This document shows positions 1-64,000 of a DNA stretch of 64,000 bases, piece by piece. Where the stretch lies: assembly GCF_022213955.1 (NCBI RefSeq), contig NZ_JAKNTW010000019.1:124001-188000 (forward strand). Reading direction: 5' to 3'. Below the pieces are notes generated by a model. That model saw nothing but the letters and a program-made list of their open reading frames with translations. It had not been told where the DNA came from and searched no databases. Source of the DNA: Dolomitihabitans soli (GTDB taxonomy: Bacteria; Actinomycetota; Actinomycetes; Streptosporangiales; Streptosporangiaceae). Position 1 is the stretch's first letter. Each line of letters opens with the position of its first letter. Made by a program: the position numbers and the translations under genes.

Positions 1-1353
1 GCGGCGGCGCGCCGGGTCGAGCCGTTCTGCATCGCCCAGGTGCTGGACGCGTCGCTGAGCGGCCGGCCGTACATCGTCAGTGAGTACGTCGAGGGGCCCT
101 CCCTGCAGCAGGCGGGCCGGCACGCCGGGGCGGACCTGCAGCGGCTGGCCGTCAGCACCGCCACCGCGCTGGCCGCCATCCACCAGGCGGGCATCGTGCA
201 CCGGGACCTCAAGCCCGCCAACGTGCTGCTCGGCCGGGACGGGCCGCGGGTCATCGACTTCGGCATCGCCCGCGCCACCGACGCCTCGGCCACCGTCACC
301 AGCACCGTCATGGGCACCCCGGCCTACATGGCCCCCGAACAGCTCGCGGGCGCCGACGTCGGGCCCCCGGCGGACGTCTTCGCCTGGGCGTCCGTCATCG
401 TGTTCGCCGCCACCGGCACACCGCCGTTCGGCGAGGACACCCTGCCCGCGATCATCAACCGCATCCTGCACCAGGAACCCCGGCTGGGGGACCTGCCGCA
501 GCCGCTGCGCTCGATCGTGCACGCCTGCCTGGACAAGGACCCGCGCAACCGCCCGGCCATGCGCGACGTCCTCCTGCGACTCCTCGGCGGACCGGTGCCG
601 GGCCCGCCGCCGGTCCCGGCCCCGAGACGTACGGCAGGCCGCTTCCCGCTGGTCGCCGGCGTTGCCGGAGCGCTCGCCGCGTCCCTGGTGGCGGTCGTCG
701 CCGTCGTCGTGTGGAACGCCGACTCGCCCATCGGGACCGGCGCCCAGAAGCTCGCCGCCGTCACCGGTGCGATGGCGACCCCCTCGACGACCCTCTCGGC
801 GACCATGTTCAAGCACAGAACGCCCAAGCCGCGAAAGACGCGGACACCCCTGGCGAAGCGCCCGACCGTCCGGCCGACCTTCACGTCCCGCCCCACCAGG
901 GAGCGCGCGACCACCCGGCCCCCCGCCACGCCCACGCCCACCGCCACCAGAAAGCGCCCGGCAACCCGGCCGAGCCCCACCCCCACTCCCACCCCCACCA
1001 AGAGCACGAGCAGGCCCAAGTCGAGCGCCTCGTTCACCCTTGCCTACGTGCGGGCTCAGGGCAGCTCCAAAATCAACGACGAGGGCATCACCTGCTACCG
1101 GGGAACGATGAACTTCGGCGTCGGGCTGGACGCGTCACAGCCGGGGGCGGCGTTCTCCTACCAGTGGATCTACAACGGGAAGGTCCTGGAGAGCGGCTCG
1201 TCGCGGTTGCCGGCCGGCAGCCGCAGCGACTACGTGACCTCGAAGGACGTGTTCCAGCCGCCGGACGGGACGCACACGGTCACCTACCGGATCACCTCGC
1301 CGGGCTCCAGGTCCAAGTCCTTCACCTTCACCATGTGCCCCACGGCGCCGTGA
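1..1353 (+). CDS. Membrane Ser/Thr protein kinase, 5' end outside window
   Basis: The reading frame is open from base 1, so the N-terminal lobe of the kinase lies outside the window. Visible are the hinge region (IVSEYVEGPSL), the catalytic loop HRDLKPANVLL near codon 67, the DFG motif as DFGIAR, and the activation/P+1 segment GTPAYMAPEQ. These are the invariant elements of a Hanks-type (PknB-like) kinase that phosphorylates Ser/Thr on target proteins. A Pro-rich juxtamembrane stretch follows, then one hydrophobic segment at about codons 215-238, then a long Pro/Thr/Arg-rich linker rich in TPTPT. The C-terminal domain of roughly 100 residues has two Cys (ITCYRG and FTMCP), would lie outside the cell and resembles an Ig-like sensor. 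The ligand is unknown. The next gene is convergent, 116 bases away. Confidence 0.93.
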   Translation, partial: AAARRVEPFCIAQVLDASLSGRPYIVSEYVEGPSLQQAGRHAGADLQRLAVSTATALAAIHQAGIVHRDLKPANVLLGRDGPRVIDFGIARATDASATVTSTVMGTPAYMAPEQLAGADVGPPADVFAWASVIVFAATGTPPFGEDTLPAIINRILHQEPRLGDLPQPLRSIVHACLDKDPRNRPAMRDVLLRLLGGPVPGPPPVPAPRRTAGRFPLVAGVAGALAASLVAVVAVVVWNADSPIGTGAQKLAAVTGAMATPSTTLSATMFKHRTPKPRKTRTPLAKRPTVRPTFTSRPTRERATTRPPATPTPTATRKRPATRPSPTPTPTPTKSTSRPKSSASFTLAYVRAQGSSKINDEGITCYRGTMNFGVGLDASQPGAAFSYQWIYNGKVLESGSSRLPAGSRSDYVTSKDVFQPPDGTHTVTYRITSPGSRSKSFTFTMCPTAP

Positions 1354-1469
1354 CGGCGCACCGCCCACGACGGAGGCCCGCGCCGTACGGGCCCGGTTCG
1401 TGGTCCGCGCCGCCCGCCGCCGGAGGGCCGTCCGAGGTCTCGCCGGCCCGCGCCGTCTGAGCCGCCGCC

Positions 1470-4400
1470 TCAGTACACGTCGCGTACGTAGCGCTTGCTC
1501 GTCGCCAGGTGTTTGACGTAGGCGGCGGCCTGTTCGTCGTCGAGGCCGCCGTGGGTGACGGCGACGTCGTGCAGGGCCTGGTCGACGTCCTTCGCCATCC
1601 GGCTGGCGTCGCCGCAGACGTAGAGCTGGGCGCCGTCCTGGAGCCAGGACCAGAGCTGGACGCCGTGCTCCCGGATGCGGTCCTGGACGTAGACCTTGGC
1701 GCGCTGGTCGCGGGAGAAGGCGAGGTCGAGGCGGGTGAGCAGGCCGTCACGGTGCAGCGCGCCGAGTTCTTCCCGGTAGTAGTGGTCGGTGGCGTGCCGC
1801 TGCTCGCCGAAGAAGAGCCAGTTGCGGCCGTGGTGGCCCAGGGCCCGGCGCTCGTCCAGGAAACCGAGGAAGGGCGCGACGCCGGTGCCGGGGCCGATCA
1901 TCACCATCGGGACGGCCGGGTCGGCCGGCGGGCGGAAGTGTGTGGTGCGCTGCACGAAGACGGGCACGGTGGACTGCTCGGGACTGTCGGCCAGGAAGGT
2001 CGAGCACACGCCGTGCCGTACGGCGCCGCGTGGGTTGTCGAAGCGGACGACCGAGACCGTCAGCCGTATCTCGTCGGGGTCGACCAGGTGGCTGGAGGAG
2101 ATGGAGTACAGGCGCGGCTGCAGGCGTTTGAGGACGCCGGCCCACTCCTGGGCCGTGGCGCGGACCGGGAGTTCGCCGATGACGTCGACGGCCTGCCGGC
2201 CCCAGGTCCACTTGGCCAGCTCGCCCTTGTTCCCCGGCCGCAGATACCTGGTGAGGTCACGGTCGCGGGTGCGGTCGGCGACGAACCTGAGCAGGTCGGA
2301 CGTGATCTTGGTGATCTCCAGGTGGCGGTGCAGGGCCGTGCCGAAGGGGACCGGGCCGAGCCCGGAGATCTCGACGGTGTCCTCGGCGTCCAGTCCGGTC
2401 ACGGCCAGCCATTCGGCGACCAGGCCGACGCTGTTGACCGGTGGCACGCCGAGCGCGTCACCGGCCTGGTAGGCCAGTTCGCCGCCGGTGTCGAAGGTGA
2501 ACTGCCGGACCTCCTTGGCCGAACCGGGCAGGCTGAGCAGCCGGTTGCCGGTCAGCGTCACGGTACTGGGCGTGCGCCTGCCGGATCTCGCCGGGCTGGA
2601 GAATATCGGCGTGGGGCGGGCGGGCCCGGTGAGCGTGGTGAGCATCTGCTCCAGCCAGCCGAGGGCCCTCGGCTGGTCGTCGGGCTCGCAGTCCACTCGG
2701 GGCGCGAGGCGCACGGCGCCGAGCTCCGCCAGGCGCTGGTCGAGCCGGCGGCCGTGGCCGCAGAAGTCGTCGTAGCTGGAATCGCCGAAGGCGAGTACGG
2801 CATAGCGGGTGCCGTTGAGCCGCGGCGCGCCGGGTTCGGTGAGCGCCTCCCAGAATCCGGTGCCGTTGTCGGGGGCCTCGCCGTCGCCGAAGGTGCTGGA
2901 GATCACGAGCAGGTCCGCGTCGCGGGGGATGGCGGCCGGAGCGCAGTCGGCCATGCTGACGAGCCGTGGGGCATGGCCGATGCCGGTCAGCCGGTGCGCG
3001 CTGGTCGCGGCGAACTCCTCGGCGTTACCGGTCTGGGAGGCCCACAGGATGACGATGTCGCGCGTCGGGCTCGCCGGTTCGCCGCCTCCCGGCTGTGCGG
3101 GCGGCGCGAGGACGCGGGAGAACATGCCGGCCAGCGTCCCGTTGACCCACAGGGCGTGCGCCGGATCGATGGGGGCGTGGTCCGGCAGGACCGGCACGGT
3201 CGTGCCGGCGGACAGCGTGCCGCCGAGCCCGGCCAGGAATCCGGCCAGGTAACGGCGCTCATGGTCGGCGAGCACGGGTGGCGTCAGGTCGGCCACCCCG
3301 AGCAGACCGGCCAGCGCGGCGATTCGATCGGGCGCGGCGGTCGCCTGGGCGGCCGGGATGGGCTCCGGGATGGGCTCCGGGACCGCGACGGGCGGTTCCG
3401 AGGCGACCTTGGTGAGGGAGACCGCGCACACCTTGAACTCGGGCTGGAAGGAGAGCGGGTCCACGGCGTCGCTGGTGACGGCGTTGACGCTGAGATACTC
3501 GCCGAACAGGTCGTTCCAGTGGAACGGCGCGAAACAGTTGCCCGGCATGACCCGATCCGTCACGCGCGCGGGCAGTACGGCCCTGCCGCGCCGGGAGGCG
3601 ATCGCCACCAGATCGCCCTCGCCGATCTCGTGCCCGGCGGCGTCCAGCGGGTTGATCTCGACGAAGGGGCCCGGGTTGAGCTTGTTGAGCTTGGCGATCT
3701 TGCCGGTCTTGGTCAGGGTGTGCCACTGGTGCTGGAGCCGGCCGGTGTTGAGGACGAACGGGTAGGCGTCGTCGGGCGACTCGGCGGGGGGCAGGTGCGG
3801 CCGGGGGAAGAAGACGGCCCGGCCGTTCGCGGTGGCGAAGGCGAGCCGCGGGCTGCTGCCGTCGGGCCGTACGAGCAGGGTCTGGCTGCGGCCGTCGTTG
3901 AGGTAACGGACGGGGTTGCGATCATCGCCGTCCGGCGGGGCGGGCCACTGGACGGGGGTCTCGCGTAGCCGTTCATAGGTCACGCCCCGCAGGTCGTAGC
4001 CGGTCCCGGGGTTCCAGGCACGCTTGATCTCCTCGAACACCTCCTGCGCGCTGGTGTAGGAGAAGGCGTGTTCGAAGCCCATCTCGCAGGCGACCCGGGC
4101 GATGATCTGCCAGTCGGGCAGCGCCTGCCCGGGCGGTTCCACGACCTGCTGGAGCAGGGTGAGGTTCCGCTCGGAGTTGATCATCACGCCCTCGGTCTCG
4201 GCCCACATGGCGGCGGGCAGGACCACGTCGGCGTAGGCGTTGGTCTCGGTCGCGGCGAAGACGTCCTGGGTGATGACGAACTCGGCGGCCTCCAGGCCGG
4301 CGATGACGGTCCTGCGGTTGGCGACGCTGGCGACCGGGTTGGTGCAGATGATCCAGCATGCCTTGATCCGGCCCTCGGCCATCCGCGAGAACATCTCGAT

Positions 4401-5546
4401 CGTCCCCTGCCCGACGTCGGTGCGCAGGGTGCCCGGGGGCAGGTTCCACAGGTCCTCGGTGAAACGGCGGTCCTCCGCCACCAGGACCGAGCGCTGGCCG
4501 GGCAGGCCGGGCCCCATGTAGCCCATCTCGCGCCCGCCCATGGCGTTGGGCTGGCCGGTCAGTGAGAACGGGCCGCTGCCCGTACGGCAGATCGCGCCGG
4601 TGGCCAGGTGCAGGTTGCACAGCGCGTTGGTGTTCCAGGTGCCGTGCGTGCTCTGGTTGAGCCCCATCGTCCAGCAGCTCATCCACTCCCTGGCCGCGCC
4701 GATCCACGTCGCGGCCAGGCGCAGGTCGTCTTCGGGGATGCCGGTGATGGCGGCGACCGTCTCGGGCGGATAGTCCCGCAGGAACTCCGGCATCGCCGCC
4801 CAGCCGTCGGTGTGCTGTTCGATGAACTCCCGGTCGATGTCGCCGTTCACGACCAGCAGGTGCAGCAGCCCGTTGAGCAGGGCCAGGTCGGTGCCCGGAC
4901 GGATCTGCAGGAACAGGTCGGCCTTGTCGGCGGTGGCGGTACGGCGCGGGTCGACCACGATGAGCCTGGCGCCGGCCTTGACCCGGTCCATCAGCCGAAG
5001 GAACAGGATCGGGTGGCAGTCGGCCATGTTCGCGCCACTCACGAAGAAGAGATCGGCGTGGTCGAAGTCCTGGTAGGAGCCGGGCGGCCCGTCGGAGCCC
5101 AGGGACAGTTTGTAGCCGCTGCCCGCACTGGCCATGCACAGCCGCGAGTTGGACTCGATCTGGTTGGTGCCGACAAAACCCTTGGCGAGCTTGTTGGCCA
5201 GGTACTGCGCTTCGAGGGTCATCTGGCCCGACACGTAGAAGGACAGCGCGTCGGGCCCGTGCTCGTCCAGGATCCGGCGCAGCCGGCGGGCCGTCTCGGT
5301 GATCGCCGCGTCCACGTTCGCCGGAGCGGGCTCGGCGCCCCGGTCCGGCCGCAGCAGCGCACCTTCCAGCCGGCCAGGGGCGGTGAACAGGTCGGCGCTG
5401 GTGGCTCCCTTGGTGCACAGGCGTCCGGCGTTGGCGGGGTGCTCCTTGTCGCCGGATGCCTTCACGACCCGGCCCCGCGCGTCCACGTTCAGGACGATCC
5501 CGCAGCCGACACCGCAGTAGGAGCAGGCCGTCTTCACCGTCGTCAT
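1470..5546 (-). CDS. Fused assimilatory nitrate reductase / CysJ-like flavoprotein reductase
   Basis: This 1358-residue fusion reduces nitrate to nitrite, with electrons entering from NAD(P)H through its own flavoprotein half. The N-terminus has C8, C11, C15 and C44, the ligands of a [4Fe-4S] cluster, followed by a Mo-bis-MGD oxidoreductase domain to about residue 560 and a molydopterin dinucleotide-binding domain (about 600-720). After a Pro/Ala linker come a flavodoxin domain ([17 protein letters not shown]), an FAD-binding reductase domain (RLYSISSSH) and an NAD(P)-binding domain ([13 protein letters not shown]). The CysJ-like end is KRYVRDVY. Actinobacterial proteins of this architecture are known as bifunctional nitrate reductase/sulfite reductase flavoprotein alpha. 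The ATG at 5546 starts just before the Cys motif; an in-frame upstream extension lacks homology. The ribosome site (GGGA) is weak. No nitrite reductase or nitrate transporter lies nearby. The molybdate-binding gene modA is divergent. Confidence 0.93.
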
Positions 5547-5933
5547 ACGTCCCAATCCGCTGAGCAGGGGCCTATGACGCCGTCCACCGAGCAGCGGAGG
5601 TGCCACAGCCACACCGGGTGGATCCAACGACGAAAACGTAAGAAACGCGGGTTACGCCGAGATCACGGCTGTTCGCTCATGGCGGTTACATCCGCATCAC
5701 AGCAGATTTCTCCCTGCCACGTCGAGTCTGGCTCTGATCTCGCATCTGAGATGATCCAGCGCTGGATCATATGGCCATTGCCATGAATCGTGGGGTGTGA
5801 TGCCAGTATCTGCGAATGTAGAGTTCGACTAGTGACGATGTTTCGCAGCAGTGACGCCGGGGTGAGTGCCGGCACTCACCGCCGCCGGGTCCCCCGGCTT
5901 CGCTCGCGTCCCGAGTGATTGAGGAGTGCTTTG
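5547..5933. other. Divergent intergenic region between nitrate reductase and modA
   Basis: These 387 bases hold no convincing coding sequence and must contain the promoters of both divergent genes. The clear signal is a perfect 20-base palindrome at 5751-5770. A second, smaller inverted repeat, ATGGC-CATT-GCCAT, follows directly at 5771-5784. I could not assign confident -35/-10 boxes in either direction. Confidence 0.7.
5751..5770. promoter_or_regulatory. Perfect 20-bp palindrome, candidate operator for nitrate reductase/modA
   Basis: The sequence ATGATCCAGCGCTGGATCAT is its own reverse complement over all 20 bases. It sits 205 bases upstream of the nitrate reductase ATG and 164 bases upstream of the modA ATG, in the shared control region. 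Perfect palindromes of this length are typical of dimeric repressor or activator sites. It does not match the GlnR box or the ModE consensus as I know them, so the cognate regulator is unknown. Confidence 0.6.
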
Positions 5934-6734
5934 ATGCTCAAGCGTCTTACCCGATGGGCGATCGCGGCCCCCGCCGCCCTGGCCCTGATGCTGGGCGTGG
6001 TCGCCTGTGGTTCCACCGGGTCCCCGTCCGCCGCGCCGGGCTCCGCTTCTCCCGTCGCCGAGGCGAAGACGCTGACGGTGTTCGCCGCCGCCTCCCTGAC
6101 TGAAACGTTCACCGCGCTGGGCAAGGAGTTCGAGGCCGCCCACCCGGGCACGAAGGTGACGTTCAACTTCGGCTCCAGTGCCACGCTGGCCCAGCAGATC
6201 ACCCAGGGCGCGCCCGCCGACGTGTTCGCCGCGGCCAGCCCCGCCACCATGAAGACCGTCACCGACGCCTCCCTGGCGAGCGCGCCGACGACGTTCGCGC
6301 GCAACAAACTGGAGATCGCCGTCCCCGCCGACAACCCGGCCGAGGTCGACGATCTCAAGGACCTGACCGACCCGAAGGTCAAGGTCGCCCTGTGCGCGGA
6401 GCAGGTGCCGTGCGGGGCGGCGGCGGCCAAGGCGCTGGCCGCGGCCGGGCTGAAGGTCACCCCCGTCACCCTGGAACAGGACGTCAAGGCCACCCTCACC
6501 AAGGTCTCACTCGGCGAGGTCGACGCGGCGCTGGTCTACAAGACGGACGTGCTCGCCTCGGCCGGCAAGGTGCGGGGCATCGGCTTCCCCGAAGCCGACA
6601 AGGCGATCAACGACTACCCGATCGCCACGCTGTCCAAGGCGCCGGCCGGTGACCTGGCCAAGCAGTTCGCCGACCTGGTGCTGTCACAGCAGGGGACGGA
6701 CGTGCTGACCAAGGCGGGCTTCGAGGCTCCCTGA
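5934..6734 (+). CDS. modA: Molybdate-binding lipoprotein ModA
   Basis: This 266-residue periplasmic-type binding protein captures molybdate outside the membrane for an ABC importer. The N-terminus is a lipoprotein signal: a short basic start (MLKRLTR), a hydrophobic stretch and the lipobox VVAC. The mature part begins with the ModA hallmark LTVFAAASLTETF and contains FNFGSSATLAQQITQGAPADVF. The ATG at 5934 is preceded by GAGGAG seven bases upstream; an in-frame TTG at 5919 is a poorer choice because it lies on top of that site. ModB and ModC genes, which normally follow, are absent: a strong terminator comes 42 bases after the stop. The nearby molybdoenzyme makes a supply role for nitrate reductase likely, but this is inferred from context. 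Confidence 0.93.
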   Translation: MLKRLTRWAIAAPAALALMLGVVACGSTGSPSAAPGSASPVAEAKTLTVFAAASLTETFTALGKEFEAAHPGTKVTFNFGSSATLAQQITQGAPADVFAAASPATMKTVTDASLASAPTTFARNKLEIAVPADNPAEVDDLKDLTDPKVKVALCAEQVPCGAAAAKALAAAGLKVTPVTLEQDVKATLTKVSLGEVDAALVYKTDVLASAGKVRGIGFPEADKAINDYPIATLSKAPAGDLAKQFADLVLSQQGTDVLTKAGFEAP

Positions 6735-6776
6735 CCCCGCGGCCGCTGGAGTTTCTTCGGTACGGCTAGTGGTCGT

Positions 6777-6810
6777 CCGTACGGCGTCGCCTGGCCTCGA
6801 CGCCGTACGG
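6777..6810 (+). terminator. Strong hairpin terminator after modA
   Basis: A perfect 13-bp stem, CCGTACGGCGTCG paired with CGACGCCGTACGG, closes an 8-base loop. It lies 42 bases after the modA stop. There is no U tract, which is common for actinobacterial terminators. It confirms that modA is monocistronic. Confidence 0.75.
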
Positions 6811-6966
6811 CCGGCGGGGGCCGAGGCTTCGGTGATCTTGCGGCGGGCCGGTGTGCAGGCGGTGGCGCGGGTGGGGGACCATCGTCACGGAGACGCTTGC
6901 CTCCTCGTCGGCGGCGGTCGCGGTCGTCGCCGACCGGGTTCGACGCCGAGCAGGGGGTGCGTCGGT

Positions 6967-6982
6967 AAGTTTCTCGAAACTT
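6967..6982. promoter_or_regulatory. Upstream operator palindrome AAGTTTC-TC-GAAACTT
   Basis: This is a perfect inverted repeat with 7-base arms and a 2-base spacer, centred about 94 bases upstream of the -35 box. It shares the GAAA/TTTC half-sites of the second palindrome at 7118. From memory, GAAA/TTTC-type palindromes occur in front of xylanase and xylosidase genes of Streptomyces, which fits the function of the genes that follow. Confidence 0.55.
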
Positions 6983-7067
6983 TTCGGACGTCGCACGGCA
7001 GTCGGACGAGGCGGGATGTCGCTCGCCTTTATCGGTCTGATCAGCGAAGTGATAGGTGGCGGTTCTC

Positions 7068-7096
7068 TTGACACGCCCCAGTGTGCCCCTTATGTT
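7068..7096 (+). promoter_or_regulatory. Near-consensus housekeeping promoter of the aldouronate operon
   Basis: TTGACA at 7068-7073 matches the -35 consensus exactly and TATGTT at 7091-7096 is a good -10, with the optimal 17-base spacer. Transcription would start near 7103, giving a leader of about 95 bases that contains the operator at 7118-7132. A promoter this close to consensus is unusual in high-GC actinomycete DNA and suggests strong transcription held down by a repressor. Confidence 0.75.
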
Positions 7097-7117
7097 ACCG
7101 CAATATTAGCGGCTCTT

Positions 7118-7132
7118 CTCGAAAGTTTCGAG
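7118..7132. promoter_or_regulatory. Downstream operator palindrome CTCGAAAGTTTCGAG
   Basis: This perfect 15-base palindrome around a central G lies about 15 bases past the predicted transcription start. A repressor bound here would block elongation or initiation. The half-site CGAAA resembles the xylan-regulon operators described in Streptomyces (inference from memory). The repressor gene is not in this locus. Confidence 0.6.
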
Positions 7133-7197
7133 GATCACCCCCAGCGTGGCGTTCCGCTGGCAGCGTGGATGGCGCCGTCTTCGGCCGAAGGGATGGC

Positions 7198-9615
7198 ATG
7201 AGGGGCCACGTACCAATTGACACAAGCCCTGCGTCCGGTGAGACCGCGCAGTGGCGGGACGCGCGGCTGTCCTCCGCCGAACGCGCCGGGGCGCTCATCC
7301 CGCTCATGACGCTGGAAGAGAAGGTCGCCCAGCTCGTCGGGGTGTGGGTCGGCGCCGACGCCTCGGGCGGAGGCGTCGCCCCGCACCAGGCCGACCTGGC
7401 GGGCAGCATGGAGTGGAGCACCGTCATCCGGCACGGGCTGGGCCAGCTGACCCGCCCGTTCGGGACCGCACCGATCGATCCCGTCGTCGGCGCGCGTTCG
7501 CTGGCCACCTCGCAGGCGGAGATCGTGGCGACCAGCCGGTTCGGGATTCCGGCCCAGGTTCACGAGGAGTGCCTGACCGGTTTCGCCGCCTGGGGAGCGA
7601 CCGTTTACCCGGCGCCGCTGAGCTGGGGGGCGTCCTTCGACCCCGAGCTGATCGAAGAGATGGCCGGGCGGATCGGCCGGTCCATGCGCGCCGCCGGCGT
7701 TCACCAGGGGCTGGCCCCGGTGCTGGACGTGACCCGCGACTACCGCTGGGGCCGCACCGAGGAGACGATCGGCGAGGACCCCTACCTGGTGGGAACGATC
7801 GGCGCGGCATACGTGCGGGGCGTGGAGGGCGCCGGCGTCGTCGCCACGCTGAAACACTTCGCCGGCTATTCCGCGTCCCGGGGCGGCCGCAACCTCGCCC
7901 CCGTCCCGATGGGACCCCGGGAACTGGCCGATATCGTGCTGCCGCCGTTCGAGATGGCCCTTCGTCTCGGCGGCGCCCGGTCGGTGATGCACTCGTACGC
8001 CGAGATCGACGGCGTTCCCGTGGCGGCCGACGAGGACCTGCTGACCCGGCTGCTGCGGGACGACTGGGGATTCGCCGGCATCCTGGTCGCCGACTACTTC
8101 GCGATCCGGTTCCTGCAGAGCCTGCACGGCGTCGCCGCCGAGGCGTCGGACGCCGCCGCGCTCGCCCTGCGGGCCGGCATCGACGTCGAGCTGCCCACGG
8201 TCGACACGTTCGGAGCGCCCCTGATCGAGGCGGTGCGAGCCGGCACGGTCGACGAGGTGCTGGTCGACCGCGCCCTGCTCCGGGTGCTGACCCAGAAGGC
8301 CGAGCTCGGCCTGCTCGACGAGGACTGGCAGAGCCTGCCCGACGACGTCGAGAATCTTCGCCTCGACGACGAGACCAGCCAGGACGTCGCCCTGCGCCTG
8401 GCGCGCGAGTCGGTCGTCCTGCTGCGGAACACCGGCGGGATCCTGCCGCTCTCCGCGCACCGGCGGGTGGCCCTGGTGGGCCCGGTCGCCGACGACCCGA
8501 TGGCGATGCTCGGCTGCTACTCCTTCCCCGCGCACGTGGGCGCGCACCCCGACCACGGACTCGGGCTGGACCTCCCGTCGCTGCGCGAAGCCCTCGGCCG
8601 GTCGATCCCCGATCTCACCTACCTGCCCGGTTGCGACATCACCGGCGACGACACCTCGGGCATCGCGGCCGCCGCCGCGGCGGCCGCGGCGAGCGACGTG
8701 TGCGTGCTCGCCGTCGGAGACCGGGCGGGACTGTTCGGGCGGGGCACCTCTGGAGAGGGGTGCGACGCCACCGATCTACGCCTGCCGGGTGTGCAGGCCG
8801 AGCTCGTCCGGGCCGTGCTCGCGACCGGCACCCCGGTCGTCCTGGTGTTGCTCGCCGGCCGGCCGTACGCGCTGGGGCCGGAGACCGATGCGGCCGCGGG
8901 CGTGATCTACGGCTTCTTCCCGGGACAGCGGGGAGGTCAGGCGCTGGCGGAGGTGCTCACCGGCGTGGTGAACCCGTCCGGGCGGCTGCCGGTCAGCGTG
9001 CCCCGTGACGCCGGTGGCCTGCCGGTGACCTATCTGTCGCCGTGGCTGGGACACCGGTCGAAGGTGTCGAACATCGATCCGACCCCCGCGTTCCCGTTCG
9101 GGCACGGACTGGGCTACACGACCTTCGAGTGGAGCGACGCGGGCGTGCTCGGGCCCGACGGTCACCGGGTCGGCGACCTGCCGGTGCCGGCCGACCTGGC
9201 GGACCTGGCCGAACGGGCCGCCTGGTCGGTCGACGGAGAGGTGACCGTCGAGGTCACGGTCCGGAACACCGGAGCACGGGCGGGCACCGAGGTCGTACAG
9301 CTGTACCTGCACGATCCGGTCGCGCAGACGACGAGACCGGTGGTCCGCCTGGTCGGCTATGTCCGCGTCCCGCTGGAACCCGGGGAGGCGGCGCGCGCGA
9401 CGTTCACGGTTCCGGCCGACGTCACGTCGTTCACCGGGGTGCACGGCAGGCGCATCGTGGAGCCCGGTGACGTCGAGTTGCGGTTCGCCCGGTCGAGCGC
9501 GGAGGTGCTGGCGGCCGTTCCGCTGCGCCTGGTCGGCGCCGAGCGCGAGGTCGGCCATCAGCGCCGGCTGCAGCCGGTGGCGCACGTTGACCGCATCACT
9601 CCGAAGGCCGGCTGA
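7198..9615 (+). CDS. Glycoside hydrolase family 3, probable beta-xylosidase/glucosidase
   Basis: This 805-residue cytoplasmic GH3 enzyme removes non-reducing-end sugars from imported oligosaccharides. There is no signal peptide. The N-terminal barrel carries LMTLEEKVAQL, the GEDPYL segment, the KHF motif (TLKHFAGYS) and the nucleophile loop ILVADYFAI, with D299 as the likely catalytic Asp. The alpha/beta sandwich (RESVVLLRN) and a C-terminal fibronectin III-like domain (VEVTVRNTGARAGTEVVQLYL) follow. The start at 7198 is preceded by GAAGGGA. The longer upstream frame has no homology and would cover the promoter. The stop overlaps the permease start (TGATG), so the genes are translationally coupled. 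The neighbouring aldouronate-type transporter and GH67 enzyme favour beta-xylosidase activity, but substrate cannot be read from sequence alone. Confidence 0.92.
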   Translation: MRGHVPIDTSPASGETAQWRDARLSSAERAGALIPLMTLEEKVAQLVGVWVGADASGGGVAPHQADLAGSMEWSTVIRHGLGQLTRPFGTAPIDPVVGARSLATSQAEIVATSRFGIPAQVHEECLTGFAAWGATVYPAPLSWGASFDPELIEEMAGRIGRSMRAAGVHQGLAPVLDVTRDYRWGRTEETIGEDPYLVGTIGAAYVRGVEGAGVVATLKHFAGYSASRGGRNLAPVPMGPRELADIVLPPFEMALRLGGARSVMHSYAEIDGVPVAADEDLLTRLLRDDWGFAGILVADYFAIRFLQSLHGVAAEASDAAALALRAGIDVELPTVDTFGAPLIEAVRAGTVDEVLVDRALLRVLTQKAELGLLDEDWQSLPDDVENLRLDDETSQDVALRLARESVVLLRNTGGILPLSAHRRVALVGPVADDPMAMLGCYSFPAHVGAHPDHGLGLDLPSLREALGRSIPDLTYLPGCDITGDDTSGIAAAAAAAAASDVCVLAVGDRAGLFGRGTSGEGCDATDLRLPGVQAELVRAVLATGTPVVLVLLAGRPYALGPETDAAAGVIYGFFPGQRGGQALAEVLTGVVNPSGRLPVSVPRDAGGLPVTYLSPWLGHRSKVSNIDPTPAFPFGHGLGYTTFEWSDAGVLGPDGHRVGDLPVPADLADLAERAAWSVDGEVTVEVTVRNTGARAGTEVVQLYLHDPVAQTTRPVVRLVGYVRVPLEPGEAARATFTVPADVTSFTGVHGRRIVEPGDVELRFARSSAEVLAAVPLRLVGAEREVGHQRRLQPVAHVDRITPKAG

Positions 9616-10592
9616 TGAGCACGGCCAAGACGTCGACCCCGCCGTCGGAGGACCGGGCGGAGCGCGGTTCCACTCGTCGTAGGCGTCCCCGCGGTGGCTG
9701 GCGGGCGGCGCTGCGGCGCGACTGGCAGCTGTACTCGCTGGCCGTTCTGCCGCTGCTATTCTTCGTGATCTTCCGGTACGTGCCGATGATCGGCAACGTG
9801 ATCGCCTTCCGGCGGTTCGAGCCCGGCGGCAGCGTGCTGGGCGAGGCCTGGGTGGGTCTGCGTTACGTGCGGATGTTCCTGAGCGATCCGACGTTCTGGA
9901 CCGTGTTCACCAACACCCTGGTGCTGGGGGCGCTGACCCTGCTGTTCTGCTTCCCGTTGCCGATCGTGCTCGCGCTGCTGCTCAACGAGATCCGGAACCG
10001 CAAACTCAAACGGTTCGTCCAGTCGGTGTCCTACCTGCCGCATTTCCTGTCGATCGTGATCGTGGCCGGCGTCACCATGCAGCTGCTGGCCCTCGACGGG
10101 CCGGTGAACCAGATCCTGCGGACGATGGGCAACGAGACCATCATCTTCCTGCAACAACCGGACTGGTTCCGGACGATCTACGTCTCCTCGGAGATGTGGC
10201 AGACCGTCGGCTGGGGGACGATCCTCTATCTCGCCGCGCTCACGACCATCGACGACCAGTTGTACGAGGCGGCTCGGATCGACGGCGCCGGCCGCTGGCG
10301 GCAGACCTTGCACGTGACGCTCCCGGGCATCCTGCCGACGGTGGTCACCCTGCTGATCCTCAACATCGGCACGTTCCTGGCCGTGGGGTTCGAGAAGGTC
10401 CTGCTGCTCTACAACCCGTTGACGTACCCGACCGCCGACGTGATCTCCACGTACCTGTATCGCGTGGGCGTGGTCTCCGGCAACTTCAGTTACGCCGCGG
10501 CCATCGGACTGTTCGAGGCCCTGATCGGGCTGGCGCTGGTCCTGTCGGCCAACGTGATCTCCCGCCGCACAGTAGGGACGAGCCTGTGGTGA
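9615..10592 (+). CDS. lplB: ABC sugar permease, LplB family
   Basis: A 325-residue inner-membrane permease with about six transmembrane segments and the EAA loop YEAARIDGAGRWRQTLHVTLPG that contacts the ATPase. An Arg-rich cytoplasmic N-terminus precedes the first helix. LplB-type permeases pair with LplC/YtcP permeases and large lipoprotein binding proteins. In Paenibacillus such systems import aldouronates released from glucuronoxylan. The ATG overlaps the GH3 stop by one base, and its own stop overlaps the next start. No ATP-binding subunit is encoded here; such importers commonly share a multitask ATPase encoded elsewhere. Confidence 0.9.
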   Translation: MSTAKTSTPPSEDRAERGSTRRRRPRGGWRAALRRDWQLYSLAVLPLLFFVIFRYVPMIGNVIAFRRFEPGGSVLGEAWVGLRYVRMFLSDPTFWTVFTNTLVLGALTLLFCFPLPIVLALLLNEIRNRKLKRFVQSVSYLPHFLSIVIVAGVTMQLLALDGPVNQILRTMGNETIIFLQQPDWFRTIYVSSEMWQTVGWGTILYLAALTTIDDQLYEAARIDGAGRWRQTLHVTLPGILPTVVTLLILNIGTFLAVGFEKVLLLYNPLTYPTADVISTYLYRVGVVSGNFSYAAAIGLFEALIGLALVLSANVISRRTVGTSLW

Positions 10593-11464
10593 CACTCGCT
10601 ACGAGCCGGGGTTACCGGATATTCCAGGCGGTCAACGCCGTCATCCTGACCGGCGTCGTGGTGGTGACGCTGTACCCCTTCGTCAACATCGTCGCCCGCT
10701 CGTTCAGCGAAGAGAGCTACATCGCCTCCGGGCAGGTCAACCTCATTCCCCGCGGGTTCAACCTCACGACGTACCAGATCGTGGCCTCCGATCCGATGTT
10801 CTGGACGAACTACCGGAACACCGTGGTGTACACCGTCGTCGCCACGTTGATCTCGATCGTCCTGACCACCTGCTACGCCTATGTCCTGTCCAAGAAGCAC
10901 CTCAGAGGCCGCAAGACCCTGGTCGCGATCGCCCTCTTCACCATGTTCTTCTCCGGCGGCCTGATTCCCAACTATGTCCTGGTCACCAGCCTGGGGCTGA
11001 AGGACAGCATCTGGGCCATCGTGCTGCCCAACGCCATCAACGTGTTCAACCTCCTGGTCATGAAGGCGTTCTTCGAGGGCCTGCCGGTCGAACTGGAGGA
11101 GGCCGCCGCCATCGACGGCCTGAGCACCTACGGCATTCTGCTGCGAATCGTGCTGCCGTTGTCGAAGGCGGTGATCGCCACGATGGTGCTTTTCTACGCC
11201 GTCTCGTACTGGAACTCCTGGTTCGCTGCCTTCCTCTACATGAACGAATCGGAACTGTTCCCGGTGACCGTCTATCTGCGCAATCTCATCGCCGGTGCCA
11301 CGACCTCCGAGAACGCCGGCGCCGTGGCCGGCGACCTGACGCAGGCGGCGGCCAACATCCAGTCGGTGACGATCGTGCTCACCCTCATCCCCATCCTGGT
11401 GGTCTACCCCTTCGTCCAGCGGTTCTTCGTCTCAGGAGTCATGCTCGGCGCGGTCAAGGGCTAG
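10586..11464 (+). CDS. lplC: ABC sugar permease, LplC/YtcP family
   Basis: The second permease of the importer, 292 residues, with about six transmembrane helices and the EAA loop ELEEAAAIDGLSTYGILLRI. The ending FVSGVMLGAVKG is characteristic of the YtcP/LplC family. Two adjacent GTG codons (10586 and 10589) could start it; AGGGA at 10574-10578 is best placed for 10586. Either start overlaps the lplB stop, giving tight coupling. Confidence 0.9.
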   Translation: MVTLATSRGYRIFQAVNAVILTGVVVVTLYPFVNIVARSFSEESYIASGQVNLIPRGFNLTTYQIVASDPMFWTNYRNTVVYTVVATLISIVLTTCYAYVLSKKHLRGRKTLVAIALFTMFFSGGLIPNYVLVTSLGLKDSIWAIVLPNAINVFNLLVMKAFFEGLPVELEEAAAIDGLSTYGILLRIVLPLSKAVIATMVLFYAVSYWNSWFAAFLYMNESELFPVTVYLRNLIAGATTSENAGAVAGDLTQAAANIQSVTIVLTLIPILVVYPFVQRFFVSGVMLGAVKG

Positions 11465-11525
11465 CCCCTGCCCGGTGACCTCACGCGCTTTCACCCCACC
11501 CATTCCACTGGGAAAGGAACCCCCC

Positions 11526-13160
11526 ATGTACCAAGTCTCCCGGCGTCAGGCGTTGCTCGCCATCGGTGCGTTCACCCTCACGATCGCCGGCTGCGGCAGT
11601 GACGAGCCGGAGCAGGGCAAGGACCTCTCGCCGAACAAGGACGGCGCGATGGCCAAGTACGGCGTCGGCGACCAGTTCAAGGCGACGGCACCGCTCACCT
11701 TCTCCATCCTCTACCTCAACCACCCGAACTATCCGCTCAAGAAGGACTGGCTGTTCTGGTCGGAACTCAACAAGCGGACCGGGGTGACGCTCACGCCGAC
11801 ACTGGTGCCGCTCAGCGACTACGAGCAGAAGCGCAGCCTGGTGATCGGAGCCGGTGACGCCCCGCTCATCATCCCGAAGACCTACCCGGGCCAGGAGGTA
11901 CCTTTCGTCGCCTCCGGCACCATCCTTCCGGTCAGCGACCACCTCGACCTGATGCCCCACTTCAAGGACAAGGTCGCCAAGTGGAACCTGCAGGCCGACG
12001 TGGACACGCTCCGGCAGTCCGACGGCCGGTTCTACCTGCTCCCCGGGCTACATGAGGAGATCTGGCTCGACTACTCCCTGGCCGTCAGGACCGACATCCT
12101 GGAGAAGCTCGGCCTGGAGGTCCCGAAGACCTGGGAGGAGCTGTACACCGTACTCAAGGCGATGAAGGCCGAGTATCCCGACCTCTATCCCTTCTCCGAC
12201 AGGTGGGGCATCCCCACCCCGGGCGGCAACCTGCTGAACATCGTCGGCCAGGCGTACGGCGCCCCCGGCGGCTGGGGTTACCTTCCCGCGAGGTGGGATG
12301 CGACCGCCGGGAAGTTCGCCTTCACCGGCGCCATGGACCAGTACCGGCAGATGCTGGTGTATCTCAACAAGCTGGTGAAGGAGAAGCTGCTCGACCCGGA
12401 GAGCTTCACCCAGACCGACGACGCCGCGAAGCAGAAGTTCGTGTCCGGCAAGACCTTCGTGACCGGCACCAACGCGCAGACGCTGGTCAACGACTACCGG
12501 CCGCCGATGGAGAAGCTGAACCCGGACGCCAAGATCGCCAAGATCCCGGTGCCGACGGGACCGCTCGGCGAGGTCAAGTACGGCAACCGCCTCGAGAACG
12601 GCATCATGATCTCGAAGAAGGCCCTGGAGAGCAAGAACTTCGTCGCCATGATGCAGTTCATCGACTGGCTCTGGTACTCGGACCAGGGCGAGGAGTTCGC
12701 CAAGTGGGGCGTCGAAGGGGTCACGTCGACCAAGGACGCGTCCGGTGAGTTCAAGCTGGCGCCGGACGTCGACTTCATCGGGCTCAATCCCGAGGGAAAG
12801 AAGCACCTGCAGAAGGACTTCGGATTCTCCAACGGAGTGTTCGCGTACGGCGGGACCACCAAGCTTCTCGAATCGACCTTCTCCGAGGAGGAGCTGGCGT
12901 TCCAGGCGGTGATGAAGACCAGGAAGGCCCGTCCGGTGGAGCCTCCGCGCCCGTTCTCCGACGAGGAGCGCGAGCAGGCGAGCCTGTGGGAGACGCCGCT
13001 GAAGGACTACGTCACCCAGATGACGCTCAAGTTCATCCTCGGCGATCGCGACCTCGGCGAGTGGGACGCCTACGTCAAGGAGCTGGAGGCCAAGAACATG
13101 ACGTCCTACATGAACCTGGTCAACGGCGCGTACGAGCGCTTCAAGAAGGAACACGGCTGA
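11526..13160 (+). CDS. lplA: Extracellular oligosaccharide-binding lipoprotein, LplA type
   Basis: A 544-residue solute-binding protein of the large LplA/YtcQ type that delivers oligosaccharides to the two permeases just upstream. The signal peptide runs from MYQVSRRQALLAIG to the lipobox IAGC, with the lipidated Cys at residue 23. The twin Arg start (SRRQ) may mean export by the Tat route, which is common for actinobacterial lipoproteins. AAAGGA lies about nine bases before the ATG; an in-frame upstream ATG at 11475 would spoil the signal peptide. The long mature region ending in MNLVNGAYERFKKEHG is as expected for the family. The ligand is probably an aldouronate or xylo-oligosaccharide, by context. 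Confidence 0.88.
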   Translation: MYQVSRRQALLAIGAFTLTIAGCGSDEPEQGKDLSPNKDGAMAKYGVGDQFKATAPLTFSILYLNHPNYPLKKDWLFWSELNKRTGVTLTPTLVPLSDYEQKRSLVIGAGDAPLIIPKTYPGQEVPFVASGTILPVSDHLDLMPHFKDKVAKWNLQADVDTLRQSDGRFYLLPGLHEEIWLDYSLAVRTDILEKLGLEVPKTWEELYTVLKAMKAEYPDLYPFSDRWGIPTPGGNLLNIVGQAYGAPGGWGYLPARWDATAGKFAFTGAMDQYRQMLVYLNKLVKEKLLDPESFTQTDDAAKQKFVSGKTFVTGTNAQTLVNDYRPPMEKLNPDAKIAKIPVPTGPLGEVKYGNRLENGIMISKKALESKNFVAMMQFIDWLWYSDQGEEFAKWGVEGVTSTKDASGEFKLAPDVDFIGLNPEGKKHLQKDFGFSNGVFAYGGTTKLLESTFSEEELAFQAVMKTRKARPVEPPRPFSDEEREQASLWETPLKDYVTQMTLKFILGDRDLGEWDAYVKELEAKNMTSYMNLVNGAYERFKKEHG

Positions 13161-13192
13161 TCGATCCGGCACCGCGAGCGAAGGAGTTCTCG

Positions 13193-13879
13193 ATGAGCGA
13201 GACAGCAGCCGCACGGCGGTTCGGCGAAGGACCGCTCTCGCGCGCCGCCGCGCTGATCTACAGCCTGCTGGTCGTCGAACTGCTGCTGCTGGCCGCCGTC
13301 GCGCCCACCATCGTCGGGCTCGTCCTGCTGGACCGTGACGTCAGCAACATCCCGCTGGCCGCGGTCTGCCTGCTCCCGATCGGTCCGGCGCTCTCCGCCG
13401 CGCTGTACGCGCTGCACCACCGTCGTCGTGATCTGACGGACCTGCACCCCGCGACGGCGTTCTGGCGGGGCTACCGGGCAGGCGTCCGAGGCGTCCTGAC
13501 GATCTGGGTTCCCTGGCTGGCGGGGCTGACGATCATCGGGGTGAACCTCGCGCACTTCTCCGCCGGCGGCGTTCCCGGGTGGTGGGCGGTGCTCCTGGTC
13601 CTCATCGCGGTGGCGTCGGCCCTGTGGATCGCCAACGCGTTGACGATCACTTCGCTGTTCGCGTTCCGGGCGGCGGACGTGGCCCGCCTGGCCTCGTACT
13701 TCCTGGTGCGCTCCCCCAGGGTGGCCGTGGGCAACGCGTGCCTGCTGGTCGTGGCGGCCGGCGTCACCGTCGTCGCCTCCGAGGCGGTGCTGGCGGTGCT
13801 GGCCTTCGCGTTCGCCGCCGCGCTCCTGCGGAACTGCCGCCCCATGATCGCCGAGATTCAGGAGAAGTTCACCGAGTAG
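13193..13879 (+). CDS. YesL-like (DUF624) membrane protein
   Basis: A 228-residue protein with five or six hydrophobic segments and the short cytoplasmic motif FWRGYRAG. YesL/DUF624 proteins of unknown function are regularly encoded with Lpl-type sugar importers, which is the position seen here. The ATG follows AAGGAG by six bases and lies 32 bases after the binding-protein gene. It is the last gene of the operon; imperfect repeats separate it from the convergent GH67 gene. Confidence 0.75.
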   Translation: MSETAAARRFGEGPLSRAAALIYSLLVVELLLLAAVAPTIVGLVLLDRDVSNIPLAAVCLLPIGPALSAALYALHHRRRDLTDLHPATAFWRGYRAGVRGVLTIWVPWLAGLTIIGVNLAHFSAGGVPGWWAVLLVLIAVASALWIANALTITSLFAFRAADVARLASYFLVRSPRVAVGNACLLVVAAGVTVVASEAVLAVLAFAFAAALLRNCRPMIAEIQEKFTE

Positions 13880-13890
13880 GAGCACCCGTC

Positions 13891-13985
13891 GCGCGCGCCG
13901 CCCCGGAGCGCCACGTGCCGCCCCGGAGCGCCACGCGCCGGATCGGAGCGGCACGCGCCGGATCGGAGCGGCGCGCGCCGGATCG
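13891..13985. repeat. Imperfect 20-bp tandem repeat between convergent genes
   Basis: Four complete copies and two partial ones of a 20-base unit built on CGGAGCGCCACGCGCCG lie head to tail, starting at 13901, 13921, 13941 and 13961. The first two begin CCCCGGAGCG and the last two GATCGGAGCG, so variants have spread pairwise. The array lies between the stop codons of the YesL-like and GH67 genes and may act in transcription termination. A chance low-complexity origin is also possible. Confidence 0.7.
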
Positions 13986-16079
13986 TCAGTGGATGCGTCG
14001 GCCGTGGGCGTCGGGAACCCCTGACTTGCGGAAGAAGTAGGCGTTGACCTGGTCACGCCATTCCTCGGCGCTGCGGAGCTGTTCGTCGAGCCGCTCCTTC
14101 ACTCGGGCGTGCAGCTCCGGGGCCACCAAACCGTCGCCCGCCAGCTTCTCCCACCGCAGCCGGGTCTCGGCCACCCGCTCGGCCCCCTCGAAGTGGGTGT
14201 CGTAGATGTGCTGGACGACCGTCGATCCGTCATGCAGCACGTGCCCGTACGGAACATGGTGGAAGAACAGCAGCAGCTCGTCGGGACACTCGGTGAGCGA
14301 CTCGTACACGTCCGACCACGGCGGCGGGTACTGGCCGGTGAAGCCGGTTCCGGAGGCGCGGGTCCGGTCGACGCCGACGCCGTCCCGGTCGGCGAAGTGG
14401 TAGGTGCCCCACGGGGTGTACTCGTACCCGTCCACGTCGGGGCCGTAGTGATGCCCGGGACGGACCATGAATCCGACGCCCAGCGGCGCGGTGTACCGCT
14501 CGTAGGTCGTCCAGGACTCGTCCATCATTTCGTGCAGCGTGCGCCGCAGCCGCTCGGGGTCGCCGGTCGCCGACGGCACGAAGGTGAGGTCGATCCATTC
14601 GTCGAGGATGGCGACCGGGTCGGTCCGCGGCGCCCAGGCGAGCCGGCCGAACGCGTACAGGTTGGCCTGTGCCAGCGGGTGCCCGGTCCAGAAGGGATCG
14701 TCGCCCACGTTGGAGACCGCGACCAGGTCACCGGCGCCACCCGCCGCAGGGCCGTCGGCGACCACGTCTGCCACGGTCCGCCCGCCGTCCCCCCAGGGGC
14801 GGAACCCGAGCGTCTCACTCCACATCGGGGCCAGGTAGCACACGTGTCGCTGCTGGCCGGTGTACTCCTGCGTCACCTGGAACTCCACCGCCAGGCGGGT
14901 CGCCGGCAGGGCCGCGATCACCGGCGACAGCGGTTCCCGCACCTGGAAGTCCATCGGGCCGTGCTTCACCTGCAGGATCGCGTTGTCGCGGAACCGCCCG
15001 TCGAGCGGGGCGAAGTGGTCGAAGGCCGCGCGGGCCCGATCGGTCGACCGGTCGCGCCAGTCCTGCCGATGGTTGTAGACGAAGGCGCGCCAGTGCACGA
15101 CCCCGCCGAACGGCGCCGCCGCGTCGGCGAGCATGTTCGCGCCGTCCGCGTGGCTGCGGCCGTACGCGAACGGACCGGGCTGCCCTTCCGAGTCGGCCTT
15201 CACCAGATAGCCGCCGAAGTCAGGGATCGTCGCGTAGACCCGCTCGGTGGTTCGCGCCCACCATTCCCGCACGCTCTCGTCGAGGGGATCGGCGGTCGGC
15301 AACCCGCCGAGGGCGATGGGCGAGGCGAAGTTGACCGACAGATGCACCCGAATCCCGTACGGGCGCAGCGCGTCCGCGATCGCGACGACGTCACCGAGCC
15401 GATCCGTCAGCAGCCGGGCCTCCGCGGCGTGCACGTTCACGTTGTTCACCGCGACCGCGTTCACCCCGCACGCGGCCAGCAGCCGCCCGTAGGCCCGCAC
15501 CCGGGTCAGGTCACCGCGCAGGGCGCCGTTCTGCCAGAAGATCGATCCGCCCGCGTAGCCACGCTCGACCTGACCCATCACCGGATGCACGTCGATGTTG
15601 TCCCAGTGGTCGATCATGCGCCGTCGTGTCGCGGGCCGGTGCCGTTCCACCGGCCGGGCGGACCCGAACGCCGACTCGCCGAGCCGGACCACCTGGAACA
15701 GGCCGTAGAGCAGCCCGGCCGGTTCGTCGGCGAGCACCACCGTGACGCCGTCGCGACAGGCGAGCACGAAACCCTCGGCACCGCAGGCGTCCGGTCCGAA
15801 CTCCCGCAGGGCCTCGCCCCGGACCTCCTCCGCGACGGCCGGCAGGGCCGCCATCGAGGAAAGCGCGAGCACAAGATCGACCTGCTGGTCACCGACCTGG
15901 TCCGACACCGGATGCGGCACGCTGCCGCCGTACAGACCGCACGCGTGCACGACCTCGTCACGCACGGTCTCGGCGAGGGGCCCGTCGGCGTGCACGAGGA
16001 CGCGACGTGAACCGATCGCTCGAAACGCCTCCGGCGGCAGCCACGCCGCATGGACGTCGATCAGCTCAGGAATGGTCAC
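13986..16079 (-). CDS. aguA: GH67 alpha-glucuronidase
   Basis: This 697-residue cytoplasmic enzyme removes (4-O-methyl-)glucuronic acid from the non-reducing end of short aldouronates, leaving xylo-oligosaccharides for the GH3 enzyme. Family hallmarks are FWQNGALRGDLTRVRAYGR, NNVNVHAAEA, the acidic active-site loop GGYLVKADSEGQPGPF, HWRAFVYNH and AVEFQVTQEYTGQQRH. It has no signal peptide, so substrates must be imported, consistent with the LplABC-like importer. The GTG at 16079 has GGAGGAG six bases upstream. It is encoded convergently to the importer operon, so it has a separate promoter; no copy of the GAAA/TTTC palindrome was seen in front of it. Confidence 0.95.
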   Translation of the reverse strand: MTIPELIDVHAAWLPPEAFRAIGSRRVLVHADGPLAETVRDEVVHACGLYGGSVPHPVSDQVGDQQVDLVLALSSMAALPAVAEEVRGEALREFGPDACGAEGFVLACRDGVTVVLADEPAGLLYGLFQVVRLGESAFGSARPVERHRPATRRRMIDHWDNIDVHPVMGQVERGYAGGSIFWQNGALRGDLTRVRAYGRLLAACGVNAVAVNNVNVHAAEARLLTDRLGDVVAIADALRPYGIRVHLSVNFASPIALGGLPTADPLDESVREWWARTTERVYATIPDFGGYLVKADSEGQPGPFAYGRSHADGANMLADAAAPFGGVVHWRAFVYNHRQDWRDRSTDRARAAFDHFAPLDGRFRDNAILQVKHGPMDFQVREPLSPVIAALPATRLAVEFQVTQEYTGQQRHVCYLAPMWSETLGFRPWGDGGRTVADVVADGPAAGGAGDLVAVSNVGDDPFWTGHPLAQANLYAFGRLAWAPRTDPVAILDEWIDLTFVPSATGDPERLRRTLHEMMDESWTTYERYTAPLGVGFMVRPGHHYGPDVDGYEYTPWGTYHFADRDGVGVDRTRASGTGFTGQYPPPWSDVYESLTECPDELLLFFHHVPYGHVLHDGSTVVQHIYDTHFEGAERVAETRLRWEKLAGDGLVAPELHARVKERLDEQLRSAEEWRDQVNAYFFRKSGVPDAHGRRIH

Positions 16080-16327
16080 GAACGCTCCTCCGGGCAGGCG
16101 TGCCGAGCCGTCACGACGGCTCGTCCGAACGTGAATCTATCGAAGGGGAACGCGCCGGCGACGGCCAGCCCGCCTTCCCACCTGGTGACCACCCTGGTGA
16201 CCGCCCTGGCGCACCGGCCGGCGGACTGGCTCGTACGCCCGTGGCCGTCGGTCACGTTCTCCAGGGGAACTGACGTTCGGCTGCTAAGGTGGAAGGCGCA
16301 TGTGATCCGGATTCAGGGAGACCAGAC

Positions 16328-16357
16328 ATGGCAGGTGACGACGACATTTCCGGGTGA
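16328..16357 (+). CDS. Putative 9-residue leader peptide upstream of ABC-F gene
   Basis: A tiny frame encodes MAGDDDISG and is preceded by a strong ribosome site, AGGGAG at 16315-16320, seven bases from the ATG. It ends 128 bases before the ABC-F start. Leader peptides of this kind, where stalled ribosomes change mRNA folding, control many antibiotic-resistance ABC-F and methyltransferase genes. The run of three Asp codons could be a stall site. Expression is not shown by the sequence, only the ribosome site and the frame. The 248 bases from 16080 to here hold no gene, only a short direct repeat of CCTGGTGACC near 16180-16210. Confidence 0.5.
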   Translation: MAGDDDISG

Positions 16358-16393
16358 GACCGGAAGTGATCGGCCCCGGACGGCGCGCGGGAG

Positions 16394-16462
16394 CGCAGCC
16401 GCGGTGGCCGTGTCGTCGTTTCACGAATCCCCTGTCTCTCGCTGGGCGGCTGCGGCGCGCCC
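16394..16462 (+). promoter_or_regulatory. Alternative hairpins, candidate attenuator for ABC-F gene
   Basis: CGCAGCCGC at 16394-16402 can pair perfectly with GCGGCTGCG at 16446-16454. The latter overlaps GGGCG at 16444-16448, which can instead pair with CGCCC at 16458-16462 just ahead of the ribosome site of the ABC-F gene. The two structures exclude each other, as expected for an attenuator or ribosome-site switch controlled by translation of the leader peptide at 16328. In such GC-rich DNA some pairing arises by chance, so this is a hypothesis. Confidence 0.4.
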
Positions 16463-16485
16463 GCCTCACGTACGAGGTCTCTCGC

Positions 16486-18123
16486 ATGTCCGACGCTTTC
16501 ATCATCTGTTCCACCCTGTCCTTCTCCTGGCCTGACGGCACGCCGGTCTTCCGGGATCTGTCCTTCGTCGTGGGCGCCGGCCGTACGGGCCTCGTCGCGC
16601 CGAACGGCGCCGGGAAGAGCACCCTGCTCAAGCTGATCGCCGGCGAGTACCGGCCCGGTGGCGGGAGCGTGTCCGCCAAGGGCGTGCTCGGCTATCTCCC
16701 GCAGACTCTGCCGCTCGCCGGCGACCTGACCGTGGCCGAGGTCCTGGGGATCTCCGCGGTGATCGGCGCGCTGGACGCCATCGAGTCAGGGGACGCGAGC
16801 GAGGAGCACTTCACCACGATCGGCAACGACTGGGACATCGAGGAGCGCACCCGTGCCCAGCTGGACCGGCTCGACCTCGGCGACGTCTCCCTCACCAGGC
16901 GCCTGAACACCCTCAGCGGCGGCCAGGTCGTCTCTCTCGGACTGGCGGCGCAACTGCTGAAGCGCCCCGACGTCCTGCTGCTCGACGAGCCGACCAACAA
17001 CCTCGACCTGGCCGCGCGCCACCAGCTGTACGGCGTGCTGGAAGCCTGGAACGGCTGCCTGCTGCTGGTCAGCCATGATCGGGCGTTGCTCGACCGGATG
17101 GACCGCATCGCCGAACTCGACACCGGCGAGTTCCGGTCCTACGGCGGGAACTACACCGCCTACGAGGAGGCCGTACGCGCCGAGCGGGAGGTCGCCGAGA
17201 AGAACGTCCGCAACGCCGAGCAGGAGGTCAAGCGGGAGAAGCGGGAACTGCAGCAGGCCCGCGAACGGGCCGAACGCCGGGCGAACAACGCGGCCCGCAA
17301 CATCAAGAACGCCGGCCTGCCGAAGATCGTCGCCGGCGCCATGAAGCGCGGCGCCCAGGAGTCGGCGGGCAGAGCGGGGCAGACCCACGCGGCGCGGGTC
17401 GGCGACGCGAAGGCCCGGCTCGACGAGGCGAGCCGGGCGCTGCGCGACGAGCAGAAGATCGCGCTGGAACTGCCCGGGACCAACGTCCCGGCCGGCCGCA
17501 CGGTCTTCCTCGGCGAACGGATGCAGGCCGGTTACGCCGGTCAGACCCTGTTCGCCGGCGACGGCGTCGACCTGACCATCCGGGGACCCGAGCGGATCGC
17601 GCTGACCGGCCCCAACGGCTCCGGCAAGTCCACCCTGCTCCGCATGATCGACAACGGGCTGGCGCCGGTGAGCGGCCGGATCAGGCGAGCCGACGGTCGC
17701 ATCGCCTACCTGTCCCAACGGCTGGACCTGCTGGATCTCGACCGCACCGTGGCGGAGAACCTGGCCGCGTTCGCGCCCGGGATGCCGGAGGCGCAGCGGA
17801 TGAACCTGCTCGCCCGCTTCCTGTTCCGCGGCTCCCGCGCGCACCTGCCGGTCGGGGCGCTGTCCGGCGGCGAACGGCTCCGCGCCACCCTGGCCTGCGT
17901 CCTGTGCGCCGAACCGGCTCCCCAGCTGCTGCTGCTGGACGAACCCACCAACAACCTCGACCTGGTCAGCATCGGCCGGCTGGAGAGCGCGCTCAGCGCG
18001 TACGAAGGCGCGTTCGTGGTGGTCAGCCACGACGAGCGGTTCCTCACGGAGATCGGGGTGAACCGCTGGCTGGCACTGTCCGAGGGCCGCCTGCTGGAAA
18101 CCGGAGGCCCCGACGGCGCCTGA
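16486..18123 (+). CDS. ABC-F family ATPase, ribosome-protection type
   Basis: A 545-residue soluble protein with two ABC ATPase domains and no membrane segments. Walker A motifs are APNGAGKST (N-terminal) and GPNGSGKST (C-terminal). Signature motifs are LSGGQ and LSGGER, and both Walker B regions read LLLDEPTNNLDL. A long Arg/Lys/Glu-rich linker (about residues 230-310) lies between them. ABC-F proteins act on the ribosome as translation factors, and many give resistance to macrolides, lincosamides, pleuromutilins or streptogramins. The ATG at 16486 follows GAGG by eight bases. The long leader with a mini-ORF and hairpins supports a drug-inducible resistance role, which is inferred; a housekeeping role is possible. 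Confidence 0.9.
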   Translation: MSDAFIICSTLSFSWPDGTPVFRDLSFVVGAGRTGLVAPNGAGKSTLLKLIAGEYRPGGGSVSAKGVLGYLPQTLPLAGDLTVAEVLGISAVIGALDAIESGDASEEHFTTIGNDWDIEERTRAQLDRLDLGDVSLTRRLNTLSGGQVVSLGLAAQLLKRPDVLLLDEPTNNLDLAARHQLYGVLEAWNGCLLLVSHDRALLDRMDRIAELDTGEFRSYGGNYTAYEEAVRAEREVAEKNVRNAEQEVKREKRELQQARERAERRANNAARNIKNAGLPKIVAGAMKRGAQESAGRAGQTHAARVGDAKARLDEASRALRDEQKIALELPGTNVPAGRTVFLGERMQAGYAGQTLFAGDGVDLTIRGPERIALTGPNGSGKSTLLRMIDNGLAPVSGRIRRADGRIAYLSQRLDLLDLDRTVAENLAAFAPGMPEAQRMNLLARFLFRGSRAHLPVGALSGGERLRATLACVLCAEPAPQLLLLDEPTNNLDLVSIGRLESALSAYEGAFVVVSHDERFLTEIGVNRWLALSEGRLLETGGPDGA

Positions 18124-18147
18124 ACCCGCGCGGCCGACCCTGCTCCG

Positions 18148-18172
18148 CTCCCGCACGTACGGCATGCGGGAG
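18148..18172 (+). terminator. Hairpin terminator after ABC-F gene
   Basis: CTCCCGC at 18148-18154 pairs perfectly with GCGGGAG at 18166-18172 around an 11-base loop, 24 bases after the stop codon. The rest of the 338-base gap up to the next gene holds no supported coding sequence, only GC-rich sequence and the promoter region of the next gene. Confidence 0.6.
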
Positions 18173-18461
18173 AGGGGTGCTCGACGGGTCTCCCGCACGG
18201 GCGTCACCGGATCGGGCCGCTCGATGACCGGCACCGACGGTGCGGGTGGCCGATGGCGTCTCCCGCGCCGCCGCTCCTGGTCACTCTCGCAGGGGCGGCG
18301 CCGCCATCGGGTGCGTCTTTCCCCGCCCGCCCGGACACGTCCGGGACTCCACGGTCACCGGTGCCGTGGCCGTCCGCACCCGTACCGCCCCGGGGGCGCA
18401 GCTCGGGCGTGCTGTTGAATGATCCTGATCGTGGCAGGTCAGGTGAGCGGAGGCGCGGCGG

Positions 18462-21311
18462 ATGATGATGGACGGCGCATCGTTCGGACGCGTGGTCTCG
18501 CCGGTCATGGTGGGGCGCGAGGACGAGTTACGCCGTCTGGTGGCCGCGGTGAGCCGCCCGCCCGCCGTGGTGGTGCTGGAAGGCGAGGCCGGCATCGGGA
18601 AGACCAGACTCGTCGCGGAGATGGCGGCGCACCCCGACGTGGCCGCCCGGGTGTTCCTCGGCGGCGGGGCCAGGAGGATCCGGGAGCCGTTCCCGCTGGG
18701 GCCCCTGGTGGAGGCGTTGCGCGGGATGGGCGAACCGCTGGCGCGGGCCGAGCTGTCGCCGGTCGCCGGTGCGTTGCGCGGCCTGCTGCCCGAGCTGGCC
18801 GGGGTGCTGCCGCCCGCGCTGGAGCCACTGGACGACCGGGCGGCCGAACGGCACCGGCTGTTCCGCGGTCTCGCGGACGCGCTGGGCGCCCTCGGTCCGG
18901 TGGTCCTGGTGGTGGAGGACCTGCACTGGGCGGACGAGCAGACGAGGGAGTTCCTCGCCTACCTGCTGGGCGCCCTGCCGGAGAAGATGTCGGTGGTGCT
19001 CACCTACCGGGGGGAGGAGGCGGGGCCCGAGATCCGGGAGACCACGGCACGCCTCGCGGACGCGGTCTTCCACGATCACGTCGTCCTTACGACTCTGGAC
19101 GCTGAGCAGACCGGCCTGCTCGCCGCGTCGATCCTCGACGAGGAGGACGTCACCGCCGACTTCTCCGCGCATCTGTACGAGCGGTCGTCGGGGTTGCCGC
19201 TGGCCGTACAGGAGCTGATGGCGCTGCTGCGCGAGCGCGGCGCGTTGATCCGGTTGCGCAGCGGGCGGTGGGCGCGCAAGGCGCTGGCGGAGCTGGACGT
19301 GCCGCCGGGAGTTCGCGACTCCGTGCGCGAGCGGGTGTCGCGGCTGCCGGCGGCGGCGCGTGGGGTCGCGGCGGCCGCGGCGGTGCTGCAGGTGCCGGTC
19401 CGGGTCGCGGTGCTGGCGCAGGTGGGCGGGTTGACGAAGGCCGAGGCCGTGGCCGGCGTGGACGAGCTGCTGGTGTCGGGTCTGCTGACCGAGCAGGACG
19501 GGGCGGTGGCCTTCCGCCACATGCTGGCCGCGCAGGCGGTGTACGGGGGGATCCCGCTGGGGCGGCGGGAGGATCTGCACGCGCACGCGGCCGGGGCGGT
19601 GCGCTCGCTGGGGCAGCGAGCCCACCATCTCCGCCAGGCGGGGCTGCTGCGTGACTGGGTGGAGGTCGCGGACCAGGCCGCCGCGCAGGCGTCGGAGCTG
19701 GGTGACGACGCCGGGGCCGTGCGGATCCTGGAGGACGTGCTGCGCAACGCTCCGCTGGAGCCGGATCGACGGGTACGGCTGGCGGTACGGCTCGGCTGGG
19801 CCGCCGGCCAGGTGCTCCGGCCACCGGACGTGATCGACCTGTTGTCCGAGGCGCTGGAGCCCGAGCGGCCCGGACCGCTGCGCGGGCAACTGCACTTCCT
19901 GATCGGCCTGCTGCACGAGCGGCTCGGCGCCGACCCCGGCACGCAGCGGCGCTCGTTCGCGGCGGCGGTCGACGATCTGGGCGACCGGCCGGAGCTCGCG
20001 GCATGGGTGATGGCCGCCCTAGGCCGGCCGATGGACGCGGCGGTGCCCCTGGCCGAGCATGTCGTATGGCTGGACCGGGCACTGGAGGTGGTGCCCGCCA
20101 TCGGCGACCCGGTCGAGGAGGTCTTCGTGCTCGGCAAGATCGCGACCTCGCTGAGCGGGATCGGCGATCCGCGCTGGGCCACGCTGACCGAGGACGTCAG
20201 GCGGCGGACCGGCGGCCGCCCCCGGCATCGCCAGGAGATCAACGCCTATCGCTCCATCGCGGAGAACGCGTGCTGCTCGGGGCACTTCGAGCTGGCCGAC
20301 CGGCTCCTGACCGCCGCGTCGCGGGCGGCGGCGGGTGCGGAGGGCTCGCGGGAGCCGCTGGCCCGCTGCCGTCTGGTCGCCCTGCTGCTGGCCTACTGCC
20401 GGGGCGCGTGGGACGGGCTGGAGCAGGAGACCGCGTTGCTGCTCGACGAGTACGGCGAGCGCCCGTACGACCGCATCGCCCCTGAGACGGTCGCGGCCTG
20501 CCTGGCGCTGGCCCACAGCGACCTTGACACCGCCCGGCGCGATCTGCGCGACGTCGTCCTGCGCGCTGTGACCCTGGGCGCCTACGAACTGCTCCCGCTG
20601 TCGGTGACCGGGTTCCTGCGGCTGGCCACCGCACACGGCGAAGCCGCGGCCGCGCTGGAGGTGATCGTCCCAGCGCTCGCCATCTGGCGGACCAAGGGCC
20701 TGTGGCCGCTGGCGGTGCGGGCGGCGCCGGCCCTGGCGGAGGCGATGACGGCGGCGGGGCGGCGGGACGAAGCCGTGGATTTGGTCGATCGACTCGCCGA
20801 GCTGCTCGACGGCCTGGACGCGCCCATGGCCGAGGCCGCGCTGCCGCACGCCCGCGGTTACCTGACGGAGTCCGCGGCCGAGCACTTCCTGGCCGCGGCG
20901 TCCGCCTATGACCGGCTGGGCGCGCCGTACGAGGCGGCCCAGGCCCGTGAGCGGGCGGCCGGAGGGCTGTTCGAGGCGGGGGACGCGCGTGCCGGTGAGG
21001 TGCTGAGCGCGGCCCTCGCCGCCTTCGGCGGGCTCGGCGCCCGCTGGGACGTGGATCGCGCGGCGCAACTGGCACGCAGGCACGGGGTGCCGGTGAAGGG
21101 GCGCTATCCCGGTGGCCCGCACGGCTACGGCGCCGGGTTGTCCCCCCGGGAACGGGAGATAGCCGAGCTGGCCGCGGCCGGGCTGACCAACCGGGAGATC
21201 GGCGAGCAGCTCTTCGTCTCGCCGAGGACGGTGGAGAAGCATCTCGGGGCTGCCCTGCGCAAGCTCGGGCTGCGCTCGCGCGCCGCCCTGGGAACCCACC
21301 TCCGGACGTGA
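18462..21311 (+). CDS. LuxR-family LAL-type ATPase transcriptional regulator
   Basis: A 949-residue cytoplasmic regulator with an N-terminal AAA/NTPase module: Walker A EGEAGIGKTRLV near residue 40 and Walker B-like VVLVVEDLHWADE. A long helical middle follows, of the kind used for ligand or partner binding. The C-terminal LuxR HTH (GLSPREREIAELAAAGLTNR, SPRTVEKHL) takes up the last 60 residues. LAL regulators often sit in or near secondary-metabolite or sugar-use loci. The ATG at 18462 follows GGAGG by eight bases. Neither neighbour is an obvious target; the small peptide and subtilase downstream are the nearest candidates. Confidence 0.92.
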   Translation: MMMDGASFGRVVSPVMVGREDELRRLVAAVSRPPAVVVLEGEAGIGKTRLVAEMAAHPDVAARVFLGGGARRIREPFPLGPLVEALRGMGEPLARAELSPVAGALRGLLPELAGVLPPALEPLDDRAAERHRLFRGLADALGALGPVVLVVEDLHWADEQTREFLAYLLGALPEKMSVVLTYRGEEAGPEIRETTARLADAVFHDHVVLTTLDAEQTGLLAASILDEEDVTADFSAHLYERSSGLPLAVQELMALLRERGALIRLRSGRWARKALAELDVPPGVRDSVRERVSRLPAAARGVAAAAAVLQVPVRVAVLAQVGGLTKAEAVAGVDELLVSGLLTEQDGAVAFRHMLAAQAVYGGIPLGRREDLHAHAAGAVRSLGQRAHHLRQAGLLRDWVEVADQAAAQASELGDDAGAVRILEDVLRNAPLEPDRRVRLAVRLGWAAGQVLRPPDVIDLLSEALEPERPGPLRGQLHFLIGLLHERLGADPGTQRRSFAAAVDDLGDRPELAAWVMAALGRPMDAAVPLAEHVVWLDRALEVVPAIGDPVEEVFVLGKIATSLSGIGDPRWATLTEDVRRRTGGRPRHRQEINAYRSIAENACCSGHFELADRLLTAASRAAAGAEGSREPLARCRLVALLLAYCRGAWDGLEQETALLLDEYGERPYDRIAPETVAACLALAHSDLDTARRDLRDVVLRAVTLGAYELLPLSVTGFLRLATAHGEAAAALEVIVPALAIWRTKGLWPLAVRAAPALAEAMTAAGRRDEAVDLVDRLAELLDGLDAPMAEAALPHARGYLTESAAEHFLAAASAYDRLGAPYEAAQARERAAGGLFEAGDARAGEVLSAALAAFGGLGARWDVDRAAQLARRHGVPVKGRYPGGPHGYGAGLSPREREIAELAAAGLTNREIGEQLFVSPRTVEKHLGAALRKLGLRSRAALGTHLRT

Positions 21312-21398
21312 CCCCCGTAGTGCTCCGCCGGGACCCGTACCGCTGAACGGGGGTACCTCCCCATGGTCCCGGGAGGCCGCACGCGTGAGGCTGGCGGC

Positions 21399-21503
21399 AT
21401 GTCCGAAATCGACCCCACGGACGGCCAGCCGGCCGACAACGACGACGAGCCAGAGGTAGAGGCGTTTCCGGACGAGACGCCTGACGGGTTCGAGCCGGTC
21501 TGA
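21399..21503 (+). CDS. Small acidic peptide (34 aa) upstream of secreted subtilase
   Basis: This short frame begins MSEIDPTDGQPADNDDEPEV and ends PDGFEPV. It is strongly acidic (12 Asp/Glu), has no Cys, Lys or Arg, and no signal peptide. GAGG ends eight bases before the ATG. The stop is 26 bases from the subtilase start, so the two may be co-transcribed. The C-terminal half repeats a pattern of Phe, Pro and acidic residues (AFPDETPDGFEP). I do not recognise a family. It could be a cofactor of the protease, a peptide precursor, or a chance frame; composition and placement favour a real gene. Confidence 0.5.
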   Translation: MSEIDPTDGQPADNDDEPEVEAFPDETPDGFEPV

Positions 21504-21529
21504 CCCCCCAACCGAAAGGGCACTTCCGC

Positions 21530-24500
21530 ATGTCTGCACGCAGAGGATTACTCCTCATGGCCTCAATGCTGATGCTGGGGCCGCTGCTCCCGGCCAGTGC
21601 GACCGCCGCCATTCAGGAGCCCGAGCCCGTCAGAGAGACGGGGACCCCGGGGCCGGTCGCGCTGTCCGGGCTGGGCCGGGGCGCGCACACGGTCACCTTG
21701 ATCACCGGTGACCGGGTGCGGCTGGCCGACGCGGGGGCCGGCAAGTACGCCGTGCGCCCCGAGCCGGCTCCCCGGGCCGACGGGACCCGAGCGCTGTTGT
21801 CGGTCATGGCGACCCCGGACGCGGTGTACGTCACGCCCAGCGACGCGATGCCGGCCATCCAGGCCGGCCGTCTGGACCGGGAACTGTTCAACGTCAAATA
21901 CCTGGCCGAGCACGGCTACACCGACGACAAGGCCAAGGAACTGCCGGTCATCGTGCAGTACCCGAAGGAGCGGCCGGGCCCGGCCGTCGCCTCGGCCGCC
22001 AAGGCGATCCCGGCCAGTGAGCCCACGCTGACGCTGGAGAGCGTCAACGCCTCCGCGGTCAACGTCACCAAGGCGGACGCGGGCGCGTTCTGGAGCGCGG
22101 TGCGAGCCGTACCCGTGAAGACCGGGGCCGCCCGGTTGAGCGGCGACATCAGCAAGGTGTGGCTGGACCGCAAGGTCAAGGCCGACCTGGCCGAGAGCGT
22201 GCCGATGATCGGCGCGCCGCAGGCGTGGGCGGGCGGGCACGACGGAACCGGCGTGAAGGTCGCCGTCCTGGACACCGGCATCGACGCCACGCACCCGGAC
22301 CTGGCCGGCAAGATCGCCGACAGCCGCTCCTTCATCCCCGGCCAGGAGGTGCGGGACGGGCACGGCCACGGCACCCACGTGGCCTCCACCATCGCCGGAT
22401 CCGGCGCCGCGGCGAACGGCACGCACAAGGGCGTCGCCCCCGGCGCCCAGCTGATCGTCGGCAAGGTGCTCGACGACACGGGTTCCGGACTCGACTCCCA
22501 GGCCATCGAGGGGATGGAGTGGGCGGTGGCCGGCGGCGCCAAGGTGGTCAGCATGAGCCTCGGCAGCGGCCCCACCGACGGGACCGACCCGATGAGCCAG
22601 GCGGTCAACGCGCTGAGCGGCTCCAGCGGCGCGCTGTTCGTCATCGCCGCCGGCAACCTCGGCGCCTCGGGCACCGAGACGGTCGCCTCCCCGGGTACGG
22701 CGGACGCCGCGCTGACCGTCGCCGCGGTGGACAAGGACGACAAGTGGGCCCCGTTCTCCAGCCAGGGGCCGCGCGTCGACGGCGGGCTCAAGCCCGACAT
22801 CGCCGCGCCCGGAGTCGCCATCACCGCCGCGCGCGCCGCCGGCACCACGATGGGCACCCCGCTCAACGACCACTACACCGCCGCCGCGGGCACCTCGATG
22901 GCGACCCCGCACGTGGCGGGAGCCGTGGCGATCATGGCCCAGCAGCATCCGGACTGGACCGGGGCACAGCTCAAGGCGGCGGTGATGTCGACCGCCAAGG
23001 ACGACGAGCTCGGCGCGTACAAGCAGGGCGCGGGCCGGGTCGACCTGGCCAGGGCGCACGCCCAGCAGGTCTTCGCCACGACCGCCGGGCTCGACTTCGC
23101 CGCGATCGAGGGCGGGAGCGACCCCGTCAGCCGGAGCCTGACCTACACCAACCTCGGCGCCCAGCCGATCACCCTGGCGCTCACCCCGGCCCTGCACGAA
23201 TCCGACGGCACCCCGGTGGAGGCGGCGCTGAGCCTGGCCGACGCGACCCTCACCGTGCCGGGCGGCGGCACCGCGACCACCACGGTCACCCTCGACCCCA
23301 AGGACCTGGCCCTGGGCAACTACACCGGCGCCGTGACCGCGGCCGCCGACGGGGTCCGGCTGCGCACGCCCGCCGGCGCCGTGCGGCAGCAGCCCAAGGC
23401 CACGCTCACCATCCACACGCTGGGCCGGGACGGCAAGCCGTACAGTCCCTGGGGGCAGGACACCATCGACGTGTCCGGCGACAAGGGCATCATCGGCGGC
23501 ACCCTCCTCACCGAGGTGGGAACCACGATCACCCGCGTGCCGCAGGGCACCGTCAGCGTGACCCAGGTGCTCGACTGGACCGGCGACGACGACAGGTACA
23601 ACCTGGCGTTCCTGTTCCAGCCCGAGATCGAGGTCACCGGGGACACCGAGATCACCCTCGACGCCCGGCAGTTGTCCGAGGTCCGCTTCACCACCCCGAA
23701 ACCGGCGGAACCGCTCAACAACGACGTCACCTTCGCCTTCCAGCGGACGGTGTCCAACGGCGACGCCTACATGGGTGCCCTGGGGACGAACACGCCGATC
23801 GGATCCTGGGCACGACTGTGGGCCAATCCCACCAAGCCGGTCGACAAGGGCGCCTTCCGCTTCCACTCCCGCTTCACCCTCGGCCAGCCCGAGGTCGCGA
23901 TGAGCGTAAGCGGCCGCGACAAGCTCACCCTGCACCCGGCCGCCCCGATGCACGCCTTCGACGCGTACGGCGAGCACCGTCAGGAGGGCACCTTCCCCGA
24001 CTTCCGGCCGTTCACCGGGACCCGCGACCTGGAGGTCGTCGACGTCGGTGAGGGCAGGCCCGAGGACATCGCCGGCCGTGACCTGCGCGGCAAGCTCGTC
24101 CTGATGGAGGCGCGAAAGGCCGACGGGATCTTCGGCCCCGCGTGCGGCGCCCAGATCGAGCGGATCGGCCCGATCCGCGACGCCGGCGCGGCCGCGGTCG
24201 CGCACTTCCCGATGGCCGGCACCGGCTGCACGATTCCGCTCGGCATCGCCCAGAAGCCGTTCACCGGAGAACCCAAGCCCATCGGCATCCCCAACGTCTC
24301 GTTGCCCGGACGGGAGGCGTACCAGCTGCGCGAGCGGATCGCCGGGGGCAAGACGGTCACCGTCCAGGTGACGGGCACCGAGGAATCGCCCTACACCTAC
24401 ACCTTCGCGCCGTACGAGGAGGAGCGCGTCCCGCGTTCCCTGCACTACACCTTCACCGAGCGGGACCTGGCCCGGATCGACATGGACATGCACACCGTCG

Positions 24501-25528
24501 CGCCCGAGCGGTACAGCGACTGGCGGTACGCCTGGAAGGTGGACGACGTCCTGCCGCTGTCGTCGCAGCCCTCGCTGTGGGGCACCCCCCGGCTGACCGC
24601 GCAGCAACGGCGTGACTGGGTCGGGCCCCTCGACCGCGAGGTCGTCAGCTCGCACGGCATGTGGGAGATGGCCAACCCGCTGGGGATGAACGAGATGCGT
24701 CCGCAGTGGGCGCTGGAGGTGTTCGACAAGCCGGTCCGCCTCCGGCAGTCGTGGCCGACCACCCCGTTCACGCCGGGCGCCGCGACCGGCTCGGACCAGT
24801 TGTACAAGCTGGCCAAGCCCGGCGCCAACCTGGGCTGGAGCTTCCGCTGCATGATCTGCGTCCGGGGCGACGCCCTGTGGGCGGAGTTCGAGCTCAGCAA
24901 CGGGACCGAGGGCGGCCGCCAGTACAACGGCGACTACTGGAGCGGTCCCTTCGAACCGGGCTTCGACGTCCGCCTGTACCGGCAGGACAAGGAGATCCCC
25001 CGCGACACCGTGCTCGGCGCTGACATCTTCCCGCACTTCACGCTCCCGGAAGGAGCCGGAAAGTACCGCCTGACCGCCAAGAACGCGACGCACGACGCCG
25101 AGTGGACCTTCACCACCCCCGTGAAGACCGAAGGACTTCCCGGCGCCGACTGCTCCCTCGAGCGGTTGTACGGCACGGCGGAACGCTGCAAGCCCGCACC
25201 CGTCGTGTTCGTCAGCTACGACCTGGGTGACACCCTCGACGCCGCCAACACGGTGCGGGCGGGCCGTACCCACACCTTCACCGTCTCTCCCTACCACTCG
25301 CCGTCGCCCACCCGGATGCCCGAGATCGCGGGTCTGAAACTGTGGGCCAGCACCGACGACGGCGCCACGTACCAACCTGTGTCCGTCAAGGAGAACAGGG
25401 ACGGCACGTACACCGCCAAGACCCGTTACCCCGTCGGCAAGGACGCCGTGACCCTCAGGGTGGAGGCCTGGGACAAGGCGGGCAACACGCTCAAGCAGAC
25501 GACCACTCGCGCCTTCAACCTGCGCTGA
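21530..25528 (+). CDS. Large secreted S8 family (subtilisin-like) serine protease
   Basis: A 1332-residue exported protease. The signal peptide (MSARRGLLLMASMLMLGPLL) has a probable cleavage site after ASATA. A pro-region of about 200 residues follows. The S8 catalytic triad is intact: Asp in VAVLDTGIDATHPDL, His in GHGHGTHVAST and Ser in GTSMATPHVAGA. The C-terminal half of about 800 residues is a set of beta-rich domains, including a PA-like segment (LRGKLVLMEARKADGIF) and a likely bacterial Ig-like end. Large multi-domain subtilases of this kind are typical of sporulating actinomycetes and degrade extracellular protein. AAAGGG is eight bases before the ATG. A strong terminator follows, so it is the end of its transcript. 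Confidence 0.92.
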   Translation: MSARRGLLLMASMLMLGPLLPASATAAIQEPEPVRETGTPGPVALSGLGRGAHTVTLITGDRVRLADAGAGKYAVRPEPAPRADGTRALLSVMATPDAVYVTPSDAMPAIQAGRLDRELFNVKYLAEHGYTDDKAKELPVIVQYPKERPGPAVASAAKAIPASEPTLTLESVNASAVNVTKADAGAFWSAVRAVPVKTGAARLSGDISKVWLDRKVKADLAESVPMIGAPQAWAGGHDGTGVKVAVLDTGIDATHPDLAGKIADSRSFIPGQEVRDGHGHGTHVASTIAGSGAAANGTHKGVAPGAQLIVGKVLDDTGSGLDSQAIEGMEWAVAGGAKVVSMSLGSGPTDGTDPMSQAVNALSGSSGALFVIAAGNLGASGTETVASPGTADAALTVAAVDKDDKWAPFSSQGPRVDGGLKPDIAAPGVAITAARAAGTTMGTPLNDHYTAAAGTSMATPHVAGAVAIMAQQHPDWTGAQLKAAVMSTAKDDELGAYKQGAGRVDLARAHAQQVFATTAGLDFAAIEGGSDPVSRSLTYTNLGAQPITLALTPALHESDGTPVEAALSLADATLTVPGGGTATTTVTLDPKDLALGNYTGAVTAAADGVRLRTPAGAVRQQPKATLTIHTLGRDGKPYSPWGQDTIDVSGDKGIIGGTLLTEVGTTITRVPQGTVSVTQVLDWTGDDDRYNLAFLFQPEIEVTGDTEITLDARQLSEVRFTTPKPAEPLNNDVTFAFQRTVSNGDAYMGALGTNTPIGSWARLWANPTKPVDKGAFRFHSRFTLGQPEVAMSVSGRDKLTLHPAAPMHAFDAYGEHRQEGTFPDFRPFTGTRDLEVVDVGEGRPEDIAGRDLRGKLVLMEARKADGIFGPACGAQIERIGPIRDAGAAAVAHFPMAGTGCTIPLGIAQKPFTGEPKPIGIPNVSLPGREAYQLRERIAGGKTVTVQVTGTEESPYTYTFAPYEEERVPRSLHYTFTERDLARIDMDMHTVAPERYSDWRYAWKVDDVLPLSSQPSLWGTPRLTAQQRRDWVGPLDREVVSSHGMWEMANPLGMNEMRPQWALEVFDKPVRLRQSWPTTPFTPGAATGSDQLYKLAKPGANLGWSFRCMICVRGDALWAEFELSNGTEGGRQYNGDYWSGPFEPGFDVRLYRQDKEIPRDTVLGADIFPHFTLPEGAGKYRLTAKNATHDAEWTFTTPVKTEGLPGADCSLERLYGTAERCKPAPVVFVSYDLGDTLDAANTVRAGRTHTFTVSPYHSPSPTRMPEIAGLKLWASTDDGATYQPVSVKENRDGTYTAKTRYPVGKDAVTLRVEAWDKAGNTLKQTTTRAFNLR

Positions 25529-25540
25529 TCCGTCGATGAC

Positions 25541-25572
25541 CCGGGCACCCTCGTGCGAACGAGGGTGCCCGG
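25541..25572 (+). terminator. Very strong hairpin terminator after subtilase gene
   Basis: A perfect 14-bp stem, CCGGGCACCCTCGT with ACGAGGGTGCCCGG, closes a GCGA tetraloop 12 bases after the stop. GNRA tetraloops add stability. No U tract follows. Confidence 0.85.
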
Positions 25573-25654
25573 TGCCGTGTCCCCGTCGATCTGCTCCGAG
25601 ACCCGCCCGAGATTGGCGATTCCTGCGCCGGACCCGCGATGTTATTTTTGGGGG

Positions 25655-26125
25655 GTGCTGAGGGTGCTGGTCACGGGTATGTCGGGAACCGGGAAGTCGA
25701 CCGCCTTGGAGTCGCTGCGGGAGCGCGGGCACAAGACGGTGGATGCCGACGGTGACCAGTGGAGCCATTGGGCCCGGCTTCCAGACGGCACTCGCGACTG
25801 GGTGTGGCGCGAGGACGCGATGACCGCGCTGCTCACCGGCCACCGGCGAGGCAAACTGTTCGTCGCCGGCTGCGCGTGGAATCAGGCAGGCTTCTATCAG
25901 TGGTTCGACCATGTGGCACTGCTGAGCGCGCCTGCCGAGGTGTTGCTCGACCGGGTCGCCAACCGGACCAACAACACCTTCGGCAAGTCTCCGGAAGAGC
26001 GCGAGAAGATCCTTCGTGATCTCCACGAAGTCGAGTCGTTGCTGCGGAATTCCGCCACGATCGAGATCGACGCATCGGCTCCGCTGGACGAGGTCGTGCG
26101 GCAACTCGACGAGCTCTCGCCGTAG
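25655..26125 (+). CDS. P-loop kinase-like protein
   Basis: A 156-residue single-domain NTPase with Walker A VTGMSGTGKST near the N-terminus, then DADGDQW and a lid-like Arg-rich segment (LLDRVANRTNNTFGKSPEER). The size and order resemble shikimate/adenylate-kinase-like P-loop proteins often annotated simply as AAA family ATPase. The substrate is unknown. The GTG at 25655 places Walker A at the usual distance from the N-terminus; there is no clear ribosome site, and an AT-rich TTATTTT lies just upstream, so a leaderless transcript is possible. The upstream in-frame ATG at 25553 lies in the preceding terminator and is unlikely. Confidence 0.7.
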   Translation: MLRVLVTGMSGTGKSTALESLRERGHKTVDADGDQWSHWARLPDGTRDWVWREDAMTALLTGHRRGKLFVAGCAWNQAGFYQWFDHVALLSAPAEVLLDRVANRTNNTFGKSPEEREKILRDLHEVESLLRNSATIEIDASAPLDEVVRQLDELSP

Positions 26126-26145
26126 TTCGGCGCTGCCGAGGTCCG

Positions 26146-26171
26146 AGCGGACGTAGCGCCGGCCGTCCGCT
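26146..26171 (+). terminator. Hairpin terminator after P-loop kinase gene
   Basis: AGCGGAC at 26146-26152 pairs with GTCCGCT at 26165-26171 around a 12-base loop, 20 bases after the stop codon. Confidence 0.5.
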
Positions 26172-26241
26172 GCCCTCACCCGTCGCAGGCGGTTCTCCCC
26201 AGCGACCCCTGATTCGCGTCGTCATCCCGTGCCCGATCGGC

Positions 26242-26273
26242 GTCAAGCTGGCTTGACGTCAGGCTGGCTTGAC
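26242..26273. promoter_or_regulatory. Two tandem 16-bp inverted repeats, candidate operator
   Basis: GTCAAGCTGGCTTGAC (26242-26257) is followed without a gap by GTCAGGCTGGCTTGAC (26258-26273). Each is an inverted repeat (GTCAAG/CTTGAC around CTGG); the second copy has one mismatch. The pair ends 14 bases before the start of the putative DNA-binding protein at 26288. Cooperative binding of two dimers and autoregulation are likely inferences. Confidence 0.7.
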
Positions 26274-26287
26274 GAAATGCTGGGGGC

Positions 26288-26719
26288 ATGTCCACGCCTG
26301 AAGATCTTGAGCGTCAGTTCACGCTGCTGACCGCAGCCGCGCGTCATGACGTGCTGCGCACCCGTGACGCCCTGGCGCCGTCGCCCGAAGACGACTCCGA
26401 GGACCTGCCGATCGACCCCGAGGCGAAGCCCCTGACCAGGGCGGAGACGCTGGAATTGCTCGCGCTGGGGGAGGTGATCGCACGGAAGGCGGGCTACGGG
26501 CGTCAGCTCGGCGTGCGATCGGCTCGCCGGGCCGGTGCCTCGTGGTCACAGATCGGCGCCGCACTGGGGACGACCAAGCAGGCCGCCTGGGAGGCGCATC
26601 ACCGATGGATCGACGAACAGGGCAGGCAGCCCAGCGACGGTCATTGGGGCTGGGACGGCGATGAGGTGGCGGCCGCACGCACGCTCGCCGGCGCACCCGA
26701 CGACGAGGCCGCCGAATGA
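26288..26719 (+). CDS. Hypothetical protein with HTH-like segment
   Basis: A 143-residue protein of unknown function. Its middle part (VRSARRAGASWSQIGAALGT, then TKQAAWEAHHRWID) has the pattern of a helix-turn-helix, with Gly in the turn and hydrophobic spacing as in sigma-factor and MerR-type helices. Acidic, Pro-rich stretches flank it. The ATG at 26288 is just after a tandem operator, and the stop overlaps the epoxide hydrolase start (ATGA), so the two form an operon in which this protein may regulate its own transcription. That role is inferred from fold-like pattern and context, not from recognised homology. Confidence 0.6.
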   Translation: MSTPEDLERQFTLLTAAARHDVLRTRDALAPSPEDDSEDLPIDPEAKPLTRAETLELLALGEVIARKAGYGRQLGVRSARRAGASWSQIGAALGTTKQAAWEAHHRWIDEQGRQPSDGHWGWDGDEVAAARTLAGAPDDEAAE

Positions 26720-27879
26720 GCGGGCACGGCGAGGAGGCGATCCGGCCCTTCGTGCTGCGCATCCCGCAGCGGGACCTGGACGACCTGACCGCCCGCCTGG
26801 CCGCGACCAGGTGGCCCGACGATCCGGCCGGGGCCGGCTGGGCCCAAGGGGTGCCGGTGGCCTACCTCAAAGAGCTGGCCGAATACTGGCGCACCGGCTA
26901 CGACTGGCGGGAACAGGAGGCGCATCTCAACCGCTTCCCGCAGTTCACCACCACCATCGACAACGCCGGAGTGCACTTCCTGCACGTCCGCTCCCCGGCG
27001 ACCGGCGCGCTGCCCCTGCTGATCACCCACGGCTGGCCCGGATCCATCGTCGAGTTCCTCGACGTGATCGGACCGCTGACCGATCCCGAATCCCACGGTG
27101 GGGATCCAGCCGACGCCTTCCACCTGGTGCTTCCCTCCATTCCGGGATACGGGCTGTCCGGCCCCACCCGCGAAGGCGGCTGGGATGTGCACCGCGTGGC
27201 CCGCGCGTGGGCCGAGCTGATGAGGCGCCTGGGCTACCACCGCTACGGCGCGCAGGGCGGCGACTGGGGACACGCGATCACCCTGGAACTGGCCGCCGTC
27301 GACATCGGCCGCGTCGTCGGGATCCACCTCAACACGCTGCTGACGCCACCCCCCGCCGATCCGGCCGAAGCCGCCGAACTCGACGACGGCGACAGGGAAC
27401 GGCTCGACCGGCTGATGAGCGCCGAACCCGAGATGTCGGGCTACGCGAAGATCCAGGGCACCCGGCCGCAGACCCTGGCCTATGCGCTCACCGACTCCCC
27501 CGTCGGGCAGCTCGCCTGGATCGCCGAGAAGTTCAAAGAGTGGACGGACTGCTCTGACGTGCCGGAAGAGGCGGTCGCCCGCGATCGGCTGCTGACCAAC
27601 GTGATGCTGTACTGGCTCACCGCGACCGCGGGGTCGTCCGCTCGCCACTACTGGGAAGCCGCTCACCCCACCCGCCCGCCCCGCCCCGAGCCGCCGACGA
27701 CGCCCACCGGCGTGGCGGTCTTCGCCGCCGACCTGGCCCGTCCCGTACGGCGACTCGCCGAACGGGACCACAACATCGTCCACTGGACGGAGTTCGACCG
27801 AGGCGGGCACTTCGCCGCGATGGAGGAACCCGACCTGTTCATCGACGACGTCCGCGCGTTCTTCCGGCGTTTCCGGTGA
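26716..27879 (+). CDS. Epoxide hydrolase, EHN-type alpha/beta hydrolase
   Basis: A 387-residue protein with the N-terminal EHN domain of microsomal-type epoxide hydrolases (IPQRDLDDLTARLAATRWPD) followed by an alpha/beta hydrolase core. The oxyanion motif is HGWPGS, the nucleophile Asp lies in GAQGGDWG, and the catalytic His is in RGGHFAAMEEP. Such enzymes hydrolyse epoxides to diols by an Asp-ester intermediate. No signal peptide is present. It overlaps the preceding gene by four bases and is probably co-regulated with it. The natural substrate is unknown. Confidence 0.9.
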   Translation: MSGHGEEAIRPFVLRIPQRDLDDLTARLAATRWPDDPAGAGWAQGVPVAYLKELAEYWRTGYDWREQEAHLNRFPQFTTTIDNAGVHFLHVRSPATGALPLLITHGWPGSIVEFLDVIGPLTDPESHGGDPADAFHLVLPSIPGYGLSGPTREGGWDVHRVARAWAELMRRLGYHRYGAQGGDWGHAITLELAAVDIGRVVGIHLNTLLTPPPADPAEAAELDDGDRERLDRLMSAEPEMSGYAKIQGTRPQTLAYALTDSPVGQLAWIAEKFKEWTDCSDVPEEAVARDRLLTNVMLYWLTATAGSSARHYWEAAHPTRPPRPEPPTTPTGVAVFAADLARPVRRLAERDHNIVHWTEFDRGGHFAAMEEPDLFIDDVRAFFRRFR

Positions 27880-28059
27880 GATCGAGCCCAGGGCCGGCCG
27901 GCCGCTCAGCCGTTGCGTTCGGACCTCGGACACCATCGGTTTCCCAATGCGGAACGCAGGCAGGTGCGAGGTCCACTGAGGCCCGCACCTCTCTTGTTTC
28001 CGGGTCGAAAGCAGCACGCAGGCTTCCGCCGATGGGCTGCCGAGCGCTTCCGGGGGTAT

Positions 28060-29040
28060 TCAGCCGGGCAAGGAGGCGAGCCAGCCGGTCAGGATGTCGT
28101 TGACCTGCTCGGGGCGCTCCTGTTGCACCCAATGGCCGCAGTCGTCGAGAAGGTGGGCGGAGGCCAGGCCTGGCAGGGTGGCGGGAAACGCCTTGATGGC
28201 GTCGGCCAGCCAGGTGGTGGAGGCGTCCAGCGCGCCGCCGATGAACACCGACGGCTGGGTGATGGGGGAGCCGTCGAAGTCGGCGAGGTCCGCCCAGTCC
28301 CGGTCCATGTTGCGGTAGCGGTTGAGCGCCCCCGTCATCCCGGTCCGCTCGAATTCGGCGGCGTAGACATCCAGGTCGTGCTCGGTGAGCCAGGCGGGTA
28401 GCCGGCCGGCGGGGAAGCGCTCGCGCATCGTCCCGCCGGGGGAGACGAAGTGCGGGTCCGGGGCGTCGGCGGGCGGCATGGTGTCGCCGGACAGGGCGGC
28501 GTAGAGGCCGGCCAGCCAGCCGCGGACGTCCGGCTCGATCTCGGATTCAGCCCGGCCAGGCTCCTGGAAGTAGGACACGTACAACTCCTGCGCTCCGCCC
28601 ATCCGCGCGAAGACCTCGCTGGGCCGCGGGCCGCCGCGCGGGGCGTACGGCACGCTCAGCAGCCCGACCGCGCTGAAGACCTCGGGTCGGACGAGGGCGG
28701 AGTTGGCGGCGACGGTCGCACCCCAGTCGTGACCCACGATCACCGCTGTCCGCTCGCCCAGGGCGTGCACCACGGCGACGTTGTCCTCGATCAACTCCAG
28801 CATCCGGTACGCGGACGCAGCCTCGGGCTTGGAGGAGCGGCCGTACCCGCGCACGTCGATGGCCACGGCCCGGAAGCCTGCCGCGGCCAGCACCGGCAGC
28901 TGGTGGCGCCAGGAGTACCAGGACTCGGGAAACCCGTGCACCAGCAGCACCAACGGCCCCGAACCCTGCTCCACCAGATGGACTCGGCCGGCGGGAGAAG
29001 AGACCAGGCGATGGGAAGGCTCCCGAACAGATGACGACAT
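28060..29040 (-). CDS. Alpha/beta hydrolase, soluble epoxide hydrolase-like
   Basis: A 326-residue hydrolase with HGFPESWYSW (oxyanion motif HGxP), VGHDWGATVA with the nucleophile Asp and DCGHWVQQERPEQV with the catalytic His. This triad pattern is that of soluble epoxide hydrolases and related haloalkane-type hydrolases. It lacks the EHN domain of the convergent neighbour, so the two are different branches. The ATG at 29040 follows GGAG by five bases; a longer in-frame start lacks a ribosome site. The 180-base gap to the convergent gene contains only weak hairpins. Confidence 0.85.
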   Translation of the reverse strand: MSSSVREPSHRLVSSPAGRVHLVEQGSGPLVLLVHGFPESWYSWRHQLPVLAAAGFRAVAIDVRGYGRSSKPEAASAYRMLELIEDNVAVVHALGERTAVIVGHDWGATVAANSALVRPEVFSAVGLLSVPYAPRGGPRPSEVFARMGGAQELYVSYFQEPGRAESEIEPDVRGWLAGLYAALSGDTMPPADAPDPHFVSPGGTMRERFPAGRLPAWLTEHDLDVYAAEFERTGMTGALNRYRNMDRDWADLADFDGSPITQPSVFIGGALDASTTWLADAIKAFPATLPGLASAHLLDDCGHWVQQERPEQVNDILTGWLASLPG

Positions 29041-29557
29041 CAATTCTCCAAAGTCCTCGACTCCTCCGCGCAAGGTGCGGCCACCATCGACCCGGCCGGC
29101 GACCTGCGCCTCTTCCCTCGATCATGCGACAGACGACGAGTCCACCACGAACCGAGTTGCCACTTCGGCAAACCGGCTGACGATGAAGCCACGGAGAAGG
29201 ACATCGGAGATCATCACCCTGAGGTGGGTACCTCGCTCGGGGGGCAGACGTCGCGGGGATCGGTCCCGGACGGTCACCAGGCCCGTACGAAAGGCGAAGA
29301 CGACCGCCTGCACCGGTCGCGGAGTCCGAGCTTGACCAGGTCGCCGCCCGCCTGCATGGTGCCGAGCACCGCCGGTTTGGGTTCATCCCCGGCGCCTTCC
29401 GCAGGAAGGTGGAGAAAGTTGGTCGGAATCCGCGACATCTACGTCTTGACCGTCTGGTGGCCGCTGACGAGCGTCGCCACCCGCGACCGGCTGGGCCGAC
29501 GAGATCGAACTCGGCGGAGTCACCCAGTGCGACGGTTTCGGTTCGCCGTGCCCGTCG
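29041..29557. other. Gap without an intact gene
   Basis: About 520 bases between two minus-strand genes hold no intact coding sequence. The only recognisable relic is a LuxR-type C-terminal tail at about 29268-29345. The part beside the hydrolase start should contain its promoter; no convincing boxes were seen. Confidence 0.6.
29268..29345 (-). pseudogene. Remnant of a LuxR/NarL-type HTH C-terminus
   Basis: On the minus strand two overlapping frames read DLVKLGLRDR and then QAVVFAFRTGLV. Together they reproduce the last helix and tail of NarL/LuxR-type response regulators (kLgvrdRvQAVvyAYrtGLv pattern). A small frameshift separates them, and no upstream receiver or recognition helix remains. 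It appears to be the last trace of a lost regulator gene. The match is short, so confidence is limited. Confidence 0.35.
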
Positions 29558-29995
29558 CTAGTCCGGGACCACGCCGATCTGCCGCAGCACCGCGAGGACG
29601 TCGTAGTAGTCGGTCTGCCGGACGATCAGCCCGTTCTCGTCGAACTCCATCAGGCTCAGCGCTCGGTTGTCGATGAAACTGCCCCGGACCGCGGTCTCCG
29701 GCAGGTGCGAGAAGGTGCCCGTCAGGGTCCCGCCGCCGCGCCATGGCACGGCCGCCCGGTTGCCCGAGATGAGCGCCTCGCCCATGTCGACGCGGGTGTC
29801 CGGGCAGGCGTCCACCCAGACCCGCATGAAATCCGCCAGCTCCGTGCGTCCCTTGAAGGTCTTCCCGAGCGCGATGTCCTCGAAGACCGCGTCCTCGGTG
29901 TAACACCGCGCCCAGCGCTCGCTGTCGTGGTCGTTGAAGTACGCGAACCACTTGCGGAGGGTGGTGGCCGGAGTGGCGGGAGGCTGGTCGGTCAT
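29558..29995 (-). CDS. SnoaL-like nuclear transport factor 2-fold protein
   Basis: A 145-residue single-domain protein with the NTF2-like/SnoaL pattern: WFAYFNDHDSERWARCYTED, AVFEDIALGKTFKGR and RGSFIDNRALSLMEFDENGL. Members act as small isomerases, cyclases or hydrolases on hydrophobic substrates. It lies 134 bases downstream of the polyprenyl synthase on the same strand and may be the last gene of the terpenoid operon, where it could act on the terpene product. AAAGGCAG lies about eight bases before the ATG. Longer starts extend into low-complexity Arg/Pro sequence and are unlikely. Confidence 0.75.
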   Translation of the reverse strand: MTDQPPATPATTLRKWFAYFNDHDSERWARCYTEDAVFEDIALGKTFKGRTELADFMRVWVDACPDTRVDMGEALISGNRAAVPWRGGGTLTGTFSHLPETAVRGSFIDNRALSLMEFDENGLIVRQTDYYDVLAVLRQIGVVPD

Positions 29996-30129
29996 GAGAC
30001 TGCCTTTCACTTGTCGGGGTGCCGGGGCGGGTGGTCGGCGGCTCCGGCGTAGTCGGCGGGGAGGGCGTTGCGGCCGGTCACGGAGCGGGCGGCGAGTTGC
30101 TCGGTGCGGCCGGGGACAGCTTGAGCGGC

Positions 30130-31182
30130 TCACCACTCCCGGTCGAGCAGGAGGGTGGTGAGCTCTTCCAGGTCGTGGCGCGCCTCATCGGCGATGTCGA
30201 CGCCGGCGACGCATTCCCAGGCGGTGTCGATGCGCCGCTGTGCCTCCGTCCGCGCCCAGGAGCGGCCGCCCGCCTCTTCGACCAGCGACGCGGCGAGGTG
30301 CAGTTCGTCCATTTCGAGCGGGCCGGAGGTCTCGTACAGGTCGGCCAGCCGCCGGGACGCGGCGCATCCCGCGGTCAGCGCCGCCACGACGGGGGCGCTC
30401 TTCTTCCGCGCCTGCAGGTCCGAGCCCACCGGCTTACCGGTCACCAGGGGATCGCCCCAGAGGCCGAGCAGGTCGTCGACCAGCTGGAACGCCACCCCCA
30501 GGTGAACGCCGAACCGTTCGAAACCGTCGCTCCAGGCAGTGGGGACCGCCGCGGACAGTGTCCCGAGCCGGCACGCGCAGCCGAGGAGCGCCCCCGTCTT
30601 GCCCTCGATCATCCGCAGGCACGCGGTGATCGGCCGTACGCCGAGGCGCTCGAAACGCAGGTCGTCGCACTGACCGGCCGTCAGGTGGCGCAGTGTGCGG
30701 GCCAGGTGGTGACTCGCCGCCATGGACTCGGGGCGCTCGGGGGTCGAGAGCACCTCGAAGGCCAGGCCGAACAGGGCGTCGCCGGCCAGGACCGCCATCG
30801 GGACGCCGTACCGCGCCCACACGGTGGCCTGGTGTCGTCGCTCGGTGTCGCCGTCCATGACGTCGTCGTGGATGAGCGACGCGTTGTGGATCAGCTCGAC
30901 GGCGACGGTCCCCGCGACGGCGTCGGTCAGGCTGCCACCCACGGCCCGGGCGCACAGGAATCCGAAGGCGGGCCGGATGAGTTTGCCGTGCGCCGAGCCG
31001 GTCGGCGCGCCGTGTTCGTCGCGGAGTCCTATCTGGTAGGCGCAGATGTCGCGCAGGGTGGGTTCGAGACCGTCGATCCAGTGGGCGAGGGTCGGCAGCG
31101 CGAGCCGCCGGGCGTGGACGATCCCCTGGGGGATGGCGGGTGCCGGGGCCTCCGGCCGAAAGAGCGGTGTTCGTGTGCTCAT
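30130..31182 (-). CDS. Polyprenyl diphosphate synthase
   Basis: A 350-residue isoprenyl chain-elongating enzyme that condenses isopentenyl diphosphate with an allylic diphosphate. Motifs are GKLIRPAFGFLCARAVGG, the first Asp-rich motif DDVMDGD in IHDDVMDGDTERR, and the second DDLLGLWGDP with GKPVGSDLQARKK behind it. The N-terminal ARRLALPTLAHWIDGLEPTL and the WGDP ending of the second motif resemble the polyprenyl synthases that accompany bacterial terpene cyclases. Chain length (C15 or C20) cannot be fixed from sequence. The ATG at 31182 is preferred over a TTG at 31194. It is 100 bases downstream of the terpene synthase it probably supplies. Confidence 0.9.
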   Translation of the reverse strand: MSTRTPLFRPEAPAPAIPQGIVHARRLALPTLAHWIDGLEPTLRDICAYQIGLRDEHGAPTGSAHGKLIRPAFGFLCARAVGGSLTDAVAGTVAVELIHNASLIHDDVMDGDTERRHQATVWARYGVPMAVLAGDALFGLAFEVLSTPERPESMAASHHLARTLRHLTAGQCDDLRFERLGVRPITACLRMIEGKTGALLGCACRLGTLSAAVPTAWSDGFERFGVHLGVAFQLVDDLLGLWGDPLVTGKPVGSDLQARKKSAPVVAALTAGCAASRRLADLYETSGPLEMDELHLAASLVEEAGGRSWARTEAQRRIDTAWECVAGVDIADEARHDLEELTTLLLDREW

Positions 31183-31282
31183 GGCGCTCGTCAAGTTCTT
31201 CCTGGACTCGATGGCTTACCGGGCTTGCTCCTGCTGCGTACCGGCCGGCCCGCCCGCCTGGTGAGGCGCGCGGGTGCCGTCG

Positions 31283-32380
31283 TCACCTCAGCGCCTGCAC
31301 GACTCCGGCGTCCAGGTAGTCCGTGGGCCGATGGGCCGACGTCGTGTCCGCCCGGCGGTATCGCTTGGTGCGGGCCGACCAGTCGAGGTTGCCGCGCATC
31401 CACGAACGCATCCCCGCGAAGTTCGCCGCCAGGACGTCGGCGTGGGCGGGGAACTCGGCGAAGGTCCGGCCCTCCCGCTCCTGGTAGGCGCGGATCTCCT
31501 CGGAGATCGCGGTGACGACGTGGGAGACCGATCCGTCGCGGTCAAGGCCGCGGGCGTGCTCCACCACGGCGACCAGGTTGTGGTACTCGCCCAGGGACAG
31601 TTCCTTCTCCAGCGAGTACACGTCGTTGGTCCAGCAGACGACGTCGCACGCCGACCGCAGGGCGTCCTGATAGGTCTCGTCGCCGTATACCGGCGCGGGG
31701 ACGACGGAACGCTCGACGATCTCGATGAGGTCCATGCAGACGTAGATCGCCCCGGTGTGCCGGCGTTTGGCGATGTAGGTCGCCTCGTCCGGGACCTCGC
31801 CGGCGACCCGGTTGCCCGCCTCCCAGAACGCCGCCATTCCGCCCTCGGCGACGTGGCCGACGAAGCGGTCACGCCACTCCGGTGTGGAGTGCGGCACCGT
31901 CCTGCTCCACAGGTCGGCCAGCGACTCCACGATTGCCGGGCTGCCGGGACGGACGACGGCGGGCGGGCCGCCGTCGTGGAGGAGGACCGCCGCCATCTCG
32001 CCCATGAGCTCCTGGACGCGGGCCGGCTCGCGCCCGACGGCGCCGTCGTCGAACTGGTCGTCGAGCAGGAACAGCCAGGCGAACCAGTCGGCGATCAGGC
32101 ACAGGCCGGTCTCGTCCGCCGTCGGGTAGGTGACCGCGGCGAACCAGCCGAAGTCGGCGTGCGCGAACCGCTGCCGCGCGCTCTCCCTGCGGACCAGCCC
32201 ATGCTGCAGGACCCACGCGTCCAGGTGCTCGCGCGCCGCCGCCACGTGCTCGTTGACCAGCGGCGCGAGGTCGTCGAAGGCCCGCGGCAGGATCTCGTCG
32301 AGATGGCGGTCCACCAGCGCGCCGCCCCTGGCCGAGGTGAGACGGGCGATCGGATCCAGCCGGATCGGCGGCGCGGTCAC
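31283..32380 (-). CDS. Type I terpene synthase
   Basis: A 365-residue class I terpene cyclase that ionises a linear prenyl diphosphate. The Asp-rich metal-binding motif is LLDDQFDDG. The NSE triad is NDVYSLEKE in VVCWTNDVYSLEKELSLGEY. Near the C-terminus KRYRRAD provides the Arg-Tyr pair that contacts diphosphate. Length and motifs fit bacterial sesquiterpene synthases, but diterpene use is possible. The GTG at 32380 overlaps the P450 stop in GTGA, so the P450 is translated first and coupled. The cluster lacks the methyltransferase found with 2-methylisoborneol synthases. Confidence 0.92.
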   Translation of the reverse strand: MTAPPIRLDPIARLTSARGGALVDRHLDEILPRAFDDLAPLVNEHVAAAREHLDAWVLQHGLVRRESARQRFAHADFGWFAAVTYPTADETGLCLIADWFAWLFLLDDQFDDGAVGREPARVQELMGEMAAVLLHDGGPPAVVRPGSPAIVESLADLWSRTVPHSTPEWRDRFVGHVAEGGMAAFWEAGNRVAGEVPDEATYIAKRRHTGAIYVCMDLIEIVERSVVPAPVYGDETYQDALRSACDVVCWTNDVYSLEKELSLGEYHNLVAVVEHARGLDRDGSVSHVVTAISEEIRAYQEREGRTFAEFPAHADVLAANFAGMRSWMRGNLDWSARTKRYRRADTTSAHRPTDYLDAGVVQALR

Positions 32381-33795
32381 CGGCGTTCCATCCGCGCGTG
32401 GATGCCGCCCTTGGGGTGCATCGTGATCAAGGGCTCGATCTCGACGTCCTGGCTCTCCTCCGGGATCTCCACCCGGTAGGCCTGCGCGATCATCGCGAGG
32501 ATGAGCGTCAGCTCCGTCAGCGCGAAGTGCTTGCCGATGCAGTTGCGCGGGCCGCTGGCGAACGGGATGTAGGCGTGTCTGGGCCGTTGGGCGATCTGCT
32601 CGGGGGAGAAGCGCTCGGGGTCGAACCTGGTCGCGTCGGGCCAGTAGTCCGGATGGCGGTGCAGCGTGTACATGTTGAGGTACAGGTCGGCCTTCGCGGG
32701 GATGTGGTACCCGCCCATCTCGTCCTCTTCGATCGAGCGCCGCATGGTCTGCCACGCCGGCGTGTACAGCCGCAGCGTCTCGTCGATGATCATCCTGGTG
32801 TACTTGAGCTTCGGCAGGTCGTCGAACGCGGGGACGCGCCCGCCGAGGACGTCGTCGACCTCGGCATGCAGCCGCGCCTGCACCTCGGGGTGCTGGCCGA
32901 TGAGGTAGACGAGCCAGGCGACCGAGTTGCTGGTGGTCTCGTACCCGCCGATGATGATGTTCAGGACCTCGCGGTGGAGCTGGAGCGGGGTCATGCCCGT
33001 TCCGGTCTCTTCGTCCACGGCGTTCATCAGGGCGGTGAGCAGGTCGTGGTGGACCTCGTCGCTGCCGATCCGCTTGTCGATGACGTCCGAGACGTAACCG
33101 TCCATCGTGCGGATGATCGCATTCAGCCGGCGGTAGGGCGGGATCGGCCAGCTCAGCGGGGGGAACGGGAAGCGGAAGAAGTTTCCCACGATGTGGTTCG
33201 CCTCGAGGAACATCTCCTCGATCGAGTCTCCCCGCGAGCCGACGTGCGCGCCGAACAGCGACCGGAAGACGATTCTCATCGCGAGCTGGCCGAGTTCGGT
33301 GCTGATGTTGACGACGTCGCCCGGCTGATACCGGTCGTCCCACCGCCGGAGCATCTGCCCTGTCTCGTCGGTCATGTTCTCGGCGAATCCCGCGACCTTG
33401 GGCTGGTGAAAGGAAGGCTGCATGATACGTCGTTGCCGCCGCCAGGGCTCGCCGCCCACATTTCCGATGAGCCCGCCACGGAGAATCGGCTCCACGGCGC
33501 GGAACAGGAACGTCGTCTTGTCGTAGTTCTCATGGTTCCGCACGAGGACGCGTTCGAAGTAGTCGGGATTGTTAATCATGATCATTTTAATGCCCAGCAG
33601 GCGTATGCGGACGATGTCTCCATGCGTCTCGATCATTCTCTGCAGGAATCCGACTTGATCACGCCGCATGTAGTAGACCCCGCCGACCTGGTCTTTCAGG
33701 CTGGTGTTGGGCACTCGTCTCAGCGGTCGCCGACTATTCGCCCTGCCCTGGGATTCGAGCGGGGTCCGGGCGTTCTGCATAGCGCTCTTGCTCAT
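32377..33795 (-). CDS. Cytochrome P450, probable terpene oxidase
   Basis: A 472-residue soluble monooxygenase. The heme ligand is in FASGPRNCIGKHFA, the ExxR motif in DETLRLYTP, and the I-helix carries IGGYETTSNS, with Tyr-Glu where Asp or Glu-Thr is usual. Overall it resembles the CYP families with fungal-like sequence that accompany bacterial terpene cyclases and would oxidise the cyclised product. It needs a ferredoxin and reductase; none is intact in the cluster. The ATG at 33795 (MSKSAMQNART) is chosen by alignment length; the ribosome site is weak, and an in-frame start farther upstream is possible. Confidence 0.88.
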   Translation of the reverse strand: MSKSAMQNARTPLESQGRANSRRPLRRVPNTSLKDQVGGVYYMRRDQVGFLQRMIETHGDIVRIRLLGIKMIMINNPDYFERVLVRNHENYDKTTFLFRAVEPILRGGLIGNVGGEPWRRQRRIMQPSFHQPKVAGFAENMTDETGQMLRRWDDRYQPGDVVNISTELGQLAMRIVFRSLFGAHVGSRGDSIEEMFLEANHIVGNFFRFPFPPLSWPIPPYRRLNAIIRTMDGYVSDVIDKRIGSDEVHHDLLTALMNAVDEETGTGMTPLQLHREVLNIIIGGYETTSNSVAWLVYLIGQHPEVQARLHAEVDDVLGGRVPAFDDLPKLKYTRMIIDETLRLYTPAWQTMRRSIEEDEMGGYHIPAKADLYLNMYTLHRHPDYWPDATRFDPERFSPEQIAQRPRHAYIPFASGPRNCIGKHFALTELTLILAMIAQAYRVEIPEESQDVEIEPLITMHPKGGIHARMERR

Positions 33796-34157
33796 TTTCA
33801 CGACCAGCTCTCTACCGTGGTGGGAGGCGGACGTCGTATCTGACGCGGAGCGGGCAGGAGTGCCTCTGGAGAATTCTTGCGAGGGCCTGCTGTGCACACG
33901 AGAATTGCAGTAGCGCATTCTTCGACGCATCTTCTAGATTGCGATCCCCCCTGATGGGGCCGCCCGACTGCAGGCTCGACATAAAGCATCCGCGCGGAGA
34001 CTGCATTCGTAGCTCTCGACATAGGAGATCGCCTTGTCAGCGAGGGTGGCCGGTCAGGCTCGGGCCTGGTGAATCTGCCGGAAAGCGGGCCGAGTCAGGA
34101 TGTGGTTGCCGGCGGCAGACCGCGTACCGGAGAAAGGGGGCAGTGGCTTTAGTCCCA
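33796..34157. other. Control region upstream of the terpenoid operon
   Basis: These 362 bases are less GC-rich than their surroundings and hold no gene. They should carry the promoter of the P450-terpene synthase operon. Copies of an ATTGCA-type motif lie at 33904-33909 (within GAATTGCAGTAGCGCATTC) and 33938-33943 (ATTGCG), like those in front of the regulator gene at 34861-34899. A short hairpin (CAGGC-TCGG-GCCTG) near 34052 could end the regulator transcript. Confidence 0.45.
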
Positions 34158-34862
34158 TCACGTCAGGAGGGCGCGCCAGCGGTCGGCGGACTCGATCATG
34201 TCCAGGCTGACCCGCTCCAGGAACGCCCCCGCCTTGGCCAGCCGTTGCCCCACGGGGCTGTCGAGCCCGTACGTCTCGGCCGCCGCCATCGTGACCTGCA
34301 CTGTCTCGATTGTCTGCCGCCTGCCGGTCACGATCGAGTGGTACCAGGCGTCGTCGTCGATCACGTAGATGTCGCGACGCCGCTGCGGATCGCGCTCGCG
34401 CCGGATGAACCCCTGTTGGACCAGGTAGTTCACGGCGACGGAGACGGAGGCCGGGCTGATCTTCAGTCTGTGGCTCAGCTCGGCCGCGGTGCGCCTGCCG
34501 TCCTCGGACAGCAGCAGGTCGAGGTGCACGCGCGCATGCATCCTCGGCAGCCCCGTTCTGACCGCTACCTCGATGAGCTCCTCTTCCATCGTGTCGCCCG
34601 GCGATCCGGTCGCACGGGGTGGAGCCGGTGTGCCGCGCCGCGCCCGCTGGGCCGTCGCTTGGTGCGCCTGCTGGGGCCGGTAGTCGCTGGGGCCGCCGTT
34701 GCGTCCGATCTCCCGGGTGATCGTCGAGGTCGGCCGGTCGAGCCGCCTGGCGATCTCGGCGTAGGAGAGCCCGTCGGCGAGTCCGGCCGCGATGCGCTCG
34801 CGGTCCTGCTGGGTCAATCGTCCTCCTGGCATGCCGCCAGTATTGCCTTCGCCACCATTCAT
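34158..34862 (-). CDS. Two-domain regulator: IS30-type HTH plus MarR/GbsR-type winged helix
   Basis: A 234-residue protein with an unusual arrangement. Residues of about 14-55 (RLTQQDRERIAAGLADGLSY, AEIARRLDRPTSTITREI) match the HTH_38 helix-turn-helix of IS30-family transposases. The rest (about 90-234) is a MarR/GbsR-like winged helix with LSHRLKISPASVSVAVNYL and QQGFIRRERDPQRRRDIYV. It lies between the terpenoid operon (same strand) and the divergent serine hydrolase and is the likely local regulator. The start is uncertain: the ATG at 34862 has no ribosome site and may be leaderless; the ATG at 34832 is an alternative. ATTGCA repeats directly in front suggest autoregulation. Confidence 0.75.
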   Translation of the reverse strand: MNGGEGNTGGMPGGRLTQQDRERIAAGLADGLSYAEIARRLDRPTSTITREIGRNGGPSDYRPQQAHQATAQRARRGTPAPPRATGSPGDTMEEELIEVAVRTGLPRMHARVHLDLLLSEDGRRTAAELSHRLKISPASVSVAVNYLVQQGFIRRERDPQRRRDIYVIDDDAWYHSIVTGRRQTIETVQVTMAAAETYGLDSPVGQRLAKAGAFLERVSLDMIESADRWRALLT

Positions 34863-34899
34863 TGCAACTCAAGATTGCATTCGAGTCCAGCGTCATTGC
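34861..34899. promoter_or_regulatory. Repeated ATTGCA motifs between divergent genes
   Basis: ATTGCA occurs at 34861-34866, 34874-34879 and 34894-34899, spaced by 13 and 20 bases, with a further GAATGCAACG near 34956. Similar motifs lie in front of the P450 gene. The first copy overlaps the start codon of the two-domain regulator. They are candidate binding sites of that regulator. Confidence 0.4.
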
Positions 34900-34942
34900 A
34901 ACGATTTACCCCCTGATACCTGGGGAAACATATTTCTATCGA

Positions 34943-34971
34943 TTGACTGAATTCCGAATGCAACGTAGCTT
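34943..34971 (+). promoter_or_regulatory. Promoter of the CubicO-type serine hydrolase gene
   Basis: TTGACT at 34943-34948 and TAGCTT at 34966-34971 are separated by 17 bases. Transcription would begin about 38 bases ahead of the ATG at 35016. GAATGCAACG falls in the spacer, next to the ATTGCA cluster. Confidence 0.5.
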
Positions 34972-35015
34972 TCGAGTCACGCCAAACACGTACTGTCGCG
35001 AAAAGAGGAACGACC

Positions 35016-36260
35016 ATGAGTGAATCCCTGCACCCCGTCGAGAACAACAGGGCCCGGACGCCACGGGTGTCCCGGAGAGTGGCGGTCACGGCGCTGGCGG
35101 CCGTCCTGCTGGCCGGGGCGGCCACCCCCGCGGCGGCCACCGCGGACAGCAGGGCCGCCGCCGGGCAGGATCGCCCGGAGTTGCAGAAGGCCATCCAGGA
35201 GTTCGTCGATTCCGGTTACGCCGGGATGCAGATGCGCGTGAACGATGAGCGGGGCGAGTGGGTCGGCAGCGCCGGGGTGCGCAAGCTGGGCCAGAGCGCC
35301 AAGCCGCCGACGAACGGCCACTTCCGGATCGGCAGCACCACCAAGAACTTCACCGCGACCCTGATGCTGCAACTGGTGGCTGACGGCAAGGTCGGGTTGG
35401 ACCGCCCGGTGGCCGACTACCTGCCCGATTACGAGCTTGACCAGCGGATCACGGTGCGGATGCTGCTGCAGCACACCAGCGGGTTGTTCGAGTACACCGG
35501 CGATTTCTACCCCGACGGGACGTACGTGCCGGGGATTCCCTGGCAGGGCAAGGAGTGGGTGGACAAGCGGTTCCACACCTACCAGGACGAGGAGCTGGTA
35601 CGGCTGGCGTTGTCCAAGCCGGCGACGTTCGAGCCGGGGACGAACTGGAGATACGCCAACACCAACTACGTGCTGACCAAGCTGCTGATCGAGAAGGTCA
35701 CCGGCCACTCCTATGCCACGGAGATGAAGCGGCGGATCCTGGGGCCGCTCAAGATGTGGCACACCAAGGTGCCGACCGCCTCGCCGGAGATGCCCAGGCC
35801 GCACGCCCACGCCTACTACCGGTATGAGGACGCCGGCCAGTGGAAGACGATCGACGTCACCCGCCAGAACCCCTCCTGGATCTCCGCCGCCGGTGAGATG
35901 ATCTCGACCACCGAGGATCTCCACACGTTCTTCTCCGCACTGCAGGGCGGCAAGCTCATCCCGGCCCGGCTGCTGGCCGAGATGCGCAAGCCGCACCCCA
36001 AGAGCGCCGGCCTCTTCGGCAGCTACGGCCTCGGGCTGTACGTGCAGGACCTGGGCCCGGGCTGTGTCGGCACCGTCCTCAACCACAACGGCAGCAACAA
36101 TGGCTACGGGGCGCTGATGTACAGCACGCCCGACGGCAAGAAGACCATGACCGCCTCGATCACCATGGGGGACGCCGCAATCGATCAAGCGCAGGTGTTC
36201 CCGAAGGCGCTGGAGAAGCTCCTCAAGCAGGTGTTCTGCGGCGGGCGGGCCGCGGGCTGA
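35016..36260 (+). CDS. Secreted CubicO/class C beta-lactamase-family serine hydrolase
   Basis: A 414-residue exported hydrolase or DD-peptidase. An N-terminal signal region (SRRVAVTALAAVLLAGAATP) with cleavage near AAATA follows a polar start; the twin Arg may indicate Tat export. The nucleophile motif SxxK is in RIGSTTKNFTAT, the YxN motif is WRYANTNY, and the KTG-like motif is probably HNGSNNGYGA. This family includes D-alanyl-D-alanine carboxypeptidases, esterases and amidases. AGAGGAA lies six bases before the ATG. Its 3' end overlaps a small minus-strand frame (36223-36378). Confidence 0.9.
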   Translation: MSESLHPVENNRARTPRVSRRVAVTALAAVLLAGAATPAAATADSRAAAGQDRPELQKAIQEFVDSGYAGMQMRVNDERGEWVGSAGVRKLGQSAKPPTNGHFRIGSTTKNFTATLMLQLVADGKVGLDRPVADYLPDYELDQRITVRMLLQHTSGLFEYTGDFYPDGTYVPGIPWQGKEWVDKRFHTYQDEELVRLALSKPATFEPGTNWRYANTNYVLTKLLIEKVTGHSYATEMKRRILGPLKMWHTKVPTASPEMPRPHAHAYYRYEDAGQWKTIDVTRQNPSWISAAGEMISTTEDLHTFFSALQGGKLIPARLLAEMRKPHPKSAGLFGSYGLGLYVQDLGPGCVGTVLNHNGSNNGYGALMYSTPDGKKTMTASITMGDAAIDQAQVFPKALEKLLKQVFCGGRAAG

Positions 36261-36378
36261 CGGGGCGAGCCAGCCAGGCATTGCGGGAGCCGACGCACTT
36301 GTATTGATCCCCGCAGATCGCCGACGCCTGCTCTTCCGGAACCACCAGCTCCAGCACCTTGTCGATGAGCACTCTCAC
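36223..36378 (-). CDS. Putative small protein (51 aa) with strong ribosome site
   Basis: The frame starts with GTG at 36378, preceded by GAGGAGG six bases upstream, an optimal ribosome site. The start overlaps the stop of the disrupted permease frame in GTGA. It begins [16 protein letters not shown] and contains [15 protein letters not shown]. The segment KCVGSRN recalls the first cluster-binding motif of P450-type [3Fe-4S] ferredoxins, with Ala replacing the second Cys, so it could be a damaged ferredoxin. The acidic start plus Cys-bearing tail could also suggest a modified-peptide precursor. The last 38 bases overlap the serine hydrolase gene. I cannot assign a function. Confidence 0.4.
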
Positions 36379-36803
36379 GTCTTGCCTCCTCGTATGCCGA
36401 TGTGACGGTTGCGATGATTGTCGATCCGGCCATTAGCGCGTGGTTGGCGCGGTGTTGACACGCCTTCCCCGACCTTGACGCCCAGGATCCCCGGGTCGGC
36501 CAGCGGGTTGCGGGTCACGCCCTGCATGACGCCGCCGGCCAGCGCGAGCGCGGCGCCGATGACCATCGCGAGCAGGGTGCGCGGTATCCGCTTGGTGACC
36601 GCCGCCTGTTCGAGGGAGCCGTCCGCGGCGCCGAGGGCGGCCCAGACGTCGGACCAGGCGACGTCGCGCGAGCCCAGGGCGACGGACGCCACCATGAGCG
36701 CGGCCGGCACCATGACCGCGATGAGCAGCCACAGGACCCGGACGCTCGCCGGACGCCGCACGAGGGCGGCGTCCGGCGGGCGGTCGGTGCCGACCGACGT
36801 CAC
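36375..36803 (-). pseudogene. Truncated FecCD-type siderophore ABC permease
   Basis: The first ~110 residues match a FecCD iron-siderophore permease: [47 protein letters not shown] and [16 protein letters not shown]. Homology ends abruptly near 36476 and the frame reads on into unrelated sequence until 36375. About two thirds of the gene is missing. The GTG at 36803 overlaps the stop of the upstream binding-protein remnant (GTGA), the normal operon arrangement, so the pair was once part of a siderophore importer. Confidence 0.8.
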
Positions 36804-37057
36804 TTGACCTTGTCCGCGGCCTCGGCGAGCGCCTTGACGTAGTCCTCCAGCACCCACGAGATCGACAGGGGGGTCGGGTTCGCGGCGGTGCCCAGCGGCT
36901 TGGTGTCGGGCAGCAGGTACACCGAGTCGCGCTCGACGGCGGGGATCTTCGACAGCAGCGGGTCCTTGCGGAGCTTCTCGATCAGCTCCCACTGCGCGTC
37001 GGTCAGATCCGAGGGGTAACGATCAGGGGCATCCGGCCACCCTGACGCCGTCGGCAC
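36800..37057 (-). pseudogene. Chimera: IS5-type transposase start joined to siderophore-binding-protein tail
   Basis: This 85-codon frame is a fusion of two fragments. Codons 1 to about 26 end [13 protein letters not shown], the typical start of IS5-family transposases of actinomycetes. The rest ([40 protein letters not shown]) is the C-terminus of a FepB-like iron-siderophore-binding lipoprotein. The joint lies near 36979. It probably arose when an insertion sequence recombined into the binding-protein gene, after which most of the element was lost. No terminal inverted repeats were found. Confidence 0.75.
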
Positions 37058-37106
37058 CCATCGTCACGCCGCCACGCCGAACTGAATGATCTTCTCAAAC
37101 ACGCGC

Positions 37107-38714
37107 TTAGTCACTGAGCCGATCGGCGAGCTGTGCCAGGTAAAGGGACCTCGGCGCCAGGCCGGACTTGTTGGTCCCCTCCACGTAGCCGGCCTGGTGG
37201 TTGGTGTACCAGTTCTTCCCGGTGACGGCACCCGTAGTGCCGATGGCATAGTTCTGGGCGGTCGGCGGGGTCTGCACGCACACCTCCTTGCCGTTGCCGA
37301 CCGTGCAGTTCCACGCCACACTATTCACCGAGGACCAGCCGTGCGACTCACCCTGGTCGCCGCGGTTGAATAGGCCCAGGACCCAGGCCTTGTCGCTCTG
37401 GCTCGACAGTTCCTTGATGTTGTCGTACAGCAGGCCCTGGCTCCACTTTTGGTGGCCGCCGGACTCGGCGTAGCCGTTCTCGTTGGTCCCGTTGAGCCAT
37501 ACGTTTCCCGAGCAGGTGCTTGCTCCCGAGGCGCCGAAGGCGTGCCGTGCGTAGGTGGATACGAGGTCGCGGAAGAGGACCTGCTGGGCCCGGTAATCGG
37601 CGCAGAAATTGGTGCGCTTTCCCCCAATGATCCGCGAGCATGGGTAGCCGGCTTCTACCGATTGGACCGTTACCCGGGTGCTGCGCTGCACATAGACGCC
37701 GGATATGGAGAACTGCACTAGCTTGCATTCCTTGACCCAGGCGTCCTCGGCCCGGCTGACGATGATGCAGCTTTGCGGATGATCCTCGCTGTAGGTCGAC
37801 GGGTTTCCCATGTCGATGCGGAGGTTCTCGACGCCGACGTTGCGGACCAGCCCTGCCTGGTCCCAGACGTAGACGTAAGATTGGGACAGGGACCGCCGCA
37901 GATCGTTGAAGACGGGCGCATCGATGATGATGTCGTTGCCGACGATCTCCTTGATGCACCTGTTGTACATGATGGGCAACGTGCCAGGACTCCACGGGGC
38001 ATCGTTCTTGACGCCCCCGTCGTTGACCGCGTCGGTCCACTCCTGGGTGTGCGGATGGCAGATGATGATGTTGTTGCCCACCTTGAGGTTGGTCGTTGAG
38101 GCCAGGGTGAGCCGGCGCTGACCCGTCTCAACCAGGCTGGAGGTGACGCCGGTTGTGGTGCCGGGCACCCGCGTGTCCCATTCTCCAGAGGTACCGCCGA
38201 CCCAGAGAACCGTGCTCGCGTTCGCACCGGCGGTGCCGGTGATGACCGTGTTGGTCGACGGGTCGGCCCACCTGCCGGCTCCCCGCAGCACGACCCCGTC
38301 GCGCTTCATCTTGATCACGCCGCCGACGTTGTAATGACCGGCCTTGAGTAGCAGTGCCCCACGGAAGCCCTTGGAGTTGAGCGGCATCGCGCCGACCTCG
38401 TCGAGCGCGGCCTGGATGTGCGGGGTGTTGTCACCGCTGACCGGGCCGATCTCCTTGACGACGGGAACAGAGGGGATTGCCGCCTCGCCGTTGCGGTAGC
38501 CGGCCCAGCTGAAATCCGGGATCACTTTGCCCCGCGAATCCGCCTTGTAGACGAGCCGGCCGTCGCTACCCGGGTAGACGAGCTGGGAATGCCACGTGGC
38601 CGCGTGCGCGGCGTCGGGCGTCAGCACATCGTTGGCCAGGGACGCGGCCACTCCTGCGACTGCTGCGCTGCCCCCAAATCTCAGCAGGCTGCGTCGGGAC
38701 AAAGCTGGGGGCAC
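37107..38714 (-). CDS. Exported right-handed beta-helix protein, pectate lyase-like fold
   Basis: A 535-residue exported protein with a Tat signal (SRRSLLRFGGSAAVAGVAAS, cleavage near AHA-A). The mature part has the repeated short beta-strand pattern of parallel beta-helix carbohydrate-active proteins: FRGALLLKAGHYNVGG, DGVVLRGAGRWADPSTNTVI, RNVGVENLRIDM and VTVQSVEAGYP. The substrate, probably an acidic polysaccharide, cannot be told. The GTG at 38714 follows GGAGA by seven bases; a longer frame upstream is unlikely. Base composition is less GC-rich than in neighbouring genes, which hints at transfer. Confidence 0.75.
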   Translation of the reverse strand: MPPALSRRSLLRFGGSAAVAGVAASLANDVLTPDAAHAATWHSQLVYPGSDGRLVYKADSRGKVIPDFSWAGYRNGEAAIPSVPVVKEIGPVSGDNTPHIQAALDEVGAMPLNSKGFRGALLLKAGHYNVGGVIKMKRDGVVLRGAGRWADPSTNTVITGTAGANASTVLWVGGTSGEWDTRVPGTTTGVTSSLVETGQRRLTLASTTNLKVGNNIIICHPHTQEWTDAVNDGGVKNDAPWSPGTLPIMYNRCIKEIVGNDIIIDAPVFNDLRRSLSQSYVYVWDQAGLVRNVGVENLRIDMGNPSTYSEDHPQSCIIVSRAEDAWVKECKLVQFSISGVYVQRSTRVTVQSVEAGYPCSRIIGGKRTNFCADYRAQQVLFRDLVSTYARHAFGASGASTCSGNVWLNGTNENGYAESGGHQKWSQGLLYDNIKELSSQSDKAWVLGLFNRGDQGESHGWSSVNSVAWNCTVGNGKEVCVQTPPTAQNYAIGTTGAVTGKNWYTNHQAGYVEGTNKSGLAPRSLYLAQLADRLSD

Positions 38715-39101
38715 GATGAAATCTCCACAGGCTAGAGGGATTAATGAGCACGAGGGTAATGAGGAGGAGGCGACGGCAGCCGCCTCGGAATCGACGTACC
38801 AGACGTATTCGGTGCATACCACGTTCGGCACCGACCGCCATCCCCAAGCGCTCAGCAGCCACTATCGGACAAGGACCCTAGTGAGATGGGGTATGGCGGC
38901 GGTATGTTCTGATCCGCTGCGCGGGCCCCAGTCAGAGACGCCGGGGACCACGAGGGATACTGCCTGCCCACCATCGGATTCTTAAGCACCGCATCGACAG
39001 GTCGACGGCGCCCTTGAGAGGAACCGCTGGGGCGGCACCCCTGGCGTACGACTCGCAGGCGTGATCGCTGACCGCCGGGCTCGGAGGTCTCGACAGGCCA
39101 T
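38715..39101. other. Divergent intergenic region without a gene
   Basis: These 387 bases lie between the start of the beta-helix gene and the iron box of the FMN protein gene. They are less GC-rich than average near 38760-38900. No supported coding sequence, repeat or clear promoter for the beta-helix gene was found. Confidence 0.6.
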
Positions 39102-39124
39102 GTTGGTTAGGCTTACCTTATAAT
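39102..39124 (+). promoter_or_regulatory. DtxR/IdeR-type iron box fused to a perfect TATAAT -10 box
   Basis: The 19-mer GTTGGTTAGGCTTACCTTA at 39102-39120 matches the DtxR/IdeR box TWAGGTTAGSCTAACCTWA at 16 of 19 positions, with 12 of 13 in the core. TATAAT at 39119-39124 overlaps its end and is a perfect -10 box. The GTG start of the next gene is only seven bases past the -10 box. Iron-loaded DmdR/IdeR bound here would cover the promoter, so the gene should be induced under iron limitation. Confidence 0.8.
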
Positions 39125-39131
39125 TCGGTTG

Positions 39132-39761
39132 GTGAATCCTTCTGAGATCCGTACGGTGGCGACCGAGGCCGAGCTCCGGGAGATCGTGAAAGAGCCGCCG
39201 CAGACCATCTGGGACAAGGACATCGCCCGGATCGACGAGCACGCGCGCACGATCATCGCGCACTCGCCGTTCGTGCTGCTGGCGACCTCGAACGCGGACG
39301 GGATCTGCGACGTCTCGCCCCGTGGGGACCCGGCCGGGTCGGTGCTGGTCCTTGACGACCACCGGCTGGTGCTCGCCGACCGGCCCGGCAACCACCGGCT
39401 CGACAGTCTCCGCAACGTGCTGCGCAACCCCCACGCCGGGCTGCTGTTCATCGTGCCGGGGATGAACGAGACACTGCGGGTGAACGGGCGTGCGACGCTC
39501 GTGTCGGACGCGCCGTTCTTCGACGACCTGGTGGTCCAGGGCAAGCGGCCGCGGCTGGCAGTGCTCATCGACGTCGAAGAGCTGTACATGCACTGTGCGA
39601 AGGCGTTCCTGCGCTCGTCCCTGTGGAAGCCCGAGACCTGGCCGGACCGCAAGAGCCTGCCCACGCTCGGACGGATCGCCAAGGACCAGATGGGCATCAA
39701 GGTTCCCGCGAAGGTGATCGACGCAGGGCTCGCCCTGGACGCCAAGATGAACCAGTACTGA
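39132..39761 (+). CDS. PPOX-type FMN-dependent flavoprotein, iron-regulated, leaderless
   Basis: A 209-residue pyridoxamine 5'-phosphate oxidase-fold flavoprotein of the MSMEG_1061-like branch: FVLLATSNADGICDVSPRGD, LDDHRLVLADRPGNHRLDSL, NVLRNPHAGLLFIVPGMNET and RVNGRA. FMN-binding proteins of this fold include oxidases, heme-degrading enzymes and reductases of cofactor F420 or siderophores. The GTG at 39132 is placed at the expected transcription start (seven bases after TATAAT), so the message is probably leaderless; TTG at 39129 is the alternative. The iron box suggests a role in iron release from siderophore or heme, an inference. Confidence 0.85.
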   Translation: MNPSEIRTVATEAELREIVKEPPQTIWDKDIARIDEHARTIIAHSPFVLLATSNADGICDVSPRGDPAGSVLVLDDHRLVLADRPGNHRLDSLRNVLRNPHAGLLFIVPGMNETLRVNGRATLVSDAPFFDDLVVQGKRPRLAVLIDVEELYMHCAKAFLRSSLWKPETWPDRKSLPTLGRIAKDQMGIKVPAKVIDAGLALDAKMNQY

Positions 39762-39785
39762 CTTCCGACCACGCCCGCGCCCTGC

Positions 39786-40451
39786 CTAGAGATCGGCCGT
39801 GTAGCGGTGTGGGGCGTTCCATTCGGGAGGTAGGCAGGGAGTCTGCCACGAAGGGTCTGGTTCGAAGTTCGTCCAGCGGCCGTCGAAAGGAGGCAGGCCC
39901 TGCCGGGCGATATCCGCCAGGGCCCGACCGTGGCCTCGGATCCGTTCGGCGTGGGCCGGCGTGAAAAGGCCTTGGTCGACGACGGTCGCGAGTTCGTCCT
40001 CGTCCTTCCACTCGACGGTTCGGTCAGGAAATATCATGACGTCGAGGACGCGGTCGGCCGTGTCGACGCCGTACAGGGAGCCTGGGGTCTCCCAGCGAAC
40101 CTGGGGCGCCTCCAGGTTGCCGTACCACCCCCGGAAGGACCCGTCGTCGTGGAAGAACCATGAGACGGACCACTCCCGGCGGGCCGGGACGAAGCGGAGG
40201 ATGCCGGGACCTCGCCAGTGGCCGTGTTCCTGGACGACCGGCACGCCGAAACGCTTGTCGATCTGCACATCGCGCAGATCGCCGCCGTCTTCCGGCACCG
40301 ACCGGATCATCGGGGACCCAGGGGCGATCCACAGCGCCAGGCCCTCGGCCGAGTCGTCGACCACGGTGCCCACGTTGACGAAGCGGGCCCTGCCGCGCCG
40401 GCCGTACCGGTACAGCACGGTCGAGCCGGTCGGCCACCGGCGGTACTTCAC
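39786..40451 (-). CDS. DUF402 (FomD-like) protein
   Basis: A 221-residue protein of the DUF402 family, which includes the fosfomycin-pathway nucleotide phosphohydrolase FomD and nucleoside di/triphosphatases. Conserved stretches include GVPVVQEHGHWRGPGILRF, SLYGVDTADRVLDVMIFPDR and the acidic helix EWKDEDELATVVDQGLFT, with the metal-binding Asp/Glu pattern. The GTG at 40451 lies one base after the stop of the methyltransferase (TAG-C-GTG). It is the last gene of the long minus-strand operon. It may hydrolyse a nucleotide-linked intermediate of the operon, which is speculation. Confidence 0.8.
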   Translation of the reverse strand: MKYRRWPTGSTVLYRYGRRGRARFVNVGTVVDDSAEGLALWIAPGSPMIRSVPEDGGDLRDVQIDKRFGVPVVQEHGHWRGPGILRFVPARREWSVSWFFHDDGSFRGWYGNLEAPQVRWETPGSLYGVDTADRVLDVMIFPDRTVEWKDEDELATVVDQGLFTPAHAERIRGHGRALADIARQGLPPFDGRWTNFEPDPSWQTPCLPPEWNAPHRYTADL

Positions 40452-40452
40452 G

Positions 40453-41316
40453 CTAGTGCCTCGACTTGTGCAGAAGGTAGCCGATTCCCCACGGGCGGAT
40501 CACCAGTTCCATGGCGCTGTACCTTTCGACGGCGTCGGGCACGTTCGACGTTAGCGCCTGGGGCAGGGCGGGTTCCAAGGAAATCGAGTCGAGTGTCGGC
40601 ACCGCGGTTATGTCGAAGCCCGTCTTCCGAAAGAGATCGGCGGCCGCGGTGACGGAGTAGTGGTCGGCGAGCGGATTGATATAGCGGTCCATGAAGCGGG
40701 CTCTCCGCTCATCGGCTCGTGTCCAGCCGGGGTCGTCGCTCTTCCACGCCTCCAGTTCGCGTTCCTCGTCGTCGTGCAGGAGCCGGTAGATCGGGCGTGT
40801 CAGTTCGAGGACGGCCAGCTTCTCTTCCCGCGTGGCGTCAGGCGGGGTCAGCAGACGGAGGAGTTCGCGCAACTGGGCGATCTCCACCCTGCCGTGTTCG
40901 GAGTAGAGCCAGACGTAGGCCGTCATCTCCTTGGCGCTCGCCGTATGGATGTTCCGCAGAGCGCTCATCGGGTCCGCCATGTGGTGGAGGACGCCCTGGC
41001 AGAAGACGAAGTCGAAGGTGTCGTCGTGCTCCGGCACGGCGGCTTCGAGGTCGTGGACCCGGAAACTGATGTTGGGAATGTCCTTGTGTCTCTTGCGGGC
41101 CACCTCGATGGAGGCCGTCGATCTGTCTACGGCGACGATCGACGCGTCGGGGAACTGCCGCGCCAGTTGCCGGGACATGGCGCCCGTGCCACACCCGGCG
41201 TCGAGAATGGTGCGCGGCGCCAGCGGCGCGAAGAACTGCCGTAGCTCCCTCTCGTAGAGGCCGCCGTGGTTTCCGTGCATGGGGTAGGGGTTCTCAACAT
41301 AGAAGCTGGTCGTCAT
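40453..41316 (-). CDS. SAM-dependent methyltransferase
   Basis: A 287-residue class I methyltransferase. Motif I is ILDAGCGTGAMSRQLA, motif II VAVDRSTASIEVAR and the post-I acidic region VHDLEAAVPEHDDTFDFVFC, followed by QGVLHHM. The extended C-terminal half with RFMDRYINPLADHYSV is shared with methyltransferases that act on small molecules. The ATG at 41316 overlaps the MFS stop (ATGA), with AAGGG eight bases upstream. Its substrate is probably the product of the surrounding operon. Confidence 0.85.
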   Translation of the reverse strand: MTTSFYVENPYPMHGNHGGLYERELRQFFAPLAPRTILDAGCGTGAMSRQLARQFPDASIVAVDRSTASIEVARKRHKDIPNISFRVHDLEAAVPEHDDTFDFVFCQGVLHHMADPMSALRNIHTASAKEMTAYVWLYSEHGRVEIAQLRELLRLLTPPDATREEKLAVLELTRPIYRLLHDDEERELEAWKSDDPGWTRADERRARFMDRYINPLADHYSVTAAADLFRKTGFDITAVPTLDSISLEPALPQALTSNVPDAVERYSAMELVIRPWGIGYLLHKSRH

Positions 41317-42557
41317 CGGGGAAGCCCTTCGCGAGCGTGCACCTTGCGGGCCCATCCGAATATGCGGAACCCGCCGAAGAGAAAGAGGGCCAGTTGCATG
41401 GCGAAGGCCAGCGTGAACGCGGTGGCCGTCGGCAGGCCCCACTGCCGGCCGGATTGCAGGACCACGCCAACGGTGAGGATCACGAGCAGGGCGGCCACGT
41501 ACCCGCCGAGGTTCACCGTGGCGGCGGCCGTGGCCACCCGGGTCGAGGGATTGGAGGTGCGCGCGACGTCCATGCCGACCATGGTCGCCGGCCCGCACAG
41601 ACCCAGCGCGAGCACCAGGACCACCAGCAGCGCGGCGGGGGCCCTGTCCGGCCAGGCCAGCAAGGTCGTCCACACCACGGCCACCACCGCGATCACCGAG
41701 GCGTTCAGGTGTACCCGCAACCTGGGATAGCGCGACGCGAGCTGGCCGAAGACCGGGCCCATCGCCATGTTCGCCATGATCAGCAAGGTGAGCAGGCTGC
41801 TCGCCGAGCCGGTGCTCAGGCCCTGCGCTCTGGTCAGGTACGGAAATCCCCACAGGGTCGAGAACGACACGAAGGAGAAGGAGGAGGTGATGACCATCCA
41901 CATGCCCAACCGGGTGCCGGGCACCTGCCAGACGGTACGCAGCTCGCCACGTAGCTCGCGCAACGTCAGTCCGGCCTGACCCGCCTCCGCCGGATCCTTC
42001 GGCACCGCCGCGTACACCACGAGGGCGAGAACCGCCGTCGCGGCGCCGCTGCCCAGAAAGGTGGGGGTCCAGCCGATGCCGGTGAGTGCGAGCGACAGCG
42101 GCACGGTGCCGATCAGGCTTCCCGCCATGCCGATCACGGACACCAGTTGAACGAGCAAGGCCACCCGCTTCGGCGGGCACCACGCCACGATCAGGCGCAG
42201 CACACCCATGAACGTCAGCGCGTCCCCGCAACCCAGAACCCCCCTGGCGAGCACGCCCAGGGGAAAGCTCGTCACCAGGGCGAAGGCGATCTGTCCGCCG
42301 CCGACGAGCGCGATGGCCAGCAGGAGCGTACGGCGTGGCCCGAGCCGGTCAGCCGCCAGTCCAGCGGGCAACAGCAACACCGCGTAGGCCAGCAACTGGT
42401 ACACCGCCAGCAGCGACAGCGCGCCCGGGCCGATGCCGAACCTCTCCTCGGCCAGGTCGGCCGCCACGGCCAGGCTGGTTCGATGGAACATCGCAGCCGC
42501 GTAGACGACGGCGCCCAGGCTCCACATGGCCCATCCGCGCGTCATGCCCTTCGCCAC
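41313..42557 (-). CDS. MFS transporter, probable exporter
   Basis: A 414-residue major facilitator with about 12 transmembrane helices. The loop-2/3 motif is GLAADRLGPRRTLLL (motif A type), and the other end is FRIFGWARKVHAREGLPR. It probably exports the operon product or a drug. The start is uncertain: GTG at 42557 or ATG at 42545. A short frame of 18 codons, from 42598 to 42542, starts on the HAD stop (TGATG) and ends on the ATG at 42545 (ATGA), which may couple translation to that start. Confidence 0.85.
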   Translation of the reverse strand: MAKGMTRGWAMWSLGAVVYAAAMFHRTSLAVAADLAEERFGIGPGALSLLAVYQLLAYAVLLLPAGLAADRLGPRRTLLLAIALVGGGQIAFALVTSFPLGVLARGVLGCGDALTFMGVLRLIVAWCPPKRVALLVQLVSVIGMAGSLIGTVPLSLALTGIGWTPTFLGSGAATAVLALVVYAAVPKDPAEAGQAGLTLRELRGELRTVWQVPGTRLGMWMVITSSFSFVSFSTLWGFPYLTRAQGLSTGSASSLLTLLIMANMAMGPVFGQLASRYPRLRVHLNASVIAVVAVVWTTLLAWPDRAPAALLVVLVLALGLCGPATMVGMDVARTSNPSTRVATAAATVNLGGYVAALLVILTVGVVLQSGRQWGLPTATAFTLAFAMQLALFLFGGFRIFGWARKVHAREGLPR

Positions 42558-42597
42558 CGCTTGACGGAAGCGACCGTCAGCTCGGCTAAGGCGGCCA

Positions 42598-43233
42598 TCA
42601 GCGCGCGGCCCTCGGTGCGAGTTCCCGGTAGGGCCGCATGTCCACGGTCGTCATCCCGGCATTCCGGGCCGCTTCCATGCCGATGTCGGTGTCTTCCAGC
42701 ACCACGCAGGTAACCGGCGGCACCCGCAGGCGCCGCGCCGCGGCGAGGAACAGATCAGGCGCCGGCTTTCCGCGAGCCACGTCCTCACGGGTGACGATCG
42801 CGGCGAACAACTCCGCGAGCCCGTTCGCCCGCAGGAACGCGTTCGTGACGGGGCGGGTGCTTCCCGTGGCGACGGCTGACGGCAGCCGGCGATCGTGTGC
42901 CCATCTGGCCAGGGCCACGGTGGGGCCGATCGCCGGTGCCATCGCCGCCCGCTCGATCACGGCCTGCTCGCCGTACTCCTGAAACCGTTCGGGGGAGACG
43001 TTCTTCGGTAGCCGTCCGTGCTCGGTCAGCAGGCGCACCCAGTCGGTGAACGCGGTCCCCTCGGGAGGGCGGGGGACTCCATCGAGGTTCACTCCGTGTT
43101 CCGCGAGGATCGATGTCAGCGCGAGGCGATTGACCGATCGGGTGTCGATCAGTGTCCCGTCGAGGTCGAAGATCAGGCCGGTGATCTGGTCGGAAGGCAG
43201 GGGGAGTGGAAAGGGGACTGAGCCGGTTTCCAT
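42598..43233 (-). CDS. HAD-superfamily phosphatase
   Basis: A 211-residue HAD hydrolase of the beta-phosphoglucomutase/phosphatase-like subgroup. Motif I is GLIFDLDGTLIDT with the Asp nucleophile, motif II is VATGSTRP (Thr/Ser), motif III is ARGKPAPDLF (Lys) and motif IV is CVVLEDTDIGMEAARNAGM (acidic residues). The cap domain lies between motifs I and II. It would remove phosphate from a small molecule. It is 15 bases downstream of the MurB-like gene and part of the same operon. Confidence 0.88.
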   Translation of the reverse strand: METGSVPFPLPLPSDQITGLIFDLDGTLIDTRSVNRLALTSILAEHGVNLDGVPRPPEGTAFTDWVRLLTEHGRLPKNVSPERFQEYGEQAVIERAAMAPAIGPTVALARWAHDRRLPSAVATGSTRPVTNAFLRANGLAELFAAIVTREDVARGKPAPDLFLAAARRLRVPPVTCVVLEDTDIGMEAARNAGMTTVDMRPYRELAPRAAR

Positions 43234-43248
43234 GGAGAGGGGGTTCTC

Positions 43249-43785
43249 CTATCGCTCGAAAGGACCGACGAAGCGAGGTTCCGGCACCAGGGCGATCCCG
43301 AACGTCTGGCGGACCCGGTGCGCGATGGTCTTGGCGGCCAGATCGATGTCGGCCGCGGTGGTGCCGTCCTCGGCGACCAGAGCGAGCGTGTGCTTGCGCG
43401 AGATGCGCGCGGTGCCGAATCTCTGACCGCGCTCGAATCCGGCGTGTTCGATGAGCCAGCCCGCGCTCGTGCGCGTGCGGGACTCCGGGCCGGACAGCAC
43501 GGGAGGCTCGTGACCGGTAGCTGAGATCGCCCGCTGCGTGAACGGTTCCCAGGTGTGGGCGGGCACGACGGGATTGAGAAAGAAGGAGCCGGCTGATCGG
43601 CTCTCGGGGTCCGCGGAGATGACGACGTTACTGCCATGGCCCAGGATGAGAGGGGGTACGGTCGGCCCGCTGAGCGCGTATTCGGTGAAGTCCGCAACCT
43701 CACGGACCTCCAGTACTCGCCCAGCCGGCCCGCCGACGCCGAATGTGGTCAGGGGACCGAGTGGAATGCCCGTGGAGGTGCTCAT
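43249..43785 (-). CDS. Half-size MurB-like FAD protein
   Basis: This 178-residue protein has the start and end of UDP-N-acetylenolpyruvoylglucosamine reductase but lacks its middle. The N-terminus has the FAD-binding pattern PLGPLTTFGVGGPAGRVLEV and ILGHGSNVVIS. It passes directly to the C-terminal substrate-domain pattern SAGSFFLNPVVP and AGWLIEHAGFERG, ending LVPEPRFVGPF. Normal MurB is about 300-350 residues. The joint is in frame near the Asp-Pro-Glu-Ser segment, so this is either a clean internal deletion or a genuine minimal form. The ATG overlaps the serine hydrolase stop (ATGA). It might be a specialised reductase or a non-catalytic remnant. Confidence 0.75.
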   Translation of the reverse strand: MSTSTGIPLGPLTTFGVGGPAGRVLEVREVADFTEYALSGPTVPPLILGHGSNVVISADPESRSAGSFFLNPVVPAHTWEPFTQRAISATGHEPPVLSGPESRTRTSAGWLIEHAGFERGQRFGTARISRKHTLALVAEDGTTAADIDLAAKTIAHRVRQTFGIALVPEPRFVGPFER

Positions 43786-44792
43786 AACTCGGCCAGCGCT
43801 CGGATGCCGGCGCGCAGCGCGGAAAGTCCTCGGCGTTCCCTGGAGTTGTGCACGGCGTTCGACAGCAGCACGGCGTAGGCCGGTCGGTGCTGGAAGACGA
43901 ACAGGCTTCCGCCCGTGAATCCGTGGTGGTACATCGTTCTTCCGTCTTCGGACAGCAGCCAGGCCAGCCCTCGATGCTCGCCGCCGCCGCCGGCGTGCAC
44001 GCGCGTGCTCTCCCGCACATAGCGGTCGAAGCCCTCGTCCCATCGGCGGTTGAGAATTCGCTGACAGAACGTGGCCAGATCGCGTGCGGTGGAGAACACT
44101 CCGGCATGCCCGGCGACACCGCCCATGTGACCCGCGTTCTCATCGTGGACGACCCCCCACAGGGGACGCGTGCCGCGAAGCTTCATCTCGGTCGGCGCCA
44201 CCGTCGGCGAGGCCGGCAGCGGACCGTAACCGGTGTCCTCCATCGACCACGGCCGCCAAACCCGCTCCGTGACCAGAAGGTCGAGAGGGCGCTTGAACGT
44301 TCGCTCCAGAAGAAGCCCCAACAGAATGAAACCGCGATTGATGTAACGGTAGGAGGTCCCCGGGGGGCTCTCCAGCGGTTCCGACAGCAGAAGCGTCGCC
44401 AGCTCCTGCTCTGTGCCGATGTACCGGTCGAAACGGGTCGCCGGCATGAGACCGCTGGTGTGCGACAGGATCTGCCGGACGGTGACGCCGGAACCCGGCA
44501 GGGAAGGCTCGTCGAAATACGTGCCGACCGGCTCGTCGAGGTCGATCTCGTCCGTTTGTCCCACGGCCGCCCAGGTGGCGACGATTTTCGTCAGCGACGC
44601 TATGTCGAACCGCACGATTTCCGAGGGGGGCAGATCGACCCAGCCGGGGGCAATGGCGCCGCGCGTTATGGTCCGCGATTCTCCGGCGGCGCCCATGGTC
44701 ACGACGGCGCCGGGTGTCCCCCCGTTTGCGACGAACTCGTCGAGCCGGGGCCCGATCGCTGCCGCAGCCTTGTCAAGCCAGTCACCGGTCAT
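43782..44792 (-). CDS. Serine hydrolase, class C beta-lactamase/CubicO family (cytoplasmic)
   Basis: A 336-residue SxxK hydrolase without a signal peptide. The nucleophile motif is DIASLTKIVATW, the YxN motif is SYRYINRGFILLG, and HHGFTGG near the C-terminus takes the place of KTG. Most relatives cleave amide or ester bonds or act as transpeptidase-like enzymes. Lack of a signal and its position between MurA- and MurB-like genes suggest a biosynthetic or modifying role inside the cell (inference). The ATG at 44792 lies five bases after the MurA-like stop. Confidence 0.88.
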   Translation of the reverse strand: MTGDWLDKAAAAIGPRLDEFVANGGTPGAVVTMGAAGESRTITRGAIAPGWVDLPPSEIVRFDIASLTKIVATWAAVGQTDEIDLDEPVGTYFDEPSLPGSGVTVRQILSHTSGLMPATRFDRYIGTEQELATLLLSEPLESPPGTSYRYINRGFILLGLLLERTFKRPLDLLVTERVWRPWSMEDTGYGPLPASPTVAPTEMKLRGTRPLWGVVHDENAGHMGGVAGHAGVFSTARDLATFCQRILNRRWDEGFDRYVRESTRVHAGGGGEHRGLAWLLSEDGRTMYHHGFTGGSLFVFQHRPAYAVLLSNAVHNSRERRGLSALRAGIRALAEL

Positions 44793-44797
44793 ACACG

Positions 44798-45571
44798 CTA
44801 CATCTCCGCTTCGGTTTCCGAATAAGAGACACGCGCCCCCAGGCCGGTCAACTTCCGCAGCAGAGAACTGTATCCGCGGTTGAGGTGGTAAATCCCGGAT
44901 ATGCGCGAGGTCCCTTCCGCGGTCAGCGCCGCCAACAATAGCGCGGTAACGCAGCGGATGTCGACTCCACTCACATCCGCCGCGGTCAGCTTGCGCGGAC
45001 CGTTGATAATAAGACGGCGGCCGTCCTCGCCGACATCGGCCCCGAATGCGCGCAGCCCGTGCACGTGGGTGGCTCGTTGTGGATAGACGGCTTCCAACAC
45101 TTCGCTCCGGCCACGCGCCCGGGTAAGCAGCGCGGTCATTTGCGGCTGCAGGTCGGTCGGAAATCCCGGATGCGGTCCGGTGGCGAAAACAACGGCGGTG
45201 ATATCAGCCGTCGCGGATATCTCCAGTCCATCAGCGCTATCCCACATTTTTGTGCCGGATGCGCCCAATGTCTTGAGGAACGCGTGCGGGAAATCCGAGA
45301 GCCGGGCGTTCTCCAGCAGAATCCGTCCGCCGGTGATCGCGGCGGCGATGGCCAGCGTGCCGGCCTCCAGCCGGTCGACGGGGACTTCGTAGCCGGTGCT
45401 CCGGAGCGAGTCCGTGCCGACCACTTCGATGGTCCCGCCCTCGTGGACGACGATGTCGCCGCCGGCCTTGTTGAGGAATTCGATGGTGTGCATCACCTCC
45501 GGCTCGATGCTGGCGTCGGTCAGCGTCGAGGTGCCGTCGGCGGTCACCGCGAGAACGCTCGTTCGTACAAA
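44798..45571 (-). pseudogene. MurA-like enolpyruvyl transferase, N-terminal part missing
   Basis: The C-terminal ~255 residues of UDP-GlcNAc enolpyruvyl transferase are clear: EPEVMHTIEFLNKAGGDI, TGYEVPVDRLEAGTLAIAAA, GPHPGFPTDLQPQMTALLTR (with the catalytic-type Asp of FPTD) and ISGIYHLNRGYSSLLRKL. About 165 N-terminal residues, including the Lys and Cys/Asp of the active site, are missing; homology begins near 45571, and the sequence above it is antisense to a kinase remnant. MurA needs both interleaved domains, so this is most likely inactive. It is the first gene of the minus-strand operon, so the deletion probably also removed the native promoter. Confidence 0.85.
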
Positions 45572-45617
45572 TCCGGGTCGGCAGTCAGCAGTGCCCCGCC
45601 CTCGCCGGCCGCGATGA

Positions 45618-46161
45618 TTTTCGCCTGGTCGGTTGCTGCGCGACCTGCATTCCGCCACGGCCACCTTCCGGCCGGGACAGGACGCCGCGTGGCAGGACTG
45701 GTGGATGCATCGCGACGGCCCTGATTCGGTCATCGGGCACTGCGACGCGGGCCCGTGGCACACCGTCGTCCGCGACGGCATGCCCATCGCCTTCATCGAC
45801 TGGACGGTCGCCGGGCGCCGGGCCCGTCGACCGTCTTGACGAGATCGCCGCCTGCGCGTGGTGGCACGCTCAGCTCCGCGACGACGTCGAGGGAGGTCAG
45901 GAGCTACCGGCCGCTCCGGTTCGTGCCGCGAAGCTGGGACTGTTCGTCGACGGATACGAGCTGACCGCGGCCTTGCGGGACGCGCTGGTCGATCGAATGA
46001 TCGAATTCGCGATCCGCGATTGCGCCGCCGAGGCGATCGAAGCAGGCGTCACCCCTCAGTCACGCGACCCGGCGCCGCTGTGGGGCTTGGCCTGGCGGGC
46101 ACGGGCGGCGGCCTGGATGATCAATCATCGAACGTCGCTGGAGCGGGCCGTCCGAGGATAA
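45618..46161 (+). pseudogene. Aminoglycoside phosphotransferase-like (APH) pseudogene
   Basis: Two frames together give the C-terminal two thirds of an APH/choline-kinase-like protein. The first reads LLRDLHSATATFRPG, then IGHCDAGPWHTVVRDGMPIA and FIDWTVAG, with the Brenner-type catalytic Asp and the DFG-like IDW. It stops at 45837. The second continues GPVDRLDEIAACAWWHAQL and runs to 46161. Between them is a tandem copy of GCCGGGC (45810-45823), a 7-base duplication that explains the frameshift. The N-terminal lobe is missing. The break near 45618 lies 47 bases from the break of the MurA-like gene on the other strand. Confidence 0.8.
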
Positions 46162-46185
46162 CGGCAGTTTTGGCGGGGGAGGCCG

Positions 46186-47211
46186 CTATGCCTCCGGCCC
46201 CTGCCCGCGGTCCCCGTCCTCACGCGGGGAGTCCCACGCGTCTCCCCAGGAGATGTTCCGCGCCCTTCGGTAGGCGTCGCTGTTGCGCTTCGACACGATC
46301 TCGTCGGTCAGGCCGTCGTCACGAGTGCAGAGCTGCAGGGAGACGAGCCCTTTGCGCTTCTGGGGGTGGCGGATCACCCGGTCGGGGCGGTCCGGCCATG
46401 CTTGGGTCGAAGCTGCGACATACGAGTATTTTTCATCCTCGAAACCCAGCATGCCGGTCTTGATCTGCCGGTGCAGGGAGCTCCGGTTGAGCCGTACCGA
46501 GAAGTGACACCAGTCCTTGCCACGCGGGATCGGGCAGGCCCCGTCGTGCGGGCACGGCGCGACGACCGACAGCCCTTCGCCGATCAGCACATCACGTGCC
46601 GCGATGATGCGCTCATAGCCCGCGGGCGTGCCGGGCTCGATCAGCACCACCATGGACGTGTCCGCCGCCAGCGATCGGACGACGCCGTCTCGTACGGCCG
46701 GCGGCAACTCGCCCAGCACGTACGACATGGTGACAAGGTCGCTGGGACCCTTCAGAACCTTGTTGCCGATGGTCGCCCTGCTCCAGGTCGCGGTCCGCAC
46801 CACGGGGGAGACGGCCTGTCGTGCCAGCCGTCCCCCGAGCGCCGCCGCCATCGGCGCCTGCTCCAGGACCTTCACCTCTTTCAGCGAAGGCCAGATCTCG
46901 GCGGCCGCCCATACGGCCGCACCGGTTCCACCGCCCACGTCGATGTGCGTCTGAGGGGCGAACGTGGGGGCCAGCGCGGCCGTATGGCGCAACGCCGTGT
47001 GGACGGCCGCATAAGTGGCCGGCATTCGATAAGCAGCATAAGCCGCGACGTCGATTTCGGAGCCCAGGACGATATCGGCCGAATCAAAGCCCTCGCGATA
47101 TTGCTGGATCAGCCGCCGGGTGGCCTGCGTCATATCGTTCACCGAAAAGCGCGCAAGGGCACTCTCCAGAGCGTCGTTGAGATCGTCGGGCAGGCTCACC
47201 ATGGCAGACAT
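46186..47211 (-). CDS. Rsm22-family methyltransferase
   Basis: A 341-residue protein of the small-subunit Rsm22 family (mitochondrial and bacterial rRNA methyltransferase-like). SAM-binding motif I is THIDVGGGTGAAVWAAAEIW. After LVTMSYVLGELPP comes the Cys-rich segment CPHDGACPIPRGKDWCHFSV, the family's possible metal-binding site, then RRARNISWGDAW at the end. The start is either ATG at 47211 or 47202; neither has a strong ribosome site. It starts 271 bases from the divergent methyltransferase gene at 47483. On the minus strand a possible promoter TTCACA/TATGTC lies near 47380-47410. Confidence 0.85.
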   Translation of the reverse strand: MSAMVSLPDDLNDALESALARFSVNDMTQATRRLIQQYREGFDSADIVLGSEIDVAAYAAYRMPATYAAVHTALRHTAALAPTFAPQTHIDVGGGTGAAVWAAAEIWPSLKEVKVLEQAPMAAALGGRLARQAVSPVVRTATWSRATIGNKVLKGPSDLVTMSYVLGELPPAVRDGVVRSLAADTSMVVLIEPGTPAGYERIIAARDVLIGEGLSVVAPCPHDGACPIPRGKDWCHFSVRLNRSSLHRQIKTGMLGFEDEKYSYVAASTQAWPDRPDRVIRHPQKRKGLVSLQLCTRDDGLTDEIVSKRNSDAYRRARNISWGDAWDSPREDGDRGQGPEA

Positions 47212-47482
47212 GATGCCGGTAGGCCGATGATCTGTCCAAACGGCGTACCCGCGGCTCTCCCGGCACATCCGACCATGGCCATCGCCCGGCCGCCGAACCC
47301 CGCCTTGCCTGGTCGCAGCGCCGCCGACAACACCGCAGCCGAGCCGACGCCGGCCACTACAGAAAGCGCCGACTCTGACATAGCAAAAGTGCGCATGATG
47401 TGAAATGCGGTGCTTACAATGATCGACCTGCCCGCCGACCGGGACTCGGAGCTTTCGCTTGAACCCTTCTCCACCAGTGAGC

Positions 47483-48661
47483 ATGTCTGACCTGCTGCGT
47501 GAGCACCTGTTCTCGGATGACCTGGTGCGGATTGTCCTGAGTGGCCCGCAACCCCACGACGAAGAGCCGTGGTCGCGCATCGTCATGCGGCCCGTGCTGC
47601 TTTCTGGCCGCAGATCCCTCCAGATCCAGCGCTACGACGCGAAGCATTGCGACACCGTCAACGCCGACTCGATCGCGCACCCGGCTGTTGCGGCGGTGTT
47701 GAGTTCCTCTTTCCGCCATCTGACTGTGCAGCTCGCCGACCGTCGAATCCAGACACGGCGCACCAAACGCGGCAAGCTTCTCTCGGTGGTCACACCGGAG
47801 ACCGCCGATGCCGAACTGTCCCACGACCGGAAGAAGAAGCGATTGATTCCGGAGAACGCAGATTTCCTGGCGGTTCTCGGGATGACCCGCAAAGGGCAGG
47901 TGCGCGCGGAGCAGCAGCGTAAATACCGGCAGATCAACGAGTTCGTCAGAGCCGTCGCCGAGTCGTCTGGTTCCGAGTGGATCAAGGCCGAGCCGATCCG
48001 CCTGGTTGATTTCGGCTGCGGCAATGCCTACCTGACCTTCGCGACCTTCCATTACCTCGCCGTCGACCGCGGGCTCAGGTGCGAGATGATCGGTATCGAC
48101 CGTGACTCCGATGCCATCGCCAGAAATCGGGCCCGGGCCCGGGAGTTAGGGTTGTCGGGTCTCAGGTTCGAGCACGCGAGCATTCCTGAGGCGCGACTTC
48201 CCGACACCATCAGCATCGCTCTCGCCCTGCACGCGTGTGACACGGCGACCGATGAGGCGATCGCCCGGGCTGTCGCCTGCCGGGCAGATCTCATTCTCGT
48301 GGCTCCATGCTGCCATCACCACATTCACCGACAACTGTCTCGAACATCCGCACCCGCCGGGGTCCAGACCGCGATGCGGAGTGATGTCCTCCGGGCCCGG
48401 CTCGGCGATGTGCTCACCGAGAGCTTTCCCGATACCCCGGCTGGCGCCGACGATCACCACGGTGGTGGGCTGGTCCATGCTGTCTCCCCTGCAGTCAGTT
48501 CAAGAAGGCCGGACGATCCAGTAGAAATTTACAGCTGTACGGCGGTGACCGGCGTGCGAGGCTTTCTCCGGTCTGCTGGTGACGACATTTACGGCGGCCG
48601 ATGCCGGACACGTGGGAATTGTTTCTCGCTCGATTTCATTCCTTTTCAGGCACTGTTCTGA
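47483..48661 (+). pseudogene. SAM methyltransferase with 3' end replaced
   Basis: The first ~315 codons are a class I methyltransferase with an N-terminal extension: motif I is LVDFGCGNAYLTFATFHYL, then MIGIDRDSDAIARNRAR, LALHACDTATDEAIARA and LVAPCCHHHIHRQL, a set shared with the Methyltransf_32-type RNA or protein methyltransferases. Near 48425, after RLGDVLTESF, the normal C-terminus is lost and the frame continues antisense to a truncated SDR gene until 48661. The domain core is complete, so partial function is possible. The ATG at 47483 was chosen over GTG at 47477 and TTG at 47459. A TACAAT element lies at 47415-47420. Confidence 0.75.
48395..48478 (-). pseudogene. 5' fragment of a short-chain dehydrogenase (SDR) gene
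   Basis: From ATG at 48478, with GGGGAG five bases upstream, the frame reads MDQPTTVVIVGASRGIGKAL then GEHIAEPG, the cofactor-binding start of an SDR. Past about 48400 the homology stops, and the rest of the gene is missing. Its broken end meets the broken 3' end of the convergent methyltransferase, so one deletion truncated both. Confidence 0.8.
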
Positions 48662-48874
48662 AAAGCCGCGAGCGGTCTGTGCACTTGATCTTCAACGATA
48701 GGCGTACGGCCTGCATCCGTCGCGCCCCTTGATTGTGTGACAGCGACACGGAGGCGATCTCAGCGAAAATGGGATCTCCTGGATGCCGGCAGGCCGGTTT
48801 TCCCGGGCGGGTGCCGGGCCACACGCCTGCTCGCGGGCGCTGCGGCACGCCGTACAGGGACCCGGATGCTGTTG
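48479..48874. other. Gap between gene remnants
   Basis: Apart from the read-through end of the disrupted methyltransferase (to 48661), these ~400 bases hold no supported gene. The stretch 48600-48730 is less GC-rich than average. It presumably included promoters of deleted genes. Confidence 0.5.
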
Positions 48875-49063
48875 TCAGGCCATGTAGGGCAGTTGCTTCG
48901 GCTCCACGCGGCCGAGCAGGGGCATGCCGTTGAGGAAGCGGCTGACTTCGGCGACGGCGAACTCGCCGAGGCGGCGCAGTTCCCGTCCCTGGGCGCCGGC
49001 CAGGTGCGGGGTGACCAGGACGTTGGGCAGGGCCAGGAGCGGGTGGCCGGGAGGCAGCGGCTC
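48875..49063 (-). pseudogene. C-terminal fragment of a D-2-hydroxyacid dehydrogenase
   Basis: The last ~63 codons of a D-isomer-specific 2-hydroxyacid dehydrogenase remain: LPNVLVTPHLAGAQGRELRR and AVAEVSRFLNGMPLLG, which contains the TPHLAG active-site His pattern. The N-terminal ~250 residues are gone. Homology starts abruptly at about 49063, where a plus-strand binding-protein remnant begins. Confidence 0.85.
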
Positions 49064-49679
49064 GGGGACATCATCATGTTCACGAACCTGTCGCTGCCGC
49101 ACGCCGCCGAGTTCGTCCAGGTACGCTGCGCCGACCTCTCGGAGTACGTCGGCGGGGACGCGGTCAAGGAGTACCCGAACCTCGCCAACATCCCGACCTC
49201 CGCCTGGCAGGGCATGGGCAGGATCGGCGGCAAGATCTACGGGATCCCGCTGGAGCGGCCGAGGCCGGGCACTATCCCGACAGCCTCACCGTCGGCTCGA
49301 CCGACATGCAGAGCTACTTCCACAACGGCACGGTCGCCTCGATCAGCGACGGCTTCGGCTCGGTGAACCTGTCCACCCTGACCAAGATCGACGGCCGGTT
49401 CGACCTCTGCCGGGCCATACCGACGTGGCCAAGGCCGTCTACGACTGGCAGAAGGCGAGCCTGCCCAAGAGCGTCGGCGACCCTGCCAACGGCCTGCGCT
49501 CGGCCACCCAGGTGAGCAAGGGCGCCCAGCTGGGGCAGATCATCGGAGACGGCATCGCGGCGATCACGTTCGGGCGCAAGCCGCTGTCGGCGTGGCCGGA
49601 CGTCGTCGCCCAGTGGCGCCAGGCCGGCGGTGACCAGGTCGCGGCTGAACTGGCCAAGGAGCACGCGGCCAACCAATGA
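49064..49679 (+). pseudogene. Sugar ABC transporter binding-protein pseudogene, frameshifted and deleted
   Basis: Three frames in succession encode parts of one extracellular solute-binding protein. Frame one (to about 49263) reads CADLSEYVGGDAVKEYPNLA and IYGIPLERP. Frame two (about 49270-49410) reads DSLTVGSTDMQSYFHNGT. Frame three (about 49423-49679) reads VAKAVYDWQKASLPKSVGDP and FGRKPLSAWPDVVAQWRQAG, with the natural stop. The signal peptide and N-terminal third are missing and there are short internal deletions. Two orphan LacI-type operators follow its end. Confidence 0.85.
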
Positions 49680-49698
49680 CCTTGTACGTGCTTCTGAG

Positions 49699-49710
49699 TC
49701 AAACGCTTCC
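49699..49710. promoter_or_regulatory. LacI-type operator-like site
   Basis: TCAAACGCTTCC; its reverse complement GGAAGCGTTTGA has the AAGCGTTT core of LacI-family operators. It lies after the stop of the binding-protein pseudogene, where no intact gene now starts. Confidence 0.45.
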
Positions 49711-49776
49711 CTGATGGACACACATCATGATCTGCAGATCAAGCGCGTAGCGACAGGCTGAAGAGGCGGTTAACAG

Positions 49777-49788
49777 GTAAGCGTTTCC
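49777..49788. promoter_or_regulatory. LacI-type operator-like site
   Basis: GTAAGCGTTTCC, again with the AAGCGTTT core, 15 bases before the 3' end of the convergent lacI-type gene. With the site at 49699 it may be what remains of the control region of a deleted sugar operon. Confidence 0.5.
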
Positions 49789-49803
49789 ACGAGGCGAGAC
49801 GCC

Positions 49804-50880
49804 CTACTGGCCGGCGCCTCTGAGGGGGCGGACCGAGTCGCGGACGATGATGTGCGTGCCGAGCATGACGTGCTCGCTCATCCCCGACTTGTCCTGACGC
49901 CGTTCGAGCGCCAGCCGTACGGCGGTGCGGCCGAGCTCCTCATGGGGCACGTGCACGGTGGTGAGGTCGATGTCGGCGGCCGAGGGCAGGTCGTCGAAGC
50001 CGACGAGCGAGATGTCGTCGGGGACCCGCAGGCCGTGCTCGCGCAGGGCCTGGCGGGCGCCGGCCGCGATGAGGTCGTTGCCGGCGAAGACGGCGGTGAA
50101 GTCGGGCGGCCCGGATTCGAGCCGCTGGCGAATCATCCGATAGCCCTCGCTGCGCTCCATCTTGCCGTCGACCTCCAGGCCGGGGTCGTGGGGCTGATGG
50201 AAGTCGGCGAGGGCGTTGCGGTAGCCGGCGACGCGGGCGCCCGGCGTGGTGTAGCCGTCGCGGCGGCCGAGGAACAGGATGCGGCGGTGGCCGGCCGACA
50301 GAAGGTGGCTGGTGATGGCGTAGGCGCCGCCGGTGTTGTCGTACTCGATGACCAGGGCGGGCACGTCGGGGCCGAGAGCGGGGCGGCCGCACAGGACGAG
50401 CTGGGAGCCGGCCGCCGCCAGCGCGCGGGCGTACTCGCCCATGCGTTCGCGGTAGGCCTCGTCGTTGACGACGTTGCCCACGAGGATGACGCACTCGGCG
50501 TGCTCCTGCCGCATGAGCTGGACCGTGGCGAGCTCGCGTTCCGGGCCGCCGTTGGTGGTGCCGATGATGCAGAGCTTGCCTTCGAGCGCGGCCTGGGTCT
50601 GCACGCCCTGCGCGACGTGGGCGTAGTGGGGGGAGACCACGGAGGTGACGATGATGGCCACGCTGCGGCTGCTCGCGCCGGCCAGGCCGCGGGCATTGGC
50701 GTTGGCCACGTAGTCGAGCTCACGCACGGCCCGCATGACCTTGCTGCGGGTGGCGGGCGCGCTGGGGTAGGTGCCGGACAGGATCCGGGAGACCGTGGCC
50801 ACGGACACCCCCGCGTGCGCGGCCACGTCGCGGATCGTCGCCGGCCGCTCCCCGTCGTCGGACGACGCACGCCGGACCAT
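49804..50880 (-). CDS. LacI-family transcriptional regulator
   Basis: A 358-residue sugar-responsive repressor. The N-terminal HTH is TIRDVAAHAGVSVATVSRIL, followed by the hinge helix RGLAGASSRS. The periplasmic-binding-type core shows VVSPHYAHVAQGVQTQAAL, HRRILFLGRRDGYTTPG and PDDISLVGFDDLPSAADIDL. GGAGG is four bases before the ATG. A LacI-type inverted repeat (GTAAACCGCTTAC) lies 27 bases upstream of the start, so the gene is probably autoregulated. Its original target operon appears largely deleted; the truncated Tat-signal gene at 51146 also has such a site. Confidence 0.92.
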   Translation of the reverse strand: MVRRASSDDGERPATIRDVAAHAGVSVATVSRILSGTYPSAPATRSKVMRAVRELDYVANANARGLAGASSRSVAIIVTSVVSPHYAHVAQGVQTQAALEGKLCIIGTTNGGPERELATVQLMRQEHAECVILVGNVVNDEAYRERMGEYARALAAAGSQLVLCGRPALGPDVPALVIEYDNTGGAYAITSHLLSAGHRRILFLGRRDGYTTPGARVAGYRNALADFHQPHDPGLEVDGKMERSEGYRMIRQRLESGPPDFTAVFAGNDLIAAGARQALREHGLRVPDDISLVGFDDLPSAADIDLTTVHVPHEELGRTAVRLALERRQDKSGMSEHVMLGTHIIVRDSVRPLRGAGQ

Positions 50881-50906
50881 CCCACCTCCACTGATGCAAT
50901 CTGCTG

Positions 50907-50919
50907 GTAAACCGCTTAC
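50907..50919. promoter_or_regulatory. LacI-type operator upstream of lacI-family gene
   Basis: GTAAACCGCTTAC is a 13-base imperfect palindrome (GTAA/TTAC arms, AACCGCTT core) of the LacI operator type, in the promoter region of the regulator gene, pointing to autoregulation. Confidence 0.6.
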
Positions 50920-51086
50920 GCATGATAGTTCTGCCTGGGTGAGACGGCGTCAACTTGCCGACCCGTTCCGTCGGATGAGATCTCCCGCCCAAAAACGGCT
51001 TTCCACCAGGCTTCCTGCGCAAACGTATCCATCGAGAAGGCAGGGCCCTTGACAGGCCATACATGTCATGCGGCTATCGGCGCTTA

Positions 51087-51100
51087 GTAAACGTTTGAAC
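51087..51100. promoter_or_regulatory. LacI-type operator upstream of Tat-signal gene remnant
   Basis: GTAAACGTTTGAAC contains the perfect 8-base palindrome AAACGTTT, the classical LacI-family core. It lies 46 bases before the ATG at 51146 and would control that gene. Confidence 0.6.
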
Positions 51101-51145
51101 ATGTGGTCGTCTCATCGCGTTACGCCAACCCAACAGGGAGCCCCC

Positions 51146-51334
51146 ATGGCGATGATGTCCCGACGCAACCTTCTCCTGAGCGCGGCCGCGGTCGGCGCCG
51201 CCGGACGGCTCGGCTGGAGCGCCGCCGCACCCGCGCTGGCCGAGGACGGGCGGGCCATCGGCCCGCTGGAGGACGGCGTCCAGCTCGAATGGCTGGAGGG
51301 CGGCCGCTTCCTGTGGTCGGTGAACATGGGCTAG
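51146..51334 (+). pseudogene. 5' fragment of a Tat-exported protein gene
   Basis: The frame starts at ATG 51146, five bases after AGGGAG, and encodes the Tat signal SRRNLLLSAAAVGAAGRLG ending near PALA. It continues DGVQLEWLEGGRFLWSVNMG and stops. Only 62 codons remain; an exported enzyme is expected, probably a glycoside hydrolase or lyase judging by the LacI operator in front. The stop overlaps the stop of the convergent TetR gene, so the missing part was probably lost in a deletion that joined the two. Confidence 0.65.
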
Positions 51335-52077
51335 TGGAGGTGCTGTGCGGTGGCCAGCAGGTCGCGCACGGTGACGACGAGTCCGTCCATGGTGTGCTCG
51401 AACGCCTCGTCCACGGTCATCAGGGGAGCGGCGGCGACCGCTTCGCGCAGGTGCGGAACGGCGAGGCCGGGGTGCGCCTGCAGCCAGAGCGGCGGGACGG
51501 GAGTGTGCCGCATGACCGGCTCGCCCTGGTCCTGGCGGTAGTCCACGAGCAGGACGAACGCGAAGACGCGTAGCGCGAGATCGCGGTGCACGATCTGGGC
51601 CTCGGCGATGCCCAGCCCGATGGTGCGCAGCATGCCCAGGAAGGCGTCGGTGTGGGTAAGGCGGTCCTGGTGGATCGCGAGGTCGTCGATCTGCTCGTCC
51701 ATCGACACCAGCAGGGCGCGTGGATAGCGCCGGTAGACGGTGCGCAGCGCGGCGCCGTACTCGCGGATGCTGTGTTCCCAGTCCGCGGGGTCCGGCCGCG
51801 GGGCCGGCCATTGCTCGATGAACAGCTGAACCGCGCGGGCCACGATCTCGCTGCGGTCATCGACGTAGTTGTAGAGGGCTCGCACCGTCACGCCGAGATG
51901 CTCGGCGAGTAGCCGCATGGTCACCGCCGGGAAGCCGTGGACGCCGGCGAGGTCGAGCATCGTCTGGGCGATGAGGTCCCTGGTCAGCGTCGGCCGGCCG
52001 TTGCGTGTGAGCGGCCGCCGGCGGCGGCGTGGGCTGTCGGTGCCGGTGACGTCGGCCTTGTCGGGATCGTGGGGCAC
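51331..52077 (-). CDS. TetR-family transcriptional regulator
   Basis: A 248-residue repressor. The HTH reads LTRDLIAQTMLDLAGVHGFP, then VTMRLLAEHLGVTVRALYNYVDDR. The C-terminal ligand-binding part belongs to the TetR_C class seen with RRRRPLTRNGRPTLTR-type N-termini. It is divergent from the MFS efflux gene 111 bases away, the usual arrangement for a drug-responsive repressor and its pump. GTG at 52077 is chosen because a GTG at 52107 would lie inside the candidate operator; the longer form (258 residues) is possible. The stop overlaps the end of the truncated Tat-signal gene. Confidence 0.88.
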   Translation of the reverse strand: MPHDPDKADVTGTDSPRRRRRPLTRNGRPTLTRDLIAQTMLDLAGVHGFPAVTMRLLAEHLGVTVRALYNYVDDRSEIVARAVQLFIEQWPAPRPDPADWEHSIREYGAALRTVYRRYPRALLVSMDEQIDDLAIHQDRLTHTDAFLGMLRTIGLGIAEAQIVHRDLALRVFAFVLLVDYRQDQGEPVMRHTPVPPLWLQAHPGLAVPHLREAVAAAPLMTVDEAFEHTMDGLVVTVRDLLATAQHLH

Positions 52078-52106
52078 CGTCCGAGCATAGCCGCCGTTAA
52101 ACTTCA

Positions 52107-52134
52107 CACACCGTTGACTTTAGTGGTCGGTGTG
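52107..52134. promoter_or_regulatory. Candidate TetR operator between tetR and MFS genes
   Basis: CACACCG at 52107-52113 and CGGTGTG at 52128-52134 form perfect 7-base arms around a 14-base spacer. The site lies between the divergent tetR and MFS genes and fits binding by a TetR dimer or dimer pair. Confidence 0.55.
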
Positions 52135-52146
52135 CGCCACCCTTCC

Positions 52147-52165
52147 TTAGGTGAGCCTTACCAAC
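52147..52165. promoter_or_regulatory. Iron-box-like sequence upstream of MFS gene
   Basis: TTAGGTGAGCCTTACCAAC matches the 19-base DtxR/IdeR box at about 15 of 19 positions and resembles the stronger box at 39102. It begins 42 bases before the MFS start. Iron control of an exporter would suggest siderophore export, but the match is weaker and no siderophore genes lie nearby. Confidence 0.35.
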
Positions 52166-52188
52166 ACGCATCTCCCCGGATTTCTCCG

Positions 52189-53721
52189 ATGATCCCGACG
52201 GCCGTTCGGGGTCGCGCGATTCTCGGCCTGGTCATCGCCGGCACCGCGCTGGTCGTGATCGACATGACGATCGTGACCGTCGGCCTGCCCGCGATCCAGG
52301 CCGGCCTCGGCGGAACACTCGCGAGCATCCAGTGGGTGCTCATCGGATACGTGATCACCATGGGTGCGGTGACCCAGGTCGCGGGAAGCCTCTCCGACCG
52401 GATCGGCCGGCGACGCATGTACCTGCTCGGCATCGCCCTGTTCACCGCCGCGTCGATCGTCTGCGGTGCGGCGCCGACCATCGTGGTACTCGATCTCGCC
52501 CGCGCCGTACAGGGCATCGGCGGTGCCATCTTGATGGTCAACGCGCTGCCCCTGCTCTCTCAGCACCTGGAGGGGGAGCGGCGCAACATGGCCATCTCCA
52601 CCTGGGGCAGCGCGGCGACCGCGGCCAGCCTGATCGCCCCGCTGCTGGGCGGCACCCTCGTCGACACGCTGGGCTGGCGCGCGATCTTCCTGATCAACGT
52701 GCCGATCGGTGTCGCGGCCTTCGTGATCTGCCTGCGCGTCCTGCCCGCCGACACCTCCCCCCGGGCCTCTCACGGCCGGATCGACTGGGCGGGCACCGCG
52801 CTGCTGATCGCCTCACTCGCCCTGGCCAACCTGGCGCTGCTTCGCGGCGAGGACCAAGGCTGGGGATCGGCTGCGACGCTGACGCAGTTCACGGTCGCGG
52901 TCGTCCTGCTCGCCGCCTTCCTCCTGCTCCAATCCCGGGTCGGTGCGCCCACCTTGGACATCGCCCTGTTCCGCAAACCCGCCTTCACCGGCGCCGCCCT
53001 GGCGGTCTTCATCTCCCGCGTCCTGACCGTCGGCGGCACGGTCTACTTCGTGCAGTACTTCCAGGGGTCGTTGCACCTGAACCCCACGCAGAGCGGCCTG
53101 CTGCTGACACCAGTCTTCGTCGCCCAGATGGCAGCGGGCATGCTCGGCGGCAAACTCCTGAGCCGATTCGCCCCCGGATATGTCATCGCCGGCGGCTACG
53201 CCTGCAAAGCGGTCGGCGCCGCCTTGCTGGCACTGGCCTTCACCCCGGCCGTCTCACCGTGGCTGCTGACCATCCCCCTGATCATCTGGGGGATCGGCGG
53301 CGGCATCGCCGGCGCACCGGTGATGGCCGTCGCCATGAACGTCACCGACAAAGAACGCGCCGGCATGGTCGCCGGAATGATCACCAGCCTGGCGTCCATC
53401 GGAGCCGGCATCGGCACCGCCGTCCTCGGCGCCGTCTACACCACCCGCATCGCCGACATCGTCGCCGCCGGACCACCCCTGCCCGCCGCATCGCGCGAGG
53501 CCGTCCTCACCGCCGCCGCCACCGGCGACGTCCAACGCGTCCTCGACCTCACCCCCGCCACCGCCCGCGCCACCATCGAAGACCTCCTCGGCAACGCCAT
53601 CGCCTCCGGCGCATCCGCCGTCCTCTACAGCTCCGCAGTCCTGGCCATCATCACCATCGCACTCGTGCTGACCCTCATCAGCAAACGCAACCTCCCGCAG
53701 CCCGGGGCAGGCAGGCAGTAG
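52189..53721 (+). CDS. DHA2-family (EmrB/QacA-like) MFS efflux transporter
   Basis: A 510-residue, 14-helix drug:proton antiporter. Motif A is GSLSDRIGRRRMYLLGI, motif C-like glycines are in GSAATAASLIAPLLGG, and the first helix has VVIDMTIVTVGLPAIQ, the D1-type motif of the DHA2 group. It probably exports toxic compounds or metabolites. The start at ATG 52189 has a weak GGA eight bases upstream. The divergent TetR gene is its probable repressor. Confidence 0.9.
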   Translation: MIPTAVRGRAILGLVIAGTALVVIDMTIVTVGLPAIQAGLGGTLASIQWVLIGYVITMGAVTQVAGSLSDRIGRRRMYLLGIALFTAASIVCGAAPTIVVLDLARAVQGIGGAILMVNALPLLSQHLEGERRNMAISTWGSAATAASLIAPLLGGTLVDTLGWRAIFLINVPIGVAAFVICLRVLPADTSPRASHGRIDWAGTALLIASLALANLALLRGEDQGWGSAATLTQFTVAVVLLAAFLLLQSRVGAPTLDIALFRKPAFTGAALAVFISRVLTVGGTVYFVQYFQGSLHLNPTQSGLLLTPVFVAQMAAGMLGGKLLSRFAPGYVIAGGYACKAVGAALLALAFTPAVSPWLLTIPLIIWGIGGGIAGAPVMAVAMNVTDKERAGMVAGMITSLASIGAGIGTAVLGAVYTTRIADIVAAGPPLPAASREAVLTAAATGDVQRVLDLTPATARATIEDLLGNAIASGASAVLYSSAVLAIITIALVLTLISKRNLPQPGAGRQ

Positions 53722-53779
53722 GCCGGCGCACACCAACGATCAACGCCACCCGCGCTCGGCCCTCAACGTCGCAAGGCCG

Positions 53780-54457
53780 CTACTCGTTGATCCAGCCGAG
53801 CTCGACTGCCCACTCGTGCGTCATGGCTTCGGCCGCGGGCAGCGTGAGGAACGAAACGGCATACAGAGCAACGAGGAGCCCGATCGGAACGGCCCAAGCG
53901 CGAGCACGGGTTTCCGGCGGACCGGCCCCATCCTGTCCAGCCTCGGCAGGGCGGTCCCGGCGGAGCCGCGTCTCCGGGAGCCGACGGTCGGCAGGCCTCA
54001 GCGCCCACGACGCGATGGCGCACGTCCCGAACACCAGCGGCACTCCCCACGTCTGAAGACCGTCGCCGACTATCAGATGCGACGCCACGGCACTCGACCA
54101 CAGGAAAAAGGTACCCACGTACGCCCATTCCTTGATCAGCGGGAGCCTGGGCGCGATGATCGCGATGGCCGCACCGGCCTGCCACACGGCTAGAATATAG
54201 GCGAAGAAGGGTGGGTATCCCAGGTGTCGCAACTGGGCTTCCACCCATTCGATCGGCACAAGGTTCCACACCGATCCAGCAGCCAACTCGGCGACGATTA
54301 CAAACGTGGTGACCCAAAAGGCGACGGGGCGGATCCGGCTCCGGTTCCAGCCGCTTCGTGCGACGGTGGCCGGCTTGTCGGCCGTCGCGTGCTGGAAGGT
54401 TGTGGTCGTTCGAGTTTGCATCTCAGCCTTCTCGTCGAATCGATCTGGAATGGTCAT
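53780..54457 (-). CDS. DoxX-like membrane protein
   Basis: A 225-residue protein with four or five hydrophobic segments (VAFWVTTFVIVAELAAGSVW, FFAYILAVWQAGAAIAIIAP, VGTFFLWSSAVASHLIVGD) in the DoxX-like pattern, plus an extra C-terminal helix. DoxX-type proteins are linked to membrane redox homeostasis. The ATG at 54457 follows AGGAG by seven bases. It is divergent from an ECF41-type sigma factor gene, and DoxX-like genes are characteristic partners and targets of ECF41 sigma factors. Confidence 0.75.
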   Translation of the reverse strand: MTIPDRFDEKAEMQTRTTTTFQHATADKPATVARSGWNRSRIRPVAFWVTTFVIVAELAAGSVWNLVPIEWVEAQLRHLGYPPFFAYILAVWQAGAAIAIIAPRLPLIKEWAYVGTFFLWSSAVASHLIVGDGLQTWGVPLVFGTCAIASWALRPADRRLPETRLRRDRPAEAGQDGAGPPETRARAWAVPIGLLVALYAVSFLTLPAAEAMTHEWAVELGWINE

Positions 54458-54878
54458 GAGATTCTCCTGGCGTTTGTGAGCGGCTTCGGTTCGAAGTCGC
54501 AGGCGGCAATTGATTCCACAATGGAGTGGCCAGCCGGGGCCGAGGGCCGCTGAACACGACTTTCGCCCGCATGCTGGGGTTCGGGCGTGGACATGGCGAG
54601 GCCTTTCCTTCTCGACATCAGCGGTTCTTGAGGCTTTGCGACCTGACGGAGTGGCCGCCGCGGGGGCGATAACGTGTCCCGCCGCGGGTTTTCGACGGCG
54701 ATCCGCATACCTGCCGGGGGGTAGTTTCCTGCGTGCTGGATGGTGTCTCGCCAGTCCGACAACACAGCACCGCGGAATGTGAGGCGACGGGCCGACCTCA
54801 CAGTTCACTGCGCTGTCTTGTCGAACCAGCGAGAGCAGACCCGAACCAAGGGAGTCAGTGCACGATGGCCAGGACACC
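54458..54878. other. Divergent region between DoxX-like and ECF41 sigma genes
   Basis: About 420 bases without a supported gene. It must contain the promoters of both genes. The ECF41-type promoter (TGTCACA with CGTC) could not be found convincingly; TGTCTT near 54812 is the closest partial match. Confidence 0.5.
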
Positions 54879-55823
54879 ATGACCACCCCATCCGAGCCGG
54901 GAGACGGCCGGCTCGGTCCGGGCCTGGCCGCGATCATGGGGGAGCGGCGTCAGCTGATCAATCTCGCGTACCGGCTCCTCGGCTCCCTGGCCGACGCCGA
55001 AGATGTCGTCCAGGAGGCCTACGCCCGCTGGTGCACCATGTCCCGGCAGCAGCAGGACGCCATCGCATCCCCCGGCGCCTGGTTGACCACGGTCGCCGGC
55101 CGCCTCTGCCTCAACGTGCTCTCCTCGGCACGGGCCCGGCGAGAGACCTATGTGGGCGAGTGGATCCCCGAGCCGCTACCCGAACCCACGGAGTGGATCA
55201 GCGGGCGACCGGACGGCATCACCGTCGACCCGGCCGACCGGATCACCCTCGACGAGTCGGTCACCATGGCCTTCCTCGTCGTGCTCGAGTCGATGACCCC
55301 GGCCGAGCGCGTCGCGTTCGTCCTGCACGACGTCTTCCGGTATTCCTTCGCCGAAGTGGCCGAGATCGTCGGCCGTACGCCGGCGGCCTGTCGTCAACTG
55401 GCCTCCTCGGCCCGCCGTCGCATCCGTGCCGTGCAGGCGCCTGCGACCCCGGCGGCTCGGCAGGCCCGGATCGTCAGCGACTTCAAGCAGGCCTGGGAAG
55501 CCAAGGACATCGCCGCCCTCATCGCCCTGCTCGACCCCGCCGCCACGGCGATCGCCGACGGCGGCGGCGTCGCCGGCGCCGTGCTCCGCCCGGTCGAAGG
55601 TGCCGAGCAGATCGTGCGCTCCCTGGTCCATCTCGAAGACAGGCTCCGCGACCTGACGTTCCTGGAGCGTACGGTCAACGGCCGGCCCGGCCTGATCGCC
55701 CAGCAAGACGGCGTCACCGTATCGGTGTACGCGTTCGAGGTCGCAGGCGACCGGATCAAGCACATCTGGGCGATACGCAACCCCGACAAGCTCCGGCCGT
55801 GGACGGTGAGCCCGCAGCACTAG
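54879..55823 (+). CDS. sigJ: ECF41-group sigma factor (SigJ-like) with SnoaL-like C-terminal domain
   Basis: A 314-residue RNA polymerase sigma factor. Sigma region 2 is YRLLGSLADAEDVVQEAYAR, region 4 is FAEVAEIVGRTPAACRQLAS. The linker holds the WIPEPLPEP motif. The fused NTF2/SnoaL-like domain carries the DGGG motif (IADGGGV) and ends with NPDKLR; these three motifs mark group ECF41, whose C-terminal domain controls activity in place of an anti-sigma factor. The ATG at 54879 is taken as start (AGGA just upstream); GTG at 54858 would add seven residues. The divergent DoxX-like gene is a likely target. Confidence 0.9.
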   Translation: MTTPSEPGDGRLGPGLAAIMGERRQLINLAYRLLGSLADAEDVVQEAYARWCTMSRQQQDAIASPGAWLTTVAGRLCLNVLSSARARRETYVGEWIPEPLPEPTEWISGRPDGITVDPADRITLDESVTMAFLVVLESMTPAERVAFVLHDVFRYSFAEVAEIVGRTPAACRQLASSARRRIRAVQAPATPAARQARIVSDFKQAWEAKDIAALIALLDPAATAIADGGGVAGAVLRPVEGAEQIVRSLVHLEDRLRDLTFLERTVNGRPGLIAQQDGVTVSVYAFEVAGDRIKHIWAIRNPDKLRPWTVSPQH

Positions 55824-55912
55824 GAACAGCGAGTCGCGCCTTCCACGGTGAGCGGGCATCCGCGACGACGGCTACCCGGTCCCTACGCGGCCGGCGCAAG
55901 CACCTCCTGGGT

Positions 55913-56734
55913 TCACCGAGCTCGCGATAAACCGAAGAATCCACCGTAGATACGACGGAACACAGATCTGGGAAGAACGGAACGCAATGCCGGCAGCAGC
56001 CGAGCCCGCGGTCCGACGCGATAGACGTGGCGCATCTTCCGAGATTCGACGGCATGCACGATGGCCTGGGCGAGAGGTTCAGGTGAGTGGCCGTCGAGCT
56101 GGAGTTGCCGGAAGCGGTCGATGACCCGCGTTCGCCCGGGTTCGTAGGCGCGGATCGGCTTGCCCGTGCTCATGGTGTCCACCGCCCCCGTGCGCACGCT
56201 GGTGGCCTCTATACACGTCACTTCTATGCCGAAGGGCTCGACCTCGTAGCGTAATGCGTCAGCGTAGTGGTTGAGGGCGGCCTTGCTCGCGGAATAGAGG
56301 GAGTGGAAGGGAATGGCGGCGACGGCGGCGCTGGAGCTCATCAGAACCAGCCGCCCTCTGCCTTGTTCGCGCATGGTCGCCAGGCTCGCGCGCACCACGC
56401 GGTGGACTCCAATGAAATAGGTCTCCAATTGAGCGATGGCGAGCTCGTCCGACGTTTCCTCAGCAGCGCCCGCCACATAAGCGCCCGCGCAGTAGATGAC
56501 CACATCAATGCGGTTCGTCGACTTCAGGACGTGCTGAATAGCCGAATTGACCGAGTGCTCGCTGCCGACTTCGAGCTCGACCGGAGTAATACCCGGGCTG
56601 TTCACGCGAAGCCGCGTACGGCTCGAACCGAATACGGCGTGGCCTCTTTTCGCCAAAGCCTCGGCAGTCGCGCGACCCACCCCCGACGAAGCGCCTACGA
56701 CAAGGGCTACCATTTGATCCTTATCGACATTCAC
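55913..56734 (-). CDS. Short-chain dehydrogenase/reductase (SDR)
   Basis: A 273-residue classical SDR. Cofactor motif VVGASSGVGRATAEALAKRG, the NAG-equivalent CAGAYV, the catalytic Ser in LVLMSSSAAV and YSASK with the catalytic Tyr and Lys. The Arg-containing FGSSRTRLR after strand beta-2 favours NADP(H). The GTG at 56734 has AAAGG seven bases upstream. It is divergent from a winged-helix regulator 76 bases away, with a perfect palindrome in between, so it is probably that regulator's target. The substrate is unknown. Confidence 0.9.
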   Translation of the reverse strand: MNVDKDQMVALVVGASSGVGRATAEALAKRGHAVFGSSRTRLRVNSPGITPVELEVGSEHSVNSAIQHVLKSTNRIDVVIYCAGAYVAGAAEETSDELAIAQLETYFIGVHRVVRASLATMREQGRGRLVLMSSSAAVAAIPFHSLYSASKAALNHYADALRYEVEPFGIEVTCIEATSVRTGAVDTMSTGKPIRAYEPGRTRVIDRFRQLQLDGHSPEPLAQAIVHAVESRKMRHVYRVGPRARLLPALRSVLPRSVFRRIYGGFFGLSRAR

Positions 56735-56774
56735 GCACTGACCTTTGCAGGAATCTCACCAAGGGAGCAACGTT

Positions 56775-56792
56775 TTTCAGGCCTGCCTGAAA
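56775..56792. promoter_or_regulatory. Perfect palindrome TTTCAGGC-CT-GCCTGAAA, candidate operator
   Basis: Two perfect 8-base arms around CT (18 bases in all) lie between the divergent SDR gene and the winged-helix regulator. It sits where the -35 region of the regulator's promoter would be, eight bases before its -10-like TAAGAT. It is a strong candidate site for autoregulation and control of the SDR gene. Confidence 0.7.
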
Positions 56793-56799
56793 TTCCGCG

Positions 56800-56805
56800 T
56801 AAGAT
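56800..56805 (+). promoter_or_regulatory. -10 box TAAGAT for a leaderless regulator transcript
   Basis: TAAGAT ends five bases before the ATG at 56811, so transcription would start at or next to the start codon, and no ribosome site is present. The -35 region is replaced by the palindrome at 56775-56792. Confidence 0.5.
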
Positions 56806-56810
56806 GAAGT

Positions 56811-57854
56811 ATGCGCCGAGCACCGGGAGACGTACGCTTCCACCTGAGCAGCGACGATCTGGCGAATGTCCGGGTACGCGGGCCACTGGGTCCCCTGGCG
56901 GAGACCATGTTCGCCATGTGCGCGCTGCACCGGCCCGACCACGGGGCGGTCCAGGGTGAATGGCGACGCCGCTCGCTGCGGAGCCTGAGCCCGGCCGGCG
57001 CGTGCGTCATGCGGTTCCTCACGCCCGCCAGCCGGATCCCCTTCGATCTGGCAGCCCTGGCCGGGCACACGCCCGACATCGACGAGGCCCTGGACACGGT
57101 GCGGACGGCGCCGGACCATTGGGTGCGCGAGGAACTCGAAGCGCTGCCGAACCGGCACATCCTTCCCGCGCCCGTACGGGGCCTCGCCGACAACGACCGC
57201 CAGGCACGCCTCGCGCTGATGGCGGCGGTACGCGCCTGCCACCAGGCGACCGTGGCGCCGTACTGGGACCGGATTCACACTCACCTGCATGCCGAAACGG
57301 TTCATGCCGCCATGCGGCTGGCCACGGACGGCCTCTCCGGCCTGTTGGAGCGACAGCGGACGCGCGGACGGTGGCGGCCGCCCTACCTCGATGTCCCGTT
57401 ACCCAGGCAGGGACAGGACGTTCACCTGGGCGGACGCGGCCTGGACATCTACGTGTCGGTGTTCTCCCACGATCTGAGCATGCTGATCCCCGCCGATCAG
57501 CACAGCTCCTTCACCCTGGTGCTGCCGACGTCTCCCGATCCCGGTACGGCGCTGGCCCTGTGGACGTCGCCGCAAGGGTCGGCCCATCGCCGACTGGCCG
57601 CACTGCTCGGCCCAACGAGGGCCGCGGTGCTGGAAGCCATCGCCGAAGGCCGTGGCACCGGCCAGATCGCCCGCCACCTGAGCATCTCTTCGGCCAGCGC
57701 CAGTCAGCACGCCACCGTGCTACGGGAGGCCGGTCTGATCGCCACCAGCCGTCACCGCAACACCGTCCTCCACACCCTCACACCCCTCGGCACCATGCTG
57801 CTCAATGGCAGGACGATGCAACGGAGCGATGGCGACCCTTCGGCAACGCGCTGA
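56811..57854 (+). CDS. ArsR-like winged-helix transcriptional regulator
   Basis: A 347-residue protein. The C-terminal ~90 residues form an ArsR/MarR-type winged helix (EAIAEGRGTGQIARHLSISS, ASASQHATVLREAGLIATS, RHRNTVLHTLTPLG). The N-terminal 250 residues begin FHLSSDDLANVRVRGPLGPL, a start common to actinobacterial ArsR-like regulators of unknown ligand. The ATG is probably leaderless (see the -10 at 56800). It is divergent from an SDR gene and likely represses it and itself through the palindrome between them. Confidence 0.85.
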   Translation: MRRAPGDVRFHLSSDDLANVRVRGPLGPLAETMFAMCALHRPDHGAVQGEWRRRSLRSLSPAGACVMRFLTPASRIPFDLAALAGHTPDIDEALDTVRTAPDHWVREELEALPNRHILPAPVRGLADNDRQARLALMAAVRACHQATVAPYWDRIHTHLHAETVHAAMRLATDGLSGLLERQRTRGRWRPPYLDVPLPRQGQDVHLGGRGLDIYVSVFSHDLSMLIPADQHSSFTLVLPTSPDPGTALALWTSPQGSAHRRLAALLGPTRAAVLEAIAEGRGTGQIARHLSISSASASQHATVLREAGLIATSRHRNTVLHTLTPLGTMLLNGRTMQRSDGDPSATR

Positions 57855-58117
57855 GCTCGGCGGTCTCGAGCGTTTGTCCGATGCCAAAGGTCATGTTCGG
57901 GATTCTCTCTCCAGCATGGCGGCGAAAGGGGCGCGTGAAGGAGACGGCCCTGGGCAGCCAGAGACGTCGGCGCTCCAGCTCCCGTTGTCGGCGGGAGATC
58001 AGTTCGAGTTTGGCTCGCCACCCCCTCCGGCCCGGGGGCGGGCAGCTCTGACCTCATCAACCGCAGTTGAGGACCACGGCCATGTTCTGCCATTTCGGAC
58101 ATGACACAATCTCTGCC

Positions 58118-59662
58118 ATGCCGAACCGGACGCTGGCCCTGGCCGCTGTACTCACGCTCGCAGCGGGATGCGGGGTGCTGCCGATGAAGGAAGCCGCACC
58201 CCCGCCCACCACCACCGCGCCGACGTCGAGTGCCCCGGCCACCAGCGCTCCGCCCGCCACCGCCACCGCCACGGCATCGGGTCAAGACACCCGGCCGGCC
58301 CTGGCCGAAACCCGCAGCACCATGACCGAGAACCTCAAGGTCGAGGTCGTCGGCCTCAACCGTGTCAAGGGCAAGCACCTCATCGCCCAGATCCGGCTGT
58401 CCAACACCGGCACCGAGAAGAACCTGTCCTGGGCCGGCGAGATGGGCGATCCTACCCGCCCCCTCGGCGAGATCAAGTGGGCTTCCGGCATCGGCGTCCT
58501 CGACGCGCAGGCCCGCACCTGGCTCCTGCCGTACAAACCCGCCCAGTCCCCCTGCCTCTGCAGCGACCAGGACCGCGACGGCCTCGGCTACTTCATCGAC
58601 CCCGGCCAGTCGATCATCGTCTACGCGGTGTTGCCCGCACCGTCGGGCAACCCTGCGACGACCACCGTCGTCACCCCCGTGGGCCCGCCGATGCTCAACG
58701 TGCCCATCAGCGACGAAGCTCCGACCGGTGACTTTCCCGACCCCGATGCCGAGCCCGTCACCCCGGTCACCCGCCGTCTCATCCTCCCCTCCGAGTCCCT
58801 GGACAAATCGGAGGAGACCGCCGACGACGGCAAGGACCTGCAGGTCAACCTCTCCTCCGACGTGCTGTTCGCGGTGGACAAGGCCACCCTCACTCCCAAA
58901 GCCAAGTCGATCATGGCCCGCACGGCCAAGCTCATCGACGCCTCCCCCGCCACAGTGGTGACGGTGGCGGGCCACGCCGACTCCTCCGGCAACGACGCCA
59001 TCAACGACCCACTGTCGCTGCGCCGCGCCCAGGCGGTGCATCGCGCCCTGTCGGCGCTGCTGTCCCGGGACGGGGTCCGCTTCGAGGCCGAGGGGTACGG
59101 CTCGCGCCGCCCGCTGTACGACAACGACAGCGATGAGGGCAAGCGCCGCAACCGCCGAGTCACGGTGACCTTCCCCAAACCTCAGCCCGCCGCCCAGGAA
59201 CCGGTGGCCACGACCTCTCCCGGCGCGACCGGCCTGACCGGCACCACCAAGGCGGACGGCCAGCCCATCGCCATGGAGGTCACGGGCCTGCGCCGGCTGC
59301 CCGGCGGTCTCGGCCTGCTCACTTACAAGATCACCAATGAGGGATCGGCCGAGACCTGGTTCAACGACCTTCACCGCGCCCAGGACTGGGAGGCGTACAA
59401 GTACCAGGCCGCAAGCAACGTCCGCGTGACCGATGTCGCCGCCCGCCGCCAGTACCTGCCCGGCCGCCTGGAGGTCCCCACCGACGACGGCGTGGACCTC
59501 TACTGCGCATGCACAGACGTCTCCGGCGTCCGCATCAGCACCGAGAAGTTCGCACCGGGCCAGACCCGCGAGTTCTGGAACCTCTTCGCCCTGCCCGACA
59601 CCGCCGACACCCTCAAGGTCCAGATCGGCCCGTTCCGCGATCTCCAGGTCCCCATCCAGTAA
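58118..59662 (+). CDS. OmpA-family lipoprotein
   Basis: A 514-residue exported lipoprotein. The signal ends in the lipobox TLAAGC; the mature start is a Thr/Pro/Ala-rich linker. A beta-domain (about 85-200) precedes the OmpA C-terminal peptidoglycan-binding domain: DLQVNLSSDVLFAVDKATLT, AGHADSSGNDAINDPLSLRR and GSRRPLYDNDSDEGKRRNRR, with the Asp and Arg that bind diaminopimelate. A second beta-domain similar to the first follows (LKVEVVGLN near the start versus IAMEVTGLR near the end), suggesting duplication. The protein would tether the wall to the membrane. The ATG at 58118 lies seven bases after CACAAT and may be leaderless. Confidence 0.85.
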   Translation: MPNRTLALAAVLTLAAGCGVLPMKEAAPPPTTTAPTSSAPATSAPPATATATASGQDTRPALAETRSTMTENLKVEVVGLNRVKGKHLIAQIRLSNTGTEKNLSWAGEMGDPTRPLGEIKWASGIGVLDAQARTWLLPYKPAQSPCLCSDQDRDGLGYFIDPGQSIIVYAVLPAPSGNPATTTVVTPVGPPMLNVPISDEAPTGDFPDPDAEPVTPVTRRLILPSESLDKSEETADDGKDLQVNLSSDVLFAVDKATLTPKAKSIMARTAKLIDASPATVVTVAGHADSSGNDAINDPLSLRRAQAVHRALSALLSRDGVRFEAEGYGSRRPLYDNDSDEGKRRNRRVTVTFPKPQPAAQEPVATTSPGATGLTGTTKADGQPIAMEVTGLRRLPGGLGLLTYKITNEGSAETWFNDLHRAQDWEAYKYQAASNVRVTDVAARRQYLPGRLEVPTDDGVDLYCACTDVSGVRISTEKFAPGQTREFWNLFALPDTADTLKVQIGPFRDLQVPIQ

Positions 59663-59759
59663 CACCATTTCACCGACGGACTGAACATCGCCGACCTCGG
59701 CACCCTGGAGCGGCTGGCCGCCGAGATCGGGGTCGATCTCGCTCGCACCGTGAGCCGGC

Positions 59760-59792
59760 CCACCGCAGATGAGGTCTCACCGTCTGCGGTGG
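59760..59792. terminator. Bidirectional hairpin between convergent genes
   Basis: CCACCGCAGA at 59760-59769 pairs perfectly with TCTGCGGTGG at 59783-59792 around a 13-base loop. It lies between the stops of the OmpA and metalloprotease genes and can serve both. The sequence from 59670 to 59758 just before it reads like a coding relic on the plus strand (GLNIADLGTLERLAAEIGVD), with no start. Confidence 0.65.
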
Positions 59793-59832
59793 CGCCGGGC
59801 GATGCGGACGAGGCGTGGGTGTGCGGGGGCCG

Positions 59833-62520
59833 TCAGGCCTGGTCGTGGAGCTGGATGCGGGTCGTTTCGGCTTGTTCGGCGATGGTGGCCAGGACGGGCG
59901 GGGGGACGTCCTTGTCGCGGAAGGTGTCCACGAGCTGGTCCAGTACGGCGTCGGCCTGGTGGAGGTCGCCGTCGCGGGCGTGCGCGCGGGCCAGGCGGCG
60001 CATGGTGGCGTTGAGGGTGATGTTGTCGACTCCGGCGTCGGTGCTCTCATCGAGGGTGGTCGCCACGACCGTGCCGAGTTGTTCGATGCTGGTGGTGGTT
60101 TCGGCGGGCCGGACGTCGATGCCGTTCTCGCCGAGGGTCAGGAAGTGGCGGCCGGCGTTGGTGCCCTTGACCATCAGCGCGTACACGGCCAGTGGGTGGT
60201 CGGGGTGGTCGGCGAGAAGCTGGTCCAAGGCGTCATTGCCCTCTTGCAGTTGCGGGGCGTCCGAGCCGAGCAGGGCCAGCAGGGTGCCCTGCTGGGAGCC
60301 CATCAGCAGGTCGCCGGCCTCCTGGTCGGCGTCGTCGCGTGGCGGGCTGACCTCGATGGCGTGTTCGGGTGAGGTGACGGTGGAGCCGTCGGGGGCCCGG
60401 TAGACGGCGCGCAGCCGGTAGGTGCCGGGCTGGGCGAAGGTGAGGCCGTCGGCGCCGTAGCCGAGGTAGGCGCTGTCGTACAGGGCAGGGGTGTCGGCGT
60501 TGAGGGTGACGCGGCGGTCGTGGTCGCCGCAGGCGCGGGCGATCGGACGGAAGGGGCCGGCGGCTCCGGCCGGGTCGGTGATCAGGATGGTCAGGTTGTC
60601 GCCGCGGGGATTGATGTTGGGGAAGGCGTCGGCCTGGGGGGTACTGCCGTCCAGAGAGAGCTTGAGTTCGGTGACGATGGGTTCCCCGTGGGAAAAGGTG
60701 TCGCGTCCGGACAACTCCAGCCGCAGTCCCGATCGGCCGGGCGGGGGTAGATCGATCGGCTGCGCAGCGGGGCGGTCGGCGGCGTTCTGCCCGAAGGCGA
60801 AGCCGCCCATGACGACGTCCCAGTAGAAGCCGTGGCGCAGATGCCGCAGCTCATTGTCGGTGAACCGCCAGGCGAACGCCGCCCAGAAGGCCTCCTCGCC
60901 TTTCTCTCCGTTGGGACCTTCGTATCCGTCGACGTACTGCATGAACGACAGGTCGCCGGCGCCTTGGCGCGGCCCGAGCGGCTGTGGGGGACGGGCCAGG
61001 TTCTTCTGGAAGGAGTGGTACAGGTTGAGGGCGTGGCCGATCTCGTGGACGTGGGTGCGGAGTTCCTTGCGGGTTCCGGCGTACCCCTGCTGGTGCAGGT
61101 CGGTGTAGAACAGGGCGATCCCCTGCCGCTGGAAGTTGTCTCCGGCTCCGGCGTCGAACATGATGCCCCGGGTGCCGTCGTTGTCGGCGTGGCGGGTGGC
61201 CATGAAGCTCCACAGTTTCCACTGTTCGGTGTCTTCGTGGCCGCTGAAGTTGCTGAGCATCGCGGCGTGCAGTTCGGCGTTGGACCACATCAGGTCCTCG
61301 CCCGCCGCGCCTACGGCGACCTCATTGGGGGTGCCGGAGGTGCGCAGTTCGATCCCGGCCTCGGCGTAGACCGCCTGAACGGTGATCACCCGCTTGGCCA
61401 GGCCGGGCGGGCGGGGGTCGGCGGTGGTGGCGTACTGGCCGGCCAGCTTGGTGCCCGCGATGGCGTCGACCTCCCAGTCGATGGTCCGCAGGAACCGGGA
61501 GACATAGGAGCAGGTGTAGACGGTGCTGGTGCCGTCCGTTTCGCTGATCGTGGCGGTGGCGGTGCCGCCGGGGGCGAGCTTGTCCACCGCCACCGACACC
61601 TGCCTCGCGGCGCGGAACGCGAACGTCGCGGTGCCGCTGATGGCGGCGGGCAGGGCGACGGCCTGGCCACCGTTCAACACGAAGGAGTTGCTGTACCCGC
61701 CGCTACTGACGACGAACAAATCCCCGCTGACGACCGGCAGCTCGCCCTCCAGGTCGACCCGCAGGTCGAGCCGCATGTCGCCGGTGGTACCGATGAAACG
61801 GCCGGCGGCCGGAAGCCGGGGGGTCCGATAGGGCGCGGGCAGGAAACCCAGCCCGCTGAGCACCTGCGCGAATGAGCCCTTCGTCCGCCAGCCCATATGC
61901 CAGTGGAAGATCATCGCCTGGTCGCCTTTGATGAACAGGGTCTCCTGCTGGTCTTCCGACGCCAGGTGGACGGCGTGGTCGAAGTCTCCGCTCAGCTGCT
62001 TGGGCAGCGACTTCCATCCCTGGTCGGGCAACCCGGTGATGGGTCCCTCGTACTCCACTCCATGGCCCCAACGGATCAGGACGCATTGGTCGCCCTTGAA
62101 CAGCAGGGTCCGCCGGGAGTCGACCGACTCGCCCGGCAACTGCAGTGCGACATCGACCTCGCTGCGGTAGGCGGGCGGGATGAAGGGCCCGAAGTCGGGG
62201 AGGCCGGTGACCGGTCCGGTGTACTGGGGGCCGACACCCCAGAGCCAGTCCAGGCACAGGTCCCCGGCGATGAAAAGGGTGCGTTCGCGATGGACACCGC
62301 GGTCGCCGAGCTGGAAGGCCGCATCGGTGCAGCTGGCGAACGGCTCGGGCAGCCCCGCCAGATCCGTCCCGTACGCCTCTGCCAGAGGCCCCTCGAACAT
62401 CAGGCCCTGTATGTCGATCTTCGCGACCTGGTCGTCGCGCAGGAAGAGCGCCTGCCATGGGTCCTTCCGCGTCGGGATGATCGCGGTGAACCCAGTGGTC
62501 TTCGTCCGTACGAACCCCAT
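59833..62520 (-). CDS. Hemopexin-repeat zinc metalloprotease-like protein without signal peptide
   Basis: An 895-residue protein of unusual build. Residues 15-230 have four hemopexin-like blades, each with a core of the type WQALFLRDDQVAKID, RTLFIAGDLCLDWLW, RTLLFKGDQCVLIRW or ETLFIKGDQAMIFHW. After a beta-rich region comes a metzincin-type zinc site, HVHEIGHALNLYHS, with the Glu catalyst, and LSFMQY, which could be the Met-turn. The C-terminus has an Ig-like domain and a helical part. No signal peptide or membrane segment is visible, though hemopexin-metzincin proteins are normally exported. GGAGG lies eight bases before the ATG. Confidence 0.8.
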   Translation of the reverse strand: MGFVRTKTTGFTAIIPTRKDPWQALFLRDDQVAKIDIQGLMFEGPLAEAYGTDLAGLPEPFASCTDAAFQLGDRGVHRERTLFIAGDLCLDWLWGVGPQYTGPVTGLPDFGPFIPPAYRSEVDVALQLPGESVDSRRTLLFKGDQCVLIRWGHGVEYEGPITGLPDQGWKSLPKQLSGDFDHAVHLASEDQQETLFIKGDQAMIFHWHMGWRTKGSFAQVLSGLGFLPAPYRTPRLPAAGRFIGTTGDMRLDLRVDLEGELPVVSGDLFVVSSGGYSNSFVLNGGQAVALPAAISGTATFAFRAARQVSVAVDKLAPGGTATATISETDGTSTVYTCSYVSRFLRTIDWEVDAIAGTKLAGQYATTADPRPPGLAKRVITVQAVYAEAGIELRTSGTPNEVAVGAAGEDLMWSNAELHAAMLSNFSGHEDTEQWKLWSFMATRHADNDGTRGIMFDAGAGDNFQRQGIALFYTDLHQQGYAGTRKELRTHVHEIGHALNLYHSFQKNLARPPQPLGPRQGAGDLSFMQYVDGYEGPNGEKGEEAFWAAFAWRFTDNELRHLRHGFYWDVVMGGFAFGQNAADRPAAQPIDLPPPGRSGLRLELSGRDTFSHGEPIVTELKLSLDGSTPQADAFPNINPRGDNLTILITDPAGAAGPFRPIARACGDHDRRVTLNADTPALYDSAYLGYGADGLTFAQPGTYRLRAVYRAPDGSTVTSPEHAIEVSPPRDDADQEAGDLLMGSQQGTLLALLGSDAPQLQEGNDALDQLLADHPDHPLAVYALMVKGTNAGRHFLTLGENGIDVRPAETTTSIEQLGTVVATTLDESTDAGVDNITLNATMRRLARAHARDGDLHQADAVLDQLVDTFRDKDVPPPVLATIAEQAETTRIQLHDQA

Positions 62521-62970
62521 CTTTTGCGCCTCCCGGCCGGGCCCTGCGGGCCCATGCCGCTGACGCTAAGAACTCTTGCAAAAACTCACAATGAACACGA
62601 AATGTCAGGTCGGACCAAAATAAACGGGAAGAACACCTCATTTTCTTTGCGGATCACCCATTACCTCATCGGTTACCCACCCCGCCAGGGCCAGGCAGTG
62701 CACGCACCTCTCCTGAGCCGATGCGAAGCCGCAGGTCCAGGCCCAGCGAGCAGTACGGCACAGCCGGCTTCGTCACTCCCGCCCCCGGAAGCAGGGCCGC
62801 AAACAGCTCCATCGCATGGCCTCATCCGGACATCGGCGCAGCAGCCGCGGCAGCCGGTCGACGGGGCCGCTCCCGGCAGCAGCGTCGCCAGCAATTCGCG
62901 ATACAGCACCTCGGGCTGTCGTCCGCGTGGGCGGCGCCGGCCGGTGCGGACTCGGTTGACGTCGAGACGC
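62521..62970. other. Intergenic region with an AT-richer promoter stretch
   Basis: No supported gene lies in these 450 bases. The stretch 62560-62690 is clearly less GC-rich than the rest and lies upstream of the metalloprotease gene. On the minus strand TTGTGA, a 17-base spacer and TAGCGT (about 62560-62590) form a possible promoter. The part next to the SpoIIE gene holds only chance frames. Confidence 0.5.
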
Positions 62971-64000
62971 TCAGTCAACAACCGCGAGGTGGTCGGCGGC
63001 GCCCCCGTGCCACTCGATCATGAAAAGGGTGGCGTCGTCGCTGGTGCGCCCACCCCGTTCCCGCTTCAGCGTGTGGGAGAGCCGACGCAGATCCGCCCGC
63101 AGCGCCTCTGATGACTCTTCCCCCAGACGGTTGATGCAGCGGATGAGACGTTCCTCACCGAACAGCTCCCCGCCGGCGACGCGCTCCTCGATGATGCCGT
63201 CGGTGTAGCACAGCACCCGGTCGCCCTGCTGGAGCATGTGTCCTGCGATCCGGGGCACCTCACCGCCGACGCCGACGGGCAACGTCGTCGTGCTCTCCAG
63301 CCTGTGCGCGACCCGGCCACCGCGGATCAGCAGCGGCGCGGGGTGGCCCGCGTTGACTAGTTCCAGCTCACCGGTGGTGATGTTCAGGTGCATCAGCTGC
63401 GCCGTGACGAAGTGGTCGGGCCCGAACTGCTGGGAGATGGCATCGTCCATGAAGGCGTACTTCTCGGCCAGGCTGACGAACACGCGCCGGGCATGCCGGT
63501 AGGCGCCGATGGTGATGGTCGCCATCGAGGCGGCGTCCAGGCCGTGGCCCATCGCGTCGATCACGGCCACGTGCAGGATGTTGTCGTTCAGGGCGTAGTC
63601 GAAGCTGTCGCCGGCGGCGTGGTAGGCGGGCTCCAAGATGCCGGCCACCTCGACCTGCGGCACGGACATCGACAGCGGCGGCAGCAGGCTCCATTGGATC
63701 TCCGCGGACACGGTCATCGGCTCCCGACGCCGGGCCAGGAAGAATTGGTCGGTGTAGGAGTTCTTGGTGACCAGCATGTCGGCGACCAGGGCGGCGAGCC
63801 GACGCAGCAGGCGCCGGTCGTCGTCGGTGACGGCGTCCAGGGTCAGCGCCATCACCCCCACCTGATCGCTTCCGTCCAGCAGGGGCAGGTACATTCGTAT
63901 GCTGCGGGCCTGTGGCACCTCGACGACTTCCATGCGGAGGAAGGCCCGGCCGGCGGGGGAGTCGGCCATCGGCTCGGGCTGGCCCACGTACAGCTTCTTG
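62971..64000 (-). CDS. GAF/SpoIIE-type PP2C phosphatase, 5' end outside window
   Basis: The frame is open to the right edge, so the N-terminus is not seen. The visible part contains the end of a GAF-like sensor domain (LPLLDGSDQVGVMALTLDA) and a complete SpoIIE/RsbU-type PP2C domain: AGILEPAYHAAGDSFDYALN with the metal-binding Asp, VIDAMGHGLDAASMATITIG, NAGHPAPLL and DRVLCYTDGIIEERV. Such proteins dephosphorylate anti-sigma factor antagonists and so release stress sigma factors. The stop is followed by the gap before the metalloprotease gene on the same strand. Confidence 0.92.
   Translation of the reverse strand, partial: KKLYVGQPEPMADSPAGRAFLRMEVVEVPQARSIRMYLPLLDGSDQVGVMALTLDAVTDDDRRLLRRLAALVADMLVTKNSYTDQFFLARRREPMTVSAEIQWSLLPPLSMSVPQVEVAGILEPAYHAAGDSFDYALNDNILHVAVIDAMGHGLDAASMATITIGAYRHARRVFVSLAEKYAFMDDAISQQFGPDHFVTAQLMHLNITTGELELVNAGHPAPLLIRGGRVAHRLESTTTLPVGVGGEVPRIAGHMLQQGDRVLCYTDGIIEERVAGGELFGEERLIRCINRLGEESSEALRADLRRLSHTLKRERGGRTSDDATLFMIEWHGGAADHLAVVD

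Follow-up and report, generated by a model that had tools for sequence, protein, structure and literature searches.

A tiaA-type leader ahead of an ABC-F gene of Dolomitihabitans soli, with comparative evidence for a possible Shine-Dalgarno exchange

The window analysed here, a stretch of 64,000 nucleotides from Dolomitihabitans soli, carries at positions 16486-18123 of the forward strand a gene for a 545-aa ABC-F protein of the ribosomal-protection type (NCBIfam NF000355, 387 bits against a cut-off of 380; two stretches of Pfam ABC_tran). Its neighbours on the 5' side code for a glycosyl hydrolase family 67 protein (13986-16079, reverse strand) and a solute-binding protein (11475-13160, forward strand), likely a sugar-use locus, so that the ABC-F gene appears to stand in unrelated surroundings. 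On its 3' side follow, both on the forward strand, genes for a large AAA/LuxR-type regulator (18462-21311) and a subtilase-family protease (21530-25528). A pattern scan of 16080-16600 found neither a sigma-70-type promoter consensus nor an intrinsic terminator. By reading, TAAGGT at 16285-16290 (forward strand) is a candidate -10 element, the alignment consensus at this place being TGCTAnGGTG, from which we infer an RNA start near 16297-16299 and a 5'UTR of about 187-189 nt.

The initial annotation had described a strong ribosome site followed by a nine-residue frame, MAGDDDISG, and both were confirmed: the uORF, of the tiaAL type by sequence reading and literature, occupies 16328-16357 (nine codons and the stop), GGGAGA precedes its ATG at 16328, and the distance from this ATG to that of the ABC-F gene is 158 nt. 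All leader features lie on the forward strand. The Shine-Dalgarno region of the uORF, GGGAGACC (SD1, 16316-16323), forms in the window eight pairs, one of them G-U, with 16476-16483 (-14.8 kcal/mol; folding and covariation), that is, with the ABC-F start region TIR2 (16474-16485), which consists of the Shine-Dalgarno GAGG (16474-16477) and a pyrimidine-rich spacer. Codons 4-7 of the uORF (segment A, 16337-16348) are the 5' arm of a long-range helix, A:B, whose 3' arm is GTCGTCGT (segment B, 16411-16419; inverted repeat and pairing tests). Folding gives a hairpin H2 spanning the uORF stop (16345-16368, arms 16345-16353/16360-16368) and, after the uORF, a hairpin H3 (GGCC..GGCC, 16372-16409). 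CCTGTC at 16431-16436 is complementary to GGCAGG, which lies at 16330-16335 over the uORF start, and hairpin H4 (16444-16462) lies immediately upstream of the ABC-F ribosome site. The leader as a whole folds at -98.6 kcal/mol (z -2.12), with 2 of 200 shuffles equally good. Two perfect 9-bp inverted repeats are present in 16299-16485, namely 16338-16346/16411-16419 and 16394-16402/16446-16454, compared with a mean of 0.13 in dinucleotide shuffles (two or more in 3 of 300). None of the 4227 Rfam models matched in the window at gathering score, and none matched in 16200-16560 even at E up to 1.

A leader of this layout has been described for S. coelicolor tiaA, whose 194-nt 5'UTR contains the uORF tiaAL, MVGDDDISG, and at whose uORF start codon lincosamides, a pleuromutilin and streptogramin A are reported to stall ribosomes (PMC12421871). 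In the same report, the tiaA promoter and a transcriptional fusion are constitutive and a translational fusion is antibiotic-responsive, the authors noting that the RBS of the reporter may interfere with the former fusion; their discussion still has an antiterminator, the published model is one of terminator and antiterminator, and the text has the uORF ribosome sites overlap the antiterminator hairpins (PMC12421871). The window uORF differs from tiaAL at residue 2 alone, the 5'UTR is similar in length and an ABC-F gene lies downstream; what sets the window leader apart is the organism, and, on the tiaA side, that published model with its reporter discrepancy. Having an M-x-G-D-D-D-I-S-G uORF and a long 5'UTR ahead of an ABC-F gene, the window leader is, judged by its sequence, a member of the already known tiaA-type kind. 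The lmrC attenuator of S. lincolnensis, similar to the window by description only, likewise serves an actinomycete ABC-F gene, there of subfamily ARE5, and has the same drug classes and a uORF in the 5'UTR, but is reported as transcriptional, its terminator having been mutated and restored (PMC8546547). Likewise by description only, the cplR and vmlR leaders of Firmicutes share a short uORF and early drug stalling, and cplR sequesters the ABC-F Shine-Dalgarno, whereas their uORFs have three codons (MRI, MIN) and cplR has a poly-U terminator (PMC10201436, PMC9226507). In the literature as far as it was accessible, which excludes supplementary Fig. S4 of PMC12421871 as not readable, we found no proposal of an SD1:TIR2 exchange for a tiaA-type leader; what the present analysis adds is comparative evidence that argues for SD1:TIR2 pairing and for an RNA-level constraint on DDDISG.

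A DNA search with the window leader through 341 genomes of the family gave 109 loci that were used, 106 of them with an ABC-F match. Long leader matches occurred in many genera and several further family genomes matched only 40 bases over the uORF; the tally of 231 of the 341 genomes matched at E 0.01 includes many short, chance-like matches. A pattern scan for the uORF core in named genomes yielded at least 120 stretches; as the pattern fixes GACGACGAC, exceptions there are visible only in the 106 family-search leaders, which were found by similarity. Among the pattern-scan matches listed (at least 120), 116 had an ABC-F match, and in 115 of these 116 the gene lay directly behind the uORF. 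With its tiaAL counterpart, the leader falls into the class that had been assigned initially, drug-sensing ribosome-mediated attenuation. The four listed loci without an ABC-F match (L123, L216, L232 and L238) are cut off by contig ends, which leave 188, 104, 45 and 122 nt. At least 18 named actinomycete genera carry the leader ahead of an ABC-F gene among 80 listed scan matches, including Streptomyces, Micromonospora, Kitasatospora, Pseudonocardia, Mycobacterium, Nonomuraea, Actinomadura and Blastococcus. The exact core was found in 3 of 396 genomes sampled across the phylum, the window's own being one of the three. In a plasmid collection 35 records matched, 34 of them Streptomyces; the remaining one, a Nonomuraea record of 11.85 Mb, is hardly a plasmid. 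Given these genera and the Streptomyces plasmid records, the leader appears to be a widespread form of resistance-gene control in antibiotic-producing soil bacteria. Streptomyces loci L133 and L164 encode MVGDDDISG, the same peptide as tiaAL, and the window ABC-F, a candidate TiaA orthologue of subfamily ARE5, is 77-78% identical to theirs.

Deduplication reduced 221 leaders to 191 unique ones. L083, L117 and L119 were dropped (no ABC-F match, the core being matched weakly in L117 and L119), as were, from the pattern-scan set, L123, L216, L232 and L238 (no ABC-F match) and L171 (match not adjacent), while L116 (241-nt leader) and the second-class loci described below were left out of the MAFFT alignment A1. 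Length and flank filters were applied ahead of the swap, H4-position and ribosome-state analyses (sets of 164 and 153 leaders). L083 and L171, both of Nonomuraea pusilla and on contigs of equal length, have a complete uORF core with no adjoining ABC-F gene, possibly an orphan leader.

Conservation of the peptide and of the stems in relatives had been set as a test in the initial annotation, and the uORF and several stems are indeed kept. GAC fills codons 4-6 nearly everywhere in this set of 191; the substitutions (GAA, GAG, GTC and CTC) all change the residue, and one leader is short of a codon within this stretch. GAT, which makes up 5.4% of the aspartate codons in ABC-F genes, was found at codons 4-6 in none of 573 codons of these leaders and in none of 318 in the 106 family-search leaders. 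Ser8 is encoded by TCC in 189 of 191 leaders against a background of 41.6%, Gly9 by GGG in 178 of 191 against 19.8%, and codon 2 is GCA, 2.3% of alanine codons in ABC-F genes, in 93 of 191; exact probabilities for such codon use are weakened by the relatedness of the sequences. This codon bias (no GAT, and TCC, GGG and GCA) points to a constraint mostly at the RNA level, and suggests that DDDISG is held mainly there. Of the 106 family-search leaders, 91 have aspartate at positions 4-6, and in nine of the others position 4 is glutamate, which preserves the charge, so that a need for charge may still play some part.

The consensus that RNAalifold derived from the MAFFT alignment was weak (-6.33 kcal/mol, 13 pairs, 3 changed on both sides), and no pair reached significance in a columnwise covariation test with a tree-based null (best E 4.7), for which the alignment was too noisy. 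We therefore used arm-swap tests, which compare how well each leader's arm pairs with its native partner and with the corresponding arms of distant leaders (164 leaders); the sequences are related and not independent, so that the permutation figures overstate significance. H4 was the best covarying element (own -15.28, swapped -12.17, z -11.5), a figure that may be somewhat favoured by delimiting the H4 arms through folding of each leader. It has a median of 9 pairs and ends at a median of 9 nt before GAGG in 147 leaders, 17 of the 164 having no GAGG near the start and being left out of this count. Covariation was also seen for H3 (z -4.3) and for the pairing between SD1 and the ABC-F start region (z -3.9 against distant leaders); A:B gave z -2.2, and H2 did not covary (z -0.9, 164 leaders). 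For the uORF start with CCTGTC the swap gave z -1.4, with z -2.7 for the start-codon region, and the segment beginning at -4 of the uORF paired best among the 12-base segments tested (mean -9.2).

The repeat 16394-16402/16446-16454, which joins the 3' arm of H3 to the 5' arm of H4, is, as we read the initial annotation, one of its two exclusive helices; it exists, and because it shares bases with H4 the two helices are mutually exclusive. As a switch it was rejected, having no covariation (own -13.70, swapped -13.71, z 0.0) and being rare in every modelled ribosome state, at about 1-5% of the ensemble (share per base 0.008 with no ribosome, 0.053 with one at the uORF start and 0.031 with one at the stop; 153 leaders). 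For A:B, the window has 11 pairs including G-U, equalled in 0 of 300 shuffles, but a universal helix is too strong a claim, p 0.05 being reached alone by only 37% of 190 leaders. In the 15 leaders with altered codons 4-6 the A:B mean was -9.65 with the own partner and -8.05 when swapped. The own partner beat the average in nine (L024, L029, L036, L056, L057, L060, L073, L113 and L114) and was no better in six (L026, L108, L109, L111, L112 and L115), and in only five (L024, L029, L036, L113 and L114) did the altered arm fit its own partner better than the consensus arm would.

Pairing of SD1 with TIR2 extends well beyond the window. Over 173 leaders the duplex mean was -10.81, as against -6.55 with unrelated start regions, and six or more consecutive pairs occurred in 88 of the 173 against 8.3% of control pairings; in the other 85 six consecutive pairs are missing. 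For the permutation set, which kept 187 of the 191 leaders (four without flank or readable start region were left out), unique SD1/TIR2 pairs (n = 172) gave -11.25 with the own partner and -10.50 when permuted, with 0 of 5000 permutations as good. The 103 leaders with a non-canonical SD1 gave a weaker signal: the native partner was better than the canonical mean in only 57, 67 of 5000 permutations matched the native value, and canonical SD1s paired slightly better with the start regions of these variants (-10.50) than their own SD1s did (-10.30). The divergent SD1s of L156, L124, L155 and L154 are fitted far better by their own start region than by the canonical one, for example GGAGGC with GCCTCC in Pseudonocardia L156, GGAGCGC with GCGTTCC in Pseudonocardia L124 and CGGAG with CTCCG in Micromonospora L155. 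Pyrimidines make up at least 85% of the bases that separate GAGG from ATG in 106 of 153 leaders, a composition reached by 1.1% of 174 background genes with the same Shine-Dalgarno.

We propose that this is a tiaA-type drug-sensing ribosome-mediated attenuator that acts mainly on translation, through a Shine-Dalgarno exchange, a reading to which we give an even chance of being correct. Without drug, the Shine-Dalgarno of the uORF (16316-16323) would pair with the ABC-F start region (16476-16483), in a stem perhaps prolonged by the uORF start with CCTGTC and by codons 4-7 with segment B, so that the two starts would lock each other. When a lincosamide, pleuromutilin or streptogramin A blocks the first peptide bonds, a ribosome would be held on the uORF start codon; by keeping SD1 and covering the first codons, this ribosome would break SD1:TIR2 and most of A:B and expose the ABC-F start. 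Start-codon stalling and a drug-responsive translational fusion are reported as demonstrated for S. coelicolor tiaA (PMC12421871); for the present leader, sequence comparison shows conservation and covariation, from which we infer the exchange and its operation in this organism. Modelling backs the exchange only partly. With a start-stalled ribosome, the ABC-F start region as a whole became more open, from a mean of 0.356 to 0.439 across 153 leaders (a gain of over 0.1 in 65, a loss in 10), compared with a change of -0.008 for a control mask of 33 bases elsewhere. The four Shine-Dalgarno bases, on the other hand, lost openness (0.331 to 0.222, with gains in 6 and losses in 71 of 153) because nearby pairing rose (0.293 to 0.366), and a local hairpin still covers the Shine-Dalgarno core in the model. 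A ribosome may melt this weak local hairpin more readily than the long-range stem, but it is here that the model is weakest.

The comparison of leaders offers a testable answer as to whether tiaA is controlled at transcription or at translation, and also as to why the peptide is conserved although drug stalling precedes the synthesis of most of it. It is possible, though we would put it a little short of even, that the Shine-Dalgarno of the uORF itself locks the start of the resistance gene, that a trapped initiation complex derepresses this gene by occupying its own site without depending on any specific arrest peptide, and that DDDISG arises secondarily from RNA pairing and codon choice. If this is true, such a minimal sensor would respond whenever a drug traps ribosomes at the first codons, and the constitutive transcriptional fusion of tiaA would be explained.

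Control by transcription attenuation alone, with H4 terminating in the drug-free state and a ribosome stalled on the uORF favouring an antiterminator, appears unlikely to us. H4, with its strong covariation, stands where a terminator would be expected, T is somewhat richer after it (0.29 versus 0.19), and a terminator mechanism is reported as shown for lmrC by terminator mutants (PMC8546547) and as proposed for tiaA (PMC12421871). The GC hairpin is present, but it has no T run after it and no terminator pattern; the one antiterminator candidate examined is the non-covarying, rare helix 16394-16402:16446-16454, H4 is about equally probable in all ribosome states (0.40, 0.35 and 0.35; 153 leaders), and folding finds it seemingly absent from the short leaders L127 and L224. 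The constitutive transcriptional fusion of tiaA also speaks against termination, although its authors suspect the reporter RBS (PMC12421871). Doubtful, too, is control at both levels, as in vmlR or cplR, with a Shine-Dalgarno exchange and partial termination at H4. It would account for covariation in both H4 and SD1:TIR2, and CplR is described as combining both levels (PMC10201436), VmlR likewise by the title of the report (PMC9226507); H4 could terminate without a T run, and hence a combined mechanism could operate, but the weaknesses of the pure terminator model apply here as well.

Arrest of the ribosome, or sensing of the drug, by the DDDISG chain as such is highly improbable. The aspartates at 4-6, with glutamate at position 4 in nine exceptions, would fit such an arrest, but tiaAL stalling is reported at the start codon (PMC12421871) and the codon use set out above points to an RNA constraint. 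The Shine-Dalgarno exchange remains the reading that we prefer.

Of seven short leaders, six lack H3 by reading and folding, an H3-like hairpin being kept in L200, and among the seven A:B lies clearly above shuffles only in L124 (4 of 300). L127, from Mycobacterium sp. IS-1742, is very short, its gene start being estimated at about 69 nt, and keeps the uORF core with no H3, no H4 and no A:B pairing above shuffles; it is a natural minimal form of the leader. For L127 and L200 the estimated start lies some bases 5' of the true ATG, and values for their start regions are rough.

A second ABC-F, 32-37% identical, is found behind 17 unique leaders. In the genome of the window itself, two places have identical scores to another ABC-F (L004, G000 C14:174684-176153, and L005, C39:1012-2481), reflecting either a recent duplication or a redundant assembly. 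In the family loci L030, L047, L055, L076 and L077 a short remnant like the first tiaA-type codons lies between the leader and the second ABC-F (33-37% identity), which looks like the replacement of one resistance gene by another under a kept leader. In L145, L155, L173, L174, L190 and L208, five of which are named Micromonospora, second-class ABC-Fs (32-35% identity) stand directly behind a leader with the SD1 ATCGGAG, and most of these six have the matching start region CTCCGAGG.
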